Origin: Flagellimonas meridianipacifica
GTDB taxonomy: Bacteria > Bacteroidota > Bacteroidia > Flavobacteriales > Flavobacteriaceae
Assembly: GCF_003001695.1 (NCBI RefSeq)
Contig: NZ_PVYX01000001.1
Span: 372,001 to 436,000 of the forward strand
Reading direction: 5' to 3'
Length of the DNA: 64,000 bases
A model generated the notes under the pieces. It saw nothing but the letters and a program-made list of their open reading frames with translations, did not search any database and had not been told where the DNA came from. Shown one piece after another: positions 1 through 64,000 of the stretch. Position numbers and translations under genes: made by a program. Numbering within the stretch: the first letter of the stretch is position 1; each line of letters starts with the position of its first letter.

Positions 1-765
1 TATCGATTAAGTACGGTTGAAATCAATATACCACCACTTCGCGAAAGACAGGAAGACATTCACTTGCTGTTCCGAAAATTCGCTTCTGATTTTGGGCAGA
101 AATACAAAATGCCCACCATTCGTTTGGAAGAAAATGCGATTGATCTTCTTTTAAAATACAGATGGCCTGGTAATATTAGACAATTGAGAAATATTGCAGA
201 ACAGATTTCAGTATTGGAGGAGAACCGAAGCATTACTGCAGCTACTTTGGGCAGTTACTTACCGAATGCCAACAGTACTAACCTACCTGCGGTAATCGGG
301 CAAGAAAAAAAGGAAAGTGACTTCAGTAATGAGCGTGAGATTTTGTACAAGGTACTTTTTGATATGAAAGGTGATTTGAACGATTTAAAAAAACTCACCT
401 TGGAACTTCTTAAGAATAGCGACACGCAAAAGGTCCAGGAAGAAAACGAAACCTTAATTCGAAAGATTTACGGAAATCAGGATGAAAATCAGATGGAAAG
501 GGAAGAAACTCTGCCCACTGAAGTATTGCATCTTCCAGAGCCCGTTGTGGAGAACAGTACCCCACAGGTTTCACGACCCTCCGAGGACCGATATCATTTT
601 GCAGAGGAAATAGAAGAAGAGGAAACCCTTTCTTTACAGGAAAAAGAAATTGAACTCATAAAAAAATCGTTGGAACGAAACCGGGGCAAGCGGAAAGCAG
701 CAGCAGCAGAGTTGGGAATCTCGGAACGAACCCTTTATCGAAAAATAAAACAATACGATTTATAA
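1..765 (+). CDS. Sigma-54-dependent transcriptional activator, C-terminal part (5' end outside window)
   Basis: The reading frame is open from base 1, so the start lies upstream. The first residues are the end of the AAA+ domain: PPLRER, carrying the arginine finger, is followed by the WPGNIRQLRN motif of sensor II, which contacts the nucleotide and sigma-54. A linker of about 130 residues rich in Glu follows, then a Fis-type helix-turn-helix in the last 40 residues (AAAAELGISERTLYRKI). Proteins of this family remodel RNA polymerase bound at -24/-12 promoters. The linker between AAA+ and Fis domains is longer than in NtrC. The gene stands 24 bp before lptE. Its N-terminal sensory domain, and so its signal, cannot be seen. 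Confidence 0.93.
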   Translation, partial: YRLSTVEINIPPLRERQEDIHLLFRKFASDFGQKYKMPTIRLEENAIDLLLKYRWPGNIRQLRNIAEQISVLEENRSITAATLGSYLPNANSTNLPAVIGQEKKESDFSNEREILYKVLFDMKGDLNDLKKLTLELLKNSDTQKVQEENETLIRKIYGNQDENQMEREETLPTEVLHLPEPVVENSTPQVSRPSEDRYHFAEEIEEEETLSLQEKEIELIKKSLERNRGKRKAAAAELGISERTLYRKIKQYDL

Positions 766-789
766 CTGGTAAATCCTTAATTTGGGCGG

Positions 790-1308
790 ATGGGAAAAAA
801 GATAATGATAGTTGGATTGTTATTAGGAGTGTTGAATCTGGTGGGATGTGGAGCCTATAATTTTTCAGGAGCGGATATTGGTACAGCTCAAAGTTTCCAA
901 GTGAACTTTTTTCAGAATTATGCCGATCAAAGTCCGAGCTCTATCATTGTACCTAGTTTGGACAGGGATTTTACATTGGCTCTTCAAGACCAAATCAACA
1001 ATTTGACCAGTCTTTCGTTGACAGGAAGCAATGGAGATCTTCTCTATGAAGGAGAAATTGTAGAGTATCGGGTTACTCCCATGACCGCTACATCTGATCA
1101 GCTGACGGCACAAAACCGTTTGACTATGAGCGTTAATGTGCGCTTTTTCAATAAAACCAAGGAAGATTCGGATTTTGAAAAACGATTTTCCTTCTTCTTT
1201 GATTTTGATGCCTCAGCATCTTTGACCTCCATACAGGCTCAGGCGCATGAGGAACTTTTTGAACGCTTGACCCAGGATATCTTTAATGCCTCACTAGGTA
1301 ATTGGTAA
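790..1308 (+). CDS. lptE: LptE family LPS-assembly lipoprotein
   Basis: This is a 172-residue lipoprotein. Residues 1-19 form a signal peptide with lipobox LVGC, so Cys20 should be acylated and the protein anchored in the outer membrane. The body (GAYNFSGADI near the start, SLTGSNGDLLYEGEIVEY in the middle) matches the Bacteroidota version of LptE, the plug and chaperone of the LptD translocon that inserts LPS in the outer leaflet. It lies between the sigma-54 activator and a TPR gene and is separated from the latter by only 6 bp, so the genes probably form an operon running to secG. The assignment comes from overall resemblance and gene order and is fairly secure. Confidence 0.85.
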   Translation: MGKKIMIVGLLLGVLNLVGCGAYNFSGADIGTAQSFQVNFFQNYADQSPSSIIVPSLDRDFTLALQDQINNLTSLSLTGSNGDLLYEGEIVEYRVTPMTATSDQLTAQNRLTMSVNVRFFNKTKEDSDFEKRFSFFFDFDASASLTSIQAQAHEELFERLTQDIFNASLGNW

Positions 1309-1314
1309 CTCTTT

Positions 1315-2202
1315 ATGAACGTTTCGGATTTTTTACATATTCTTCGAAAGTCAAACACTATTCTATCTCCCCAACAAACACGGGAATTGGAAGATATAAT
1401 TGCTGAATACCCCTATTTTCAGGCAGCTCGGGCACTGCACTTAAAGGGTTTGAAAAATCTTGATAGCTACAAATATAATAGTGCCCTCAAAGCAACTGCC
1501 GCCCATACCACGGATAGGGACGTGCTTTTCGATTACATTACTTCCAACGAATTTGTTCAAAACAACATTGCCGATTCCATAGCGGGCAGGGCTCCAAAAC
1601 TGGAAGAAAAAGAAATAGTGTCTGAAGAAATTGAACCAAATCCAGACACAGAGATTTTTATTCCAGAGTCTGAGGAGAAGCCCTTACCACAGAACATTCA
1701 GGATGCAGAGCAGATTTTGGACCCAAAGCTCTTTGCTTCTAAAGAACCTAAACCTCGAACCGAAGTACAAGTTGGAGACGAAGAGGATGCCGAAACCCAA
1801 CTAGGCATAGGCAAACCCTTAAGCTTTACGAAAAGTGAAAAACACTCTTTCGTTGAATGGTTGCAATTAACTTCTGATGAAACAACCAAAGCGATTGATG
1901 TGGTAGAACCCATCGAAATAGACAAAAAAAGGAAGTTTGAACTTTTGGATAAGTTTATAGAAAACAATCCTAAAATTGTTCCAAAAGAAGAATCCCAGGC
2001 CAGGGTAGACATCAAAGATTCGGTACGTATGGACAAAAACGAATTAATGACTGAAACCCTTGCCAAAGTTTATCTCGAACAAAAGAAATACAAAAAAGCA
2101 ATTCAAGCCTTTAAGATATTGAGTTTGAAATATCCAGAAAAAAGTGGTTTCTTTGCCGACCAAATTCGAGCGGTCAAAAAACTGCAAAAAGAAAAGAAAT
2201 AA
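1315..2202 (+). CDS. Tetratricopeptide-like protein of the lptE-secG operon
   Basis: A 295-residue soluble protein without a signal peptide. The N-terminal 75 residues look helical (aromatic motif EYPYFQAARALHL). The middle is acidic and poor in predicted structure, and the last 50 residues hold a single clear TPR-type helix pair (LAKVYLEQKKYKKAIQAF). It is found at this position between lptE and secG in relatives, and its stop is 2 bp from the secG start, indicating translational coupling. No enzymatic motif is visible. The function is unknown; a role in protein-protein contacts near the secretion or envelope machinery is inference only. Confidence 0.8.
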   Translation: MNVSDFLHILRKSNTILSPQQTRELEDIIAEYPYFQAARALHLKGLKNLDSYKYNSALKATAAHTTDRDVLFDYITSNEFVQNNIADSIAGRAPKLEEKEIVSEEIEPNPDTEIFIPESEEKPLPQNIQDAEQILDPKLFASKEPKPRTEVQVGDEEDAETQLGIGKPLSFTKSEKHSFVEWLQLTSDETTKAIDVVEPIEIDKKRKFELLDKFIENNPKIVPKEESQARVDIKDSVRMDKNELMTETLAKVYLEQKKYKKAIQAFKILSLKYPEKSGFFADQIRAVKKLQKEKK

Positions 2203-2204
2203 CA

Positions 2205-2573
2205 ATGAGTACGTTTACCATCTTTTTGATTCTGATAATAATCGTTTGCCTTCTGTTGATGTTGGTGGTTATGGTGCAAAATCCAAAGGGCGGAGGATTA
2301 TCCTCTTCATTTGGTGGTAGTGGAAACCAAGTTGTGGGCGGTGTCAAAAAAACTGGTGATTTTTTGGATAAGAGCACATGGACCTTGGCGACCTTGTTGA
2401 TCGTGTTGATTTTGTTGTCCAATGTTTCTCTAAAAGGAAGTTTTGGTCAAGCGCAATCCAAAGTATTGGACGGAAACGATGTTGAGACCACTGTTCCCGA
2501 AACGGTACCTGAGCAAGTTCCAGAACAGGTTCCAGCTGCGGACCAGACCAATCCAGCAGATACTATCAACTAA
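2205..2573 (+). CDS. secG: SecG preprotein translocase subunit
   Basis: A 122-residue membrane protein with two transmembrane segments (about residues 3-23 and 58-76) joined by the conserved SecG loop rich in Gly and Ser (NPKGGGLSSSFGGSG). SecG is the small auxiliary subunit of the SecYEG channel and supports SecA-driven export. The Bacteroidota form has an extra C-terminal tail; here it is Pro/Glu/Val rich with repeats of the type VPEQ. It is the last gene of the lptE operon, and a strong intrinsic terminator follows 24 bp after its stop. Confidence 0.93.
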   Translation: MSTFTIFLILIIIVCLLLMLVVMVQNPKGGGLSSSFGGSGNQVVGGVKKTGDFLDKSTWTLATLLIVLILLSNVSLKGSFGQAQSKVLDGNDVETTVPETVPEQVPEQVPAADQTNPADTIN

Positions 2574-2597
2574 AGATAAATGACATAACCTTATATG

Positions 2598-2632
2598 AAT
2601 GCCAGCTTAAATGACAAGCTGGCATTTTTATT
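2598..2632 (+). terminator. Rho-independent terminator after secG
   Basis: A perfect 11-bp stem (AATGCCAGCTT at 2598-2608 with AAGCTGGCATT at 2616-2626) and a 7-base loop are followed by a T-rich run. It separates the secG operon from groES-groEL. Confidence 0.85.
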
Positions 2633-2658
2633 TTATCAGAATGTCAGTTTTTTGGTAA

Positions 2659-2673
2659 TGGCATAATTTCTGC
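2659..2673 (+). promoter_or_regulatory. Sigma-54 (-24/-12) type promoter of groES-groEL
   Basis: TGGCATAATTTCTGC carries GG and GC with exactly 10 bases between them, as sigma-54 requires (consensus TGGCAY-N6-TTGC; the only poor position is C for T before TGC). It lies 48 bp before the groES start, giving a leader of about 36 nt. A sigma-54 activator is encoded at the window start, but whether it acts here is unknown. The call is from spacing and sequence only. Confidence 0.55.
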
Positions 2674-2720
2674 CCTTCCAAACGAGAATTTTTAAAACAA
2701 ATACCTAAAAAAATAAGAAT

Positions 2721-2999
2721 ATGGCTAAAGTTAACATCAAACCATTGGCGGATAGAGTTCTTATCGAGCCCGTTGCGGCCGAGACCAAAACTGCTTCTGG
2801 AATCATAATCCCTGACACTGCAAAAGAAAAGCCTCAAAAAGGAAAAGTGGTGGCTGTAGGTCCAGGAACCAAAGACGAAGCTGTCACCGTGAAAGTAGGT
2901 GACACTGTGCTTTATGGCAAGTATGCAGGTACCGAGCTAAAATTGGACGGTGTTGATTATTTGATGATGCGCGAAAGTGACATTTTAGCAATTGTATAA
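2721..2999 (+). CDS. groES: Co-chaperonin GroES
   Basis: A 92-residue protein of typical length. The N-terminus ([15 protein letters not shown]) and the mobile-loop region ([14 protein letters not shown], about residues 19-34) are standard GroES. The heptameric lid closes the GroEL folding chamber during the ATP cycle in the cytoplasm. It is followed by groEL after 23 bp, the usual bicistronic operon. It has its own promoter region, separated from secG by a terminator, and the sigma-54-like site upstream suggests stress-linked control. Confidence 0.98.
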
Positions 3000-3016
3000 C
3001 TAAGAAAATCAACTAA

Positions 3017-4654
<1,638 letters not shown>

Positions 4655-4677
4655 GATTAAGTCTTTCATAATAAAGG

Positions 4678-4709
4678 AAACCGCACTATTCTAGTGCGGT
4701 TTTTTTTGT
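4678..4709 (+). terminator. Rho-independent terminator after groEL
   Basis: The stem AACCGCACTA / TAGTGCGGTT (4679-4688 and 4692-4701) has a 3-base loop and is followed by a run of T. It ends the groES-groEL transcript. Confidence 0.92.
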
Positions 4710-4784
4710 TGTATATACTTGTTAAATCCTTGATAAAGTGGACACTGAACAGAGTGCTTTTTCGTATTTTAAAAAGAAAATAAT

Positions 4785-7238
4785 ATGAAAACTGTTCGTT
4801 ACTGCCCGCTGCTTTCTTTCCTATTTTTTTTCACCTTCAATATAGATGCCCAAAAACAAGAATCTTCCAGATTAAAGGAAATGTATGGGTCTCGTTTCCA
4901 GCATTACAGAGAATCGATTCATTTACATTTAAACAAAACCACTTTCATTCAAGGAGATGAGATTTGGTGGACGGCCTACGCTTACCATAAAAAAAGCAAT
5001 CAACCTTCTAATCCCACAAAGAATCTCTATTGTACTTTGTACAATTCTAGAGGCGAGCAGGTTGCCAAAGACCTTTTTTTGTTTGAAAAAGGAATAACCC
5101 ATGGTAGTTTCAAAATAGACTCCACATGGAGTTCTGGCATCTACTACATCAAAGCCGGAACCAAATGGATGAATAATTTCAAAGAGGATGTCCCTTTTGT
5201 CCAAAAAATTGCCATTGTAGACCCTTTAACCAAAATAGAATCCCCAACAAATCACAAGGCCTATGATTTACAGCTACTCCCCGAAGGTGGACATCTAATA
5301 TCCGATACAGATAATATGGTAGGACTGCGCATCGTAGACAGTAATGGCAGAGGTGTGCAGATTCAAAAAGGAGGGGTATACGATGAAGAAAACAATCAAT
5401 TGACCGAGGTTTTTACCAATAAGGTAGGCTTGGGCCGTTTTGAATTACTGCCCAAAAAACAATTGAACTACACTTTAAAGGTGGTTCTTGGAGATGGAAG
5501 TATTATTGAAAAGAAACTTCCAAAGGCAAAGAACAGTGGAATTTCCATGGCGGTCAACAACATTTTGGAGGAGAAGTTGGTAGTCTCATTGAACACGAAC
5601 AACAAAACCTTTGAAGCCATCAAAAAAGACTCGTTTCATTTGGCCACCCATCGCGATGGAATCATGACTTTGAATTCCTTTGTCTTTGATAGTATCTCCA
5701 GAAACATAAAAATTGACAAAAAAAATCTCTTGCCCGGTACGAACATCATTACCTTGTTCAATCAAAATTTGGAACCGATATGTGAACGTCTCATTTTCAA
5801 TTTCAAGGGACTAGACTTGGCCAACGCTTCTGTGGTTAGGGGCAAGGAAAAAAGGGATTCCGTCTATTTGAAAATAAAGACCCTTACAAAAAAAAGCACT
5901 CCCGTCTCTCTGAGTGTATCTACCTTACCTGTATCCAATGCACACAATCTAAAGGAATCAAATATTTTTTCCTCCTTCCTTTTACATCCCTATTTAAAAT
6001 CTTCAATAGAAAACTCCTCTCGGTATTTTTCGGATTCTGACAGGATAAAGGAATATGAACTAGACCTGGCTATGCTCACACAGGGTTGGAGCAGTTACGA
6101 CTGGGGGCTCATCTTTAATGGGGAACCTGAAATCACCTATCCTTTTGAACATGGTGTAAATGCTCAATTGAAATTAAACTCAGAGCTGAAAAAAGAGGAG
6201 CGCTTGGCTTTGATTGGAAATGGAGTAGGTTCCATGGTTTTACTTGATTTGGACGACTCCCAAACCCTGGAGTTGACAGATTTGTTATCAAAAAACGGCG
6301 ACACTCTTAGATTTTCCATTCGAAAGAAAAGAAGAGGATTGAGAAAACCAGACCTGGATATTCAATTCCCTATGGTCACCCTGAAAAACAATTCAACGGA
6401 ATTCAGCGAGTACGTCGTACCACAAAAACTATTCACGGTCCCGTTGATTAACCAATCTTTCGAAAACATCCCCTTCAAGCTATCTAGTGACGTAATCAAG
6501 TTGGAAGAAGTAGTGCTGACAGAAGAGAAAAATAAGTCGAAGCTTGTGAGGAAATCACCATTGATGAATGACCAATTTAAAGGTGTTAAAATTGGAGAGA
6601 AAGAAATCAGGAGCAATGTGTTTCTGTTGGATTTCATTGCAAAAAACGGATTCAATGTGGATTTTATCATGCAAACAGGACAGGTGGTAATACGTAACAA
6701 TAGACCTGGATCTGCTCAAGGAGGTGCATTTGGAACAGCTGGGGCCAGAACTGGTGGTGCAAGTTTTTTAGCCAATTCTAATTCCAGGGCAGCCTTTGTA
6801 AGAGTTTATGAAGATGACTTCTTGGTTAATGATCTGAGACAACTCTTAAATGTCCCCATGAGCGAAATAGATGAAGTTTACTTTGAACGTAATGGACTTG
6901 CAGGGGATTCTTTTGATTCATCGGCAGGTGTAATTCGAATTTACAGAAAAGTAGGTCCCCGTTTACGGTCAAATTCAATATATTTTGCTGAAAAATTGGT
7001 GGAAAACAGTTTTTCCAGACCTAAAGCCTTTTACAGACCAAAGTATTTTTCGACAGGAGGAGAGGCCTTTGAAAATTACGGGATTGTTCATTGGGAGCCC
7101 AGGTTAATCACTAACAATAAAGGTGAGGTGGGATTCAAAATCCCAAAAGACAACATTTCTTCAGTTAAAGTTTTAATAGAAGGAATGGGAGAAGATGGGT
7201 CACTCCTTTCACACACCGAAGAGATTTCATTGGATTAA
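4785..7238 (+). CDS. Secreted MG2 / plug-domain surface protein
   Basis: An 817-residue protein with a Sec signal peptide (about residues 1-22, cleavage after NIDAQ). The N-terminal 130 residues match a macroglobulin-like MG2 domain (HLHLNKTTFIQGDEIWWTAY), and further beta-sandwich stretches follow. Near residues 590-720 is a segment like a TonB-receptor plug (GVKIGEKEIRS..., ending VIRIYRK), and the C-terminus resembles an alpha-2-macroglobulin-type domain (GIVHWEPRLITNNKGEVGFKIP). Flavobacteria carry many such proteins in the periplasm or on the outer membrane; no barrel is present. The function is unknown. Its stop overlaps by 4 bp the convergent stop of the metal operon. Confidence 0.75.
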   Translation: MKTVRYCPLLSFLFFFTFNIDAQKQESSRLKEMYGSRFQHYRESIHLHLNKTTFIQGDEIWWTAYAYHKKSNQPSNPTKNLYCTLYNSRGEQVAKDLFLFEKGITHGSFKIDSTWSSGIYYIKAGTKWMNNFKEDVPFVQKIAIVDPLTKIESPTNHKAYDLQLLPEGGHLISDTDNMVGLRIVDSNGRGVQIQKGGVYDEENNQLTEVFTNKVGLGRFELLPKKQLNYTLKVVLGDGSIIEKKLPKAKNSGISMAVNNILEEKLVVSLNTNNKTFEAIKKDSFHLATHRDGIMTLNSFVFDSISRNIKIDKKNLLPGTNIITLFNQNLEPICERLIFNFKGLDLANASVVRGKEKRDSVYLKIKTLTKKSTPVSLSVSTLPVSNAHNLKESNIFSSFLLHPYLKSSIENSSRYFSDSDRIKEYELDLAMLTQGWSSYDWGLIFNGEPEITYPFEHGVNAQLKLNSELKKEERLALIGNGVGSMVLLDLDDSQTLELTDLLSKNGDTLRFSIRKKRRGLRKPDLDIQFPMVTLKNNSTEFSEYVVPQKLFTVPLINQSFENIPFKLSSDVIKLEEVVLTEEKNKSKLVRKSPLMNDQFKGVKIGEKEIRSNVFLLDFIAKNGFNVDFIMQTGQVVIRNNRPGSAQGGAFGTAGARTGGASFLANSNSRAAFVRVYEDDFLVNDLRQLLNVPMSEIDEVYFERNGLAGDSFDSSAGVIRIYRKVGPRLRSNSIYFAEKLVENSFSRPKAFYRPKYFSTGGEAFENYGIVHWEPRLITNNKGEVGFKIPKDNISSVKVLIEGMGEDGSLLSHTEEISLD

Positions 7239-7951
7239 ATCATCCCAAGAAGCATCAGAAAAGCCATTACCAACATGATGGTATTTTCAATAAATGTAGC
7301 TTCCGTCATTGGGAGGTTCAAAGCAGTGCCTAAACATGCACAACGAATAGTTTTTTTTCCCAATAAAGCCCTAGTCACTCCAATGGTGGTTATTCCCAAG
7401 ATGATTACGGTAACCCAAAGCGCAATTGAAACTCGTATTCGCATTAAAAACATTAGTCCCAAAATCAGTTCTACAAAGGGATAAACCCAACCATAAACTG
7501 GAATGGCTTTGGCTAGAGGGTCATACATTCGGAAGCTTTCAGGGAAGCCTTTTAAGTCTAAAAATTTGAAGAAGCTAAAAACGATATAGAATAACCCCAT
7601 GAAATCCAACATGGCTTCGGAAGTGCTCCAGTCTTTGTAGTTGAGCAAAAATGCCGTAGCAAAAAGGTAGGTGAAAATCAAGAAAAGGGGGCGTAACTGC
7701 CCCCATTTTGATTTTTCTTCAGAACTTGCCAGTATTGAAGCAACACTTCCCTTTTCTGCAATGCCGTATTTTGCAGGCAAAGCAGATTGAAGCTGTGCCG
7801 AGGAGAAAAATTCAGACACCTCCATTGTGGCTTCACCTTTTTCCAAATCGACCACTACATCCAAAACACCATCTATTTTAGATAGTTTTTCCTGAACCGA
7901 GGCCACACAGCCCTGACAGGTCATTCCAGTTACAGAATAAATCTGTTGCAT
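7235..7951 (-). CDS. HMA domain fused to MauE/DoxX-like membrane protein
   Basis: A 238-residue fusion. Residues 1-65 are a heavy-metal-associated domain with the Cys pair in GMTCQGC, as in copper chaperones and P-type ATPases. The remainder has four hydrophobic segments typical of the MauE/DoxX-like redox-membrane family, with a conserved second Cys pair in RCACLGT at about residue 203-206. Such proteins probably move electrons or metal at the inner membrane. It is the last gene of the minus-strand metal operon and its start directly abuts the stop of the soluble HMA protein, indicating coupled translation. The role in copper handling is inferred from context. Confidence 0.82.
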   Translation of the reverse strand: MQQIYSVTGMTCQGCVASVQEKLSKIDGVLDVVVDLEKGEATMEVSEFFSSAQLQSALPAKYGIAEKGSVASILASSEEKSKWGQLRPLFLIFTYLFATAFLLNYKDWSTSEAMLDFMGLFYIVFSFFKFLDLKGFPESFRMYDPLAKAIPVYGWVYPFVELILGLMFLMRIRVSIALWVTVIILGITTIGVTRALLGKKTIRCACLGTALNLPMTEATFIENTIMLVMAFLMLLGMI

Positions 7952-8308
7952 TTAGTGCTTTTTGTTATGATTTGAATCCAGTTCGCGATATCTACAGCAA
8001 GGGTGAACACTTTCATACGCCTCTTGTGTAGCCTTCAACTCTTTAGTATCGTGACCTACTTCGGCCATGGCCGATTTTATTTGCATGGCATTCGTTTTAC
8101 GTTCGTCCACTATCAAAGACAACTCATGACTTGCAATATCCCAAACCGCATATTTCACTCCAGAAACATTTAGTGCAGCTTTTTCAATACGTGCTTTGCA
8201 CATTTCACATACGCCATCCACTTCAAAGGACATTTTCTTGTTCTTTTCTTGGCCAAAAGTGACTGTAGAAATAGACAGGAGCATTAAAATCAATATACTC
8301 TTTTTCAT
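7952..8308 (-). CDS. Periplasmic heavy-metal-associated (HMA) domain protein
   Basis: A 118-residue protein with a signal peptide (residues 1-19, ending TVTFGQ) and one HMA fold carrying the metal-binding pair in GVCEMCKARIE. The C-terminus adds a second Cys pair and His residues (HPCCRYRE, HNKKH), which could bind metal too. It is likely a periplasmic copper or mercury-type metal chaperone. It sits between a TonB receptor (22 bp upstream) and the HMA-MauE gene (0 bp downstream), so it belongs to a single operon handing metal from the outer membrane inward. Confidence 0.85.
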   Translation of the reverse strand: MKKSILILMLLSISTVTFGQEKNKKMSFEVDGVCEMCKARIEKAALNVSGVKYAVWDIASHELSLIVDERKTNAMQIKSAMAEVGHDTKELKATQEAYESVHPCCRYRELDSNHNKKH

Positions 8309-8331
8309 TTTTTAGGTATTTATTTTTGTTT

Positions 8332-10566
8332 TTATACTTTAAATCGAAACCCCAGATATACCATTCTTCCAAGTATTGGGGCGAACACTATGGAAGTATC
8401 AAAATTCGGTCCAAATGGATCCTGGGCACCCAAAACGGGATTGTCTTGCCTAAAACCAGTAAGGTTCTCACCTCCCAGATAAACCTCAAATTTAGGGGAA
8501 AAGACCCTGGTTACCTGCGTATTCATAAGACTATACCCTTCTGAAAAATCTCCCAGCTGAAATTCCACTGGGTTAGATGCCGTGCTGGGCAAACGTTGCC
8601 TCCCCAAAGCATGAATGGTGTAATCGAATCGCCATTGGCTCCCATTCTCCTTTGGCTCGGTATTATACCCAACGTTTGCAAAATAGCGATGTTGCGCCTG
8701 CAAGGGTCTTTGTAACAAGCCTGTTTGATAAGTCGTTTGCACATCGTAATACTTATAGGCCATACGCAATTCAACCTTAGGCAAAACCTCATGATTGACC
8801 TCAACCTGCAGACTATTGGCAAAACTTTGGCCATCGAGATTAGAAAATCGAACCGCATTGGGATTTTCCCAATCTACAACTACTTGGTTTTGAAAATCAG
8901 TCCTGTAAAAATCTACCGAAAACGAACCTGGACGGTTTAGCCAGTTAAATTTCTGTAGAAACCCGAAACCAAAATTGACCGCTTTTTCTGCGTCAAATCC
9001 ATATATATTTCCACCATTGCCATCCAATTGAATAATCCTACTAGAAGCAAAAAGCTTTTGATTTTCCGCAAATATGTTAGCCGCTCTCCGGCCCAGTCCA
9101 AAAGAAGCTCGAAGACTTCCTCTTTCCCAAGGTGTGTAGCGCACATGGATTCGTGGTGTAAAAAAGGTGCCAAGCCGGTTATGCGTATCTAAACGCAATC
9201 CAGCGGTAAGACTCAGTTTTTCCAAATTGGTATAACCGTACTCAAAGAAAGCTCCCAAAGATTGGTCCGTCCTACTGAATCTTTGATTGTTCACCAATTC
9301 ATCGTAGCCATCGTAGGCGAAAGATAGCCCTGTGGTAAACTTATGTTTTGTGTTTCCTATGATGGAATTGAACAGAAAGTTGGAATATATGCTTTCATGG
9401 TCTATATCATACACATTGAATCCGTAAAATGAATCTTGGGCATGATTGCTATACGAGGTTTGAAATCCAAAACTTTGAAAAGGCAACTCTGGGAAAACGT
9501 ATCCTAATTTGAGCGAACTATCAAACCTACGGGTATCAATTTCACTACCCCAAGCATTAGTGGTGAAACGGTCCGTTTCTGGATTAAAATCTGATTGACC
9601 TACCTGCTTTTCATCGTTCAAAAAACGAACGTTGATAAAGCTTACCCAACCTGTTTCAGGATTTTGGTATTGCCAGCGGTTCATCACATTGATTTGATTG
9701 GCCAAAGGAATGTCCAAAAAACCATCGTCATTATTGTCTACATCTACATCCCTTCGATTTCCATGGATGTAAAGTCCCGTACTCCATTTGTCAGAGAGTT
9801 TCGTGTTCAAATGGGTATTGAGCTCTAGTCTACCATTTAAGTTGGCATACCCATTTACAAAGACCGGAACATCCGATAATGGCTTTTGAAGCTCTGTGTT
9901 TATTTGGCCCGAGATACTCTCATACCCATTGGTCACACTTCCCGCTCCTTTGGTAATTTGGATACTTTCTACCCAGGTACCAGGAGTAAAGGTCAGACCA
10001 TAAGCTTGTGAAGCCCCCCTTACCATCGGGATGTTTTCTTGGGTAATCAAAAGATACGGACTGGTGAGCCCTAGCATCTGTATTTGTCTGGTTCCAGTCA
10101 AGGCATCATTAAAATTGACATCGATGGCCGGATTGGTCTCAAAACTTTCTGAAAGGTTGCAACAAGCAGCCTTTAAAAGCTCTTCACTGTTTACGGTAAC
10201 CACATTCTGAGCTGAAAAAAAAGCTTTTTCCACAGCCTCTTTTTTCTGTTCTACAACCACCTCATCCAATTGATTTGAAGGTTGCAGCCAATGATGTACC
10301 TTTCGCGGAGCATCTATAGTCAAGGTATCCGTCTTAAAGCCAATATAGCTTATGACCAGTTTGTTGTATTTAGGATCGTATGGAATGGTAAAAGTTCCGT
10401 CATCCTGGGTTATCGTCCCCAAGGGCGAGTCTAACCAGTACACATTCGCCCCAGAAAGACCAATACGTTTATTTTCTGCATTGGCTTCCATGACCATCCC
10501 CTCGATAGCATCTTGGGCGGTCAACAAAATAGGAAACCAAAAAAGTATAATGCTAATTTTCTTCAT
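8332..10566 (-). CDS. TonB-dependent receptor with carboxypeptidase-like N-terminal domain
   Basis: A 744-residue outer membrane receptor. A signal peptide (to about residue 17) precedes a carboxypeptidase-regulatory-like beta domain (about 18-90, SGANVYWLDSPLGT). A plug domain follows (about 110-225, VRGASQAYGL and ITKGAGSVTNGYESISGQI), then a 22-strand barrel to the C-terminus. An unusual AACC pair sits at the start of the plug. TonB receptors import scarce ligands with proton-motive energy. The neighbours (two HMA proteins, HYC_CC_PP protein) point to a metal, most likely copper or a metal chelate, but the substrate is not shown by sequence. Confidence 0.9.
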   Translation of the reverse strand: MKKISIILFWFPILLTAQDAIEGMVMEANAENKRIGLSGANVYWLDSPLGTITQDDGTFTIPYDPKYNKLVISYIGFKTDTLTIDAPRKVHHWLQPSNQLDEVVVEQKKEAVEKAFFSAQNVVTVNSEELLKAACCNLSESFETNPAIDVNFNDALTGTRQIQMLGLTSPYLLITQENIPMVRGASQAYGLTFTPGTWVESIQITKGAGSVTNGYESISGQINTELQKPLSDVPVFVNGYANLNGRLELNTHLNTKLSDKWSTGLYIHGNRRDVDVDNNDDGFLDIPLANQINVMNRWQYQNPETGWVSFINVRFLNDEKQVGQSDFNPETDRFTTNAWGSEIDTRRFDSSLKLGYVFPELPFQSFGFQTSYSNHAQDSFYGFNVYDIDHESIYSNFLFNSIIGNTKHKFTTGLSFAYDGYDELVNNQRFSRTDQSLGAFFEYGYTNLEKLSLTAGLRLDTHNRLGTFFTPRIHVRYTPWERGSLRASFGLGRRAANIFAENQKLFASSRIIQLDGNGGNIYGFDAEKAVNFGFGFLQKFNWLNRPGSFSVDFYRTDFQNQVVVDWENPNAVRFSNLDGQSFANSLQVEVNHEVLPKVELRMAYKYYDVQTTYQTGLLQRPLQAQHRYFANVGYNTEPKENGSQWRFDYTIHALGRQRLPSTASNPVEFQLGDFSEGYSLMNTQVTRVFSPKFEVYLGGENLTGFRQDNPVLGAQDPFGPNFDTSIVFAPILGRMVYLGFRFKV

Positions 10567-10647
10567 GTATGTATTGAATCGTTAAGAATAAAATAGTTTC
10601 ATCCTTGACCTACTTGAAGTCAAGGCTATTCATTTCGATTCAATGCA

Positions 10648-11058
10648 TCATATTAAAAAGACTTGGTCCAGAACATGAATGTCCCTAACCAGAATGGGAG
10701 GTGGATATTCCAAGTGAGGAACCGGTAGTTCTTCAAGAGGAACAAATAAATCGAGATACGAGGTGGAAAAGGCAAAAAGGAAATGCTGTTGCTCCAAGTC
10801 AAAATCCGACCATGTGAGTTTAAGGTCGTCCTGGCCTGTTAAAACAAAAGATTCATCATCGCAACAACCTGGTTTTTCGATATCTTCATCCAACAAAGAA
10901 AGTGCTACCTCCATACCACAATCATCGGCATGGGAGAAAAAAGATATATCCATTACACGCCCCATGCACAAGTGTTTATCCACGCTCCACGAAATTGTGG
11001 AAAGTAGCACCAGCACGGCCATAACTACTGAACAACCCTGTTGCAAAACCTTTTTCAC
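10648..11058 (-). CDS. HYC_CC_PP family protein (GTG start)
   Basis: About 136 residues with an N-terminal hydrophobic segment. The three family motifs are visible: HLC in place of HYC, the Cys pair in PGCCDDE, and a Pro run (YPPPI) near the end. The start is chosen at GTG 11058 because the protein then begins KKVLQQGC followed directly by the signal or TM segment; the longer frame upstream has no such logic. A TATTTTTG box (11070-11063, minus strand) lies only a few bases before the GTG, so the mRNA may be nearly leaderless. It is the first gene of the metal operon, 81 bp before the TonB receptor. The family is Cys-rich and linked to metal operons; the exact role is unknown. Confidence 0.78.
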   Translation of the reverse strand: MKKVLQQGCSVVMAVLVLLSTISWSVDKHLCMGRVMDISFFSHADDCGMEVALSLLDEDIEKPGCCDDESFVLTGQDDLKLTWSDFDLEQQHFLFAFSTSYLDLFVPLEELPVPHLEYPPPILVRDIHVLDQVFLI

Positions 11059-11191
11059 ATCGCAAAAATACAAAATATCACAATTTTGCTTCAACCTAGG
11101 ATTAAAGCTTAACCAAACTTTATGGAACCGTCTTTGAAATTTTTTCGATTTTTGCACGACTATTCTGGACTCTAAACACAAGCAAAACACC

Positions 11192-11641
11192 ATGTTTGAA
11201 GCCTTAAAACCGCAAGTGACAAAAATTCTCTCTCAGGAAGAATCCGTAGAGAACCGTCTTCTATCTGTTTGTGACCTTTTAAAAAAGGAAATCGAGCACT
11301 ATGATTGGGTTGGATTTTATTTTAAAAATGGAGATAAAGAAGAACTAAAACTAGGGCCCTACGTGGGTGAACCTACGGACCATACCATTATCCCCTTTGG
11401 AAAAGGAATTTGCGGACAAGTGGCAGTGAGCAATGAGAATTTTGTGGTGCCAGATGTTGCGGCTCAGGATAACTACATCGCATGTAGCATTACGGTAAAG
11501 TCAGAAATTGTTATTCCGTTGTTCAAGGATGGGGAAAATATTGGTCAAATCGACATAGATTCCAACACACCATACCCCTTTTCAGAAGAAGATGAGCGTT
11601 TTTTGGAATATGTAAATGAGCAAGTAGCTCAAATTCTTTAA
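11192..11641 (+). CDS. GAF domain protein, probable free methionine-(R)-sulfoxide reductase
   Basis: A 149-residue single GAF domain protein, the size of free methionine-R-sulfoxide reductases. The family's cysteines are present in GKGICGQVA and in DNYIACSITV, followed by the conserved SEIVIPLF and IGQIDIDSN strands. Such enzymes reduce free Met-R-sulfoxide in the cytosol using thioredoxin. The gene is divergent from the metal operon and is followed 92 bp later by purH. Other GAF proteins bind small ligands, so the enzymatic call is probable, not certain. Confidence 0.78.
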   Translation: MFEALKPQVTKILSQEESVENRLLSVCDLLKKEIEHYDWVGFYFKNGDKEELKLGPYVGEPTDHTIIPFGKGICGQVAVSNENFVVPDVAAQDNYIACSITVKSEIVIPLFKDGENIGQIDIDSNTPYPFSEEDERFLEYVNEQVAQIL

Positions 11642-11671
11642 AACTACCCTCTTTTTGTTGATAAACGCGCT

Positions 11672-11701
11672 CTGATTTTCATAACAAAAAATTTACTTTT
11701 G
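11672..11701 (+). promoter_or_regulatory. Bacteroidota sigma-A type promoter before purH
   Basis: TACTTTTG at 11694-11701 fits the TAnnTTTG -7 box exactly. CTG at 11672-11674, 19 bp upstream, is a one-base variant of the -33 TTG. The distance to the purH ATG is 32 bp. Confidence 0.45.
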
Positions 11702-11733
11702 TGAGCTTAAGAAATTGATTTTTAAGACACCAC

Positions 11734-13266
11734 ATGAGCACTTCCAAAAAAGCATCAAGCGCCTTAGTTTCAGTATTTCACAAGGACGGCTTGGAACCTA
11801 TTGTTAAAAAACTGCATGAACTTGGCGTGACACTCTACTCTACCGGAGGCACCGAGAAATTCATCAAAGAATTGGGAATTCCCGTAGTCCCTGTTGAAGA
11901 TGTAACAAGCTATCCCTCTATTTTAGGTGGCAGGGTAAAAACATTACATCCAAAGGTCTTTGGTGGTATTCTTAACAGACAGGACCATGAAGGGGATGTG
12001 GCCCAAATGGAAGAATTCGACATTCCGCAATTGGATATTGTCATTGTAGACCTCTATCCTTTTGAAAAAACCGTAGCTAGTGGTGCATCTGAACAAGATA
12101 TCATTGAAAAGATAGACATCGGAGGGATTTCTTTGATTCGAGCCGCGGCCAAAAATTACAAAGATGTACTCTGTGTATCTTCAATGGAAGATTATGAAGA
12201 CTTTTTGAATGTGATTACGGAAGGAAATGGCACCACATCTTTGGAAGACAGAAAACGATACGCCACCAAGGCATTTAATGTTTCCTCCCATTATGATTCG
12301 GCAATTTTCAACTACTTCAACAAAAATCATGAAGTGGCCACCTTAAAAATAAGCGAAACCAAGGGCAAAGTGCTTCGTTATGGTGAGAATCCGCACCAAA
12401 AAGGTTTCTTCTTTGGAGATTTTGAGGCGATGTTTGACAAATTGCATGGCAAAGAACTCTCTTACAACAATCTTCTGGATGTAGATGCGGCTGTCAATCT
12501 TATGGAAGAATTCAAGAATGACGACGCCACATTTGCCATCCTCAAGCATAATAATGCCTGTGGTTTAGCTACCAGAAGTACAATCAAACAGGCTTATGTG
12601 GATGCACTTGCAGGGGACCCTGTTTCGGCTTTTGGAGGAATTTTGATTGCCAATACCGAAATCGATTTGGAAACGGCTGAAGAAATCCATCAGCTTTTCT
12701 GCGAAGTGGTCATCGCTCCTAGTTATTCTGGCGATGCCTTGGAAATCCTTAAGGGCAAGAAAAATCGAATCATTTTGATTCAAAAAGAAACTAATCTTCC
12801 TGAAACCTTGGTTCGAACTTGCCTTAATGGAGCTTTGGTTCAGGAAAAAGATTTTAAAACAGATGTTGAAAATGACCTGGAAGCAGTTACCAACAAAAAA
12901 GCAAGTGCACAAGAAATTGAAGACCTATTGTTCGCTTCCAAGCTTTGTAAACATACAAAAAGCAACACTATAGTATTGGCTAAAAACAAGCAACTTTGTG
13001 CTAGCGGAACCGGGCAAACCTCAAGGGTAGATGCGCTGAATCAAGCCATAAATAAGGCAAATTCCTTCAATTTCGATTTAAATGGGGCCGTTATGGCCAG
13101 TGACGCCTTCTTTCCATTTCCAGATTGTGTAGAGATTGCACACGAAGCTGGAATACGAAGCGTTATACAACCTGGAGGTTCAATCAAAGACCAGTTGAGC
13201 ATCGATTTTTGCAACGAAAATGACATGGCCATGGTTATGACCGGCACACGACATTTTAAGCATTAA
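11734..13266 (+). CDS. purH: Bifunctional AICAR formyltransferase / IMP cyclohydrolase
   Basis: A 510-residue enzyme that catalyses the last two steps of de novo purine synthesis: formylation of AICAR with 10-formyl-THF and ring closure to IMP. The N-terminal IMP cyclohydrolase domain (about 1-190) has the motifs STGGTEKFIKELG and GGRVKTLHPKVFGGIL. The C-terminal transformylase domain has LRYGENPHQKG, LKHNNACGLA and the catalytic-region DAFFPFPDCVEIA. Length and motifs are normal. It stands alone between the GAF gene and mreB with its own promoter-like box; no purine riboswitch was recognised upstream. Confidence 0.97.
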   Translation: MSTSKKASSALVSVFHKDGLEPIVKKLHELGVTLYSTGGTEKFIKELGIPVVPVEDVTSYPSILGGRVKTLHPKVFGGILNRQDHEGDVAQMEEFDIPQLDIVIVDLYPFEKTVASGASEQDIIEKIDIGGISLIRAAAKNYKDVLCVSSMEDYEDFLNVITEGNGTTSLEDRKRYATKAFNVSSHYDSAIFNYFNKNHEVATLKISETKGKVLRYGENPHQKGFFFGDFEAMFDKLHGKELSYNNLLDVDAAVNLMEEFKNDDATFAILKHNNACGLATRSTIKQAYVDALAGDPVSAFGGILIANTEIDLETAEEIHQLFCEVVIAPSYSGDALEILKGKKNRIILIQKETNLPETLVRTCLNGALVQEKDFKTDVENDLEAVTNKKASAQEIEDLLFASKLCKHTKSNTIVLAKNKQLCASGTGQTSRVDALNQAINKANSFNFDLNGAVMASDAFFPFPDCVEIAHEAGIRSVIQPGGSIKDQLSIDFCNENDMAMVMTGTRHFKH

Positions 13267-13321
13267 TTTTAGTACATTAGCCGATAAAATTTACCGTTAA
13301 TCCAAAAAACCAAAGCCTTTT

Positions 13322-14350
13322 ATGGGATTTTTTGATTTCATGACCGAGGAGATTGCTATTGACCTTGGTACTGCAAATACCCTTATCATTCATTTAGATA
13401 AAGTTGTAGTAGACAGCCCCTCCATTGTTGCTCGAGACCGAGTTTCGGGCAAAATAATTGCTGTGGGGCGAGAGGCCAATATGATGCAGGGTAAAACCCA
13501 TGAAAATATCAAGACCATCCGACCCTTGAAAGACGGGGTAATAGCCGACTTCGATGCCTCTGAAAAGATGATCAATATGTTCATCAAAAACATTCCGGCG
13601 TTAAAGAAAAAATGGTTCCCACCTGCCTTGCGTATGGTTATTTGTATTCCGTCTGGTATCACAGAAGTGGAAATGCGTGCAGTTCGCGAATCCGCTGAAC
13701 GGGTGAATGGCAAAGAAGTATACCTTATTCACGAGCCAATGGCGGCAGCTATTGGTATTGGTTTGGACATTATGCAGCCCAAGGGAAACATGATAGTTGA
13801 CATAGGGGGCGGTACTACAGAAATTGCGGTTATCGCACTGGGTGGTATTGTATGTGATAAATCAGTGAAAATTGCGGGTGATGTTTTTACCAATGATATC
13901 ATCTATTACATGCGTACCCAGCACAACCTTTATGTTGGTGAAAGTACTGCCGAAGCTATTAAAATCGAAATTGGCTCCGCTACAGAGGATTTAAAATCCC
14001 CACCAGATGATAAATCCATTCAAGGAAGGGATTTGTTGACTGGAAAACCCAAACAAGTACAAGTTTCATACCGTGAGATAGCCAAAGCATTGGACAAAAG
14101 TATTCTCCGTGTAGAAGATGCTGTAATGGAGACTCTATCACAAACCCCACCTGAGTTGGCAGCAGATATTTACAACACCGGGATTTACTTAGCTGGAGGT
14201 GGCTCGATGCTGAGAGGTTTAGACAGAAGACTCTCTCAAAAAACCGATTTGCCCGTTTATATTGCAGAGGATCCTTTACGGGCTGTTGTTAGAGGTACAG
14301 GTATAGCATTGAAAAATTTGGAGCGGTACAAAAGCATTCTTATAAAATAG
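13322..14350 (+). CDS. mreB: Rod shape-determining protein MreB
   Basis: A 342-residue bacterial actin. The phosphate-1 motif DLGTANTLI is at about residue 14, the phosphate-2 motif VDIGGGTTEIAVI at about 160, and the adenosine motif LAGGGSMLRGLD near 290. MreB filaments lie on the inner face of the membrane and guide the elongation complex of peptidoglycan synthesis. The N-terminal MGFFDFMTEE may act as a membrane-binding segment. It is the first gene of a five-gene elongasome operon (mreB, mreC, mreD, mrdA, rodA). Confidence 0.97.
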   Translation: MGFFDFMTEEIAIDLGTANTLIIHLDKVVVDSPSIVARDRVSGKIIAVGREANMMQGKTHENIKTIRPLKDGVIADFDASEKMINMFIKNIPALKKKWFPPALRMVICIPSGITEVEMRAVRESAERVNGKEVYLIHEPMAAAIGIGLDIMQPKGNMIVDIGGGTTEIAVIALGGIVCDKSVKIAGDVFTNDIIYYMRTQHNLYVGESTAEAIKIEIGSATEDLKSPPDDKSIQGRDLLTGKPKQVQVSYREIAKALDKSILRVEDAVMETLSQTPPELAADIYNTGIYLAGGGSMLRGLDRRLSQKTDLPVYIAEDPLRAVVRGTGIALKNLERYKSILIK

Positions 14351-14412
14351 ACCCGTATTGAACTTTACGTGGGAGAAATACACTTCCACAACTATTCTAA
14401 CCCAACGATTGC

Positions 14413-15228
14413 ATGCAGCGCATCATCAATTTTATACTCAACTATAGAAATTCGTTCCTCTATGGTTTCTTGGCTTTGATTGCGTTGATACTTACTATTC
14501 GTTCACATTCCTACCATCAATCGAGGTTTTTTAACTCTTCAAAATGGATTACCGGAAAAGTGTATGGAAGTGCGGAGAGTGTATCCGGTTATTTTTCCCT
14601 TAGGGAAGAAAATTCAAAATTGGTCCAAGAGAATGAACGTTTAAGGAGGTTGCTTTTCAACTCACCTGATGAAATCCAGCAGACTTTGGATACTACCCAA
14701 CTGGAGTATACGGTTACCAATGCCAAGGTCATCAAAAACAGTTTTTCGTCGCCTAGAAATTATTTGACCATCAGCAAAGGCAGAAATTCCGGGATAGAAC
14801 AAGATATGGGGGTGATAACCACTCGTGGTATTCTGGGCATCGTAGAAAATATCTCATCCAACTTTTCGACTGTACAAAGTGTACTGAACACTAAATCAAA
14901 CATCAATGCCAAAATAAAAAACACGGACTATTTCGGGTCTTTGGTCTGGGATGCCCGTGATTACGATGTAGTGCAGTTGGTGGATATCCCAAGACTTGTT
15001 CCTTTAGTAGTAGGAGACACCATTGTTACCGGTGCCATGTCCAGTATTTTTCCTGAAAACATCCCTATTGGAGTAATCAAAAAGTATGATTTAAATGCTT
15101 CAAAGAGTTTCTATAATATTGATGTTGAACTATTTAATGACATGGCCAATGTCAAGAATGTTTATCTAATCAAAAATAAAAACAGAAGAGAAATCAAGGA
15201 ATTAGAGCAACTGACTACAGATGAATAA
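14413..15228 (+). CDS. mreC: Rod shape-determining protein MreC
   Basis: A 271-residue protein with one N-terminal transmembrane helix (about 12-29), a coiled coil (about 58-78, SLREENSKLVQENERLRR) and a periplasmic beta domain containing the family motif SFSSPRNYLTISKGRNSGI. MreC is the periplasmic scaffold that activates PBP2-RodA. Its last codons overlap the mreD start by 8 bp, a sign of coupled translation. Confidence 0.94.
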   Translation: MQRIINFILNYRNSFLYGFLALIALILTIRSHSYHQSRFFNSSKWITGKVYGSAESVSGYFSLREENSKLVQENERLRRLLFNSPDEIQQTLDTTQLEYTVTNAKVIKNSFSSPRNYLTISKGRNSGIEQDMGVITTRGILGIVENISSNFSTVQSVLNTKSNINAKIKNTDYFGSLVWDARDYDVVQLVDIPRLVPLVVGDTIVTGAMSSIFPENIPIGVIKKYDLNASKSFYNIDVELFNDMANVKNVYLIKNKNRREIKELEQLTTDE

Positions 15229-15727
15229 CGCTGTTTTCTTAAATATTCTACGGTTTGTACTACTTGTTCTTACACAGGTACTGATTTTCAATACCCTTAA
15301 TTTTCTGGATTCCATCAATCCGATGGTCTATGTGATCTTTCTATACTGGTTCCCCATAAAGGGCAATAGAGCCGTTTTTCTTGTTACAGCTTTTTTGTTG
15401 GGTCTAATTATTGACATTTTTTCGGACACCCTAGCACTGCACACATTCGCCACTTTGACTGCCGCTTTTATTAGACCACTAATTATGCGATTCTGTTTTG
15501 GGGTCAACTATGAATTTCAAAACTTTAGTTTTAAGAATACCACGAAGGTTCAACGACTTACCTTTTTGGGTTTCTTGGTACTGGCACATCATTTAATATT
15601 CTTTTCGCTAGAAATTTTAAGTTTATCGCATATCCTCTTAATTTTGAAGAAATTTGTTACCACTAGCTTGGTCACATTTTTCCTATGTGCCATGTTTAGT
15701 TCACTTTTTAGCCCCAAAAGCGAATAA
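15221..15727 (+). CDS. mreD: Rod shape-determining protein MreD
   Basis: A 168-residue polytopic membrane protein with about five hydrophobic helices and the motif LLGLIIDIFSDTLALHTF, typical of Bacteroidota MreD. It joins MreC at the inner membrane in the elongasome. Primary sequence conservation in MreD is weak, so the identification leans on position between mreC and mrdA as well as topology. It overlaps mreC by 8 bp and precedes mrdA by 52 bp. Confidence 0.88.
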   Translation: MNNAVFLNILRFVLLVLTQVLIFNTLNFLDSINPMVYVIFLYWFPIKGNRAVFLVTAFLLGLIIDIFSDTLALHTFATLTAAFIRPLIMRFCFGVNYEFQNFSFKNTTKVQRLTFLGFLVLAHHLIFFSLEILSLSHILLILKKFVTTSLVTFFLCAMFSSLFSPKSE

Positions 15728-15779
15728 ACCCAGCATAATTTCGTTAGAAAAATATAGGGTTATTTATTAGGTCTGACAT

Positions 15780-17648
15780 ATGAAAAAACTATTACTTTCT
15801 TCTGTAGTCATCATCGTTGGTTTTGTTTTCATAAGCCGCTTGTCCTATCTGCAGCTTTTTAGTTTTTCTCCAGATCAAACCCTTGAAGACCCGGCAATAA
15901 AAGCGATTTATGATTATCCGGAAAGAGGATATGTATATGACCGCAATGGAGAGCTCCTTGTAGGGAATCAGCCTGCTTATGATGTGATGGTCATTCCAAG
16001 AGAAGTTCAACCCTTGGACACTTTGGAGTTTTGCCGTTTATTGGGCATTGACAAAGAGGCGTTCATCTCCAAGATGAAAAAGGCAAGAACATATTCTCCA
16101 AGGCTTCCTTCTGTTCTTGTACCTCAGCTTTCCAAGGAAGACTATGCAGGCCTGCAAGAAAAAATGCGGCATTTTGAAGGGTTCTATATCCAAAAGAGAT
16201 CTCTGCGATACTACGCTACCAATAGTGCTGCCAATGTTTTAGGATACATTAGTGAAGTAAACGAAAGGGACCTTCAGAACAATCCATACTATGTAGCAGG
16301 GGAACTGAAGGGACGAACTGGAATTGAGAAACAATATGAAGAAACGCTAAGAGGGCGTAAAGGAGTAAAATATATTCAAAAAGACCGTTTTAATAGAGAT
16401 ATAGGTCCATATAAAGCAGGTAAACTGGATACACTTCCCCAGCAAGGAAAGGAAATTAGGATTACCCTCGATAAAACATTGCAGGAATATGGTGAACGTT
16501 TGATGCATGGTAAAAGAGGGGGCATAGTGGCATTGGAACCTAAAAGTGGTGAAATTTTGGCCATGATTTCCGGACCTACCTATGACCCAGCACTCCTGGT
16601 TGGAAGAGAACGTTCCAGAAATTACACTAAACTTCACTACGACACCATTTCCAAGCCTACGTGGGACCGTTCCATTTTGGCGGAACCATCACCTGGATCA
16701 CCATTCAAAACCTTGAACGCCTTAGTCGCCTTACAGGAAGGTGTAATTGACCCTTCTACCAAATTTAGGTGCTACAATGGGTTTTATGTGGGCGGTACGA
16801 AAAGAGGCTGTCACTGTGGTGGTGGCATGCGAGATATGAATTCTGGAATTTATCAATCCTGTAATGCCTATTTTGCTGGTACATTCAGGAAAATTTATGA
16901 CAAGTATCCAACCACAGATGAAGGGATGGATGTTTGGGTAAAGCATATGAAAAGCTTCGGTTTGGGAGGTTATCTGGGCACCGATTTGCCTACAGGCCGT
17001 CCTGGGCGTATTCCAGACAGAGCTTATTATGATAGAGCATATGGAGATAATAGATGGGCATCATCCTTCATCATTTCCAATTCAATTGGCCAAGGTGAGG
17101 TCGCTGCCACGCCATTGCAATTGGCCAATATGACGGCCGCCATAGCCAACCGCGGCTATTTCTTCACCCCGCATATCATTAAGAGTGTAGGTAATAGTGG
17201 ATCTATTAATCCCAGATTTACCGAACCCAGATATACCACCATTGACAGGAAGCATTTTGAACCCGTAGTTGAAGGTATGGCCAATGTATACAAATATGGA
17301 ACAGCACGTTGGGTTCAAATTCCAGGAATAGAAATTGCGGGAAAAACGGGAACCGTCGAAAACTTTGTCCGCATCAATGGTGAACGAATGCAATTGACAG
17401 ACCACTCCGTTTTTGTAGCTTTTGCTCCCGTGGAGAACCCTAAAATCGCGCTAGCAGTTTATATCGAAAATGGATATTATGGAGCGCGATATGCAGGACA
17501 TATTGCTTCCCTATTAATTGAAAAATATGTGAAGGGAGAAATTACCCGAAAGGATTTGGAAAAAAGAATGTTGGAGAAAACCTTGGAACACGAATACGCC
17601 AAACCGTATAGTGGGGAACCTTTCAAGATAAACGAGTATGTCTGGTAG
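15780..17648 (+). CDS. mrdA: Penicillin-binding protein 2 (elongasome transpeptidase)
   Basis: A 622-residue class B PBP. It has an N-terminal membrane anchor (about 3-20), a pedestal domain with the family motif RGYVYDRNGELL (about 49-60), and a transpeptidase domain with Ser307-x-x-Lys310 (SPFK), Ser360-Cys-Asn362 and the KTG triad in EIAGKTGTVENF. It cross-links new peptidoglycan during cell elongation together with RodA. Its stop overlaps the rodA start by 11 bp. The pocket residue before Thr/Pro-Phe-Lys is Pro (SPFK) where STFK is more usual; this variant also occurs in relatives as far as I know. Confidence 0.95.
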   Translation: MKKLLLSSVVIIVGFVFISRLSYLQLFSFSPDQTLEDPAIKAIYDYPERGYVYDRNGELLVGNQPAYDVMVIPREVQPLDTLEFCRLLGIDKEAFISKMKKARTYSPRLPSVLVPQLSKEDYAGLQEKMRHFEGFYIQKRSLRYYATNSAANVLGYISEVNERDLQNNPYYVAGELKGRTGIEKQYEETLRGRKGVKYIQKDRFNRDIGPYKAGKLDTLPQQGKEIRITLDKTLQEYGERLMHGKRGGIVALEPKSGEILAMISGPTYDPALLVGRERSRNYTKLHYDTISKPTWDRSILAEPSPGSPFKTLNALVALQEGVIDPSTKFRCYNGFYVGGTKRGCHCGGGMRDMNSGIYQSCNAYFAGTFRKIYDKYPTTDEGMDVWVKHMKSFGLGGYLGTDLPTGRPGRIPDRAYYDRAYGDNRWASSFIISNSIGQGEVAATPLQLANMTAAIANRGYFFTPHIIKSVGNSGSINPRFTEPRYTTIDRKHFEPVVEGMANVYKYGTARWVQIPGIEIAGKTGTVENFVRINGERMQLTDHSVFVAFAPVENPKIALAVYIENGYYGARYAGHIASLLIEKYVKGEITRKDLEKRMLEKTLEHEYAKPYSGEPFKINEYVW

Positions 17649-18921
17649 AGGACTGGTTAAGAGGATAGATTGGATTACCGTTTTTTTGTACGCCTTTTTG
17701 GTCTTTATAGGTTGGATCAATATCTATTCCACCACGTTGACCAATCCAGAAGCTTCCATTTTTGACTTTTCCACGCTCTATGGAAAGCAATTGTTCTTCA
17801 TCTTACTCTCTTTAGGGGTAATTGTTTTCGTTCTGTTCGTGGAAACCAGCTTTTTTGAACGCTTTGCTTCTATCTTTTACATTTCATCTTTGGTTCTTTT
17901 AATCGGACTTTTTCTTTTTGGAAAAACCATAGCTGGTGCTACCTCATGGTACGATTTGGGCTTTTTCAACCTGCAACCCTCTGAACTTGCCAAAGTAACC
18001 ACAGCATTGGCATTGGCGAAATACTTGAGCGATATTCAAACCGATATCAGAAACAGAAAACACCAACTCTATGCGGTTCTTATCATCCTTTTGCCAGCAC
18101 TGCTAATCTTACCGCAGCCCGATCCTGGGAGTGCTTTGATTTATTTCTCACTTTTCTTTGTACTGTTCAGGGAAGGATTTCCACTTTACTACTTAGGCAT
18201 TTTAATAATTGTTGTAGTGCTTTTTGCTACTACGCTTATGTTTGGTACCGTTTGGATTGGTATTGGTTTAGGAACTTTAACCGTTCTTACGTTTCTCTTT
18301 AAAAAGAAATCGACCAAAATTCCAATACTGCCTCTTAGCATTGCGCTGGTTGTTGCCATACTCTTTTCACTTTCGGTGAATTTTGTGTATGAAAACATAT
18401 TCGAACAGCGGCACAGAGATCGATTCGCCCTATGGTTGAGCTTGGAAAAAGATGAAAACAAGCTGGAGGAAATCCGAAAAACCATAGGTTACAATACCTA
18501 TCAATCTGAAAAAGCAATTGAATCAGGTGGTTTTTTTGGAAAAGGGTTTTTGGAAGGCACGCGCACTAAAGGAGATTTTGTACCGGAACAACATACGGAC
18601 TATATTTTTAGCTCTGTGGGTGAAGAATGGGGTTTCATGGGAACAACGACCGTGATTATACTATTTTCGCTCTTCTTTCTTAGGTTGATTTATGTGGCAG
18701 AAAGACAGAAAAATGATTTTTATCGCATGTATGGTTATGGGGTAATATCAATTCTGCTGATGCACTATTTCATCAATATTGGAATGGTAATCGGCCTTCT
18801 ACCCACCATTGGAGTACCGCTACCTTTTTTCAGCTATGGTGGGTCAGGGCTAATGTTCTTTACCTTGTTATTGTTTATCTTTCTGAAACTGGATTCTAAT
18901 AGACTTCGTGACGGCATTTAG
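17638..18921 (+). CDS. rodA: RodA, SEDS-family peptidoglycan glycosyltransferase
   Basis: A 427-residue protein with about ten transmembrane helices. SEDS signatures are present: LQPSELAKVTTALALAKYL, QPDPGSALIYF in the middle, and the C-terminal GVPLPFFSYGGSGLM. RodA polymerises lipid II into glycan strands alongside PBP2, whose gene overlaps it by 11 bp. A soluble insertion rich in charged residues (about 255-300) precedes the EQHTDYIFS motif. It is the last gene of the mre operon and converges with the endonuclease gene, overlapping by 4 bp. Confidence 0.95.
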   Translation: MSGRGLVKRIDWITVFLYAFLVFIGWINIYSTTLTNPEASIFDFSTLYGKQLFFILLSLGVIVFVLFVETSFFERFASIFYISSLVLLIGLFLFGKTIAGATSWYDLGFFNLQPSELAKVTTALALAKYLSDIQTDIRNRKHQLYAVLIILLPALLILPQPDPGSALIYFSLFFVLFREGFPLYYLGILIIVVVLFATTLMFGTVWIGIGLGTLTVLTFLFKKKSTKIPILPLSIALVVAILFSLSVNFVYENIFEQRHRDRFALWLSLEKDENKLEEIRKTIGYNTYQSEKAIESGGFFGKGFLEGTRTKGDFVPEQHTDYIFSSVGEEWGFMGTTTVIILFSLFFLRLIYVAERQKNDFYRMYGYGVISILLMHYFINIGMVIGLLPTIGVPLPFFSYGGSGLMFFTLLLFIFLKLDSNRLRDGI

Positions 18922-19727
18922 AACTTCCAATTGGAAAGTTCTACTCTAGATTCCAATTGATTCTGCCAGTCCTTAGGTTGCTCATAAAAGAAATCAATAT
19001 TAGTTTGCCGTTCTATTTCATCCAAGGTAACCACAAAATCCTGTAAGGGTAAATCGCTCTCTTGATTGGGCATAACAAATGAGATTATTTCAACTCCATC
19101 TGCAGTTTCCCGATATATGATTTTATAAAAATATCGAGGCACATCGACATCTTCCTCCCCTATTTCCTCAAGTCCCCTTTCCAGAATCCCTCCGGTGATT
19201 ACCACCAAATCACCATACTTCTTGCACCAATATCGCACTTGCTGTTCCAATCTATTCCAAATTCCTGCATTGAAGTCTCTGTCCTGGGGACTTATATTAC
19301 TTGTATAAAATGTTTCATTATACGCTTGTTCCGAAAACCTACGATCCCCTGCAGGAACCAAATGTCCTCTGTCGTACCCCGAGCCTCTGTAATTACGCCA
19401 ATCAGCAGATTTGGATTTTACTTCCGGGTCTTCAATAAAATAAGGCCTCCTTCTGTCATCATTGGTAAGATGTTCTCTTTTGAGCGAATAGGCAACCCAT
19501 TCTGCTTGTTCATGGGGCTCACTGTAAGAAAATGTGTAATATTCATGACTCACAATATTGCCATAGGTGGAGCTAGGGTAGAGGATATTGTCAATTTTTT
19601 CTTCCTTCTTTGATTTGTCCTTTACTGAATATGTATCAGGAGTATAAAAGTTCTCAAAAAGCCAGAAACCTACAATACAGATAATTAGTAGAAGTGTATA
19701 TACCGTTCTTCTGCTCATAAACCGCAA
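18918..19727 (-). CDS. Membrane-anchored DNA/RNA non-specific endonuclease
   Basis: A 269-residue protein with an N-terminal transmembrane or signal segment (about 7-25) and an ENDO/NUC1-type nuclease domain. The active-site signature DRGHL is followed by FYTSNISPQDRDFNAGIW, giving the catalytic His and the metal-binding Asn and Glu set. It probably acts outside the cytoplasm, degrading nucleic acid for nutrients or defence. An alternative start at the Met of MSRRTVY (19718) is possible. A terminator for the upstream protease gene lies just before it, so it likely has its own promoter. Confidence 0.9.
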   Translation of the reverse strand: MRFMSRRTVYTLLLIICIVGFWLFENFYTPDTYSVKDKSKKEEKIDNILYPSSTYGNIVSHEYYTFSYSEPHEQAEWVAYSLKREHLTNDDRRRPYFIEDPEVKSKSADWRNYRGSGYDRGHLVPAGDRRFSEQAYNETFYTSNISPQDRDFNAGIWNRLEQQVRYWCKKYGDLVVITGGILERGLEEIGEEDVDVPRYFYKIIYRETADGVEIISFVMPNQESDLPLQDFVVTLDEIERQTNIDFFYEQPKDWQNQLESRVELSNWKF

Positions 19728-19754
19728 AGTAGCAAAATGAAATGATTGGCAAAC

Positions 19755-19784
19755 AAAAAACCGACCTCCTTAGGTCGGTTTTTA
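19755..19784 (-). terminator. Rho-independent terminator after the C-terminal processing protease gene
   Basis: AAAAACCGACCT and AGGTCGGTTTTT form a long stem with a short loop, flanked by A and T runs. On the minus strand it follows the protease stop by 20 bp. Confidence 0.85.
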
Positions 19785-19804
19785 AACTCATAGAAGATAG
19801 AATT

Positions 19805-21913
19805 TTATCCTTTAACGCTGGCAAGTCTTCGCTCAGCGCCCTTGATATTATTCAACTTTAAGTCTTTCAGAACATTGATGGCCTCCTCTACATAAATGTC
19901 TTTTGCCAAATTCTTGTGCCAACGGTTACGTTTTTCACGAAGCACTGAATCTTGGGTAAACAACTCAGTCTCGTATTTTAATGATTCAAAGGTCAGCTCA
20001 GAATCGTAATCTCTCAAGCTTTTGAATTGCTCGGATTTTTTCTTCGCTTTTTCCTCACGCTGCTTATAAGCGTCATAATTCAACGAAACTGTGGTTTCAT
20101 CTTGCTGTTCTTTCAGCCATTTGGCATTTTCTTCAATCAATTCTATATACGGATTTTCAGACATTCTTTTTTTGCTATTGGCAATGGTGGTCTCAAAATC
20201 AATGTAACCATCCCAAGCCTCATAATCCGCTGCTGAAATCCTATCCCATTCCAATGGGTTTTCCTGGTCTCTCTCGCCCAAATCAATATAGCTGTATCGG
20301 TCTGGAACGACAATATCACTCTTAACCCCTTCCAATTGAGTTGAACCTCCGTTGATTCTATAAAATTTTTGAGTAGTCAATTTTATGGCTCCCAAATTTC
20401 CGTGCTCATTACTTCGCACAATGTTATCAAGTGGAATCACATTTTGAACGGTTCCCTTACCAAAAGTCTGCTTACTACCAATTACAACTGCTCTTTTATA
20501 ATCCTGCATAGCGGCTGCCAAGATTTCCGAAGCTGATGCGGACAGTTCATTAACCAATATTACCAATGGACCATCCCACTGGATTCTTTCATCCTTATCC
20601 TCATGAACTTCTTTGCGTTGACCGGATGATCTTACTTGCACAATAGGTCCATCTTTAATGAACAGACCCGCCATATCCACAACGGTTTTCAAAGAACCTC
20701 CACCATTGTCCCTTAAATCAAGGATAATTCCTTCAACACCTTCCTCTTTAAGTCGTTCCACTTCTTTGGCTACGTCGGTGGCCGCGTTTCTTTCTGTGTA
20801 ATCCTCAAAATCCACATAAAACTTAGGAAGATTAATCAATCCATACTTATTGCCTTCTTCTTTGACTGTGGCGGATTTAGCATAGGATTCTTCAAGCATA
20901 ACCACATCTCTGGTTATGGAAACCTCTTCAATTGTTCCATCAACTCGACGCACGGTCAAATCCACAATGGAACCTTTAGGGCCTTTTATAAGTTTAATGG
21001 CATCATCCAAACGCATACCCACAATATCCGTTGGTTCTTCACCATCTTGTCCTACTTTTAGTATTTCATCACCTACCTCGAGGCTTTGTTCTCTCCAAAC
21101 AGGACCTCCAGAAATGATTTCAACAACTTTAGCTCCTTCTGGTTTTTTCTGTAATCTGGCACCAATACCTTCAAACTTACCGGACATACCTATATCAAAC
21201 CTTTCTTTATCATCGGGTGCGAAATAATAGGTATGAGGGTCAAACTCATCCACTATGGTGTTGATGTATTGAACAAACCAATCCTTACGCTCTAAATCAT
21301 TGACAAAGTCAAAGAATTCACTTAAGGTATTTTCCGTAGTTTTTCTTGCCTCAGCTTCCAACTCAGATTCAGACAAGTTATCCTCATTCTCATTAAGCTT
21401 GTTATCATACACCCCTAAGGTATTGTACTTAAGTTGTTGCCTCCACCTTTCACGTAGTTGCTTCTTACTGGCGGCGAACTCCTGATCTTTGTAGTCTATG
21501 TTGATGGTTTCCTGCTTGCTATAGTCAAAAGGAGTTTCCAAAACATCTTTGTAAATCTCTTCAGCTTCTCCCATCCGCTTCATGAGTCGTTGGTACACAA
21601 TGTTGAAGAAAGTGATATCGGTATTCTTGATTTCGTCATCAATCATGAACCGGTACTTTTCAAATTCCCTAAGGTCACTTGCCAAGAAATAACGCTTAGT
21701 CGGGTCAAGAATATCAATGAAATCATCAAAGACATTGGAAGAAAAACTATCATTAAGGTTTTTGGGCTCATAATGCCCCTTTTCCAGCACATAAGTAATC
21801 AAATCCAACAACAACTTATCCTTGTCATCGTTTTCGAAAGATTTATTTGTAAAGCTGCACGATGCTACAGCTACCAGAATCACTAAAAATGCCAGCGTGA
21901 AATTCTTTTTCAT
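19805..21913 (-). CDS. prc: Carboxy-terminal processing protease (Tsp/Prc family)
   Basis: About 702 residues from the chosen start MKKNFTLAF at 21913 (an earlier Met at 21937 would put eight residues before the signal peptide). A lipobox-like end (VAVASCS) suggests a lipoprotein. Domain order: N-terminal helical domain, PDZ domain (GKFEGIGARLQKKPEG to KGPKGSIVDLTV), and S41 protease core with the catalytic Ser in NELSASASEIL and Lys in QTFGKGTVQ, then a long helical C-terminal domain (DUF3340 type). It trims periplasmic proteins at their C-termini. Lipidation is inferred from the Cys position. Confidence 0.94.
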   Translation of the reverse strand: MKKNFTLAFLVILVAVASCSFTNKSFENDDKDKLLLDLITYVLEKGHYEPKNLNDSFSSNVFDDFIDILDPTKRYFLASDLREFEKYRFMIDDEIKNTDITFFNIVYQRLMKRMGEAEEIYKDVLETPFDYSKQETINIDYKDQEFAASKKQLRERWRQQLKYNTLGVYDNKLNENEDNLSESELEAEARKTTENTLSEFFDFVNDLERKDWFVQYINTIVDEFDPHTYYFAPDDKERFDIGMSGKFEGIGARLQKKPEGAKVVEIISGGPVWREQSLEVGDEILKVGQDGEEPTDIVGMRLDDAIKLIKGPKGSIVDLTVRRVDGTIEEVSITRDVVMLEESYAKSATVKEEGNKYGLINLPKFYVDFEDYTERNAATDVAKEVERLKEEGVEGIILDLRDNGGGSLKTVVDMAGLFIKDGPIVQVRSSGQRKEVHEDKDERIQWDGPLVILVNELSASASEILAAAMQDYKRAVVIGSKQTFGKGTVQNVIPLDNIVRSNEHGNLGAIKLTTQKFYRINGGSTQLEGVKSDIVVPDRYSYIDLGERDQENPLEWDRISAADYEAWDGYIDFETTIANSKKRMSENPYIELIEENAKWLKEQQDETTVSLNYDAYKQREEKAKKKSEQFKSLRDYDSELTFESLKYETELFTQDSVLREKRNRWHKNLAKDIYVEEAINVLKDLKLNNIKGAERRLASVKG

Positions 21914-22114
21914 AAAAGTGGTATTTGTTGGGTGCAAATACGATGGGCTTACCTCACCAAATCCGCGTTACATTAATCTTTTTTCTTTTTCTATGAATTC
22001 CCTAAGATACTGAAAAAACCATGCCAGAAGGGAAGACCCCGTATAATTTTTTGTTAAACGAGCTCGTCTTCATATCCCTATGAAAACGTATTTTTGGACC
22101 GTTAATTATATAAA

Positions 22115-22894
22115 ATGGATAAACCGCTCATTTTAGTGACAAATGATGATGGAATAACGGCTCCCGGTCTACGTGCCTTGATAAAAACCATGAAGGATAT
22201 TGGGGATGTCATTGTGGTCGCCCCCGACAGCCCACAAAGTGGTATGGGGCATGCAATTACCATTGACAATACCTTGTATTCTAAAAAGGTTGTGATTGAT
22301 ACCGAACAGGGCGCTCCAGCCGAATATAGTTGTAGCGGAACACCAGCTGATTGCGTAAAACTGGCCCTTCAGGAAATCTTGGACCGTAAACCGGATATTT
22401 GTGTGAGTGGAATCAACCATGGTTCCAATTCGTCTATCAACGTAATCTATTCTGGGACCATGAGCGCAGCCATTGAAGCGGGTATTGAAGGAGTTCCCGC
22501 CATAGGTTTTTCACTATGCGATTATTCTTGGGACGCCAATTTTGAACCGGCTTTGAGGGCTGTCAAAAAAATTGTATCCCAAGCCCTGAGCTATGGCATT
22601 CCGAAAGGAACCGTTCTCAATGTAAACATTCCCAAATCAGATATCGAACCCAAAGGAATAAAGGTCTGTAGGCAGGCGAGGGCCAACTGGAAAGAAAAAT
22701 TTGATAAAAGAACAAGCCCAACCGGAAAGGATTACTATTGGCTTACAGGGGAGTTTGAACTATTGGACAAGGGTGAGGATACTGATGAGTGGGCCTTGGC
22801 AAATGGATACGTTTCCGTGGTTCCTACCCAGTTTGATCTCACCGCGCATCACATAATTCCACAAATTAATAATTGGAGTTTAAATGAATCGTAA
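22115..22894 (+). CDS. surE: 5'/3'-nucleotidase SurE
   Basis: A 259-residue enzyme of usual length. The metal-binding motif TNDDGITAPG lies at residues 8-17 and the conserved GTPADCVKLAL and SGINHGSN segments follow. SurE dephosphorylates nucleoside monophosphates and short polyphosphates in the cytoplasm. A TATTTTTG box at 22089-22096 may be its promoter, though no clear -33 element was seen. Its stop overlaps the next gene's start by 11 bp. Confidence 0.95.
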   Translation: MDKPLILVTNDDGITAPGLRALIKTMKDIGDVIVVAPDSPQSGMGHAITIDNTLYSKKVVIDTEQGAPAEYSCSGTPADCVKLALQEILDRKPDICVSGINHGSNSSINVIYSGTMSAAIEAGIEGVPAIGFSLCDYSWDANFEPALRAVKKIVSQALSYGIPKGTVLNVNIPKSDIEPKGIKVCRQARANWKEKFDKRTSPTGKDYYWLTGEFELLDKGEDTDEWALANGYVSVVPTQFDLTAHHIIPQINNWSLNES

Positions 22895-23171
22895 AAAAGA
22901 AATTATCATAGGTTTTGTGTTAGGAATTATTGCAAACACCATAGGAACCCTTTTGTATATTTTGTTGTTTTCGGACTTGGGAATTATAGAAACCTACAGC
23001 GCTGCCGTGGAGCAAGGACATATTGGCAGTTTATTGGCGTTGGGAGCCATTTTAAATCTTGTTGCGTTTTTCGGTTTCCTACGGCTAAAACGGGATTACC
23101 GTGCAAGGGGTGTTATGATTGCCACATTGCTAACCGCTTTGATAATCCTATATTATAAATTAACAGGCTGA
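22884..23171 (+). CDS. Small three-helix membrane protein between surE and lpxB
   Basis: A 95-residue protein with three predicted transmembrane segments (about 7-29, 48-66 and 74-92) and a basic N-terminus (MNRKKEI). It overlaps surE by 11 bp and precedes lpxB by 18 bp, so it is co-transcribed with both. No family motif was recognised. The conserved position between surE and lpxB in related genomes suggests an envelope role, but that is inference. Confidence 0.75.
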   Translation: MNRKKEIIIGFVLGIIANTIGTLLYILLFSDLGIIETYSAAVEQGHIGSLLALGAILNLVAFFGFLRLKRDYRARGVMIATLLTALIILYYKLTG

Positions 23172-23189
23172 TACTGAATCCTCTTTGTA

Positions 23190-24302
23190 ATGAAGTACTA
23201 TATAATTGCTGGCGAAGCCTCCGGAGACCTGCATGGTTCCAACCTCATCAAAGCCCTTAAAGAGCAGGATACCTCTGCACAAATTCGTTGTTGGGGCGGG
23301 GATTTGATGCGTAGCGCAGGTGGCGAGTTGGCCAAACATTACAAGGATATGGCCTTTATGGGATTTTTGGAGGTCATCAAAAATATCCCGACCATCTTTA
23401 AAAACATTCGATTTTGCAAAGAAGACATACAGCGGTTTAATCCAGATTTGGTTGTCTTTATTGATTTTTCCGGATTTAATCTCAGGATTGCCAAATGGGC
23501 CAAAAGCCAGGGATTTTCCACTAATTATTACATTTCCCCGCAAATATGGGCATCACGCGAAGACAGAATCAAAAAAATCAAAAGAGACATTGACCATATG
23601 TATGTCATTCTTCCTTTTGAAAAGGATTTTTATGAAAAAAAGCATGGATATCCCGTCGATTTTGTCGGACACCCTTTGATTGATGCCATCGCAAATACTT
23701 CAATCCAAGACGAAGCCGTCTTTAGAAGAAATAATAATCTAGATAGCAATAAACCCATCATTGCTTTGTTACCAGGAAGTCGGAAACAGGAAGTTCAAAA
23801 GATGCTATCTATCATGCTTTCGGTTCAAAAAAAGTATTCCGAGTATCAATTTGTAATCGCTGGGGCTCCCAGTTTATCTGATGAGTTCTACGCCACCTTT
23901 AAGGAAGGAAACACCGTAGGATTTGTATCCAACCAAACCTATGCCCTCCTTACATATGCTCACGCTGCACTGGTAACCAGCGGCACGGCAACTTTAGAAA
24001 CTGCTCTTTTTAATGTTCCCCAAGTAGTGTGCTACAAAGGGAATTGGATTTCATACCAAATCGCCAAACGCATTATTACTTTGGACTATATATCATTGGT
24101 CAATCTAATCATGGACAAGGAAGTGGTCAAAGAATTGATTCAAGATGACTTAACCACCACTAACCTCAGAAACGAGCTCACCAAAATTCTAGATGGGCCG
24201 GAACGAGAGAGGATTTTAAAGGACTATACGCTATTAAAACAGAAGTTAGGTGGACAAGGAGCCAGTCAAAAAGCGGCACAATTACTCATCAAAAATGCTT
24301 AG
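23190..24302 (+). CDS. lpxB: Lipid-A-disaccharide synthase
   Basis: A 370-residue GT19-family glycosyltransferase. The N-terminal YYIIAGEASGDLHGSNLI motif, the YYISPQIWASRE segment and the C-terminal donor-binding region (LLPGSRKQEV, TSGTATLETAL) are all typical. It joins UDP-2,3-diacylglucosamine and lipid X to form the disaccharide backbone of lipid A at the inner membrane. Together with lptE and lptC in this window it shows a full LPS outer membrane. It lies in the surE cluster and is followed 21 bp later by an NlpC/P60 gene. Confidence 0.96.
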   Translation: MKYYIIAGEASGDLHGSNLIKALKEQDTSAQIRCWGGDLMRSAGGELAKHYKDMAFMGFLEVIKNIPTIFKNIRFCKEDIQRFNPDLVVFIDFSGFNLRIAKWAKSQGFSTNYYISPQIWASREDRIKKIKRDIDHMYVILPFEKDFYEKKHGYPVDFVGHPLIDAIANTSIQDEAVFRRNNNLDSNKPIIALLPGSRKQEVQKMLSIMLSVQKKYSEYQFVIAGAPSLSDEFYATFKEGNTVGFVSNQTYALLTYAHAALVTSGTATLETALFNVPQVVCYKGNWISYQIAKRIITLDYISLVNLIMDKEVVKELIQDDLTTTNLRNELTKILDGPERERILKDYTLLKQKLGGQGASQKAAQLLIKNA

Positions 24303-24335
24303 ATTTACGTTCCAAGAAGTAAATTGTATTCTTGG

Positions 24336-24881
24336 ATGTTGCGAAAAATAATTGGTTTGCTTTGCATTTTTGCAGTAATAAGCTGCGGAACGAGCAAAAA
24401 ACGAACGTACAGCAAGACCCGAACCGTCACGGTAGAGGGGTCATCCGAGGAGACTAACCTCACTCCGAAGATTTCCAAAAGGGAAAAAAAGAAGAACCAA
24501 AAGGCCAAGGACATCATTGCCACGGCCATGACCTTTAATGGTACCCGATATAAATTTGGAGGGACAACAAGAAAAGGTATGGATTGTTCAGGACTTGTAT
24601 ATGCGAGTCTAAAGGAACATGAGATTATTTTTCCACGCACGTCATATCAAATGGCCGAAGTGGGAAAGCGAATTAAAGTTGGACAGGTTCAGAAAGGAGA
24701 CCTGCTTTTTTTTAAGACCAGTAAAAGCGGAAAACGCATCAACCATGTTGGATTGGTAGTCGACGTAAAAGGAGACGATATCAAGTTCATACACTCCACA
24801 ACCTCACGTGGCGTGATAGTCTCTTCCCTAAGGGAAGGGTTCTGGAACTACTCCTTTGTGAAGGCGACTCGAATCCTATAA
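24336..24881 (+). CDS. NlpC/P60 family lipoprotein (C40 cysteine peptidase)
   Basis: About 181 residues from MLRKIIG (24336); four codons further upstream another Met (24324) is possible. The signal peptide ends in a lipobox VISCG, so it is a lipoprotein. After a basic, Lys-rich linker, the C40 domain has the catalytic Cys in MDCSGLV, the His in INHVGLVV and a third polar residue region FIHSTTSRG. Such enzymes cleave D-Glu-mesoDAP bonds in peptidoglycan stems, so it likely trims the cell wall from the outer membrane. Its stop overlaps the comEC start. Confidence 0.92.
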   Translation: MLRKIIGLLCIFAVISCGTSKKRTYSKTRTVTVEGSSEETNLTPKISKREKKKNQKAKDIIATAMTFNGTRYKFGGTTRKGMDCSGLVYASLKEHEIIFPRTSYQMAEVGKRIKVGQVQKGDLLFFKTSKSGKRINHVGLVVDVKGDDIKFIHSTTSRGVIVSSLREGFWNYSFVKATRIL

Positions 24882-26878
24882 TGCGAATTTTTGATTTTGT
24901 ATCGGTCAAACTGACCTTACTATTGATTTTTGGGATAATCTTGGGGTTCTACTTGGAACCTCAATTGCTATCCATATTCCTTATTTTGATTTTGTCCCTT
25001 GCCCTATTGGGTTGGACGTGGCGGATTCAAAAATTCTTTTTATGGCCATTGGCATCTTCAATGGTTTGCATCGGTATTTTCATTACCGCCATTGCTCTTG
25101 GACAAGCACTACCAAATCACTACTCCCATTTTGATATGGAAGAGACTGGTGTTTGGCAACTAAAAATCATTGAAGTCCTTAAACCAAATCCCTATCAAGA
25201 ACGATATATTGCCAAAGTCAATGCTTTTGAAAGAAAGCAATGTATTGGAAAGCTGATTCTGAATATTTCAAAGGATTCCTCATTAATACCTTTTCAAGTG
25301 GATAATGAAGTAGTCCTCTTGGCTAAACTTGATGAGCTTCAATCTCCTTTGAACCCACATCAGTTTGATTACAAAGACTATTTGAAGAAACAGGGAATTC
25401 ATCACAAAATCACAATTTCTCCTGAGTCTATTTTAAAAAAGAAAAAAACCAGAGGCTCACTCTTCGGAACAGCAATGAAAATTAGGGAAAGTATCATAAA
25501 AAATCTATCCCAAGAAAAATTTGGCAAAGATGAATTTGGGGTTATCCAGGCTCTTTTGTTGGGAAAAAGAGATGATATTTCCGAAGAAACCTACACCAAT
25601 TATAAAAATGCAGGGGCGGTACATATTTTGGCTGTCTCCGGGTTGCATGTGGGTGTACTTCTCTTGTTATTTCAATTTTTACTTAAGCCATTGACCTTTC
25701 TTCCCAAGGGAGAGACCATACACTTGGGCACCGTAGTTCTTTTGCTTTGGGCCTATGCTTTTCTTGCAGGATTATCTCCATCTGTAGTAAGAGCGGTGAC
25801 CATGTTTTCTTTCTTAGCCTACGCTCAATACCTTAATAGACCAACAAATTCATTTAACATCATTGCACTTTCCATGTTCTTCATTTTGTTGATGCATCCT
25901 TTGGTCCTATTTCAGGTAGGTTTTCAAATGAGTTACGCTGCGGTGTTTGCCATTGTATGGATTTATCCCAAGCTACAACGATTTTGGTTTCCAGACCATT
26001 TTCTGGTTCGGAAAACTTGGCAGCTATTCTCGGTTAGTCTAGCAGCACAACTTGGCGTACTACCCATTAGCCTATTCTACTTTCATCAGTTCCCTATATT
26101 ATTTTTTGTTTCCAATTTATTGATTATTCCCTTTTTGGGAGTCATTTTAGGAACCGGTATTTTAACCATGATTCTTTCATTGGCAAACCTTCTTCCCGAA
26201 CCATTGGTCATTGGTTATAATTATAGTATTCGAATAATGAACGCTATCGTTTCTTGGGTAGCGGACCAGGAAAGCTTTGTGTTCAAGGAAATTCCATTGG
26301 ATGGCTTTCAAATGACCCTATTGTATGTTTTATTTATCAGCTTTGTGCTGGTTTTATCAAAACCTAAATTTAAATCTGTTTTGATGTTAAGTCTTGCCGT
26401 CATTGGGTTACAGGTTTTAGGTGTAAGAAGAGCGTTCCATCTTCAAAACAGCGCCAAATACCTTATTGTACATTCATCAAAAGCATCTGTATTGCTTCAT
26501 CAGCATGAAAAGCACCTGACTTCGTATACTTCGGATAGTACTTTAGTAGAAAAGATGACCATAAACTTTAAAATTGGAGAGCATTTGGAATTGATGGAAA
26601 ACAAGTCCATCGGAAACGCTCTTCGTATCAATTCAAAACAGATATATCGGGTGGATAGTTTCGCAGTCTTTCCCATTAAAAAAGATATAGACGTGCTATG
26701 GCTTTCCCAATCCCCAAAAATCAATTTGGAGCGTTGGCTGGATTCCTTGAAACCAAAAAAAGTGATTATGGATGGAACAAATTACAGGACCCACATAAAG
26801 CAGTGGAAGAAAACATGCATAAACAAAAAAATCCCTTTCCACGATACCCGTGAAAAGGGAGCTTATGTATTTAAATAG
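24881..26878 (+). CDS. comEC: ComEC/Rec2-family DNA-uptake channel protein
   Basis: A 665-residue polytopic membrane protein. The N-terminal DUF4131-type domain (to about 190) precedes the Competence domain, with the signature AVSGLHVGVLLLLFQF and several helices. The C-terminal region (about 520-665) sits where a metallo-beta-lactamase domain is usual, but no HxHxDH motif is present, so that domain is degenerate. The family forms the inner membrane channel for single-stranded DNA in natural transformation. The gene overlaps the NlpC/P60 gene by 1 bp and converges with the peptide transporter. Confidence 0.9.
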   Translation: MRIFDFVSVKLTLLLIFGIILGFYLEPQLLSIFLILILSLALLGWTWRIQKFFLWPLASSMVCIGIFITAIALGQALPNHYSHFDMEETGVWQLKIIEVLKPNPYQERYIAKVNAFERKQCIGKLILNISKDSSLIPFQVDNEVVLLAKLDELQSPLNPHQFDYKDYLKKQGIHHKITISPESILKKKKTRGSLFGTAMKIRESIIKNLSQEKFGKDEFGVIQALLLGKRDDISEETYTNYKNAGAVHILAVSGLHVGVLLLLFQFLLKPLTFLPKGETIHLGTVVLLLWAYAFLAGLSPSVVRAVTMFSFLAYAQYLNRPTNSFNIIALSMFFILLMHPLVLFQVGFQMSYAAVFAIVWIYPKLQRFWFPDHFLVRKTWQLFSVSLAAQLGVLPISLFYFHQFPILFFVSNLLIIPFLGVILGTGILTMILSLANLLPEPLVIGYNYSIRIMNAIVSWVADQESFVFKEIPLDGFQMTLLYVLFISFVLVLSKPKFKSVLMLSLAVIGLQVLGVRRAFHLQNSAKYLIVHSSKASVLLHQHEKHLTSYTSDSTLVEKMTINFKIGEHLELMENKSIGNALRINSKQIYRVDSFAVFPIKKDIDVLWLSQSPKINLERWLDSLKPKKVIMDGTNYRTHIKQWKKTCINKKIPFHDTREKGAYVFK

Positions 26879-26887
26879 TCCCAATCC

Positions 26888-28417
26888 CTAAGAACTCATA
26901 TCTACTTCTTGGTCTTCTGCTCCATGTGTCAGTCTTTTCAAAGGCTTCATGAGAAGGAGTACTAAAATCCCAAACAAAACCGCAAAAAGAAAAAGGCCTC
27001 CAAAGACTTTTAACTCACCGGCCTTTACTGAACTTTCACCTATTATACCAGCAACCTTGTTTCCTAATCCAGTTGCTGCCCAATACACACCCATCATTAA
27101 TGCCATATATCTGGCGGGGGCCAATTTGGTAAAAAATGACAGTGAAACTGGAGAAAGGCATAATTCCCCTAAAGTGTGGAACAAGTATGCCAAAACCAAC
27201 CAATACATGGCCGAACTTCCCTGGCTTTCGTATTGAAGTGATGCAAAAACCATATAGGCAAAACCAATACCCATAATTATTACCCCAACTGCCATTTTGA
27301 AGAGTGAAGTAGCTTCCTTTCCCTTAAGCTTTCTTCTTGCCCAAAATCCAGCAACGGCAACGGCAAAAAGGATAATAAACCCAGGGTTCGCCGATTGAAA
27401 CCATGCAGCTGGAACTTCCCAACCTAACAGCATCCTATTGGTTTTTTCTTGGGCGTAAAGATTCATCAGCCCTCCCATTTGTTCAAAACAACCCCAGAAT
27501 ACAATTACCATTAACAAGGAAATGAGCAGCACCACATAACGGTCCTTTTCAACTTTCCCGTTCAGGTTCTTATAAATCATCATCATCATACCCGTAATGA
27601 GTGAAAGGAAAATAAAAAGAATTCCAAATCCCCAACTATCTGCCCCTTCGTAGGTAAATCCAGCATAAACTGAATAGGCCAAAAGCAATACCACGATGCC
27701 CAATTGTAGTGGCGATTTAAACAGTTGGGAAAAAAGCTCTCCCAAACTGATATCCGAGGATTTTTCCTCTGCCGTGGGCGGATTACCCACATGCACCAAG
27801 AATCCTTGTCCATATAAATAAACTATAAGTCCCAAGAGCATTCCTATTCCTGCCATACCAAATCCGTAGTGCCAACCATAAACTTGGGCTACCAATCCAA
27901 CCGATAGAGAGGCCAAGAAGGAACCTAAATTGATGCCGACGTAGAAAATACTGAATCCTTTATCCCTACGAATATCGTTTTGCTTATATAGGCCTCCAAC
28001 CATTGTGGAGATATTGGGTTTGAGCATTCCCACGCCCAAAATCACAAAACCAAGACCTGTGTAATAGGCCCATAAATCATCAATGGCCAGAACTCCATGA
28101 CCTATAGTCAATAATATTGCACCAATGGTCACCGCTTTTTTCTGTCCTAAATATCTATCTGCCAAAAATCCACCGGGAATACTCATTACATAAACCAGCA
28201 TGGTATACCATCCATACAAGGCCAATGCTTCCGTAACTGTCCATCCTAAACCACTTTGTGGGTCATTTTCCAAGGTTTTTGCGGTCATGTACAATGTGAG
28301 CAGCGCACGCATTCCATAATAGGAAAAGCGCTCCCACATTTCTGTAAAAAAGAGCACGTAAAGGCCTACGGGATGTCCAAACAGTTCCCTTTGGTGTTTT
28401 GGTTTGATATCTGACAT
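26888..28417 (-). CDS. Proton-dependent oligopeptide (POT family) transporter
   Basis: A 509-residue MFS protein with 12-14 transmembrane helices. POT signatures are present: EMWERFSYYGMRALL in helix 1, FSIFYVGINLGSFLA in helix 5 and the GGFLADRYLGQKKAV loop. It imports di- and tripeptides with protons. It lies 15 bp downstream of the dipeptidyl peptidase gene on the same strand, making a functional pair: peptides are cut to dipeptides outside and then imported. Confidence 0.94.
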   Translation of the reverse strand: MSDIKPKHQRELFGHPVGLYVLFFTEMWERFSYYGMRALLTLYMTAKTLENDPQSGLGWTVTEALALYGWYTMLVYVMSIPGGFLADRYLGQKKAVTIGAILLTIGHGVLAIDDLWAYYTGLGFVILGVGMLKPNISTMVGGLYKQNDIRRDKGFSIFYVGINLGSFLASLSVGLVAQVYGWHYGFGMAGIGMLLGLIVYLYGQGFLVHVGNPPTAEEKSSDISLGELFSQLFKSPLQLGIVVLLLAYSVYAGFTYEGADSWGFGILFIFLSLITGMMMMIYKNLNGKVEKDRYVVLLISLLMVIVFWGCFEQMGGLMNLYAQEKTNRMLLGWEVPAAWFQSANPGFIILFAVAVAGFWARRKLKGKEATSLFKMAVGVIIMGIGFAYMVFASLQYESQGSSAMYWLVLAYLFHTLGELCLSPVSLSFFTKLAPARYMALMMGVYWAATGLGNKVAGIIGESSVKAGELKVFGGLFLFAVLFGILVLLLMKPLKRLTHGAEDQEVDMSS

Positions 28418-28432
28418 ATTGAGTTAGGTTGA

Positions 28433-30592
28433 TTAGAGATTTTCTTTGATGAAGTTGGTCATCTTGGTAAAAAGGTGCAAACGAGTGTTGCCACCATAGA
28501 TGCCATGATTCTTGTCTGGGTAAATGGCCCATTCAAAATCCTTATTGGCCTGAACCAAAGCTTCTACCATTCGCATGGTGTTTTGAACATGCACGTTGTC
28601 ATCCCCAGAACCATGTACCAAGAGATACTTTCCCTTCAACAATTCTGGATAATTAAATGGGGAGTTGTCGTCATAACCACTAGCATTCTCCTGAGGTGTT
28701 TGCATGTATCGTTCAGTATAAATGGTATCGTAAAAACGCCATGAAGTAACTGGCGCTACAGCTATAGCCATTTCAAATACATCATTTCCTTTTAACAAAC
28801 AGTTGGTGGACATAAAACCACCATAACTCCAGCCCCAAATTCCCGTTCTAGTTTCATCAATATACGGCAATTCACTTAACTTTTTTGCTGCGGCAATCTG
28901 GTCTTCAACTTCATACTTCCCTAACTCTTTTTGTGTCACTTTTTTAAAGTCCCGTCCCTTTAATCCAGTTCCTCTTCCATCTACACAGACGACTATGTAT
29001 CCTTCGGAAACCAACATTTGATGCCAATAATCGTTAGCGCCAAACCACCTGTTGGCTACCTGTTGCGAACCAGGCCCGCTATATTGGAACATGAAAAGGG
29101 GATACTTTTTAGTTTCATCAAAATCCACCGGCTTAATCATATACATATTGAGGTCGTTTCCATTTATGGATATCGTAGAGAATTCCTTTGGACTCAACTC
29201 ATAGGTCTCCAACTTGCCGTCCAAAACCGAATTATCCTTAATGACCTTTAATTGTTTTCCACTTGATGCTTGATGTAAAGTAAACTGATAAGGTGTAGTG
29301 GCACTGGAAAATGTATTTATAAAAAATGTATAATCTGCGCTAAAATCAGCAGCATTTGTTCCTTCTTGTTGGGTAAGTCTCTTTTTGGACTTACCGTTCG
29401 TTTTGATGCTATACACATCTCGATTTATGGAACCATTTTCGGTGGATTGATAATAAATCACTTTTCGTTTTCCATCGTATCCATAGTAGTTGGTCACTTC
29501 CCAATCTCCTTGGGTCACCTGATTTTTCAATTTTCCGTCACTACCATAAAGGTAGATATGGTTGTGACCATCTGCCTCACTGGTCCAAATGAAGCTATCA
29601 TCCGCTAAAAATGTAAGATTGTCAGTCACATCTAAATAAGCCTCATCCCTTTCTTCCATTAGTATGCTTACAGAATTATCGTCTGCATTTACAGACAGAA
29701 GCTTTAAGTGGTCTTGATGTCGATTTAACGCTTGGACGCTCAAAAATTTTGGACTGTTCATCCACTTAATTCGAGGAATGTAGTAGGCATCACCTAGATC
29801 TACATCTGTTGTACTGCCCGAAGCAACATCGTACATATGCAAAGAAACTTTGGCGTTCTCTTCTCCCGCCTTGGGATACTTAAATTCATATTGGAAGGGA
29901 TATAGCATTTCGCCATAGACATCCATTGAAAAATGAGGGACATTGGTCTCATCAAAACGAAGAAAGGCAATTTTGGAACCATCACTGTTCCATGCAAAAG
30001 CCTTTACAAAAGCAAATTCTTCTTCGTATACCCAATCCGTAACCCCATTTATAATAGCGCCATAACTCCCATCATGGGTGATTTGTTTCGTTGTTTTTCC
30101 AGCTACATCAAAAATGTAAAGGTTATTGTCCATAACGTACGCCACTTCTGAGCCATCTGGAGAGAGTTCCGGTTCCTGAATTTTATTATCAGAAATTTTG
30201 GTAACCCCTTTCGACGCAACGTCATACACATAGTAAATTCCCAAGCGGGATCGTCTAAAAATGGGCTCAACTTCAGTCGCTAGTATTATCTTCGATTCAT
30301 CAGCACTGAATTCATAGGATGTAAAATTGGGAACGCTTGAACCTGATGCCACTATGGTCTCCACTTTTTGTTGAGTGGTATAGTCGTATTTGTCCAAACT
30401 ACTGGAACCATCACCTCTATTGAAATTTAGGATGGTATACTGTTTTCCATTTTTCATGGACCGAAGCACATCGAGCTGTTCGGTTCTAAAAGCGCCTCCC
30501 CAAATTTCTTCAAGGGATATTTTTGCTTTTTGGGCTATTGTTTGGGATAAAAAACCTATGAAACATAGGCAAAAGAGAATTTTTTTGTACAT
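28433..30592 (-). CDS. Dipeptidyl peptidase IV-type S9 serine peptidase
   Basis: A 719-residue secreted peptidase with a signal peptide (residues 1-20, ending SQTIAQ). An N-terminal beta-propeller (about 40-480, including the pair YEEEFAF that binds the substrate amino terminus) precedes an alpha/beta hydrolase domain. The catalytic Ser is in GWSYGGF, Asp in GSGDDNVH and His in DKNHGIYG. It removes N-terminal dipeptides after Pro or Ala in the periplasm. The peptide transporter gene follows directly in the same transcript. Confidence 0.94.
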   Translation of the reverse strand: MYKKILFCLCFIGFLSQTIAQKAKISLEEIWGGAFRTEQLDVLRSMKNGKQYTILNFNRGDGSSSLDKYDYTTQQKVETIVASGSSVPNFTSYEFSADESKIILATEVEPIFRRSRLGIYYVYDVASKGVTKISDNKIQEPELSPDGSEVAYVMDNNLYIFDVAGKTTKQITHDGSYGAIINGVTDWVYEEEFAFVKAFAWNSDGSKIAFLRFDETNVPHFSMDVYGEMLYPFQYEFKYPKAGEENAKVSLHMYDVASGSTTDVDLGDAYYIPRIKWMNSPKFLSVQALNRHQDHLKLLSVNADDNSVSILMEERDEAYLDVTDNLTFLADDSFIWTSEADGHNHIYLYGSDGKLKNQVTQGDWEVTNYYGYDGKRKVIYYQSTENGSINRDVYSIKTNGKSKKRLTQQEGTNAADFSADYTFFINTFSSATTPYQFTLHQASSGKQLKVIKDNSVLDGKLETYELSPKEFSTISINGNDLNMYMIKPVDFDETKKYPLFMFQYSGPGSQQVANRWFGANDYWHQMLVSEGYIVVCVDGRGTGLKGRDFKKVTQKELGKYEVEDQIAAAKKLSELPYIDETRTGIWGWSYGGFMSTNCLLKGNDVFEMAIAVAPVTSWRFYDTIYTERYMQTPQENASGYDDNSPFNYPELLKGKYLLVHGSGDDNVHVQNTMRMVEALVQANKDFEWAIYPDKNHGIYGGNTRLHLFTKMTNFIKENL

Positions 30593-30736
30593 GGAAGTAA
30601 TTACATTTAAAATCTACCAAGTTTACTAATATTTATCGGAAATATAAATTTTATTGTTGCCAATGCAACAGTTATTTGCGACTGGCATAATAAAAGTGAA
30701 CACAATGTTTATATTTTAGCAGCAGAACCAAACGCT

Positions 30737-32050
30737 ATGAAAACGCCCGTTGAAGGATTTTCCAAATTTTCCAAGGATGAAAAAATCCAATGGATTGCCC
30801 AAAATTTTACCAAAGACCCCGAAAAGACCGAAGAGTTATTAAAACGATACTGGAATACGAATGGTGAAATACAAAAGGTGCATGACGAATTCATAGAAAA
30901 CACCATTTCCAATTACTATCTGCCTTTTGCCATAGCTCCCAATTTTCTAATCAATGGGGAATATTATGCCATTCCCATGACCATAGAGGAAAGTTCGGTA
31001 GTTGCCGCAGCCAGTAAGGCAGCAAAATTTTGGCTCTCACGCGGAGGGTTCAAAACCGAAGTCTTGGGAACCGAAAAGGTAGGTCAAGTGCATTTTATAT
31101 TTAAAGGTAATTTTTCAAAACTTTCCCGTTTTTTTTCTGAAATAAAGTCAGAACTTTTTGATAGTACCTCTGATATTACCCAAAGTATGGAAAGAAGAGG
31201 GGGAGGTATTACAAACATTGAACTTCGAAATAAAACCGAAGCGATCGACAACTACTTTCAGTTGCACTGCACCTTTGAAACCTTGGATGCCATGGGCGCC
31301 AACTTCATCAATTCTTGTTTGGAACAATTTGCAAAAACCTTAAAGGATAAGGCCAATACGTATCCTGGTTTTACTGATGAAGAAAAAGCCATTGAAATCG
31401 TGATGAGCATCCTTTCCAACTACGTGCCAAATTGTGTTGTAAAGGCTGAAGTAAGTTGCCTTGTTGAAGCTCTAAACGAAGAGGGGATGCCTCCAAAAGA
31501 ATTTGCCAACAAAATGGTGCAAGCGGTACAAATTGCGAAAGCCGAACCGTTTAGGGCCGTTACCCATAACAAAGGTATTATGAACGGTATTGATGCCGTA
31601 GTGCTTGCGACGGGAAACGATTTTCGTGCTATCGAAGCTGGGATTCATGCCTATGCTGCTAGGGAAGGTTCATATTCAAGTTTGACCCATGCTTCCATTG
31701 AGGATGATATCTTCAAGTTTTGGATTGAAATACCCTTGGCTCTAGGTACTGTTGGAGGACTCACTTCTTTGCATCCTTTGGTTAAATTGGCTCTAGAAAT
31801 CCTTCAAAACCCAACAGCAAAACAATTAATGCAGATTATTGCGGTCGCTGGATTGGCTCAAAATTTTGCGGCCTTGCGCTCTTTAGTTACTACAGGTATC
31901 CAAAAAGGGCATATGAAAATGCACTTGCTCAACATATTAAACCAAATGGGAGCCAACGATAATGAGAAGAAAGAATTGGTTGAGTATTTTAAAGAGCGTA
32001 CAGTGACCAATGCATCTGTTAAAGAAGCACTACAAAACCTCAGGCCTTAG
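30737..32050 (+). CDS. Hydroxymethylglutaryl-CoA reductase, class II (degradative type)
   Basis: A 437-residue enzyme. Class II features include the N-terminal catalytic segment MTIEESSVVAAASKAA and the cofactor-domain stretch ATGNDFRAIEAGIHAYAAR. It interconverts HMG-CoA and mevalonate with NAD(P)H. In Flavobacteriia this class II form serves mevalonate-pathway isoprenoid synthesis, as far as is known, in spite of the name. The stop of this gene is directly followed by the start of the GYDIA kinase, supporting a joint mevalonate role. Confidence 0.93.
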   Translation: MKTPVEGFSKFSKDEKIQWIAQNFTKDPEKTEELLKRYWNTNGEIQKVHDEFIENTISNYYLPFAIAPNFLINGEYYAIPMTIEESSVVAAASKAAKFWLSRGGFKTEVLGTEKVGQVHFIFKGNFSKLSRFFSEIKSELFDSTSDITQSMERRGGGITNIELRNKTEAIDNYFQLHCTFETLDAMGANFINSCLEQFAKTLKDKANTYPGFTDEEKAIEIVMSILSNYVPNCVVKAEVSCLVEALNEEGMPPKEFANKMVQAVQIAKAEPFRAVTHNKGIMNGIDAVVLATGNDFRAIEAGIHAYAAREGSYSSLTHASIEDDIFKFWIEIPLALGTVGGLTSLHPLVKLALEILQNPTAKQLMQIIAVAGLAQNFAALRSLVTTGIQKGHMKMHLLNILNQMGANDNEKKELVEYFKERTVTNASVKEALQNLRP

Positions 32051-32962
32051 ATGCAGCAGGAGTTTTATAGCAATGGAAAATTATTACTATCGGCGGAATA
32101 CGCTATTTTGGATGGTGCACAAGGTTTGGCCATTCCAACAAAGTATGGACAATCTCTTACTATAAACCCGATTGAAAAACCCATTCTGCTTTGGAAAAGT
32201 ATCACGCATGACGGAGACATCTGGTTTGAAGCTGAGTTTACGCTTGATAATCTTTCAATTGGCAATACGACAAATGAAGAAGTGGCCAATACCCTTCAAG
32301 GATTACTAATTGAAGCCAAGAAACAGAACTCTAATTTCCTGGAAGAACGTATGGGATTTGAAGCTATGTCCCGTTTGACTTTTCCAAGGGATTGGGGACT
32401 GGGTAGTTCATCCACTCTTATAAACAACATTGCACAATGGGCCCAAATAGATGCATATCAACTACTATGGAATGCTTTTGGTGGAAGTGGTTATGACATT
32501 GCTTGCGCACAATACGATACTCCTATCATGTATAGCTTAAAGAACAAACGACCCATGGTTCAGGCAGTTGCATTTGACCCTCCCTTTAAGGATTCCCTAT
32601 TCTTTGTATATCTCAACCAAAAACAGAGTAGCAAACAAGCTATTGCTGCCTATCGTCAGCAGTCTTTTGATAAAAACCAATTGATATTGGAAATTAATGG
32701 TATCACCCAACAGATGATAAGCTGTGATTCTTTGGATGATTTTATAATACTCCTGGAAAAACATGAATCTCTTCTTTCAAAAGTATTAGGCCTAGAACCG
32801 GTAAAATCTAGCCTTTTCCCAGATTTTTCGGGAGCAATTAAGAGCTTAGGCGCTTGGGGAGGGGATTTTGCATTGGTCACCGGTGATGAAAATTCCGTTA
32901 ATTCCTTTGTGGAAAGGGGTTTTGAAACCGTTCTTCCCTATAATCAGATGGTGCTTACATAG
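32051..32962 (+). CDS. GYDIA family GHMP kinase (mevalonate-pathway type)
   Basis: A 303-residue protein. The GHMP phosphate-binding loop appears as WGLGSSSTLINN (about 115-126) and the name-giving SGYDIACAQYDTP follows at about 145. The N-terminus EFYSNGKLLLSAEYAIL is shared with mevalonate kinases. It starts one base after the HMG-CoA reductase stop, so both enzymes are made together and it probably phosphorylates mevalonate or phosphomevalonate. The exact substrate is not proven by sequence. Confidence 0.9.
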   Translation: MQQEFYSNGKLLLSAEYAILDGAQGLAIPTKYGQSLTINPIEKPILLWKSITHDGDIWFEAEFTLDNLSIGNTTNEEVANTLQGLLIEAKKQNSNFLEERMGFEAMSRLTFPRDWGLGSSSTLINNIAQWAQIDAYQLLWNAFGGSGYDIACAQYDTPIMYSLKNKRPMVQAVAFDPPFKDSLFFVYLNQKQSSKQAIAAYRQQSFDKNQLILEINGITQQMISCDSLDDFIILLEKHESLLSKVLGLEPVKSSLFPDFSGAIKSLGAWGGDFALVTGDENSVNSFVERGFETVLPYNQMVLT

Positions 32963-32989
32963 CAATGGTATCTACAAAGCTTTTTCTAC

Positions 32990-33022
32990 AATTCATAAAT
33001 TTAAACAGGTAGTTTATGAATT
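32990..33022. repeat. Inverted repeat after the mevalonate gene pair
   Basis: AATTCATAAA (32990-32999) and TTTATGAATT (33013-33022) form a 10-bp stem with a 13-base loop. A second, bulged hairpin around ATGAAATCCAT...ATGGTTTCAT follows. There is no T-run, so this may be a weak terminator or an mRNA-stability element. Confidence 0.4.
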
Positions 33023-33135
33023 CATGAAATCCATAATTCAATGGTTTCATTATATTTCCACTAAATAAGCTCAGGTCCAACCTAACCGAACTCAAAACAA
33101 TAGAAGGGCTGCCAGCTAATAATCCAATCTGGAAT

Positions 33136-34425
33136 ATGAGTATTCTTAAAGATTTAGAGGATTTGGTAAAGGCCAATGTCATCACAGAAGATATTGCCAA
33201 CAACATTAGGAGTTATTATCAAACTAAGAGCGAAAGCCCATCGTCCAATAGGCTTTTTGTTGTCTTCGGCATACTTGGGGCAATTCTAGTGGGCCTTGGC
33301 ATCATTTTAATCATTGCCCATAATTGGGATGAGCTTTCAAGATTTACAAAAACATGTTTTGCCTTTTTGCCTTTGGTGCTTGGACAATTACTTTGCTGTT
33401 ATAGTTTGCTCAAGAAAAGTGGGAGTACAGCATGGAAGGAAAGCACAACTGCTTTTCTGTTTTTTGCAATAGGCGCCAGTATAGCATTGGTAAGTCAGAT
33501 TTACCATATTCCCGGAGATTTGAGTTCTTTTTTACTGACTTGGATGTTGATTTCGCTTCCCCTTGTTTATGTCATGGGGTCTTCGGTTACTTCCTTGTTT
33601 GTGTTGATTGGAATTACGTATTATGCTTGTGAAGTAAGTTACTGGTCCTATCCATACTCCGATTCTTATATGTATTGGTTGATGCTCCTTAGTATTTTGC
33701 CTTACTACTATCTTCTTTATAAGAAAAGCCCCAACAGCAATTTTATGGTGCTTCATAACTGGGCAATTCCCTTATCATTAACCATTACGCTTGGAACGTT
33801 GGCAGACAAGACCGAAGAGTTGATGTTTGTATCCTATTTCAGCCTCTTTGGAGTGTTTTACTTAGTTGGTGAATTGAATTTCTTTAGCCAACAAAAAACA
33901 AGGAACAGCGGCTACCGGACCATTGGTTCTCTGGGTACAATAGTGCTGTTGATGATTTTAAGCTTTGATTGGTTCTGGGAAGATTTAAGACGAAGCGATT
34001 TTTTAAATCAAAAAATACTTATTTCCCAGGAGTTTCTGGTCGCGCTTTTGTTATCAACTTTAGCTGGAGTACTGTTATATACCCATTTAAAGAACAAACG
34101 CCTAACGAACATCAAACCGCTAGCGCCAATTTTCTTTTTTTTCATACTTGCTTTTGTGCTTGGTCTATTCTCCCCCATTGCCCCAATTCTTATAAATCTC
34201 TATGTTTTTGGTTTGGGCTTATTGACAATTCGACAAGGAGTAAGAGAGAATCACTTGGGAATCTTGAATTTTGGACTTATCATTATTACTGTGCTAATCG
34301 CATGCAGGTTTTTTGATACTGACTTGAGCTTTGTTGCCAGAGGGATTTTATTCGTTTCTGTTGGAGCGGGATTCTTCATAACCAACTATTGGATGTTAAA
34401 AAAGAGGAAAAACCATGACACCTAA
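33136..34425 (+). CDS. DUF2157 multi-pass membrane protein
   Basis: A 429-residue protein. The soluble N-terminal 45 residues (LVKANVITEDIANNIRSYY) are the DUF2157 helical start, and about 12 hydrophobic helices follow. The glycine-rich first helix FGILGAILVGLGIILIIAHN is typical. The function is unknown. It overlaps the GDYXXLXY gene by 11 bp and this pairing is recurrent in bacteria, suggesting one membrane complex. Confidence 0.85.
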   Translation: MSILKDLEDLVKANVITEDIANNIRSYYQTKSESPSSNRLFVVFGILGAILVGLGIILIIAHNWDELSRFTKTCFAFLPLVLGQLLCCYSLLKKSGSTAWKESTTAFLFFAIGASIALVSQIYHIPGDLSSFLLTWMLISLPLVYVMGSSVTSLFVLIGITYYACEVSYWSYPYSDSYMYWLMLLSILPYYYLLYKKSPNSNFMVLHNWAIPLSLTITLGTLADKTEELMFVSYFSLFGVFYLVGELNFFSQQKTRNSGYRTIGSLGTIVLLMILSFDWFWEDLRRSDFLNQKILISQEFLVALLLSTLAGVLLYTHLKNKRLTNIKPLAPIFFFFILAFVLGLFSPIAPILINLYVFGLGLLTIRQGVRENHLGILNFGLIIITVLIACRFFDTDLSFVARGILFVSVGAGFFITNYWMLKKRKNHDT

Positions 34426-34999
34426 AAAAGCTACATTTTCACTATTCATCCTCATGGTTCTGGTCCAACTTTTTATACCGGCAAAAATGATATGGGACAA
34501 CGAGGACGTTTTGGAAACTGGAAAAGAGTTCAAGTTCAAGACCGCTCCAATAGACCCTAATGACCCATTTAGGGGCAAGTATATCTTTTTGGATTTTGAC
34601 AATACCACAGTAGAAATTCCACGCGACCATGGTTGGCATAGAGGTGACGCTGTTTATGTTTCCATTGAAGAAGATAGCGATGGGTTCGCTGCAATTGATT
34701 CAATTTGGAAGAAAGAACCAAAACATACCCAAGAATTTGTTCAAGCAAAAGTGGGATTCATCAATCCATATCAAGCTGATAGGGTTACCATGGATGTCAG
34801 ATATCCTTTTGAACGATTTTATATGGAAGAATCCAAAGCTTACGATGCGGAAATTACATATCGGGAATCTCAAAGGGATACCACAAAAACCACCTATGCT
34901 TTAGTGCACGTAAAAGATGGGAACGCCGTTCTTAAAGATGTTTTGATAGATGGGGTTTCAATCAAGGAATTGGTTAATGCCAAACCAGAAACACCTTGA
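34415..34999 (+). CDS. GDYXXLXY domain protein
   Basis: A 194-residue protein with one N-terminal membrane helix (about 7-25) and an extracytoplasmic domain. The family motif appears as DPFRGKYIFLDFD (family form GDYxxLxY). It overlaps the DUF2157 gene and ends before a strong bidirectional terminator. No catalytic residues are known for this family; the role is unknown. Confidence 0.85.
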   Translation: MTPKKATFSLFILMVLVQLFIPAKMIWDNEDVLETGKEFKFKTAPIDPNDPFRGKYIFLDFDNTTVEIPRDHGWHRGDAVYVSIEEDSDGFAAIDSIWKKEPKHTQEFVQAKVGFINPYQADRVTMDVRYPFERFYMEESKAYDAEITYRESQRDTTKTTYALVHVKDGNAVLKDVLIDGVSIKELVNAKPETP

Positions 35000-35010
35000 T
35001 AAAACATCAA

Positions 35011-35040
35011 AAAAAAGCCCCTTGAAAGGGGCCTTTTTAT
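35011..35040. terminator. Bidirectional rho-independent terminator
   Basis: A-run, stem GCCCCTT / AAGGGGC (35017-35023 and 35026-35032) and T-run. It can stop both the GDYXXLXY transcript and the convergent foldase transcript. Confidence 0.88.
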
Positions 35041-35061
35041 TCTTATCATTATTATTTTCTA

Positions 35062-37182
35062 TTAATAGAAAGTAGCACGCTTGTCCTCTATTTCCGCCCC
35101 TTCTTTAAGAGCATTGTAAACATCGCCATTGACTCTATTGGACGAGCTTGTTTTTAAGGTTTGGGCATAGGTACTAAAATTGTCTATTTCTGGTGCTGCC
35201 TCTTTTTTGGTCACCTTTATCATATACACCCCAGTCTCTCCTTTTATAAGTCCTGAAGTTCCATCTTGAGCAAGGGCAAACGCCGTACCCACAACTAGAG
35301 GTTCTCTACCTGCTCCTGGTAACGTTGGTGATTTCATGGTCAATGCCGTAGCAGTAGATGCAACCACTCCGTTATCCGATGCAAAGGATTCCATGGATTT
35401 ACCTTGATTTGCGCTCATCAATTGCTCTGCTTTACGTTCTTTTCTTATTTTGGGTAAAACCGTGGCTGAGGCGTCTTCCGAAGCCATTAGGCCTTCTTTA
35501 TATTTTTTGGTCAACTGCACTACAGCATAGCCATTGTTAACGTTGAAACGTTTGATGTCACCCACCTTGGTATCATCATTGAAGGCCCACTGTACAATCC
35601 CTCTCTGATTGGATAATCCCGGTAGATTTTCATCCAACTCCTTGATTTTATTTACTGGACGAACCGTATAATTGCTTTCTCCCGCAATAGTTGAAAAAGA
35701 TTCCGCTTCAGCATCCAAAGTAGCCATCTCAAATTTTGTAGCATCGGTAAACAAGGTGTTTATGGTTTCTTCTGAAGGTTCTACTTCCCTTGTAAGCGTA
35801 GCCACTTGAATTACATCCTGCTTGTCATCTACTTTAATTACATGGAAACCAAATTGCGTTTCTACCAAACCTACGGTCCCAACGTCATTTCCAAAACAGA
35901 AATCATTGAACTCATCTGCCATCACACCTTCTTGAAAATAGCCCAAATCTCCACCTCTAGGTGCTGATGGTCCATCAGAATTATCCCGGGCCAAGGCGGT
36001 AAACTGAGCTCCTTCTTCTTTCGCATCTGCCAAAAGCTCGTTTGCTCTTGCCTCAGCCTCTTCTTTGGTTCGTGTTACTTCAGGATTGGCACGTTCTGCA
36101 CCTTCATAAGTAATAAGGATATGACTTGCCTTTACAGAACCATTGGCTTTTTTATCAACTATCTTGCTCAATTTGAAAAAATCACCATCTCGGTAAGGAC
36201 CGTGAATCTCTCCAACATTCATAGCCAACAAAGTATCCGCAACAACTGAGGGTAAGTCTTTTTTGGCCTTAAAAATCGTATCAAACTTAGAATCAGAGTT
36301 TCTGTCCAAGAAAGCAGCCAAATCTGTTGTGTTTCGGAATCCTGGAATAGTGTCCGTAGTATTGGTTTCCTCAATATACTCAACAGAGTCACCCAAAAGA
36401 CCTATCAGTTCATCCTCCTTTACTTTCTCATCAGCAGCTGACGCTTTCTCCTCGAAATACACAAAACGAATATCCCTAGCTTTCTCTTGCTTGTATTCAT
36501 CGGCATGTTCTTTCACATAGGCCTCTATTTCACCCTTGGACACTTGAACGGTGCTATCGGCAATTGAAGTATAAGGTACGCGTGCATATTGAATATCAAC
36601 CTTTTCATTTGCCATTTTATAGTCAAATTCCCCTTCAGCAAGTGTGGCACCAACACCACCTTTAATAAGGTTAAAGTAAATCTGTTCCTTAGCCGATTGG
36701 ATAATTATTTCTTCGATTCCCAACCATTCTTCATATCGAGCTGGATTGTTCACGCTCCAATCCGATATCGCAGTTCGGAAAACCTCTTCATTGAAGATTC
36801 CATTTTCATCCAAGAAATCCGGAATCTGTGCATAACCTGAAGTTCTTACAAACTCCACAATCTGGTCGCTCTCAACATTGATTCCCAAGTCCTCGAACTG
36901 TTGGCCCAAAAGGGCTTTTCTTACTTGTTGCTCATAAACGGTGTTAACCAATTGGGTTGCGGGAAAGTTAGGTCCAAATCTTCTGGAAGCGCTTTCTACT
37001 TCTCTTCGAAAATCATCAATGGAAATGGTTTCTCCATTAATCTCGGCTACTGCCGAACCTACTTTTGCCCCTCCAAATTCGTTACTGGTAAAAACTCCTG
37101 AGATCACAAATGCGAACAAGGCCAAACCAATAATCAAAATTAGTACGGTAGTTCGTTTTCTGATATTCTCCAATATTGCCAT
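35062..37182 (-). CDS. PpiD/SurA-like periplasmic peptidyl-prolyl isomerase
   Basis: A 706-residue protein with one N-terminal membrane helix (about 12-30), a SurA/PpiD-type N-terminal chaperone domain (about 35-240), and a parvulin rotamase domain (about 345-450; SVKASHILITYEG to QFGFHVIKVDD). The C-terminal half holds a second, diverged rotamase-like segment. It assists folding of outer membrane and secreted proteins at the inner membrane surface. It follows the CorC-type gene on the same strand after an 82 bp gap. Confidence 0.9.
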   Translation of the reverse strand: MAILENIRKRTTVLILIIGLALFAFVISGVFTSNEFGGAKVGSAVAEINGETISIDDFRREVESASRRFGPNFPATQLVNTVYEQQVRKALLGQQFEDLGINVESDQIVEFVRTSGYAQIPDFLDENGIFNEEVFRTAISDWSVNNPARYEEWLGIEEIIIQSAKEQIYFNLIKGGVGATLAEGEFDYKMANEKVDIQYARVPYTSIADSTVQVSKGEIEAYVKEHADEYKQEKARDIRFVYFEEKASAADEKVKEDELIGLLGDSVEYIEETNTTDTIPGFRNTTDLAAFLDRNSDSKFDTIFKAKKDLPSVVADTLLAMNVGEIHGPYRDGDFFKLSKIVDKKANGSVKASHILITYEGAERANPEVTRTKEEAEARANELLADAKEEGAQFTALARDNSDGPSAPRGGDLGYFQEGVMADEFNDFCFGNDVGTVGLVETQFGFHVIKVDDKQDVIQVATLTREVEPSEETINTLFTDATKFEMATLDAEAESFSTIAGESNYTVRPVNKIKELDENLPGLSNQRGIVQWAFNDDTKVGDIKRFNVNNGYAVVQLTKKYKEGLMASEDASATVLPKIRKERKAEQLMSANQGKSMESFASDNGVVASTATALTMKSPTLPGAGREPLVVGTAFALAQDGTSGLIKGETGVYMIKVTKKEAAPEIDNFSTYAQTLKTSSSNRVNGDVYNALKEGAEIEDKRATFY

Positions 37183-37264
37183 TCTGCGCTAGTTTTCTAT
37201 ATTTCAGTGGGCGAAAATACCATTTTCTTTTCAAATTAGAAAGCTGGAAAAAGATGGTAAAGTG

Positions 37265-38554
37265 TTAATCTTCAAGGAGCACCTGAACGGTTACCAGGTC
37301 GATTTTTGTATTGGACACCTCCAAGATGCGAAATACGAAATTGTCCATCTTGATTTCTGAATCCTGTTCTGGAATTTCAGCAATGCCATTCATGATCAAT
37401 CCGCCCAAAGTTTCATACTCTTCACTTTCAGGAAGCTCCAATTTGTAGTTCTCATTGATGTAATCCACTTCTAACCGAGCAGAAAATTTATACACATTCT
37501 CACTCAATTGTTCTTCATGCAAGTCAGTGGAATCATGCTCATCCTCAATTTCTCCAAAAAGCTCCTCAATTATATCTTCTACAGTCATAATTCCCGAAGT
37601 TCCACCATATTCATCCAAAACCACGGCCATACTTTTGCGTTTCTTGGTCAATACATTCAAGATATCCTGTATGAGCATGGTTTCCGGCACAAACTCAACC
37701 GGTAGCAATATACTTTTTATGGTCTTGGGCTTTTTGAACAGTTCATAGGAATGGACATAGCCAATTATTTCATCTATGCTTTCTTTGTATACCAAGATTT
37801 TGGAATATCCGGTCTCAGTGAAGAGTTTTGTCAAATTCTTTGGGGTTTCTTCCAAATCCACTGCCATAATTTCGGTACGAGGCACCATAACCTCTCGTGC
37901 TTTTACGGTGGAAAATTCCAAAGCATTCTGAAAAATCTGAATCTCGGAATCCACCTCATCCTCTTCCTCAACCGATTCCATCTGTTCGGTGATATAATCC
38001 CCCAACTCCATTTTGGTGAAAGCCAATTGGACCTCATCGCCATCTGTCTTAAAAAACACTTTTAGAATAAAATCGGAAATCTTGATGACCATCCAAGATA
38101 GACTGGAGAACAAAAGATAGAAGAAATATGCCGGTATAGCAAACACCTTCAACAAGGTATTCGAATAAATTTGGAAGAAAACCTTGGGCAAAAATTCGGC
38201 AGTGATCAGAATAATAAAGGTGGAGATCACTGTTTGTGTGAGCAGGCTGAAATCCGTAAATAATGCATCCAAAAATTGATTTTGTGTGGGCATCAGGGTT
38301 TGAAACCATTCCATAAGCAAATCGCCCATATAAAACCCATAAATAACCAGGGCTATATTGTTCCCTATGAGCATAGTGGCAATAAACTTGGAAGGTTTAT
38401 GTGTAAGCCATCCAAGTACCTTGGCGAAAAAACCCTCCTGCATCTTCTCCAATTCAATATGGATTTTATTTGCCGAGACAAAAGCAATTTCCATTCCTGA
38501 GAAAAATGCCGAAAATAGTAGGGACAAAACAATAATCAATATGGGAGAATCCAT
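37265..38554 (-). CDS. HlyC/CorC (CNNM) family membrane protein with CBS domains
   Basis: A 429-residue protein. A DUF21 membrane domain (three to four helices, about 1-190) is followed by a CBS pair (VMVPRTEIMAVDLE to TVEDIIEELFGEIEDEHD) and a C-terminal CorC/HlyC domain. Members are linked to Mg2+/Co2+ efflux or tolerance; in Bacteroidota the relative GldE supports gliding. This copy is the last of the coaX-lptC operon and I call only the family. Confidence 0.88.
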   Translation of the reverse strand: MDSPILIIVLSLLFSAFFSGMEIAFVSANKIHIELEKMQEGFFAKVLGWLTHKPSKFIATMLIGNNIALVIYGFYMGDLLMEWFQTLMPTQNQFLDALFTDFSLLTQTVISTFIILITAEFLPKVFFQIYSNTLLKVFAIPAYFFYLLFSSLSWMVIKISDFILKVFFKTDGDEVQLAFTKMELGDYITEQMESVEEEDEVDSEIQIFQNALEFSTVKAREVMVPRTEIMAVDLEETPKNLTKLFTETGYSKILVYKESIDEIIGYVHSYELFKKPKTIKSILLPVEFVPETMLIQDILNVLTKKRKSMAVVLDEYGGTSGIMTVEDIIEELFGEIEDEHDSTDLHEEQLSENVYKFSARLEVDYINENYKLELPESEEYETLGGLIMNGIAEIPEQDSEIKMDNFVFRILEVSNTKIDLVTVQVLLED

Positions 38555-38572
38555 ATTAGAAAGTTACAGCTA

Positions 38573-38773
38573 TTATTTGTTGTTCTTTTTTCTTTCTTCG
38601 AACTTTTTGTAATAATGTCTTCTGAAAAAGAACATAAAAGCGGTTATCACAGCTAAAAAAATAAAAATATAGGCACGATTTCGGTCTGTTTCCCAAAAAT
38701 TGAATGCCATATAAGTAGATAGAATAGCGATGATAAGATTAATATAGATAGTGTATTTTAAATATTTTTCCAT
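38573..38773 (-). CDS. Small two-helix membrane protein
   Basis: A 66-residue protein with two hydrophobic helices (about 7-25 and 33-50) and a basic tail (RRHYYKKFEERKKNNK). Its start overlaps the lptC stop by 1 bp and the CorC-type gene follows after 18 bp, so it is part of the operon. No family name is recognised; the conserved place next to lptC suggests an envelope role. Confidence 0.72.
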   Translation of the reverse strand: MEKYLKYTIYINLIIAILSTYMAFNFWETDRNRAYIFIFLAVITAFMFFFRRHYYKKFEERKKNNK

Positions 38774-39378
38774 TATTTGTCTTCCTCTTTGATGGTCATA
38801 AGCCCATAGGTCTTGTGAGCCTTAAAAAAACTGAAATCTCGATTGAAATCCATGCCCTCTCCGTCCATAATGGTTCCATCTTCAGGATTGGTGTAGGTAA
38901 ATTTCTCTTCGGTGAACACCCAATTGTTCTTACGGTCAAAATACATCTGGGGCGCTTCCAGTTTCTTCCCGTCATGGGTTTCAATAACAACGTTCCCCTG
39001 TAAATCAATCAAATTGGTTTGCGTGTACACAATGCCATAGTCTGCTATAACAACACTTTTTTGACCCTTTTCATCAAAAAAATCGACCTGTAAACCTTCT
39101 GGGAATGTTTTGTATTTAAAGAACTGGTTGTCATAGTCTTCTGATATGGGGCTCTTAAGTATAGCAATGACCCTAGAGTCGGATTGATCCTCTGTACTGA
39201 CCTCTTCTTGTGTACCCGAATAGATAAGCGTAAAATTTTGGGCCACGCCTTGGGGAAATACAGGTTTTATTGCCTCTTCACCTATGCGCTCATAGTCATC
39301 ACCACAGGATATAAAAAGGATTGCCACGGCTAACACCGTGGCAAAACTCTTAAAAATATTTTTAGGACTAGGTCTCAC
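38773..39378 (-). CDS. lptC: LPS export ABC transporter periplasmic protein LptC
   Basis: A 201-residue protein. An N-terminal hydrophobic segment ends in a lipobox-like VAILFISCG, so the Bacteroidota form may be a lipoprotein. The jellyroll body with NLIDLQGNVVIETHDGKKLEAPQM is the LptC signature. It forms part of the periplasmic bridge that carries LPS from LptBFG to LptA and LptD. It lies 1 bp after the TPR gene and abuts the small membrane protein gene. Confidence 0.93.
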   Translation of the reverse strand: MRPSPKNIFKSFATVLAVAILFISCGDDYERIGEEAIKPVFPQGVAQNFTLIYSGTQEEVSTEDQSDSRVIAILKSPISEDYDNQFFKYKTFPEGLQVDFFDEKGQKSVVIADYGIVYTQTNLIDLQGNVVIETHDGKKLEAPQMYFDRKNNWVFTEEKFTYTNPEDGTIMDGEGMDFNRDFSFFKAHKTYGLMTIKEEDK

Positions 39379-39379
39379 C

Positions 39380-40753
39380 TTATAGGTTAGGAACTTTTAC
39401 GCTTCCTCCAACCCAACAACTGAATGTTACGGTTTTACCTGCCATACCTGAGTTGAATATCATCTCTTTGGTTGGGGCTTTTGCTGCATAACTAGCTGCA
39501 GATTTGTTTGCTCTTCCACTTAGGGATGGGTCAACTCTTCCTGCTTTTCTAGCCATATCTGCTGCTTTCCAGTAGATTGCTCTTTTTTCGAATGGCGTAG
39601 TACCACAAGCATTTGCACTACTAGCATACAAGTTAGCAATCAATAAATATGCCTTACCGTTGGATGCATTTGCATTGATAGCTTTTTGAGCGTAACTACG
39701 TGCCTGCGACTTACTACTTCTTCGCACAGTTGTAGCAATCTTGTATAGAATATTGGATTTTCTATACGGATCTGTCTCCAATTCTACCGCTTTGTTAAAG
39801 TCTGCAATAGCTCCTTTGTTGTCTCCTGCTTTTTGTTTCAACGTACCGCCATATAGATAGGCATCCGCTGAAGGGTCTAAGGCAATTTGTGCCTCAAATA
39901 ACTTTTGAAACATAGGATCGTCAGTACATTCTTTGGAGAACATTCTACCCACAGCTCTTTTAACCCAATTTACGTCCGTTTTCTTAGCTTCGAAGCTCTT
40001 TTCGTATAATGGAATTAAATTTCCACAATCTGCCAAAGCACCTAATTTGGAGTCTATACTTGTAGCAATCTTACCATAGGATTCTGAATTTGTTGTATAA
40101 GCTTTCAAACGTCTTTTCTCTTTAGAGGTCAAAGCAGTTCCGGCATCTTCTTTGGCTAAAAGCTTTTGAAGAGAAGCGGTCAATTTTTTGTTTTCTTCTT
40201 CAACCTTTTCCGTTACGTCATCATACACATCAAAAACTTCTTGTAGCTCTTTTTTACCCTCACCATGTAAATCTACAAGGCTTGAAAAATACAAATAGAG
40301 CGCTCTAGGATTTTTGAAATTTGTTCGGTCATCGGTAAAAGCAGTACCCAATTCAGCATAAATCTCATCATTGGATATCATCTTGTGTTCATATCGCAAC
40401 AAAACTTTATCTATAATTACCTCAGCCTTAGAATACTTACTAGGAAAATACTTCAAGCTGTTATCAAAAAGCTCCAAACAATCTTGAATAAAGCCATCTT
40501 TATCGGCTCCCGACGTATTTTTTATCTTGTGTTTAAGGATTCTTTCCCCATAGGAAAAATTAGCCTTGTTAATATCTGGGCAGCTTTCATAAACCATTTT
40601 CCATGGTTCATATGCTGCATCATAATTTTTGACCTTAGCGTGCTCTGCGTAAATGGAAAGATTGGTCATGCACTCAGGATTTTGCGCTTGAGCCATACTT
40701 AAACCCATCGCCATGAGACCCGCAAACATCGTTAAGTAGTGTTTCTTCTTCAT
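39380..40753 (-). CDS. Periplasmic tetratricopeptide-repeat protein
   Basis: A 457-residue protein with a signal peptide (ends SMAQAQ) and several TPR-like helix pairs, clearest at AYLYGGTLKQKAGDNKGAIA (about 310-330) and SYAQKAINANASNGKAYL (about 365-385). It lies between the OMP gene and lptC in an operon conserved in Flavobacteriaceae. Its C-terminal tail MAGKTVTFSCWVGGSVKVPNL looks like a small beta element. The function is unknown; a scaffold role in envelope assembly is inference. Confidence 0.82.
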   Translation of the reverse strand: MKKKHYLTMFAGLMAMGLSMAQAQNPECMTNLSIYAEHAKVKNYDAAYEPWKMVYESCPDINKANFSYGERILKHKIKNTSGADKDGFIQDCLELFDNSLKYFPSKYSKAEVIIDKVLLRYEHKMISNDEIYAELGTAFTDDRTNFKNPRALYLYFSSLVDLHGEGKKELQEVFDVYDDVTEKVEEENKKLTASLQKLLAKEDAGTALTSKEKRRLKAYTTNSESYGKIATSIDSKLGALADCGNLIPLYEKSFEAKKTDVNWVKRAVGRMFSKECTDDPMFQKLFEAQIALDPSADAYLYGGTLKQKAGDNKGAIADFNKAVELETDPYRKSNILYKIATTVRRSSKSQARSYAQKAINANASNGKAYLLIANLYASSANACGTTPFEKRAIYWKAADMARKAGRVDPSLSGRANKSAASYAAKAPTKEMIFNSGMAGKTVTFSCWVGGSVKVPNL

Positions 40754-40793
40754 CTTACTAATTTTAAAGCGGTTAATGTACTAATTTTTTTTA

Positions 40794-42059
40794 TTAATCT
40801 ATCCTTCTTTTCTGGAACCATCGTGCATTTAACGAAAGTCCTATGCTGATATTAAGGTAATTTTCCTCTATCAAATTTGCTACCGTAGTCCCTCTCCTAC
40901 CTAACTCAAAACCTAGGTTTACATTGGAAAAAGAATTAGGTAACGGAAAACCAAAGCCAAAATTTATGCCAAAGTCATTTATTTCGCTTCCATTGACTAC
41001 CAAACCAGTTACATCATATTTAATTCCTGCTCTATAATTGATACGCTTAAAATAGCTTGAAAGCGATTTGTAATCAGGAATAAAATAACCTCCAAAGGCC
41101 ATTGTGCTGGCATCTTGATAGGTTACATTGTCCAGTCCTAAAAAGTCGTTGCTAAAACTACTGAATTCCTGAAAACTGTATTCTCCACCCAAAAACCACT
41201 TTTTATCCTGACCAAATCCAAGACCAAAGGTAAATCGAGTTGGAATCTTGAGTTCTGTGTTTCTAAGGTTGACAGCGTCTAAATCTACATCGATCACCTC
41301 AATTTCTTGACCATTTACTAAGGAGAAAGAACCCAAAGTTTCCGAATTCTGTGAAGTAAGGTTGGCCTGAGTATTAACCAATACAGAAGTGTACAAAGTA
41401 TATTTGTCCTTTATACGGGGTGTATAGTTTAGAGCATAGTTGATATCAAATCCGTTTATTCTGGATTCACGACGGTCCAGCGTTCCAAATTGAACGCCCT
41501 CCACACTTTGTATCCTTTGATACTCCAAAGTTCCAAAGTTAAAGTTTACCGTTGCACCCAAGCTCACATTTTTGATAACCTCTCCCCCAAGAGAAAAGTA
41601 CACCCTGTTCAATCCTCCTTCTCCCGCAAAAACATTGGTTACCTCTTCTCCGTTGGCATTCGTGCCAACATCTTCCAAATTATAACCCACTGAAGTAAAA
41701 GGCATAAGTCCAAAACCAATTCCCATTTTAGAGGATAAGGGAAGACCTATTGACAAATACTCTAAATTGGTTATTGAGGTATTCTGCTCTTGAGTGAAAT
41801 CTTCCAATCTAATTTCAGAATGGGATACCGCCGCAGTGTATGTCGTTAACTTAAGTTTAGAATAAGCGGCTGGATTTTGAAGATTAATATGTATGCTATC
41901 TCCATACATACTAATACCTCCCATCATGCGATTATCTATCGAACTGTTGTTTCTAAGTTCTCCTATTCCAAAGGATGAATAAGGTGATATGGTTCCGTTT
42001 TGTGCAAAAAGGCCATGGGCGGCCACGCATATAGATGCAATCAAAAATTTCTTTACCAT
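40794..42059 (-). CDS. Outer membrane beta-barrel protein (putative)
   Basis: A 421-residue protein with a signal peptide (ends HGLFAQ) and strongly alternating beta strands. NGTISPYSSFGIGELRN opens the mature part and GMGFGLMPFTSVGYN-like glycine-rich strands follow (MGIGFGLMPFTSVGYNLE). The length and pattern fit a FadL-like or similar barrel. It lies 0 bp after coaX in the operon. Ligand and function are unknown. Confidence 0.82.
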   Translation of the reverse strand: MVKKFLIASICVAAHGLFAQNGTISPYSSFGIGELRNNSSIDNRMMGGISMYGDSIHINLQNPAAYSKLKLTTYTAAVSHSEIRLEDFTQEQNTSITNLEYLSIGLPLSSKMGIGFGLMPFTSVGYNLEDVGTNANGEEVTNVFAGEGGLNRVYFSLGGEVIKNVSLGATVNFNFGTLEYQRIQSVEGVQFGTLDRRESRINGFDINYALNYTPRIKDKYTLYTSVLVNTQANLTSQNSETLGSFSLVNGQEIEVIDVDLDAVNLRNTELKIPTRFTFGLGFGQDKKWFLGGEYSFQEFSSFSNDFLGLDNVTYQDASTMAFGGYFIPDYKSLSSYFKRINYRAGIKYDVTGLVVNGSEINDFGINFGFGFPLPNSFSNVNLGFELGRRGTTVANLIEENYLNISIGLSLNARWFQKRRID

Positions 42060-42788
42060 CTAGCTTTTGTTGTATTCCAGCAAGCAATTAAGCCCCTCCA
42101 CGAGAAATTTAGAGTTCGCAAATATGGAATTTTTTAGTCGTTTGACAAAAAATTGCGAGTCGCCACCTGTTAAAATAACTGTTAAATCTTGAAAACGAGC
42201 ATGGTACTGGTCAATTGTTCCATCCAGTTCATTTATCAGACCGTTTATCACTCCGCTGTGCATACAACTCTCAGTGGAATTTCCTATAAAATCCAAAAGA
42301 TCTTCTGGAGCCAACAAAGGGAGCTTTTCTGTTTGTGCATGCATCGCTTTGTATCGCATATGTAGTCCTGGTGAAATGGCACCTCCGATATACTCACCTG
42401 AATCATTAATCATATCATAGGTAATGCAAGTTCCCATATCAATTACCAGGGCATTCTTCCTGGCGTATTGGTAAAAAGCGGCAGTGGCCAATGCAATCCG
42501 ATCCATGCCTAAAGTATTTGGAGTGGCGTAACTGTTTTTAAAAGGTACTTTGGATGTATGGGAAAGCACATGAACCTTGCAAAAAAGGGCCAAAATTTCC
42601 TTTTCCTTGTTCTCCAACTGCCCCACGGTGGATATAATAGCATGCTCCACCTTGGGAAAGCTTTCAAAAACATCTTTAATCTTGGATAAGAACAGATTGG
42701 ACTCTGAGGTCTCAAAATGCAAAAGCTTACGATTCTCGAAAACCGCATACTTAGTAAGACTGTTTCCTATGTCGACAACAAGATTCAT
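42060..42788 (-). CDS. coaX: Type III pantothenate kinase
   Basis: A 242-residue enzyme of the ASKHA fold. The phosphate-binding motif VVDIGNSLTKYAVF is at residues 3-16, the DMGTCITYDMI motif near 122 and the GGAISPGLHMRYKAMH segment near 140. It phosphorylates pantothenate as the first step of CoA synthesis. It heads the operon coaX, OMP, TPR, lptC and others, and is divergent from the tRNA-Phe gene. Confidence 0.95.
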   Translation of the reverse strand: MNLVVDIGNSLTKYAVFENRKLLHFETSESNLFLSKIKDVFESFPKVEHAIISTVGQLENKEKEILALFCKVHVLSHTSKVPFKNSYATPNTLGMDRIALATAAFYQYARKNALVIDMGTCITYDMINDSGEYIGGAISPGLHMRYKAMHAQTEKLPLLAPEDLLDFIGNSTESCMHSGVINGLINELDGTIDQYHARFQDLTVILTGGDSQFFVKRLKNSIFANSKFLVEGLNCLLEYNKS

Positions 42789-42829
42789 ACGACAAAACTA
42801 AAAAACCGTTTCCTTTTTTCGTGTTTTTG

Positions 42830-42860
42830 TTTGTATATCCTAATTTTGAAATTATATTTG
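42830..42860 (+). promoter_or_regulatory. Bacteroidota sigma-A promoter of tRNA-Phe
   Basis: TTTG at 42830-42833, then exactly 19 bases, then TATATTTG at 42853-42860. This matches the TTG-N19-TAnnTTTG consensus of the phylum. The tRNA begins 27 bp further on. Confidence 0.82.
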
Positions 42861-42886
42861 CACCCGCCTTTACAAAAGGTATGGAA

Positions 42887-42959
<73 letters not shown>

Positions 42960-43253
42960 CAAAAGACCCTCGCAAACACTTGTTTTGCGGGGGTTTTTTG
43001 ATTAGAGCTCTCAAATGTGGTCTAAAACATCTGGGGTTATCAGCAAAATAAGTGCTTCCGAGACTTTGTCCCTCATACCATATCTCCATTTCAGCTGAAA
43101 AACTGATTCAAAATTTCCAAAAGTTTTTATACAATAGCACCCCTTACCATAGACGCTCTTTAAGGTTAAAATTGTTTACAGAAACGTAAAGCTTGCTCAC
43201 TTCCTGAATTTTGCTTTCTTCCCTTAACTTAGTGGTCCATCAATGATTCCAAT
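42960..43253 (+). terminator. tRNA-Phe terminator and non-coding left border of the accessory region
   Basis: The stem CCCTCGCAAA / TTTGCGGGGG (42967-42976 with 42984-42993) followed by six T forms a strong terminator for the tRNA. The remaining roughly 250 bases to the first element gene hold no convincing ORF or repeat. Confidence 0.75.
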
Positions 43254-44207
43254 TTGAAAAGAAAAAAAAGGACCTTACTATACCTACATGATTTGGAACC
43301 CAAATCTGTTTCCAAGATATTCTCCCTAATTCACGATTTCATAGAGAACGGGAAGATTTCGAAACAGGCATTGGATTCGTTTTTGGATGAACATATCCTT
43401 TCCCTTGAGGAAAAATACCATTTCATGTACTATTTAGTGAAGTACATCGACCCGGACTTCAAAAGCAATCCAATAGTAATGGAGTACAATCATTTCAATC
43501 AAATTAGTGAAATTACAGAAGCCTATGATGATTGGTACAGAACAACTCTTGAAAACTCCCGAAAACTGATTTCAACGCTTTCTATAGGGGATCTCAAGAC
43601 TTACTCAAAGGCTCTCATAAAGCACAAAAAGAATGAAAACCGCTTTGAGAACAAGATTCAAGCTTTGATTCCAGAATCACCATATACCGATGGTGAAGCA
43701 AGAGAGCAGGTGGGTTTTTTTAAGTTGCCCCTCCTTTTGCGGACCAAAGAATTGAAAGCCTTTAAAGACCATTTTCACTCCCTTTTTAAGCAACATTATT
43801 CTACTGATGAAATTGATGCAATGTTCGTTAACTCTTTCAAGTTAAACGTTGAGCCCCGGCCAAACGAATATCTTAATTTGAAGGTTTCGGATTCTAAATG
43901 GCTTTCAGCCCAGTTCCATAAACTTTATAAGTATTATAATTCCGAAATCAAGAACCATAACGAGTTTGTGACAAAGAAACGAAATGAGCAAGTAGATAAG
44001 ATACCGTCGAACAGAAGAAAGTACGCCGTCAACATTCCATCAGCCAAGGTCTTGAAGATGGGTTCCAGGAATGACTTCGCAAAGCTTATGTTCTGTAATT
44101 TCAAGGAAATTAGGGAAGCTTATTATAAAAAGAAACTTAAACTAGGCCAATATCCGTTATCAAAATACCTTCTCAATATGGGCAAAAACATATGTGAGCG
44201 TAAATAA
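43254..44207 (+). CDS. Unknown protein of the integrative element, first gene (TTG start)
   Basis: A 317-residue basic, helical protein. No Met occurs before residue 68, and the only plausible start after the in-frame stop at 43230 is TTG 43254, giving KRKKRTLLYLHDLEP. No family was recognised with confidence. There are no transmembrane segments and no obvious catalytic motif. It lies between the tRNA and the excisionase-like gene on the same strand as the integrase. A DNA-binding or regulatory role would fit position and charge, but that is inference. Confidence 0.65.
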   Translation: MKRKKRTLLYLHDLEPKSVSKIFSLIHDFIENGKISKQALDSFLDEHILSLEEKYHFMYYLVKYIDPDFKSNPIVMEYNHFNQISEITEAYDDWYRTTLENSRKLISTLSIGDLKTYSKALIKHKKNENRFENKIQALIPESPYTDGEAREQVGFFKLPLLLRTKELKAFKDHFHSLFKQHYSTDEIDAMFVNSFKLNVEPRPNEYLNLKVSDSKWLSAQFHKLYKYYNSEIKNHNEFVTKKRNEQVDKIPSNRRKYAVNIPSAKVLKMGSRNDFAKLMFCNFKEIREAYYKKKLKLGQYPLSKYLLNMGKNICERK

Positions 44208-44294
44208 CCGTTTATCTTAATTACACTTTTACGCTATTAAAGATTCTCTCTTCTATTTAGCCCATATTCGCTGGAAAGCTTTAAAACTAGCGAT

Positions 44295-44591
44295 ATGGAC
44301 AAACTTAATTATCACCTTCAACAACTGGCGAACGAACTGGGTGAACATCTCAAAAGCCAAATCAAAAAGTGTCTTTCGGAAGAAATAGGGGAACTAAGTC
44401 TTCAAGACAGTGACAAAACCAAATTACTGACCTCGGAAGAGGTCTGTGAAAAGCTTGGGTTTTCTAAATCACATCTTTACAACCTAAGGAAGAGGCATAA
44501 AGACTTTCCTGTGTACAGATTGGACAAGTGCATCCGATTTAGGATAGATGAGATTGAACAGTTTATCAAAAACCTAAATCAAGGTAAATAA
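44295..44591 (+). CDS. Helix-turn-helix DNA-binding protein (excisionase-like, HTH_17 type)
   Basis: A 98-residue protein. Residues 41-90 (LLTSEEVCEKLGFSKSHLYN then VYRLDKCIRFRIDEIEQFI) form a winged MerR/HTH_17-type domain found in excisionases and AlpA-like regulators of integrative elements. The N-terminal 40 residues look like a helical arm. Its stop shares a base with the following start. It probably controls excision or replication of the element. Confidence 0.85.
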   Translation: MDKLNYHLQQLANELGEHLKSQIKKCLSEEIGELSLQDSDKTKLLTSEEVCEKLGFSKSHLYNLRKRHKDFPVYRLDKCIRFRIDEIEQFIKNLNQGK

Positions 44592-46114
44592 TGGCTTTTG
44601 AGTACTTTGATCCGAGTTTCAAATTTTGGGGATTGAAAAGACGTAGGCCGGAGGTGAACTACTACAACTTCATAAAATTCCTTGGTCACCTCAACATCAT
44701 CAAAATAAGATTGAACGATAGGAACCACTTGGCAGTTGTCAAGGGCAATATTGTCGAGACAATAACGATTGAGCAGTTGTCAAAATTGGTGTTGGACAAG
44801 ATTCTTAATCGACTTCCCGAATCGTACGATTTCAAGGAAAGACAAATGGCAGCCAACGTCATAGTGGAAAAATCACAAAAGCTGTACCATTCAAATACCT
44901 TAAACTATCTTGAATGTAAAGAGCTTCCCATTCGCAGGGATAGCAAAAATTCCTGCGCCATCAACTTCAGTAATGGTATCCTCCACATATTTGCCAAAGA
45001 AGTCGAATTTGAAAAACATAGGGATGTTAAGTCATTGATATTGAAATCCAGCATTGTTGACCATGAGTTCAGCATAGAAAAAGAGAGAGGTGATTTTCGT
45101 TCGTTTGTATGGAAAGTCTCGGGAAGAACCTTGAATCGCTACAAAGCCCTGGTTTGCACTCTTGGTTATCTAGCACATCGCTATAAGGACCCAGCAAATC
45201 CCAAGATTGTCATTTTGGTGGATGAAATTGCCGATGAGCACAATATTGCCAATGGCGGTCGTGGAAAATCCCTGTTGCTACGTTGTCTAAAGTATATAAG
45301 AAACTGTGAGGAGATTGCCGGAAAGACATTTCAAAGTTCGGCCCGGTTCGCCTACCAGCGGGTAACAATAGCCACCAATAACATCCTAATCAACGATGTC
45401 ACGAAATATGAGTCTTTGGACAATTTTTACAATGTGAGCTCAGATGACTTTGTAATTGAGCGGAAATTTGAAAAAGAGGAGGTCATACCCTACAAATACT
45501 CCCCAAAGATTGCCATAACCGCCAACAACCTGCTCAAACAGACCGAAGGGTTTAGTTCTGAACGGCGCAAGCATGAAATTGAAATAAGCGGTTATTATGG
45601 AAAGCACCTTAACCCAAAAACCGATTTTGGAAGGACGCTGTTCGATGAATGGGACACGGAGGAATGGAACCGATTTTACAATTTCATTGCTTGGTCGGTT
45701 TCGTACTATTTAAAATTCGGTCTGGTAGAAGCTCCAAAAATCAACATCAACCAACGCAAGCTACTGAACCAAGTGGGACCAGAGCTTACCGAATACCTCG
45801 ACGAACTTCTTAGGCTAGGAAAGACCAAACTCCATAAAAAGGACACTTACAACGAGTTTATAAAAGGAGGTTACCTCAATAGAAGGTACATCCCCAACCA
45901 AGGTTCTTTTACAAGAAAAATCAAAAAATACTTTGAATACCGTGAACTCAATTATCGTGAAGTACCCTCGGATACTAGGCAGTACTTTGAAGTATTGACC
46001 CAAGGGGGAGCTACCGATTCAGAACCGACATCGATAAAGGACATAGAGGTCGACTACCAACTGGTCAAAACAAAGGCAAAGATGTCGTCAATCCTAAAAA
46101 TAATAAAGGAATGA
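44591..46114 (+). CDS. P-loop replication helicase-like protein of the integrative element
   Basis: A 507-residue protein. A Walker A loop appears as NGGRGKSLLLRCLKYI at about residue 221, followed by a Walker B-like ILINDV and a sensor-type stretch KIAITANN. The order resembles superfamily 3/D5-type helicases of phages and plasmids. The N-terminal 180 residues are unassigned and might hold a primase or DNA-binding part; the C-terminus resembles a winged helix (KDTYNEFIKGGYLNRR). It overlaps the next gene, a DNA polymerase, by 4 bp, supporting a shared replication role. Confidence 0.72.
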   Translation: MAFEYFDPSFKFWGLKRRRPEVNYYNFIKFLGHLNIIKIRLNDRNHLAVVKGNIVETITIEQLSKLVLDKILNRLPESYDFKERQMAANVIVEKSQKLYHSNTLNYLECKELPIRRDSKNSCAINFSNGILHIFAKEVEFEKHRDVKSLILKSSIVDHEFSIEKERGDFRSFVWKVSGRTLNRYKALVCTLGYLAHRYKDPANPKIVILVDEIADEHNIANGGRGKSLLLRCLKYIRNCEEIAGKTFQSSARFAYQRVTIATNNILINDVTKYESLDNFYNVSSDDFVIERKFEKEEVIPYKYSPKIAITANNLLKQTEGFSSERRKHEIEISGYYGKHLNPKTDFGRTLFDEWDTEEWNRFYNFIAWSVSYYLKFGLVEAPKININQRKLLNQVGPELTEYLDELLRLGKTKLHKKDTYNEFIKGGYLNRRYIPNQGSFTRKIKKYFEYRELNYREVPSDTRQYFEVLTQGGATDSEPTSIKDIEVDYQLVKTKAKMSSILKIIKE

Positions 46115-47844
46115 AAAAAATCATCTGTATCGATTGTGAGACGGACGGATTGGATGTAAACACCTGTAATCTGGCAGGAGTGGCAATTTCGATTGAGAAA
46201 AACCAGGGATGGTATGTTCCGTTGGAGAAAAAAAACAAGGTAGGCTCCGACGCCATTTCATTTCTTAAGGACCTATTGGGCAATCCACAATTAATCGTTG
46301 TGGGCCATAACCTAAAATTTGACCTACAGGTTTTAAAAAACCACGGAATCCAAGTCAATGGTGAAATCCATGATACCATGGTTATGGACTATGTACTGTC
46401 CCCACAACGCAAAAAACATGGGCTCAAACTCCTTTCGAAAATCCATTTGAACTATGACCAATTATCTTTTGACAAGATGATGGGAAACCATGGTTCAATA
46501 TGGGAAGTCCCAATTAAAACCCTTACTAAATATGCCTGTGAGGACACAGACCAGACTTTACAGATTTTTCATCATCTAAACCCAAGAATCCAAGAATCCG
46601 GGGTCGGTAATATTTACGACCTCGACAGAAAGTTGGTAGCTGTGTTGGCAAGAATGGAATCCAATGGTGTTGCCATTGACCAAAAACTGCTTAAAAGTAT
46701 TGCCAAAAAACTTCAAGATGATTCATTGGTCCTCGAAGAATCTATCATTGGTGACCTTATACCCGAAATAAACCTCAACTCTACCAAGGACATCAATTGG
46801 TTGCTTTTTGAACACTATGCTATCCCTCCTATTGGAAAAAAAACCAAACAGGGCAACTACTCTGTGTCAAAAAAAGTGCTTTCCAAACTCTCGGCCGACC
46901 ACCTTATTGTCAAAGAACTTCTGGAACTCAGGGCAACAAAAAAGGTCCTGAGCACCTTTATTCCCGCACTTTCAAATTTAAATCCGCTGACCAACAAACT
47001 GCACTGTTCAATCAACCAAACTGTGACCGAAACAGGAAGGCTGAGCTGCTCCAAGCCAAATCTCCAGAACATCCCGAGCAGGACTATCGGAAAAATGCTG
47101 CGCCAATGCTTTGTGCCCTCCTCAAAGGACCATGTTCTTATCGGTGCCGATTACAGTAACATAGAACTGAGGGTCATGGCGGTTCTCAGCCAGGACAAAA
47201 ACTTGTTGAACGCATATAAGAACGGAATCGATGTCCACAGATTAACCGCGTGCAAGTTGCTCGGGATAAAAAATATTGAAGATGTGGACGATATGCAACG
47301 AGACGTTGCCAAATCATTGAATTTTGGATTGATCTATGGCATGGGAGCACATGGACTGGCTGAGACCTTGTCCAATGTCACCAAAAAGCAACATACCCCG
47401 CAGCAGGCGCAAGAGATAATCGACAGCTACTTCGCCAATTACACCGATGTTGCAAAATGCAAGGAAAACTTGATATACCAGGCAACGGTTAAAGGTTATA
47501 CCGAAACCCTGTTTGGCAGAAAAAGACCCATCCCCGACATCAACAGCAATGATTCAATTAAGCGCCAAATGTCCAAAAGATTGGCCATGAACACACCCAT
47601 ACAAGGTACAGCAGCAGATATCATGCGTATGGCAATGGTAAATATTGACCAGCAGCTTACAAAACAGAAATTAAAGAGCAAAATGATACTGACCGTTCAC
47701 GATGAACTGCTTTTCGATGTTCCGAAACATGAAATTACAATCATGGAGGAATTGGTGCGGCATGAAATGGAAAACGCCGCCCAAATCGGTATTGCCCTTG
47801 AGGTAGATTTAAAGACTGGAAATAACTGGGCTGAGGTACACTGA
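46111..47844 (+). CDS. Family A DNA polymerase with 3'-5' exonuclease domain, mobile-element type
   Basis: A 577-residue polymerase without the 5' nuclease domain of cellular Pol I. Residues 1-170 are a DnaQ-like proofreading domain (CIDCETDGL, VGHNLKFDL, YACEDTDQTL, so the acidic residues are intact). The polymerase domain has motif A DYSNIELRVMA, motif B with RDVAKSLNFGLIYGMG and motif C VHDELLFD. It should be active. It is distinct from the host polA by size and location and lies between helicase-like and integrase genes, so it likely replicates the element. Confidence 0.93.
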   Translation: MKKIICIDCETDGLDVNTCNLAGVAISIEKNQGWYVPLEKKNKVGSDAISFLKDLLGNPQLIVVGHNLKFDLQVLKNHGIQVNGEIHDTMVMDYVLSPQRKKHGLKLLSKIHLNYDQLSFDKMMGNHGSIWEVPIKTLTKYACEDTDQTLQIFHHLNPRIQESGVGNIYDLDRKLVAVLARMESNGVAIDQKLLKSIAKKLQDDSLVLEESIIGDLIPEINLNSTKDINWLLFEHYAIPPIGKKTKQGNYSVSKKVLSKLSADHLIVKELLELRATKKVLSTFIPALSNLNPLTNKLHCSINQTVTETGRLSCSKPNLQNIPSRTIGKMLRQCFVPSSKDHVLIGADYSNIELRVMAVLSQDKNLLNAYKNGIDVHRLTACKLLGIKNIEDVDDMQRDVAKSLNFGLIYGMGAHGLAETLSNVTKKQHTPQQAQEIIDSYFANYTDVAKCKENLIYQATVKGYTETLFGRKRPIPDINSNDSIKRQMSKRLAMNTPIQGTAADIMRMAMVNIDQQLTKQKLKSKMILTVHDELLFDVPKHEITIMEELVRHEMENAAQIGIALEVDLKTGNNWAEVH

Positions 47845-47869
47845 ATTATTTGCTTAAAACAACAATAAG

Positions 47870-48778
47870 ATGAACCAAATTGATTTTATCCACCTAAAAA
47901 GTAAAACGGAAAGTGTTGATTTCAGTAAGTTGACACCCCATCCCACAATCAAGAACCGTTATCACCTAAAGCGCAAAGCTTTGGACGATTGGCAACTTAA
48001 CCTGTTTGAAAAAAACCTCGATATCTGGACACATAATGAGAATGTGGACTTAAAGACCAGCCTCCCATATCTTTTTTGCGGACATAACTATGTGATGTTC
48101 ACACAACAAAATATCTTCACCGCTCTTGATATTCTAAGCGACTTCTTGAACATAGATCTTTTCCACTCATCGGTTGAAGAATTGGAGTATGCATTTATTA
48201 CAGAGAGTCTCGATTTTGAACACTTAACCGGGTCGATATTGACAGCAGTCGGTTACCAAACAATATTGCAAAAGAAGAATCTGCTGGTATTAAGAGGTAT
48301 AGATGATGCCATAAAGTTTTACGACCCATGCGTGAACTTGAAAAAGAAACTCTCCAAAAAGCAGTACGATAGGATTGAGTTTAATCATGGGAGGTTGAAA
48401 ACGGAAATCAAATACTTAAACCCAAAAAAATCATTGAAACGTGACTTAGTCGCAGGAGACCTCTGCTCCAATCTTTTCATGAATTACCTTAACAAGGATT
48501 TCATGAACAGGCTTGGTTCCATACTGCTCCATAGCGCCCATAACTTCCCTAAAAAGCCCTCCATTATCCAGTTAACCTATGGAAATCTCCTAAAGCTGTG
48601 CGACCAGCATGGATTGGACCCTGCACAGATCCTTACGGATTCGATCAACGGTTCCGACCTTTCCCATTCACAGAAATCTCAAAGACGGAAAGCGGTCAAG
48701 AGATTGGTTCAAACGTATGGGAAAAGCTATTGCCAACAAATATCGTTGGACAAGGTATTGACCTATTCCAATTACTAA
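47870..48778 (+). CDS. Unknown protein of the integrative element, upstream of integrase
   Basis: A 302-residue soluble protein with no recognised domain. It is Lys-rich with an Asp/Tyr/Phe-rich central part (VLRGIDDAIKFYDPCVNLKKK, in shorter form DAIKFYDPC). The C-terminal 60 residues resemble a helical DNA-binding end (SQKSQRRKAVKRLVQTYGK). Position between polymerase and integrase, and the general pattern, recall replication initiators of phages and plasmids, but I do not see a rolling-circle His motif. The function is left open. Confidence 0.62.
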   Translation: MNQIDFIHLKSKTESVDFSKLTPHPTIKNRYHLKRKALDDWQLNLFEKNLDIWTHNENVDLKTSLPYLFCGHNYVMFTQQNIFTALDILSDFLNIDLFHSSVEELEYAFITESLDFEHLTGSILTAVGYQTILQKKNLLVLRGIDDAIKFYDPCVNLKKKLSKKQYDRIEFNHGRLKTEIKYLNPKKSLKRDLVAGDLCSNLFMNYLNKDFMNRLGSILLHSAHNFPKKPSIIQLTYGNLLKLCDQHGLDPAQILTDSINGSDLSHSQKSQRRKAVKRLVQTYGKSYCQQISLDKVLTYSNY

Positions 48779-48832
48779 GGGTCGTCCGGAGACCATATTT
48801 GGGACCTTCCCCTAATCGTAAAATCTAAAAAA

Positions 48833-50065
48833 ATGGCAACAATCAATTTTCAACTGACCCAGACCCAGACCAACCGTAGAAAAAAGAATCCAATCCATAT
48901 GATAATGATAAGGTACTCGCACCAAGGCAGGTCAAGACTGTTTTACAGTAAAAAATCGATAGATATTCGATATTGGGACAAGGGAAAGCAGATGGTAAAG
49001 CGAAGCTATCCAGGACACAGTACGCTCAACATTTACCTCAGGAAATTCAAGCAAAAAATTGAGGACATTGTCAACCGTGCGTTGATAGAAGACATCAATC
49101 CTACTGTAGATCTGGTCAAGTCAACATTTCGAAGGAATGCGCCGAGCGTTGGCAAAACCCAATTGTTGTTTTGGCAGTTCATAGACCAACATATGGAAAA
49201 CAGCAAGGTCCGTCTGAATCCTCATACGATAAGGTCTTATAACAATTGCCTTAACAACCTCAAGGCTTATGAGCGGTTTTGTAAAAAGACGATTTGCTGG
49301 GAAAACATCGACATGCAGTTCTACCATGAATTTATGGATTTTTACCTCAATTACAAGCAATTAACTGTGAATGGGTTTGGGAAAGTGATAAAGGTTCTTA
49401 AATCATTCCTCAATGAGGCAACAGAACAGGGCCACAACAAAAACCGCACCTACAAATCCAAGAGTTTCCGTGTCCTCAGGGAAGAGGTGGACAATATCTA
49501 TCTAAACGAAGGTGAACTTAATATTCTATTTAATTTGGACCTTTCGGGCGATTCTAAACTTGAAAAAGTACGAGACCTTTTCTTAATAGGGTGTTTTACC
49601 GGATTGAGGTTCAGTGACCTCTCAACATTATCATCGGACAAAATAGTTGGTAATATCATAAGACTGAGGACTCAAAAAACAAGTGAAGAAGTGTGCTTAC
49701 CATTATTACCAATCCCTCAAAAAATAATCGCGAAATATAATGGGTCTTTGCCCAAAGCGTATACCAACCAAAAAATGAACCAATATTTGAAACAGATTGG
49801 GAAAGAAGCAGGTCTAGATGAAAGAATAGTAAAATATCATACATCGGGTGAAGGAAGGATAGAGACCAAATATGCCAAACATGAACTGATTTGTACACAT
49901 ACGGCAAGGAGGTCGTTCGCTACTAACATGCACCTTAGAGGGATTAGTACATTGGTCATTATGAAACTGACCGGGCATAAGACCGAGCAGTCGTTTATGA
50001 ACTACATTAAGATAAGCAAGGAGGAAAACGTCAAATTATTCCTCAAACAATTCAACCATGGTTAG
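48833..50065 (+). CDS. Tyrosine recombinase / integrase
   Basis: A 410-residue Bacteroidota-type integrase. An arm-binding domain (1-85) and a SAM-like core-binding domain (about 105-210) precede the catalytic domain. Catalytic residues seen are Arg in TGLRFSDL, HTARRSF (His-x-x-Arg), His in LTGHKTEQSF and Tyr in MNYIKIS. It should catalyse insertion and excision of the element, most likely at the tRNA-Phe locus about 6 kb to the left. The gene is the last of the same-strand element block. Confidence 0.93.
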   Translation: MATINFQLTQTQTNRRKKNPIHMIMIRYSHQGRSRLFYSKKSIDIRYWDKGKQMVKRSYPGHSTLNIYLRKFKQKIEDIVNRALIEDINPTVDLVKSTFRRNAPSVGKTQLLFWQFIDQHMENSKVRLNPHTIRSYNNCLNNLKAYERFCKKTICWENIDMQFYHEFMDFYLNYKQLTVNGFGKVIKVLKSFLNEATEQGHNKNRTYKSKSFRVLREEVDNIYLNEGELNILFNLDLSGDSKLEKVRDLFLIGCFTGLRFSDLSTLSSDKIVGNIIRLRTQKTSEEVCLPLLPIPQKIIAKYNGSLPKAYTNQKMNQYLKQIGKEAGLDERIVKYHTSGEGRIETKYAKHELICTHTARRSFATNMHLRGISTLVIMKLTGHKTEQSFMNYIKISKEENVKLFLKQFNHG

Positions 50066-50523
50066 CAATTATACCTGTTTCTTGACTAGATAATTATTTT
50101 CAGAATTTTATAATTTCCTTTATTCGAAACGATTCTAATAAAGCAAACTTTTGCACTCACATTTGATACAAAAGGTAGAAGAAATTCGAACTATTGTTCG
50201 CCTTTAACCTCGCATGCTTGAGATTAGGTTTTTTTATATAGGCAAGCGAAAAAACGAACATAGCTCCCAATATAAACGAAATTGCATCAGATATAAGGTT
50301 TATTGCTATGTCTTTAATTGATTCCACTTTTCAAATATAAAGGACGAAGGCTTAATCTAAATTCAATAATTTGAAATATTTTTCCTGTCTTACTTTTTTT
50401 GAAGTAAAAAATGAATACAGAGATAGGAATTATCTCTACAATTTATACTTTAGTATATCCCCTAATTCTACCTTTTTTATTATCTAAAGCTAAGGTTCAA
50501 CTTTTCATTTAATTTTTTAAAAT
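50066..50523 (+). other. Non-coding AT-rich border with one possible 33-residue ORF
   Basis: This stretch of 458 bases lies at the apparent change to more AT-rich DNA. A short ORF at 50411-50512 encodes a 33-residue hydrophobic peptide (MNTEIGIISTIYTLVYP...) ending 11 bp before the next start; it could be a small membrane peptide of that operon but is weakly supported. No copy of the tRNA-Phe 3' end was found here, so no right attachment site can be called. Confidence 0.4.
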
Positions 50524-51516
50524 ATGGCGAAACTACAACTAAGTATTTATCAATTTGTTCTAAAAGAAAGGGGAAAACGTGCTGGCGAAGAATACCAGCA
50601 ACTTGGAGTATTTTATAGAGAAAACTTTGTGAGGGATGAGGACGATCTTCAAACGGTAACAAGAGATAAGATTTATTTGAATTTCATAGAGGATTTTATT
50701 AATTTATTTGACAATGAATTTAGGTTGAATCCTAATGAAACAAAGGGTATAGGTATTCATAAAATACATCCATATCCTTCTAGCTATATAATTGATGGAA
50801 TAATAAAAGGTGGTCCTACAGGTATTGAACAGGAAATCTTTAATGTAGATGACATGGTCAATCCGGAGGGGTTGATAGAAGAGGATAAACTTACCACACT
50901 TCCATACTATTTCAAATTGTGGGCTCCCTATGATAGTCAAACAGGTATTTTGATGATTCAGAGTTATACGGATTATGGAGTAAACAACTTAATTATAGGT
51001 CATATTCGTGAAGTATTTAGAAAATATAACACTACTATGGTATATGAACGTTTTATCCCTACCGAAATTAAAGAGCAATATATTGCGGATAGCTCTGTTT
51101 ACAAAATCGCTTTTCTTAAAAATACTCTGTCAAGATCGGCACGGGAAAGACTAAATCCTGCCTTTACTGATAGCGAAGGGCTGGAAGTGAGAATTGAAAT
51201 AAAAGGATTCAATAATGATCCTGATAATTTTTTACATAGTCTTTTTACTCCAGAGCACATAATTGGATCAAATCTTTCGGATTTGGAAATGAATAATAAC
51301 GACGACTACAAAACTATTATATATTACAAGGATGACCAAAATCATAAAGCTCATGCTTCTGCAGAAAAACATGTTGAAATCACCCCCACAATTTATCTTC
51401 CTGAAAGCTTGAAGGAAACAAGCAAAGATTACATTGATTATGAAAAAGGTAGGGTATATACTAACGGAATGTTAGATAAAATTAAAACTGAAATAAATTA
51501 CACCCCTTCTGAATGA
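50524..51516 (+). CDS. Unknown soluble protein paired with a membrane protein
   Basis: A 330-residue protein with no signal peptide or membrane segment. The N-terminus (KLQLSIYQFVLKERGKRAGEE) and conserved-looking stretch YGVNNLIIGHIREVFRKYN are not assigned to a family by me. Its stop overlaps the start of the next gene (ATGA), so they are translationally coupled. The low GC and position in accessory DNA fit a defence or toxin module in which this would be the sensor; this is inference from architecture only. Confidence 0.7.
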   Translation: MAKLQLSIYQFVLKERGKRAGEEYQQLGVFYRENFVRDEDDLQTVTRDKIYLNFIEDFINLFDNEFRLNPNETKGIGIHKIHPYPSSYIIDGIIKGGPTGIEQEIFNVDDMVNPEGLIEEDKLTTLPYYFKLWAPYDSQTGILMIQSYTDYGVNNLIIGHIREVFRKYNTTMVYERFIPTEIKEQYIADSSVYKIAFLKNTLSRSARERLNPAFTDSEGLEVRIEIKGFNNDPDNFLHSLFTPEHIIGSNLSDLEMNNNDDYKTIIYYKDDQNHKAHASAEKHVEITPTIYLPESLKETSKDYIDYEKGRVYTNGMLDKIKTEINYTPSE

Positions 51517-52148
51517 TCAATATTAGACGACATATTGGAAAAGTATTCAGTTGGCAAAAACTATCCATATGGGAAATAAAAAGAGATGCTGTTAGCTCTC
51601 TTTACAAAAACGAAAATGGAGATAGTTCTAAAAAATGGGTTGCAAATTTTTACTATAATATAATTCCGTTTGTCGTATCCCTAATATTGGTAGTCTTTGG
51701 TGTTTTTTTGACTAGTGATGTCTCAAATTACTTAATCACGGGGGTGAGCATTTTCGCAGGCCTTTTTTTCAATCTCCTACTAATTATTGCGGATAAACTA
51801 AAGTTAAGGAGAGAATTATTGGAATCGAATGATACTGAAGCGAAGGAAAATTATCTAAAACGTTTTGAAATCTTTTCAAGTCATTTCATATCCACAATAT
51901 CTTATGCTATTATTCTATCCTTATGGTTAATAATACTAATGTTATTCTGCAGGGTAAATGTATTTCAAGATCAATTTTTTGATTGTGAACCAATGTTTTA
52001 TGTAATTAAAGTTCTAACATATAGTTTTAACTATTTGACTTATTTAATAGGTTTTAAACTAGTAATACTGCTGTTTACTATTCTTAGCAGTTTATATATA
52101 ATGATATTTGATGACTTGAATCTGAATAAAGGAACTCACACTTTCTAA
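51513..52148 (+). CDS. Four-helix membrane protein (possible effector)
   Basis: A 211-residue protein with four predicted transmembrane helices in two pairs (about 50-68 and 72-90, then 125-147 and 170-195). A charged N-terminal region and a charged segment (KLKLRRELLESNDTEAKENYLKR) face the cytoplasm. It is coupled to the upstream soluble protein by ATGA overlap. This soluble plus 4-TM layout is common in abortive-infection modules with membrane effectors, but no family match was recognised. Confidence 0.72.
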   Translation: MINIRRHIGKVFSWQKLSIWEIKRDAVSSLYKNENGDSSKKWVANFYYNIIPFVVSLILVVFGVFLTSDVSNYLITGVSIFAGLFFNLLLIIADKLKLRRELLESNDTEAKENYLKRFEIFSSHFISTISYAIILSLWLIILMLFCRVNVFQDQFFDCEPMFYVIKVLTYSFNYLTYLIGFKLVILLFTILSSLYIMIFDDLNLNKGTHTF

Positions 52149-52475
52149 TAACAATTGCACTCTCAATTTCACCTTCTGTTTTCCTTATTTCCATTACTCA
52201 TTTATACCGAAGCACTATCTTTAACAATTAAACAAAACGTATAGAAAGAACATAACATCAACATATTGACATTGCGTTAAAGTAATTCTTGGTTCACAAA
52301 ATCGCCAATTAAAGGAACTACACAGGAATAATAGATTAACGCTCACGCTATGGCGTGGGCTGTATCTATTTGTGTAGTGGGTGTTTGGCGATACCTGTGA
52401 ATCGGATAGCTCTACAGTTCCACGCTTGTTGTTTTTGGTAATCCGTGTTTGGGACTGGCACACAATAAAAACCAA
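52149..52475. other. Non-coding stretch with a hairpin upstream of the DUF4359-like gene
   Basis: GCTCACGC (52341-52348), loop TATG and GCGTGGGC (52353-52360) form an 8-bp stem with one G-T pair. GCGTTAA near 52274 and TTAACGC at 52337 form a further inverted pair. No RNA family or attachment site could be assigned. Confidence 0.4.
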
Positions 52476-52817
52476 ATGAACACGAAAACAATTACAATTT
52501 TAGCGATAATCGCAATTCTGCTTACTGCATTTATAACCAATCCAACAGAAGAAAAGCATTCTGATTTTGCTTTGAAACAAATGATTGAACTTGAGTCAAA
52601 GGAAAAAGGAAACACTTTTGGTGAAGGGCCTGCATATGGTATCGCAAAACTATTGGGATTGGTCAACGTTGACATCAAAAATTACTATTTGTTCTCAATA
52701 TCTTACATGCACTCAAAAAAGAGAAGTAAAACAATCTATATTGGGTTTGGAATCTTTGGTCAAGTTTTTCCGATAGCCAGTGACCAAGACTGGAAAGAAT
52801 GGGAGAAAAGAAAATAG
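52476..52817 (+). CDS. DUF4359-like small membrane-anchored protein
   Basis: About 113 residues from Met 52476 (an ORF of 122 residues starts earlier, but its first nine residues precede the natural hydrophobic start). An N-terminal helix or signal (KTITILAIIAILLTAFITN) is followed by NPTEEKHSDFA and DIKNYYLFSISYM, which recall DUF4359. The Cys residues usual in that family were not seen. It is a lone gene in accessory DNA; the function is unknown. Confidence 0.6.
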   Translation: MNTKTITILAIIAILLTAFITNPTEEKHSDFALKQMIELESKEKGNTFGEGPAYGIAKLLGLVNVDIKNYYLFSISYMHSKKRSKTIYIGFGIFGQVFPIASDQDWKEWEKRK

Positions 52818-52974
52818 GTATACTTATCAAGATTTAAATTTGGTTCCGTAGGTAGATTGTAATTGTAAGACTTCCAAATCTCTAAAAACTCCAATACTGA
52901 CATTTTTCTTAATATTTGGAAGTAATAATCTCGGTGATTTAATATAAAATGAGGAATAGTATTTCCCAAAACAA

Positions 52975-55140
52975 TCATAGGTTCAGGTTGACTAAAATCA
53001 CAAACAATGATAACTTGACGCTTGATCTTTCATATTTATATCTAAGCACTTTCATTTCAGACCCATTTACATAAATATGTGACAAATCCTCCGTACTGAT
53101 TGATTTAATTCCATTAGTTGAAAGGGTTTTCAAGTATTTAGAAAACTTTTCGTGTAAAGTAATAAAGCTGTTTGCTTTGCAATATACCCCGACAAATTTT
53201 TCCCTTAATCCGGTAGGATCATAATGTTTGATTGTTTTTTCAATATGCCTGGCAACAATACTTTTTCTAAAAGAGTCTAAGATAAAACCCTCATATATGG
53301 AAACATTCAATTTATCAGCAGTTTCAATTGCAATGTCAAGTCTTCCTTGTGAATTTCCAGATTCCGATTTTCCTTTAAAAGATTGTTCGTTTGTAATATA
53401 GCCATCTTTGATTAGCATTGGTGACAATAAGTCTTGAAAGAATGTGTTAATCTCATCTTCATTAAACCTTTCAACAAGCTTATGTCTCGTTTGTAAATAT
53501 GAGAGGGCTCTTACAAAGCTACGTACTAAAGGAACGCTAATTTTCTTGGATTTATAGCCAATAAGCATTTCTTTAATTTCTGCCCTTTCCGTGCTTTTAG
53601 GACAATCAATCTGCTCCTTACTTCTGGTCAGAAACCTTTTCAAAACGTTTTTGCTAAAAAAGTAAGGATTACTACCTGAAGAACATTCCGAACAATTACA
53701 TGCTATCTTTTCATCAAAATCATCAGTATTCAGCTTCAGGTCTCTATGGATTCTATCTATTTCATGACTTAGCACGCTGAACAATTGTGAGGGAGTGTCT
53801 CCCTTAATAATTAGGTTTATTTTTTTTTCAATCTTATTTAGATGAATTAAAGCTCTATTATTTTCGTCATTAAAAACCGCACCGTATCTCCAAAAGTTTG
53901 TTCCCTCTAAGTTATTATTTAGTCTACATATGAGTCTTTCAATAATACCATGAATCAAGAAAGTATATTCTATTTCATATTTCAAAGAATCACCTAGCCT
54001 AAAGTATTCCAAAATTGTTCTATCCGGCGGTGAAACTGTTAATAAGGATGGTATTATATATTTATTCCTAGACCCAATTATTTTAAAGCAAATTTCGAAT
54101 TTCTCCATCATTGACAATATTCCAAGGTACGTACTCATTGGATATGTGTCCTGATCTAAATGCTCTGATAAATCCTCTACTGAGAACAGTCCTTTGTTTT
54201 CTTGTATTTTCTTGGTTTGAACAAGCTCATAAATGGCTTTAGTAATCCAATGAGGATTTAGTATAATAATGTTCTTTAACGAAATATCGTCATTAAAGTG
54301 TATAATGCCTCCTATATCTGTCAAGTATTCACTTAAGAAATGAAGGTTTTCTGGTTTATCTAGGCCACATATTTCAGCAAACTTTTCTAAATCAATATAG
54401 TCTTGGTCTAATTCCCTCAATCTTAATCTGATTATATCCCATGCACTAGGTAATTTATCCCCCATATGAGGAATTTCTGATATAGCGTTTTTGATATCAT
54501 AAATTAAGTTATCAATACCTTCCTTAGTAAGGCATGATACGTAGTGAAAACTTATGATGTTGTTAAACTTTTTCAAGTACCCGTTTTCATCAATGCTTTT
54601 AATTCTTACATCGGACTTATTCATTACAACAATAACAGGACTGTTCAAACTCAATCTTTTGATTACGTTTAACCAATAGTCGAAATTCTCTTCCTCAGTG
54701 TCAGATCTAGGCTCCCAAACAAATAAGTAAATTGATCTTTTAGTTAAGAAAAATTGATGTGTGGAGTATAAAATTTCCTGTCCTCCAAAATCCCAGATAT
54801 TAATTTTGACTCCTTTCTTAAAATAAAAATCATTTCTCACCGTTTTGTAAGGCTCTTCAATAATTCTTAATTCCATGTAATCGTCCATGTAATCGAATTC
54901 TGATTGCAAAAAATCGTCTGGATCATACGGATAGTAAAGGAACTTTTTCTCAGATGGGTGAAACTCTTTGAAACAAAGCATATCGAAATCTAAACTTCTT
55001 CTGTAAAAAGGTTTTTTAGCTGGAAAATATATTGACTTGGTTATAGATTTGATATTTATTCCATGAGTACTCTCTTCTTCACCTAAGGCCACTTCAGTTT
55101 TAGAATCTGAAATTGTCCTCATTAGAGTAGTTTTTCCCAC
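52975..55140 (-). CDS. Roc-COR GTPase part with C-terminal nuclease-like domain
   Basis: From GTG 55140 this is 721 residues, but the true domain begins upstream (GKGDV precedes it), so this is a fragment of the frameshifted gene. Roc motifs are DFGGQE (117-122) and MNKSD (173-177). A COR domain follows to about 470, with a Cys cluster CNCSEC near 490. The last 130 residues (GRLDIAIET, then SIYEGFIL) resemble a PD-(D/E)xK-type nuclease or a relative. ROCO proteins with nuclease-like tails are not commonly described; the assignment is tentative. Confidence 0.7.
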   Translation of the reverse strand: MGKTTLMRTISDSKTEVALGEEESTHGINIKSITKSIYFPAKKPFYRRSLDFDMLCFKEFHPSEKKFLYYPYDPDDFLQSEFDYMDDYMELRIIEEPYKTVRNDFYFKKGVKINIWDFGGQEILYSTHQFFLTKRSIYLFVWEPRSDTEEENFDYWLNVIKRLSLNSPVIVVMNKSDVRIKSIDENGYLKKFNNIISFHYVSCLTKEGIDNLIYDIKNAISEIPHMGDKLPSAWDIIRLRLRELDQDYIDLEKFAEICGLDKPENLHFLSEYLTDIGGIIHFNDDISLKNIIILNPHWITKAIYELVQTKKIQENKGLFSVEDLSEHLDQDTYPMSTYLGILSMMEKFEICFKIIGSRNKYIIPSLLTVSPPDRTILEYFRLGDSLKYEIEYTFLIHGIIERLICRLNNNLEGTNFWRYGAVFNDENNRALIHLNKIEKKINLIIKGDTPSQLFSVLSHEIDRIHRDLKLNTDDFDEKIACNCSECSSGSNPYFFSKNVLKRFLTRSKEQIDCPKSTERAEIKEMLIGYKSKKISVPLVRSFVRALSYLQTRHKLVERFNEDEINTFFQDLLSPMLIKDGYITNEQSFKGKSESGNSQGRLDIAIETADKLNVSIYEGFILDSFRKSIVARHIEKTIKHYDPTGLREKFVGVYCKANSFITLHEKFSKYLKTLSTNGIKSISTEDLSHIYVNGSEMKVLRYKYERSSVKLSLFVILVNLNL

Positions 55141-55250
55141 ATCACCTTTTCCAACTATTAATAATTTCGTTTCAAAAAGTCTCTTGCTTCGATCATCATT
55201 TGCAAGCGCATCCAGATAAAAATCTATATAATGTATGTCGTCCCTAGCAA

Positions 55251-55640
55251 CTAATTCGTAAGGTAAATTGTCAAGAAAAGATTGTTTTCATAAAGTATGT
55301 GTGATACACCAATTTTCAACAAACTACTTGGTATGAAGTTAAATTGGTTATTGGAAATATTAATTTCTTTAAAAGAGTAAGCTCTACCTAGCATAAAGTT
55401 TAAGTCGCTAAGATTATTGTTACTTATATTTAGGTAGTGTAGATTATCTAATGAATAAATTTCGTCAGATAGGATATTGAGGTTATTATAGCTTAAGTCT
55501 AAATCCATAAGAAAGTTCAACTCCCTAATTTCGTGGGGAATTTCAACTAACTCCAGAAAACTTAAATCTAAATATCTTAGATGATTCTTTTTTGCTTCTC
55601 GAATCCTTTTTAAAGCAATTTCATAATTTTCTGATGCCAT
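55251..55640 (-). CDS. Leucine-rich repeat part of the ROCO gene
   Basis: A 129-residue fragment with about four LRRs of the type LxxLxLSYNNL (DLSYNNLNIL, NISNNNLSDL, NISNNQFNFI). It ends in a stop at 55251 after a frame change. In intact ROCO proteins such repeats precede the Roc domain directly and are thought to sense ligands or proteins. It begins with MASENYEIALKRIREAKK. Confidence 0.75.
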   Translation of the reverse strand: MASENYEIALKRIREAKKNHLRYLDLSFLELVEIPHEIRELNFLMDLDLSYNNLNILSDEIYSLDNLHYLNISNNNLSDLNFMLGRAYSFKEINISNNQFNFIPSSLLKIGVSHILYENNLFLTIYLTN

Positions 55641-55747
55641 TTGTTTTTAAGTTCAATGAAATGGTAATGGACAAATAAAGGTAAGATTTGAATTACAAAT
55701 TCGTTTTTATTGTTTCTTAGAAATTCAATTATTTTGACCAATTAGCG

Positions 55748-55978
55748 ATGTTCTTTGAATTTTCGGCGGTTAGATTTCGATTTAATGCCCTGCTCCTGAA
55801 ATATTCCCCCGAACAACTACTACCCCTTTGGCCTAAATCACTTCTAGTATATTTTACCGCCATGGAAGTATCTCTAAAAGGGTTGGAGGTGAAAAAATCG
55901 TTGGCCTATTTTAGGGCACAACTCAAGAAATTTGGAGAAGTAACACTAAACACCGGAATAAAGAATCTTGTTCCCTGA
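55748..55978 (+). CDS. Unrecognised 76-residue ORF
   Basis: The ORF starts ATG 55748 and is rich in Leu and Phe, with a basic C-terminal half (EVKKSLAYFRAQLKKF). No family resemblance was seen and it may be a remnant of a larger gene. Evidence for translation is weak. Confidence 0.22.
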   Translation: MFFEFSAVRFRFNALLLKYSPEQLLPLWPKSLLVYFTAMEVSLKGLEVKKSLAYFRAQLKKFGEVTLNTGIKNLVP

Positions 55979-56286
55979 TTCAACTAGGAATTGAACCAGA
56001 TATGACTTTAAGGATTCTCTAGCTGCTTTTGCCGCTAGAAAACTTTATTTATTCAGGAAAAAGTAAGAAGCATAAGCTGTTACCACCTAAAAGAAGTATA
56101 AATTTGAATGTGTTCAAAACATTTACACATGGTGTAAAATATATTGACAATACCTAGAAGTCTTTTATTACATTTTATTATTAAAATTTTGATAATCAGC
56201 AACATATATATATGGCATGAATTTAGATCAATAAATTGGAAAAACAACGACTTTGTGCAACAGTAATTAGTTCAAAACCTAATCCG
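55979..56286. promoter_or_regulatory. Non-coding region before the permease with a 17-bp dyad
   Basis: TTTACAC-ATG-GTGTAAA (56122-56138) is a perfect 7-bp inverted repeat with a 3-base centre, of the type bound by dimeric repressors, lying about 150 bp before the permease start. CTAGCTGC-TTTT-GCCGCTAG (56019-56038) is a hairpin with one mismatch. A sequence like a tRNA T-arm is at 55984-55999 on the minus strand (14 of 16 bases like that of tRNA-Phe). Confidence 0.4.
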
Positions 56287-58599
56287 ATGAAAACTTTTAT
56301 AAGGACTTTTTTCAGATATCTTCTTAAGAACAAGCTTTACACATTCGTTACAATCTTTGGGTTTTCTATTGCTATTACTTTCGTGTTTTTTTTAGGCACA
56401 TATTTAATTAATGAATCATCAGTTGATGGGTTTCACGTCAACGGAGATAGAATTTTCAGAATTGAACATGAGGGAACAGAATTTTCCGCCCCTATCGCTC
56501 CCATTTTATCAGAATTAGTGCCAGAAATAGAAAGTTATACGCGAACATATGACAATAAATCAATCATAAACCATATAGGTGAAGAAAAATTTGAGATTGA
56601 TTTATTAGCAGTAGACAGTTCTTTTTTTGAAATTTTTTCTTACTCCATAATAGACGGACAGAATGTTCTGGAAACCAAAAGTAGCATTGTTTTAAGTGAA
56701 TCATTGGCAAAAAAAATGTTTTCCAGCCGGAATCCCATAGGTGAAACCATAAGCTTGGACAACAAATTCCAATTTATCATTACAGGAATTATGTCTGACT
56801 TTCCGGAAAACACCCATCTAAAAAAAGTTGATGCGATCGTTAATATTGGGAGTATGGGAGAAATTTTAGGCATGCAAGATTTTATGGAAAATTTCGAATT
56901 TTGCTCGCTTAGTATCTATCTTTTAGAAAAACCCAATTCTGATTTGCCTTCGAAAGCAAATGAGATATTATCCTATTTTAAAAATAACTTTTGGATATAT
57001 AAAGATGGTTATGCTTCAACTGTAGTTTTTACACCGTTAAAAGAAATTTATTATAGTCAGAAAGAGGGTAATTGGACTAAAAACAGTAGTAAGTTTCTAG
57101 TTTATGTTGTGGTATTAATTGTGTTTCTAATTTTACTACTATCAATTGGCAACTATATTAATCTGACCATCGCTCAGGCTTTTTTTCGTGGAAAAGAGGT
57201 GGCGATTAGAAAACTTGTTGGAAGTTCCAAAAATCAACTTTTCTTACAATTCTTAATGGAGTCCATTTTCCTTTGTGGGGCGGCAACTCTAATGTCAGTT
57301 TTATTTACAATTTTACTCTCCCCTTATGTAAACGACCGTTTAGGATTGAATTTAAGTTTAACCGATGAACTGAACATTGGAAGCATTTTGATTTTTTTCA
57401 CTATTCTACTATCGATTACTTTGATCTCAGGAATTATCCCAGCAATCAAGGTATCAGGATTTAAACCTTTGGAGATTGTACGCGGGAAGTTAAGACAACG
57501 TACAAAGACGGTTTACACAAAGTATTTCATAATTTTTCAGTTTACTATCACAATCGGCTTGTTAGCAAGCTGCTGGATTATAATCAATCAGACTAAGTAC
57601 TTAAAATCCAAAGATCTAGGTTTCAAATATGAGAATCTAATATGGACGGACTACCTTGGTAATCCAAATGAAAAATCAAGAATCAAGGAAGAAATAATGA
57701 AGGTCTCCGGAGTTGAGGCTATATCCATTGTATGGGGAAGTCCCATTGATGGTGGCAGCAATCAATCGTTTACTTATGAAGGAAGACCTGTAAGCTTTCA
57801 AGAAATGCGGGTAGATACCGCATTTTTTGAAGTTTTTGATATACCTGTTCAATCTAACAGTACGGCTTTTGGCAAAAAAGGAGTCTACCTCAACAATACT
57901 GCAATAAAGGAATTGGGTATTGAACGGACAGCTTCTAATGTAAATTTTGACGGGGAAAAAGTACCTATTTTGGGCTTAGTGGATGATTTTAATTTTAACC
58001 GTCTCCAACTTGGGATTAGGCCCTTGATGATAAAACAAGAAACCAAAAATTCCTATGCGAATAAAGTTTTTATCAAATTAGGCTCAAGTAAAGAAAACAC
58101 TGCCAACACGATTAAGGAAATTAAAAAAGTATATGCTGGGCTTACCAACGATAATCCTTTTGAATTAATGTTTGTAAACACAACCATCCAAGAGTGGTAT
58201 TTAAAGGAAGAAAGGCTATCAAAATTATTGTCATATTTTGCCTTTCTTTCAATAATCATCTCCTCACTCGGAATTCTTGCGATGTCTACGTATTTTTTAA
58301 AACAAAAAAGAAAAGAGATAAGTATTAGAAAAGTCAACGGAGCGACCATTACGGAAATCTTGGTTTCCTTTAACAAAAATTATGTCAAATGGGTATTTAT
58401 CGCTTTTTTAATTATCACTCCGATTATATGGTATCTTTCCGATAGATGGTTAGAAAACTTTGCATTTAGAATTAAAAACAACTTCTCTATTTATATTTTA
58501 TCATGCGTATTCACTCTTGTAATGGCACTACTGGCTGTTAGTTGGCAAAGCCTAAAGGCTGCAAAGACAAATCCAGTTCAACATTTACATGAAGATTAG
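56287..58599 (+). CDS. FtsX/MacB-type ABC transporter permease
   Basis: A 770-residue protein from Met 56287 (the frame extends 51 bases upstream with a TTG, but MKTFIRTFFRYLLKN is the normal start of the family). It has one helix at about 20-40, a periplasmic MacB-PCD domain (about 45-260), three helices (about 268-410), a second permease half with periplasmic domain, and three helices at the end. Such double FtsX permeases in Bacteroidota act in peptide or lipoprotein export or resistance. No ATPase gene is next to it. Whether it serves the peptide cluster downstream is unknown. Confidence 0.88.
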   Translation: MKTFIRTFFRYLLKNKLYTFVTIFGFSIAITFVFFLGTYLINESSVDGFHVNGDRIFRIEHEGTEFSAPIAPILSELVPEIESYTRTYDNKSIINHIGEEKFEIDLLAVDSSFFEIFSYSIIDGQNVLETKSSIVLSESLAKKMFSSRNPIGETISLDNKFQFIITGIMSDFPENTHLKKVDAIVNIGSMGEILGMQDFMENFEFCSLSIYLLEKPNSDLPSKANEILSYFKNNFWIYKDGYASTVVFTPLKEIYYSQKEGNWTKNSSKFLVYVVVLIVFLILLLSIGNYINLTIAQAFFRGKEVAIRKLVGSSKNQLFLQFLMESIFLCGAATLMSVLFTILLSPYVNDRLGLNLSLTDELNIGSILIFFTILLSITLISGIIPAIKVSGFKPLEIVRGKLRQRTKTVYTKYFIIFQFTITIGLLASCWIIINQTKYLKSKDLGFKYENLIWTDYLGNPNEKSRIKEEIMKVSGVEAISIVWGSPIDGGSNQSFTYEGRPVSFQEMRVDTAFFEVFDIPVQSNSTAFGKKGVYLNNTAIKELGIERTASNVNFDGEKVPILGLVDDFNFNRLQLGIRPLMIKQETKNSYANKVFIKLGSSKENTANTIKEIKKVYAGLTNDNPFELMFVNTTIQEWYLKEERLSKLLSYFAFLSIIISSLGILAMSTYFLKQKRKEISIRKVNGATITEILVSFNKNYVKWVFIAFLIITPIIWYLSDRWLENFAFRIKNNFSIYILSCVFTLVMALLAVSWQSLKAAKTNPVQHLHED

Positions 58600-58860
58600 A
58601 CCAAGTACGAATTGATGGTCGGTAGAAAATTTTTGTAGTAATAACAAGTTTCTTTTTTCGGATTCAACCCCGCTAGAATATGTAAAATTAGAGTTAAATC
58701 TTACAAAATAGTAAGATTTTAGCGAATATATTTCCTACATTTAAAGTAGATACTACTTTCTTTATTTAAGAAGTCAAGTCGAATTATCAAGATTCGTACT
58801 AGAGAGGCGAAGCCCTGTTCCTTTTAGATTTTTCAAATTTTATCGTACTATTTGTGAATT
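58600..58860. promoter_or_regulatory. Leader region of the antiterminator gene with a hairpin
   Basis: This 261-base stretch precedes the peptide cluster. AAATCTTAC (58696-58704) and GTAAGATTT (58711-58719) form a 9-bp hairpin. No exact TAnnTTTG promoter box was found near the start; TACTATTTG just before the ATG has a one-base longer spacing. Confidence 0.4.
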
Positions 58861-59391
58861 ATGCCCCAAAACATAATAGATGGATGGATGGTTTTATATG
58901 TGAAACACCACCATGAAAAAAAAATTGCTGATAAGCTTTCTAAACAAGGTATAACGCATTATCTGCCCTTAATAAAAAGAAATTATACTTCAAAAAGTGT
59001 AAAAGAAGATTACAAAACTAAACCGCTTTTTCCAACTTATATCTTCGTAAAACCCACTTCCCGCAAGGAAATCTATATTACTCTGAAGCTGAATGGAGCA
59101 TTCAAGTTTCTTAAATATTGCGCTGAATATTCCAAGGTCAGCGATCAGGAGATTAGCTCAATTAGAAAAATTACCAATTCAGGTTTCATTAGAGACATTC
59201 AAATAAAGTACATAAAGCCTAAAGTTGGACAAGAGGTTCTAATTACTAAAGGACCTTTTCACGGATTGAGAGCGGAAGTAATGAAGAATAAAAACCTTTG
59301 TGAAGTTTATTTGCAAATAAAATGTCTGAACCGATACGTTAGCGTGATTGCTCCATTGAACAGCCTAAGTATTCAAAGTGTAAAAATATAA
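58861..59391 (+). CDS. NusG/UpxY-family transcription antiterminator
   Basis: A 176-residue protein. The NGN domain (1-100; GWMVLYVKHHHEKKIADKL and LFPTYIFVK) is followed by a KOW domain (about 118-176; VGQEVLITKGPFHGLRAEV). Specialised NusG paralogues of this size (RfaH, UpxY, LoaP) prevent premature termination of one long operon located next to them. Being first in the peptide cluster fits that role, with the hairpin at 61756 as one possible point of control. It is followed by the oxygenase gene after 27 bp. Confidence 0.88.
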   Translation: MPQNIIDGWMVLYVKHHHEKKIADKLSKQGITHYLPLIKRNYTSKSVKEDYKTKPLFPTYIFVKPTSRKEIYITLKLNGAFKFLKYCAEYSKVSDQEISSIRKITNSGFIRDIQIKYIKPKVGQEVLITKGPFHGLRAEVMKNKNLCEVYLQIKCLNRYVSVIAPLNSLSIQSVKI

Positions 59392-59418
59392 GTTTCATTA
59401 ACCTTAAAAATAATCTAG

Positions 59419-60009
59419 ATGTCTAATAAGCAAAAAGTCTTAACCAAGACTAATGTTACTACCTTCTCTATTGAATCCCAAAAAATACATATCATAGATG
59501 GCGCTTTGAATTTGGACTTAGTAAATCAATTTTTCGATTACGTTTCAAAACTTTCATTTAAAAAAAATGAAAGAGATGACTATGACGATCGTTATCCAAT
59601 ATTTAGTACAGATTTTAAAACTGATTTGTTCGAAAAAGAAACTGAGATTGGGAAAACCGCGAGAGGTTTTGTTACTAAGTTTTATAATGAAAAGGTATAC
59701 AATCTTAATAGGTCCTATATTAATATGTCATTTTATGGAGATATGGAGTTTCCACATAGAGATTGTCAAATAAATGAAGATGACATTACGGTTCTTTATT
59801 ACGTAAACAATGTTTGGGACTATCGCTGGGGAGGAGAAACTCTCTTCTATTCTGGGCGCGATACCGTAAGAGCTATATTGCCAACGCCAGGAAGATTCTT
59901 AATATTTCCAGGCAACATTGAACATACAGGTTCGGTTCCAACACGAATATGTAATGTGCCTCGATTTAGTTTGGCTATGAAGTATGTTTCCGCAAACCAC
60001 CAAAACTAA
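59419..60009 (+). CDS. 2-oxoglutarate/Fe(II)-dependent oxygenase
   Basis: A 196-residue enzyme with a double-stranded beta-helix core. The iron ligands are His113 and Asp115 (HRD) and His169 (EHTG); the 2OG-binding pair is RFS at about 182-184. The fold matches the 2OG-FeII_Oxy_3/prolyl-hydroxylase-like group, which hydroxylates amino acid side chains. In the peptide cluster it probably hydroxylates a precursor residue; which one cannot be told from sequence. The regulator gene follows after 50 bp. Confidence 0.87.
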   Translation: MSNKQKVLTKTNVTTFSIESQKIHIIDGALNLDLVNQFFDYVSKLSFKKNERDDYDDRYPIFSTDFKTDLFEKETEIGKTARGFVTKFYNEKVYNLNRSYINMSFYGDMEFPHRDCQINEDDITVLYYVNNVWDYRWGGETLFYSGRDTVRAILPTPGRFLIFPGNIEHTGSVPTRICNVPRFSLAMKYVSANHQN

Positions 60010-60059
60010 ACGTCCTGCTATTAATTGAAATATCCGATTCAAACAATAAGTTTTACAAC

Positions 60060-61067
60060 ATGTATCGTAAGAACTTTTTTACCTGTCTTATTATCGGGAG
60101 CGAGACAATAAGAAGTAGTATTGAGTCAGTTCTAAAAGAATCTGCATCGTTACAGTTTGTCCAAATAAGGGAAGCTCCTATATCCTTTCTAAGAAAGAAA
60201 ACATTCGATTGTGCAGTGCTCTATTGGAAAAGTAATAGTCCGATTATGCTGGAATTAGCTGCAAAAATTAAAGAAAACTTTCAAGAACTTCCGCTAATTG
60301 GGATTGTAAGTCCTGAAATCAAACCAGAAACTATAAGAAAGTGCGGAGAAATAGGCGTTAACGGAATCATTAAGCGTTCTAATTTATTTACTCTGGAGGA
60401 ATTTTTGAGGAATTCAATCAATCGCTTGAATTCTAAAATTACACTCAGAGAACTAGATATTCACTTAGAAAATAAGTCAACCTTACTAGTAAGGGCCTTA
60501 AGAATAATCGAAGACAACTACCTGGTTTTGATGGGGACTTCAGAAATAGCAAAGCAATTAAATATCACCGATTGTACCTTATCAAGAGAGTTCAAAAAAA
60601 ATGAGCTACTAAATCCAAAAAGACTGCTTTTAAATTTTAAAGTAAAGCACTCCGTGAATTTAATGGAAAATCGGGGACTAAGCCTAAAAAATATTGCAAG
60701 ACAATCTGGATTTAGCAATGAACAACGATTTAACAGCTGTTTCAAAAAAATTTATTTCTGTACACCAGGAGAGTTTAGAAAAACTCTAAAAATGGACAAT
60801 AAAGAACTGACAGGAATAGAGTTCAAACAAAAAAACAGAATAAGTGTCAAAAAAAAGGAATTGAATACAGACTTAAATCAAAATACTTTTATATCAGAAA
60901 AAATTAGGAATATGAGAAAAGTGTTGCCTAAAGAGTTAAAAAAACCTTCAAGAATTGACCTGAGACATGAAGAGCAAATCGTGGGTTTTTTATGTCGGGA
61001 ATACCAGGGCGGCCCTCATTGTCGCGTTAATTCTGAAAGTGGAATAAATGAAGATATTCTTTTCTAA
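60060..61067 (+). CDS. AraC-type regulator with pseudo-receiver and C-terminal precursor-peptide domain
   Basis: A 335-residue protein of three parts. Residues 1-125 resemble a response-regulator receiver but lack the acidic pocket and the phospho-acceptor Asp (DCAVLYW in place of the usual D), so it is likely phosphorylation-independent. Residues about 145-245 are an AraC/HTH_18 DNA-binding domain (GTSEIAKQLNITDCTLSREF, shorter SNEQRFNSCFKKIY). After a linker, residues 285-335 are a copy of the precursor peptide encoded downstream (LPKELKKPSRID, C-x8-C-R-V-N, final DILF). Met285 (60912) has an AGGA before it and might be an internal start. Confidence 0.85.
   Translation: MYRKNFFTCLIIGSETIRSSIESVLKESASLQFVQIREAPISFLRKKTFDCAVLYWKSNSPIMLELAAKIKENFQELPLIGIVSPEIKPETIRKCGEIGVNGIIKRSNLFTLEEFLRNSINRLNSKITLRELDIHLENKSTLLVRALRIIEDNYLVLMGTSEIAKQLNITDCTLSREFKKNELLNPKRLLLNFKVKHSVNLMENRGLSLKNIARQSGFSNEQRFNSCFKKIYFCTPGEFRKTLKMDNKELTGIEFKQKNRISVKKKELNTDLNQNTFISEKIRNMRKVLPKELKKPSRIDLRHEEQIVGFLCREYQGGPHCRVNSESGINEDILF
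60912..61067 (+). other. Precursor-like C-terminal segment of the regulator (possible internal gene)
   Basis: 51 residues in frame with the regulator. Alignment with the following three peptides gives matching LPKEL, Cys at position 28 of the segment, Cys 37 followed by Arg-Val-Asn, and the end EDILF. The preceding bases TTAGGAATATG contain a possible ribosome-binding site, so a free 51-residue peptide could be made from the same mRNA. Only experiment can show whether it is free or fused. Confidence 0.6.
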
Positions 61068-61077
61068 AGAAATAAAA

Positions 61078-61248
61078 ATGGGAAAAAGAAAAAAATTAAA
61101 GAGTTTACCAAAAGAACTAATTAAGCCAGAGAAAACAGATACATTTTTTACAACTCAAATGGTTGAGTTTATGTGCCGAGAAAATGATCACGCAACTACT
61201 TGCCGTGTTAACTATGGTATGAATGAAGAAAATGACATATTATTTTAA
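61078..61248 (+). CDS. Putative RiPP precursor peptide 1
   Basis: A 56-residue peptide with the LPKEL leader motif (LKSLPKELIKPEKTD) and a core VEFMCREN then TTCRVN. It ends ENDILF. The start at 61078 aligns with the other copies; a longer frame from 61048 exists but its extra ten residues have no counterpart. It follows the regulator by 10 bp. It has no signal peptide, so it would be modified in the cytoplasm. Function as a precursor is inferred from tandem copies, small size and the neighbouring modifying enzymes. Confidence 0.75.
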   Translation: MGKRKKLKSLPKELIKPEKTDTFFTTQMVEFMCRENDHATTCRVNYGMNEENDILF

Positions 61249-61275
61249 AAATTAAAAATCTTTAAAACCGAAAAA

Positions 61276-61443
61276 ATGAAAAACAAGAAATTGAAAGCAT
61301 TGCCTAAAGAATTGGTTAAACCAACAGAGATTGACCTCAACACTTCAGGAGATTCAGTAGAATTTTTATGTAGGGAGTTCGGTAGTGGAACCACTTGCAG
61401 AATCAACGGAGCTATTGATGAGGAAAGTGATATTTTATTTTAA
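61276..61443 (+). CDS. Putative RiPP precursor peptide 2
   Basis: A 55-residue peptide beginning MKNKKLKALPKELVKP. The core has VEFLCREF then GTTCRIN, and it ends ESDILF. It lies 27 bp after peptide 1 in the same orientation. It is too short for standard gene calling thresholds. The conserved pattern among copies is LPKEL-[IVK]-KP, C-x8-C-R-[IV]-N and DILF, with variable residues between, as expected for a leader plus variable core. Confidence 0.75.
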   Translation: MKNKKLKALPKELVKPTEIDLNTSGDSVEFLCREFGSGTTCRINGAIDEESDILF

Positions 61444-61468
61444 TTCAATAAACCTTAAATTTTAAAAC

Positions 61469-61639
61469 ATGAAAAAAGAGAGACAAATTCCAAAGTTGCC
61501 AAAGGAGTTAATTAAACCTTCAGAAATTGATACCGAGGCAAAAGGAGGCGCAGTTGAATTCCTTTGTAATGAGTTTGGTAACGGAACAACCTGCCGGATT
61601 AATCGGGGGATAGATGAAGCAGATGATATTCTTTTTTAG
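61469..61639 (+). CDS. Putative RiPP precursor peptide 3
   Basis: A 56-residue peptide beginning MKKERQIPKLPKELIKP. The core has VEFLCNEF then GTTCRIN, and it ends ADDILF. Here the residue after the first Cys is Asn instead of Arg, whereas Arg after the second Cys is kept in all copies. It lies 25 bp after peptide 2, and a 431-base gap with a hairpin separates it from the radical SAM gene. Confidence 0.75.
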   Translation: MKKERQIPKLPKELIKPSEIDTEAKGGAVEFLCNEFGNGTTCRINRGIDEADDILF

Positions 61640-62070
61640 TATTTCAGTTACTTTAAAATGATGAATTCGATTTAATTAAGAAAAATGAGTTTTTGCTATT
61701 TTTTTAACTCAAATCTTAATCTATTTCTTTTTGCTTTCATTACGAATACCAGTCGCAGAAAATCTAATACGTTAGATTTTCTGATATTTGGAACAAGTGT
61801 TGAGTATAAACTTGCTAATTCGATAGAGAGCAAATCAGTTTTATACCGGTGATTGATTTATTCAGTCATCGGTTCCATCATATTTCAAAAACATAGCGTA
61901 CCATTAGGCTACATCAACCTTTCCTAAAAGTCTTTTGGCTTAAACTTCCGGGAGACACTCTAATATTTACTACAGCCCAATAATGACTAATAAGTCGATT
62001 TTTATTGGTAAAAGCAAACTATTTGCTTTGCGCAACCTTTACAACAAGTTGATTTTAAACGACATAAAAA
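61640..62070. other. Long intergenic region between precursors and maturase
   Basis: 431 bases without a supported gene. It contains the hairpin described separately. A 55-codon frame at 61685-61852 shows none of the precursor motifs, and a 43-codon frame at 61983 overlaps the maturase start; neither is supported. Confidence 0.6.
61756..61783. promoter_or_regulatory. 12-bp perfect hairpin between precursor and maturase genes
   Basis: CAGAAAATCTAA, loop TACG and TTAGATTTTCTG form a perfect stem of 12 pairs. A clear T-run is missing on its right side, so it is not a classical terminator; it may be an attenuator, an mRNA-processing or stability element, or a protein-binding dyad. Confidence 0.6.
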
Positions 62071-63531
62071 ATGATAAAGTCAAGTTTCTACAATGTGCTA
62101 ATTCCAATCGTTGAATCTGATGAATATATCCTCTACAATACAAAAAATGGGGGGTTGGAATTGTTGACTTACTCTAACGGTATTGAGTTAGAGCGCTACC
62201 ATGACATAACTTCAATTGACCTCAAGAGCGAAGGAAGAAATCTACCTATGCTTGAATATTTATATTCTAAGGGCTATTTTCTTGATGCGGATATTGATGA
62301 GCGTGAAGAGTTTCATTCATTTTATTCGAAAGAAAGAAGAGATACAACAATTAAATCTCCCGGTACTATTAACCTCACTATTGGAACAACTATTCTTTGC
62401 AACATGGGGTGTCCATATTGTTTTGAATTTGTTAAGCCAAATCTAACGCTTAAGAGTGAGGAGAACATTGTCGGAATCGCCAAATATGTGAATGACATGA
62501 TAGTAAAGTCTCCTGTAAAATCTTGGAAAACATTAAACGTAACATGGTACGGTGGAGAACCCTTAATTAACACTTTTGGAATTGAAAAATTAACTCCACT
62601 TCTCTTAGAACTTTGCGAGAAATACGGGATGGATTATAATTCTGATATTATTACAAATGGACTATTACTTGATTTAAAGACCTGGAACTTCTTAATCGAA
62701 AATAAAGTTCAAAACGTTCAGGTGACCATAGATGGTTCGAAAGAAACTCACAATAAAAGTAGACCACTGAAAGGAAAAAATACTGACACAAGAAAGAATT
62801 ACGAGAGAATATTGGAGAATCTATCTATTATGCCAACTGGAATTAAGACAAATATTAGAATTAACGTCGATAGAAAAGTAGCGTCTAGTTTCGCGGAATT
62901 TTTCGAAGATATGGAAAGTTATGGTATATGGCCTATGAGATTTTCGGAATTCAATTTTAGTCCTTCGTGGCTTAGGGTTTATGAAGAAGCTGGAGATTAT
63001 GACAGTTCTGAAGGCCTAAGTAATCCTGAATTTTTTGATGTACTACAAGACTTCCGCGCTTTAAAAATAAAATTATTCAATAAATGGGCCACAAAGAATA
63101 ATATACCTCAGGCAAAGTTGAAATGGACTCTTCCATCCAAACAGCAAGATTGCGCAACCTGGGTTTCTCCTTATAGTATGGTTATCGACCCTTTAGGATA
63201 CATTCACAAATGTTGGGAGACTATTCACGATAAAAAAAGAAGTGTCAATCATGTAAATTCTGGCTATAGTTTTGATGATTTCAAAGAATATTTTGACTTT
63301 GACCGATTCCAATTGCATCAAGACTGCTACGAATGTAAATACCTGCCGGTCTGTGACCAATTATCTTGTTCTCATCAAGCAATTGAAACCGGGAAACCAC
63401 CATGCACATATTGGAAGGAGAGAACAATACCATTTGTTAAGGAACAATATCTAATGTTGAAAAATCATCCGGACCTCATAAGTGCTCCCATTAATCAAAA
63501 GTTTGAGAATACCGGCCATACCAATAAATAA
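62071..63531 (+). CDS. Radical SAM/SPASM peptide maturase
   Basis: A 486-residue enzyme. Cys110-x3-Cys114-x2-Cys117 binds the SAM-cleaving 4Fe-4S cluster, and WYGGEPL (159-165) is the SAM-binding GGE motif. The C-terminal SPASM domain has seven cysteines (361, 381, 419, 422, 428, 433, 445), enough for two auxiliary clusters as in sactipeptide and related peptide maturases. The N-terminal 90 residues may hold a precursor-recognition part. It likely forms a thioether or C-C bond, or epimerises, in the Cys-containing precursors encoded upstream; the reaction is not determined by sequence. The UPF0489 gene follows after 29 bp. Confidence 0.92.
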   Translation: MIKSSFYNVLIPIVESDEYILYNTKNGGLELLTYSNGIELERYHDITSIDLKSEGRNLPMLEYLYSKGYFLDADIDEREEFHSFYSKERRDTTIKSPGTINLTIGTTILCNMGCPYCFEFVKPNLTLKSEENIVGIAKYVNDMIVKSPVKSWKTLNVTWYGGEPLINTFGIEKLTPLLLELCEKYGMDYNSDIITNGLLLDLKTWNFLIENKVQNVQVTIDGSKETHNKSRPLKGKNTDTRKNYERILENLSIMPTGIKTNIRINVDRKVASSFAEFFEDMESYGIWPMRFSEFNFSPSWLRVYEEAGDYDSSEGLSNPEFFDVLQDFRALKIKLFNKWATKNNIPQAKLKWTLPSKQQDCATWVSPYSMVIDPLGYIHKCWETIHDKKRSVNHVNSGYSFDDFKEYFDFDRFQLHQDCYECKYLPVCDQLSCSHQAIETGKPPCTYWKERTIPFVKEQYLMLKNHPDLISAPINQKFENTGHTNK

Positions 63532-63560
63532 TTTTCCAATTCTTTTTAATTGTTAGGTTT

Positions 63561-64000
63561 ATGAAAAAAACTTCAATTCAAACCTTTGTTATAGAAGAAC
63601 ATAATGAAGCGTTTTTCGTATGGCAATATGCCCTAGCTAATGGACTTATTAAACAAAAGCAAAATTGCTTAATTCATGTTGATGAGCATTCAGACATGGG
63701 AACTCCAAGGTTTAATATTTCTATAGACAATTTAGGTTCAGATTTATCCGATATTCATGATTTTGTATTTAAGGAGCTAAACATTGCCTCTTTTATTATA
63801 CCCTCAATTTATAAAGGTTTATTCCGAAGTATTTATTGGGTTAAACAAAAACATAGAAAATCTTCAATCACTTCAAATAAAATGTATGTCAAATCCTTAA
63901 ATGATTCCGGTAAGAAATTGATGTCTGGTAAGATTGAAGATATACCTAAGATTATCGAGGAGTACAGAAAGTCCAGTACAACATACAAAGAATTTGAGTA
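63561..64000 (+). CDS. UPF0489 family protein, probable peptide arginase (3' end outside window)
   Basis: The first 146 codons are in the window. The start MKKTSIQTFVIEEHNEAFF and the motif HVDEHSDMGTPRF are typical of UPF0489, whose ureohydrolase-like fold binds metal through the D-x-H-x-D residues. A member of this family (OspR of landornamide biosynthesis) is, as I recall, a peptide arginase converting Arg to ornithine. The precursors keep Arg next to the second Cys in all four copies, so that Arg is a likely target. This last step is inference. Confidence 0.82.
   Translation, partial: MKKTSIQTFVIEEHNEAFFVWQYALANGLIKQKQNCLIHVDEHSDMGTPRFNISIDNLGSDLSDIHDFVFKELNIASFIIPSIYKGLFRSIYWVKQKHRKSSITSNKMYVKSLNDSGKKLMSGKIEDIPKIIEEYRKSSTTYKEFE

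Follow-up and report, generated by a model that had tools for sequence, protein, structure and literature searches.

An apparent flm RiPP cluster on a tRNA-Phe island of Flagellimonas meridianipacifica, with a likely fourth FlmA substrate in its AraC-type regulator gene

Do the small peptides encoded at the end of this 64,000-nt stretch of Flagellimonas meridianipacifica DNA (the window) belong to a new RiPP cluster, and which enzymes modify them? A first-pass annotation had proposed an undescribed cluster in which genes for a NusG, a 2OG-Fe(II) oxygenase, an AraC regulator, three tandem peptides, a seven-Cys SPASM maturase and a UPF0489 (peptide arginase-type) protein lie in one direction with short gaps. 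A check of open reading frames in the window recovered all of these genes on the + strand and in that order. Most intergenic gaps are indeed short (10-50 nt), but 431 nt lie upstream of the maturase. The three tandem peptides are present, but the AraC gene holds a fourth precursor, and the cluster extends 10 kb beyond the window end to a total of about 15 kb. Precursors were scored with the FlmA model NF052472 (cut-off 30 bits); the model scores of FlmC, FlmE, the peptides and full-length FlmR are far higher than chance would give.

58861..59391, + strand: UpxY-type NusG antiterminator (NF033644, 101.3 bits, just above the cut-off of 100)
59419..60009, + strand: FlmC, 2OG-Fe(II) oxygenase (NF052475, 295 bits)
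60060..61067, + strand: AraC-type regulator with in-frame FlmA tail (HTH_18, 58.5 bits; folded part residues 4-246)
60912..61067, + strand: FlmA0, fourth precursor, 51 aa, from an internal ATG at 60912 (63.6 bits)
61078..61248, + strand: FlmA1 precursor, 56 aa (75.6 bits; Arg 4, 34 and 43 as published)
61276..61443, + strand: FlmA2 precursor, 55 aa (74.1 bits; Arg 33 and 42 as published)
61469..61639, + strand: FlmA3 precursor, 56 aa (71.8 bits; Arg 5, 43 and 46 as published)
62071..63531, + strand: FlmE, radical SAM/SPASM maturase (NF052473, 809 bits, cut-off 500)
63561..64000, + strand: FlmR, peptide arginase, first 146 of 310 residues in the window, ending at C1:436493 (PF12640; full length NF052474, 408 bits, cut-off 350)
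Past the window: S41 protease, lyase-fold protein, S8 protease/TIGR04066 fusion, JmjC oxygenase, carrier-like protein, AcpS, ABC exporter, condensation enzyme

The flm cluster of this species was described in 2025, and its FlmR was reported to convert core arginines of FlmA1-3 to ornithine, the targets being FlmA1 R34/R43, FlmA2 R33/R42 and FlmA3 R43/R46 (PMC12703449). Peptide lengths, arginine positions and eight FlmR residues named in the text of that paper match those found here; by these positions, rather than by letters, the locus appears to be the published one. The DD(I/V)LF peptide family was published in November 2025, apparently with this locus (PMC12703449), and NCBIfam holds models for FlmA, FlmC, FlmE/OhkG and FlmR/OhkR, so the cluster can no longer be called undescribed. 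The proposal that a UPF0489 arginase acts on these peptides agrees with the reported FlmR activity (PMC12703449). The main text of that paper gives three precursors, whereas four are present here, and a term search of it found no mention of AraC, NusG, oxygenase, acyl carrier or subtilisin, some of which its supplementary tables may list. The FlmR reaction on FlmA1-3 is the finding of others; what is added here is the fourth FlmA, the island, the 15-kb extent, the tracking of core arginine with arginase and the co-occurrence of a TIGR04066 domain with a carrier protein.

FlmR contains EEHNEAF (residue 12), DEHSD (41) and LDIDLDYFSC (163), three motifs that hold six metal ligands. As given in the published text, OspR/landornamide-type peptide arginases (PF12640) have the DXHXD, EEHNEAF and LDIDLDYFSC motifs in common with FlmR, but the FlmR precursor is of the FlmA type and not NHLP (PMC12703449). 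In FlmE the CxxxCxxC motif comprises Cys 110, 114 and 117, and the C-terminal cysteines 361, 381, 419, 422, 428, 433 and 445 are invariant in 26 aligned relatives; its score of 93 bits with the PapB model is under the cut-off of 340, so thioether formation is indicated by model similarity only. FlmC has H113-x-D115 and H169 conserved across six aligned relatives. The radical SAM and 2OG enzymes may, like FlmR, act on the peptides.

The relation between the arginase and the core arginine was compared across genomes. Of 19 genomes with PF12640, 18 have a core arginine, as against none of the six that lack PF12640; five of these six come from one genus. The single exception among the arginase-containing genomes was locus L020. 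Precursors of four genomes (G577, G399, G400 and G401) were missed by the genome-wide profile search and were taken from locus-level matches (E of 1.4e-5, 8.1e-5, 2.4e-17 and 1.4e-4, respectively; L020, from G400, was in the seed). When these four are left out, core arginine is found in 16/16 genomes with arginase and 0/5 without. The precursor count was 31/32 after a weak match (L154, E 0.039) was left out and 32/33 before; L021, which has no recognisable precursor, was excluded. Searches seeded with the peptide alone were positive in 4 of the 145 genomes of the Pedobacter group and in 5 of the 79 from the Chitinophaga group, and FlmA was found in 0 of 396 other genomes of the same family. 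Co-occurrence of peptides and arginase, the check put forward in the first-pass annotation, was largely borne out: all nine peptide-seeded genomes also have PF12640, but six genomes have peptide and maturase with no PF12640 genome-wide. None of the peptides of these six has the core arginine, and in three of them, of the genus Chryseobacterium, lysine occupies its position.

The cluster lies downstream of a tRNA gene in the window, where the following features were identified.

42887..42960, + strand: tRNA-Phe (GAA), island insertion site (tRNA call)
42948..42962, + strand: left 15-bp direct repeat, right copy past the window at G000:C1:446387-446401
46111..47844, + strand: DNA polymerase family A gene (PF00476, 424.6 bits)
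48833..50065, + strand: tyrosine recombinase (PF00589, PF13102 and PF17293 above cut-off)

The 15-bp repeat occurs only twice in the 4.38-Mb genome, once at the 3′ end of the tRNA gene, and encloses 31.4 kb whose cargo is low in G+C; a search for direct repeats of at least 22 bp within the window had returned none, the right copy lying outside. Maribacter flavus presents an uninterrupted right side, where roughly 260 bp separate tRNA-Phe from the genes for APH and ADP-ribosylglycohydrolase; the left neighbour CoaX is not near tRNA-Phe in that genome. Two genus relatives (G229 and G384) were rejected as uninterrupted sites, the flanking gene being missing. As read from these sequence features, the flm cluster is carried on a genomic island inserted at tRNA-Phe, which would explain its patchy spread. 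No flanking tRNA was found at the other clusters (0 in 18 loci). An FtsX permease gene at 56236-58599 was considered as a cluster member and rejected, since twelve further FtsX genes in the genome match the FtsX of the Maribacter cluster better than it does. FtsX genes are present in several related clusters.

The fourth precursor was missed by the first-pass annotation. The FlmA model matches residues 290-335 of the 335-residue AraC protein, and this segment, FlmA0, retains LPKEL, KP, two cysteines, two target arginines and DILF. DILF forms the C-terminus of all four FlmA sequences, and FlmA3 alone has the additional D in front that makes it DDILF. Between FlmA0 and FlmA1-3, pN is 0.38-0.39 and pS, which is close to saturation, is 0.79-0.89; since pN is about half of pS, FlmA0 is in use now or was until recently. 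FlmA0 is likely processed in the same way as FlmA1-3, and its synthesis probably begins at an internal start codon of its own. Taken together, the preferred reading, to which we give a probability of about 70%, is that this is the published flm RiPP cluster on a tRNA-Phe island, in which FlmR makes ornithine in FlmA1-3 and FlmA0 is a likely further substrate, probably translated from its own start.

Two other accounts of the fused reading frame were weighed. The regulator may have lost its stop codon and run into FlmA0, by accident or through an assembly error, with a longer regulator as the only effect. This account owes its standing to the fusion being known from one genome only, and the linker before FlmA0 would be stop-free by chance in 4-6% of cases and has in-frame log-odds near zero; codon statistics were uninformative as proof that the linker is coding. 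The constraint on the FlmA0 part argues against a mere accident, which we regard as unlikely, though less so than the account in which the full 335-residue fusion is functional. In that account FlmR and FlmE would bind or modify the disordered FlmA tail, and the regulator would sense free maturation enzymes and tune the operon. The uninterrupted frame is consistent with it, as are an AlphaFold2 model in which residues 4-246 are folded and 247-335 fall under pLDDT 50, and the retention in the tail of all residues that FlmA1-3 share at the Cys, target-Arg and DILF positions. The tail is absent, however, from all seven other homologous regulators found and from the AraC ORFs of loci L008 (259 aa) and L009 (274 aa), and the ATG sits precisely at the expected start of a free precursor. 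We consider a functional fusion improbable; it is similarly improbable that maturation enzymes modify a transcription factor that carries a RiPP precursor as its tail on a unit moving between bacteria at tRNA-Phe. If true, the operon would respond to the condition of its own maturation machinery, and the change of arginine to ornithine would tune gene expression.

Downstream of the window, the S8 fusion has a second domain resembling TIGR04066 of peptide maturation systems, but here that domain is joined to an S8 protease and its score of 67.4 bits is under the cut-off of 200. None of the 11 S8 domains scanned reached the QhpE cut-off. Clostridial TIGR04066 systems also contain a carrier-related protein. 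Of 22 loci, 14 contain a TIGR04066 domain, and 13 of those 14 also have a serine-bearing carrier; none of the remaining eight loci has such a carrier. This pairing suggests, at the level of sequence, that the product is acylated. A brief literature search on TIGR04066 or DUF1611 acyltransferases found no assigned chemistry. The carrier-like protein (87 aa, L002:12195-12458) could alternatively serve the TIGR04066 domain as a structural adaptor and bear no acyl group, which we hold to be somewhat less probable than even. Carrier models stay sub-cut-off for this protein (best NCBIfam match 22 bits, cut-off 72), a Pfam scan of it gave no carrier match, the HHxxxD motif is degraded in two of four condensation proteins, and the ohk-type clusters (L011, L012, L016 and L019) keep a carrier-like protein that by eye has Asp for serine. 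Set against this, the serine (S-E-S) is present here and kept in all 12 carrier proteins compared, AcpS adjoins the carrier gene (although in only 2 of 22 loci is AcpS present), and the condensation enzyme of this locus has an intact HHxxxD (HHILCDA; PF00668, 104.1 bits, cut-off 30.6). For the lyase-fold protein, a fold match to the LxmY-type lyase of class V lanthipeptides came from a relative only. A downstream APH kinase (L003:653-1660) was rejected as its partner: it lies outside the right repeat, and no match to it in the 22 loci reached an E value below 2.9.

The ohk cluster of Ohtaekwangia koreensis (L012), known from the same paper (PMC12703449), was compared here and shares the maturase, arginase, S41 protease, S8 domain, JmjC protein, ABC protein and DDVLF precursors. 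It differs from flm in having neither FlmC nor the TIGR04066 domain and in a carrier-like protein that has no serine. It also has a lipid-A-acyltransferase-like protein and three proteins of JmjC_2 type, names taken over from the L011 relatives.

A pathway can be proposed in which the UpxY-type NusG and the AraC regulator would turn on one long transcript. FlmR converts core arginines of FlmA1-3 to ornithine, the published step (PMC12703449), FlmE may join both core cysteines via thioethers, and FlmC and the JmjC enzyme may hydroxylate. The QhpE-like S8 domain would remove the leader. A free amine, either that of ornithine or the new N-terminus, could be acylated by the carrier protein and AcpS together with the TIGR04066 domain and the condensation enzyme, and the ABC protein would export the product.

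The analysis supplies candidates for further study: a QhpE-like leader protease, a lyase-fold protein, a TIGR04066 and carrier module from which acylation is predicted, and a fourth precursor concealed within a regulator gene. Genomes without the arginase lack the core arginine or have lysine at its position. Comparative evidence of this kind, apart from bench work, indicates that enzyme and residue co-evolve, and it suggests that a side-chain amine is the useful feature in some members.

The end of the window, which spans C1:372001-436000, carries a series of + strand genes. A NusG paralogue of the UpxY type comes first, then a 2OG-Fe(II) oxygenase and an AraC-type regulator; three peptides of 55-56 residues follow, and after them a radical SAM/SPASM maturase and the N-terminal part of a UPF0489 protein. 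The genes named in the first-pass annotation are thus present, and their families are confirmed by NCBIfam (release 20) models: FlmC for the oxygenase (295 bits), FlmA for each of the three peptides, FlmE/OhkG for the maturase (809 bits) and FlmR/OhkR for the UPF0489 protein (408 bits at full length). The cluster had been called undescribed, which does not hold, since these models exist and FlmA1-3 and FlmR of Flagellimonas meridianipacifica have been published (Pfeiffer and co-workers, ChemBioChem 2025, PMC12703449). That article demonstrates Arg-to-Orn conversion by FlmR for all three peptides, bearing out the earlier proposal that the UPF0489 enzyme acts on them, and gives a precursor count of three. 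The window peptides agree with the published ones in length (56, 55 and 56) and arginine positions (4/34/43, 33/42 and 5/43/46), and the quoted FlmR residues H14, D41, H43, D45, D166, D168, P176 and Y229 are present in FlmR of this genome. From these agreements we infer the published flm locus or a near-identical one (probability about 0.97). The taxid given in the article leads to the same species name in NCBI taxonomy.

A fourth FlmA sequence, FlmA0, forms the in-frame tail of the AraC-type regulator, whose residues 290-335 match the FlmA model with 63.6 bits (cut-off 30). In the alignment, LPKEL, KP, both cysteines, both target arginines and DILF are all kept, and an ATG at 60912 (Met 285) lies where a free 51-residue precursor would be expected to start. 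Comparison with FlmA1-3 gave pN of 0.38-0.39 and pS of 0.79-0.89; the pattern suggests constraint, with the caveat that pS approaches saturation. AlphaFold2 (8 sequences) predicted residues 4-246 as folded and 247-335 with pLDDT <50. Among eight homologous regulators from a search of 5.8 billion proteins, restricted to 0.55-1.75 times the AraC length, the tail occurred in the window protein alone. The nearest homologue has 253 residues; its contig and that of the nearest maturase (77% identical) are both listed at 57,304, and presumably are the same contig. Since a linker free of stop codons has a chance of ∼4-6%, the fusion is possibly accidental. Use of FlmA0 as a substrate is somewhat favored.

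PF12640, the arginase family of FlmR, was looked for in the whole genomes behind the related loci, this one included, and core arginines were counted from the first core cysteine to the peptide end. Core arginine was found in 18 of 19 genomes with arginase versus none of six without (Fisher p 4e-5), although independence is limited because five of those six belong to Chryseobacterium. By precursor, the counts were 31/32 (one match of E 0.039 dropped) versus 0/14. Four genomes, missed by the genome-wide profile, were counted from locus-level matches; without them the counts were 16/16 versus 0/5. The sole exception with arginase is L020, from Latescibacteria. Within Chryseobacterium, the maturase exceeded the cut-off in 6 of 173 genomes, one having arginase and core arginine and five neither. 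Lysine occupies the usual arginine place in three of these five (two aligned, the third by eye), while two have neither residue. Eleven of 74 database precursors lack core arginine, seven with lysine instead (by eye). Two Chryseobacterium loci, L149 and L097, each have five tandem precursors with cores containing neither residue, in genomes without PF12640.

The flm cluster is very likely carried on an island inserted in tRNA-Phe:

Window 42887-64000 plus C1:436001-446401 of the same genome: island of 31.4 kb in tRNA-Phe, with 15-bp repeats, carrying the flm cluster

The 15 bases at the tRNA-Phe 3′ end (42948-42962) have two copies in the 4.38-Mb genome, the second (C1:446387-446401) lying 31.4 kb from the first, just past the flm cluster; the DNA between them includes genes for a tyrosine recombinase and a family A DNA polymerase. 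G+C is 31-34% between window position ∼50 kb and the right end, compared with 37-42% outside; the recombinase end is normal (40-42%) and the cargo low. The APH and ADP-ribosylglycohydrolase genes beyond the right repeat have counterparts in Maribacter flavus, and there tRNA-Phe is ∼260 bp away from them. Neither the recombinase nor the polymerase has a match in that stretch, and the left neighbor CoaX was not found at that tRNA-Phe; the flm-like cluster of M. flavus itself is on another contig. FlmA was found in none of the 396 other genomes searched from the family of F. meridianipacifica. Also on the island, a Roc-COR GTPase ORF (52975-55140, - strand) adjoins a leucine-rich-repeat ORF (55251-55640, - strand), perhaps two parts of one gene. 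An FtsX/MacB-type permease (56236-58599) lies upstream of flm on the island, and FtsX genes occur in several related clusters; this one was rejected as a cluster member, not being their closest relative in this genome.

Related clusters outside Bacteroidota, L020 and L022 (Gemmatimonadetes), contain maturase, S41, S8-TIGR04066 and carrier genes with KEL[IV]KP-like or similar leaders; arginase was not found in the L022 genome. In the ohk-type loci L011, L012, L016 and L019, the carrier-like protein has Asp in place of serine and the S8 protease lacks the TIGR04066 domain. At L150:10569-12489 the S8-TIGR04066 gene matched as three overlapping pieces and may therefore be interrupted. FlmE is predicted, with better than even odds, to form a thioether; acylation of the FlmA product is a more tentative prediction.

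In open-licence PMC, judged by listings and abstract openings, no paper evidently describes the fused precursor, island or acyl module. The core flm finding is already known; what this analysis adds is the precursor fused to the regulator, the match of core arginine with arginase, the carrier module and the tRNA-Phe island.
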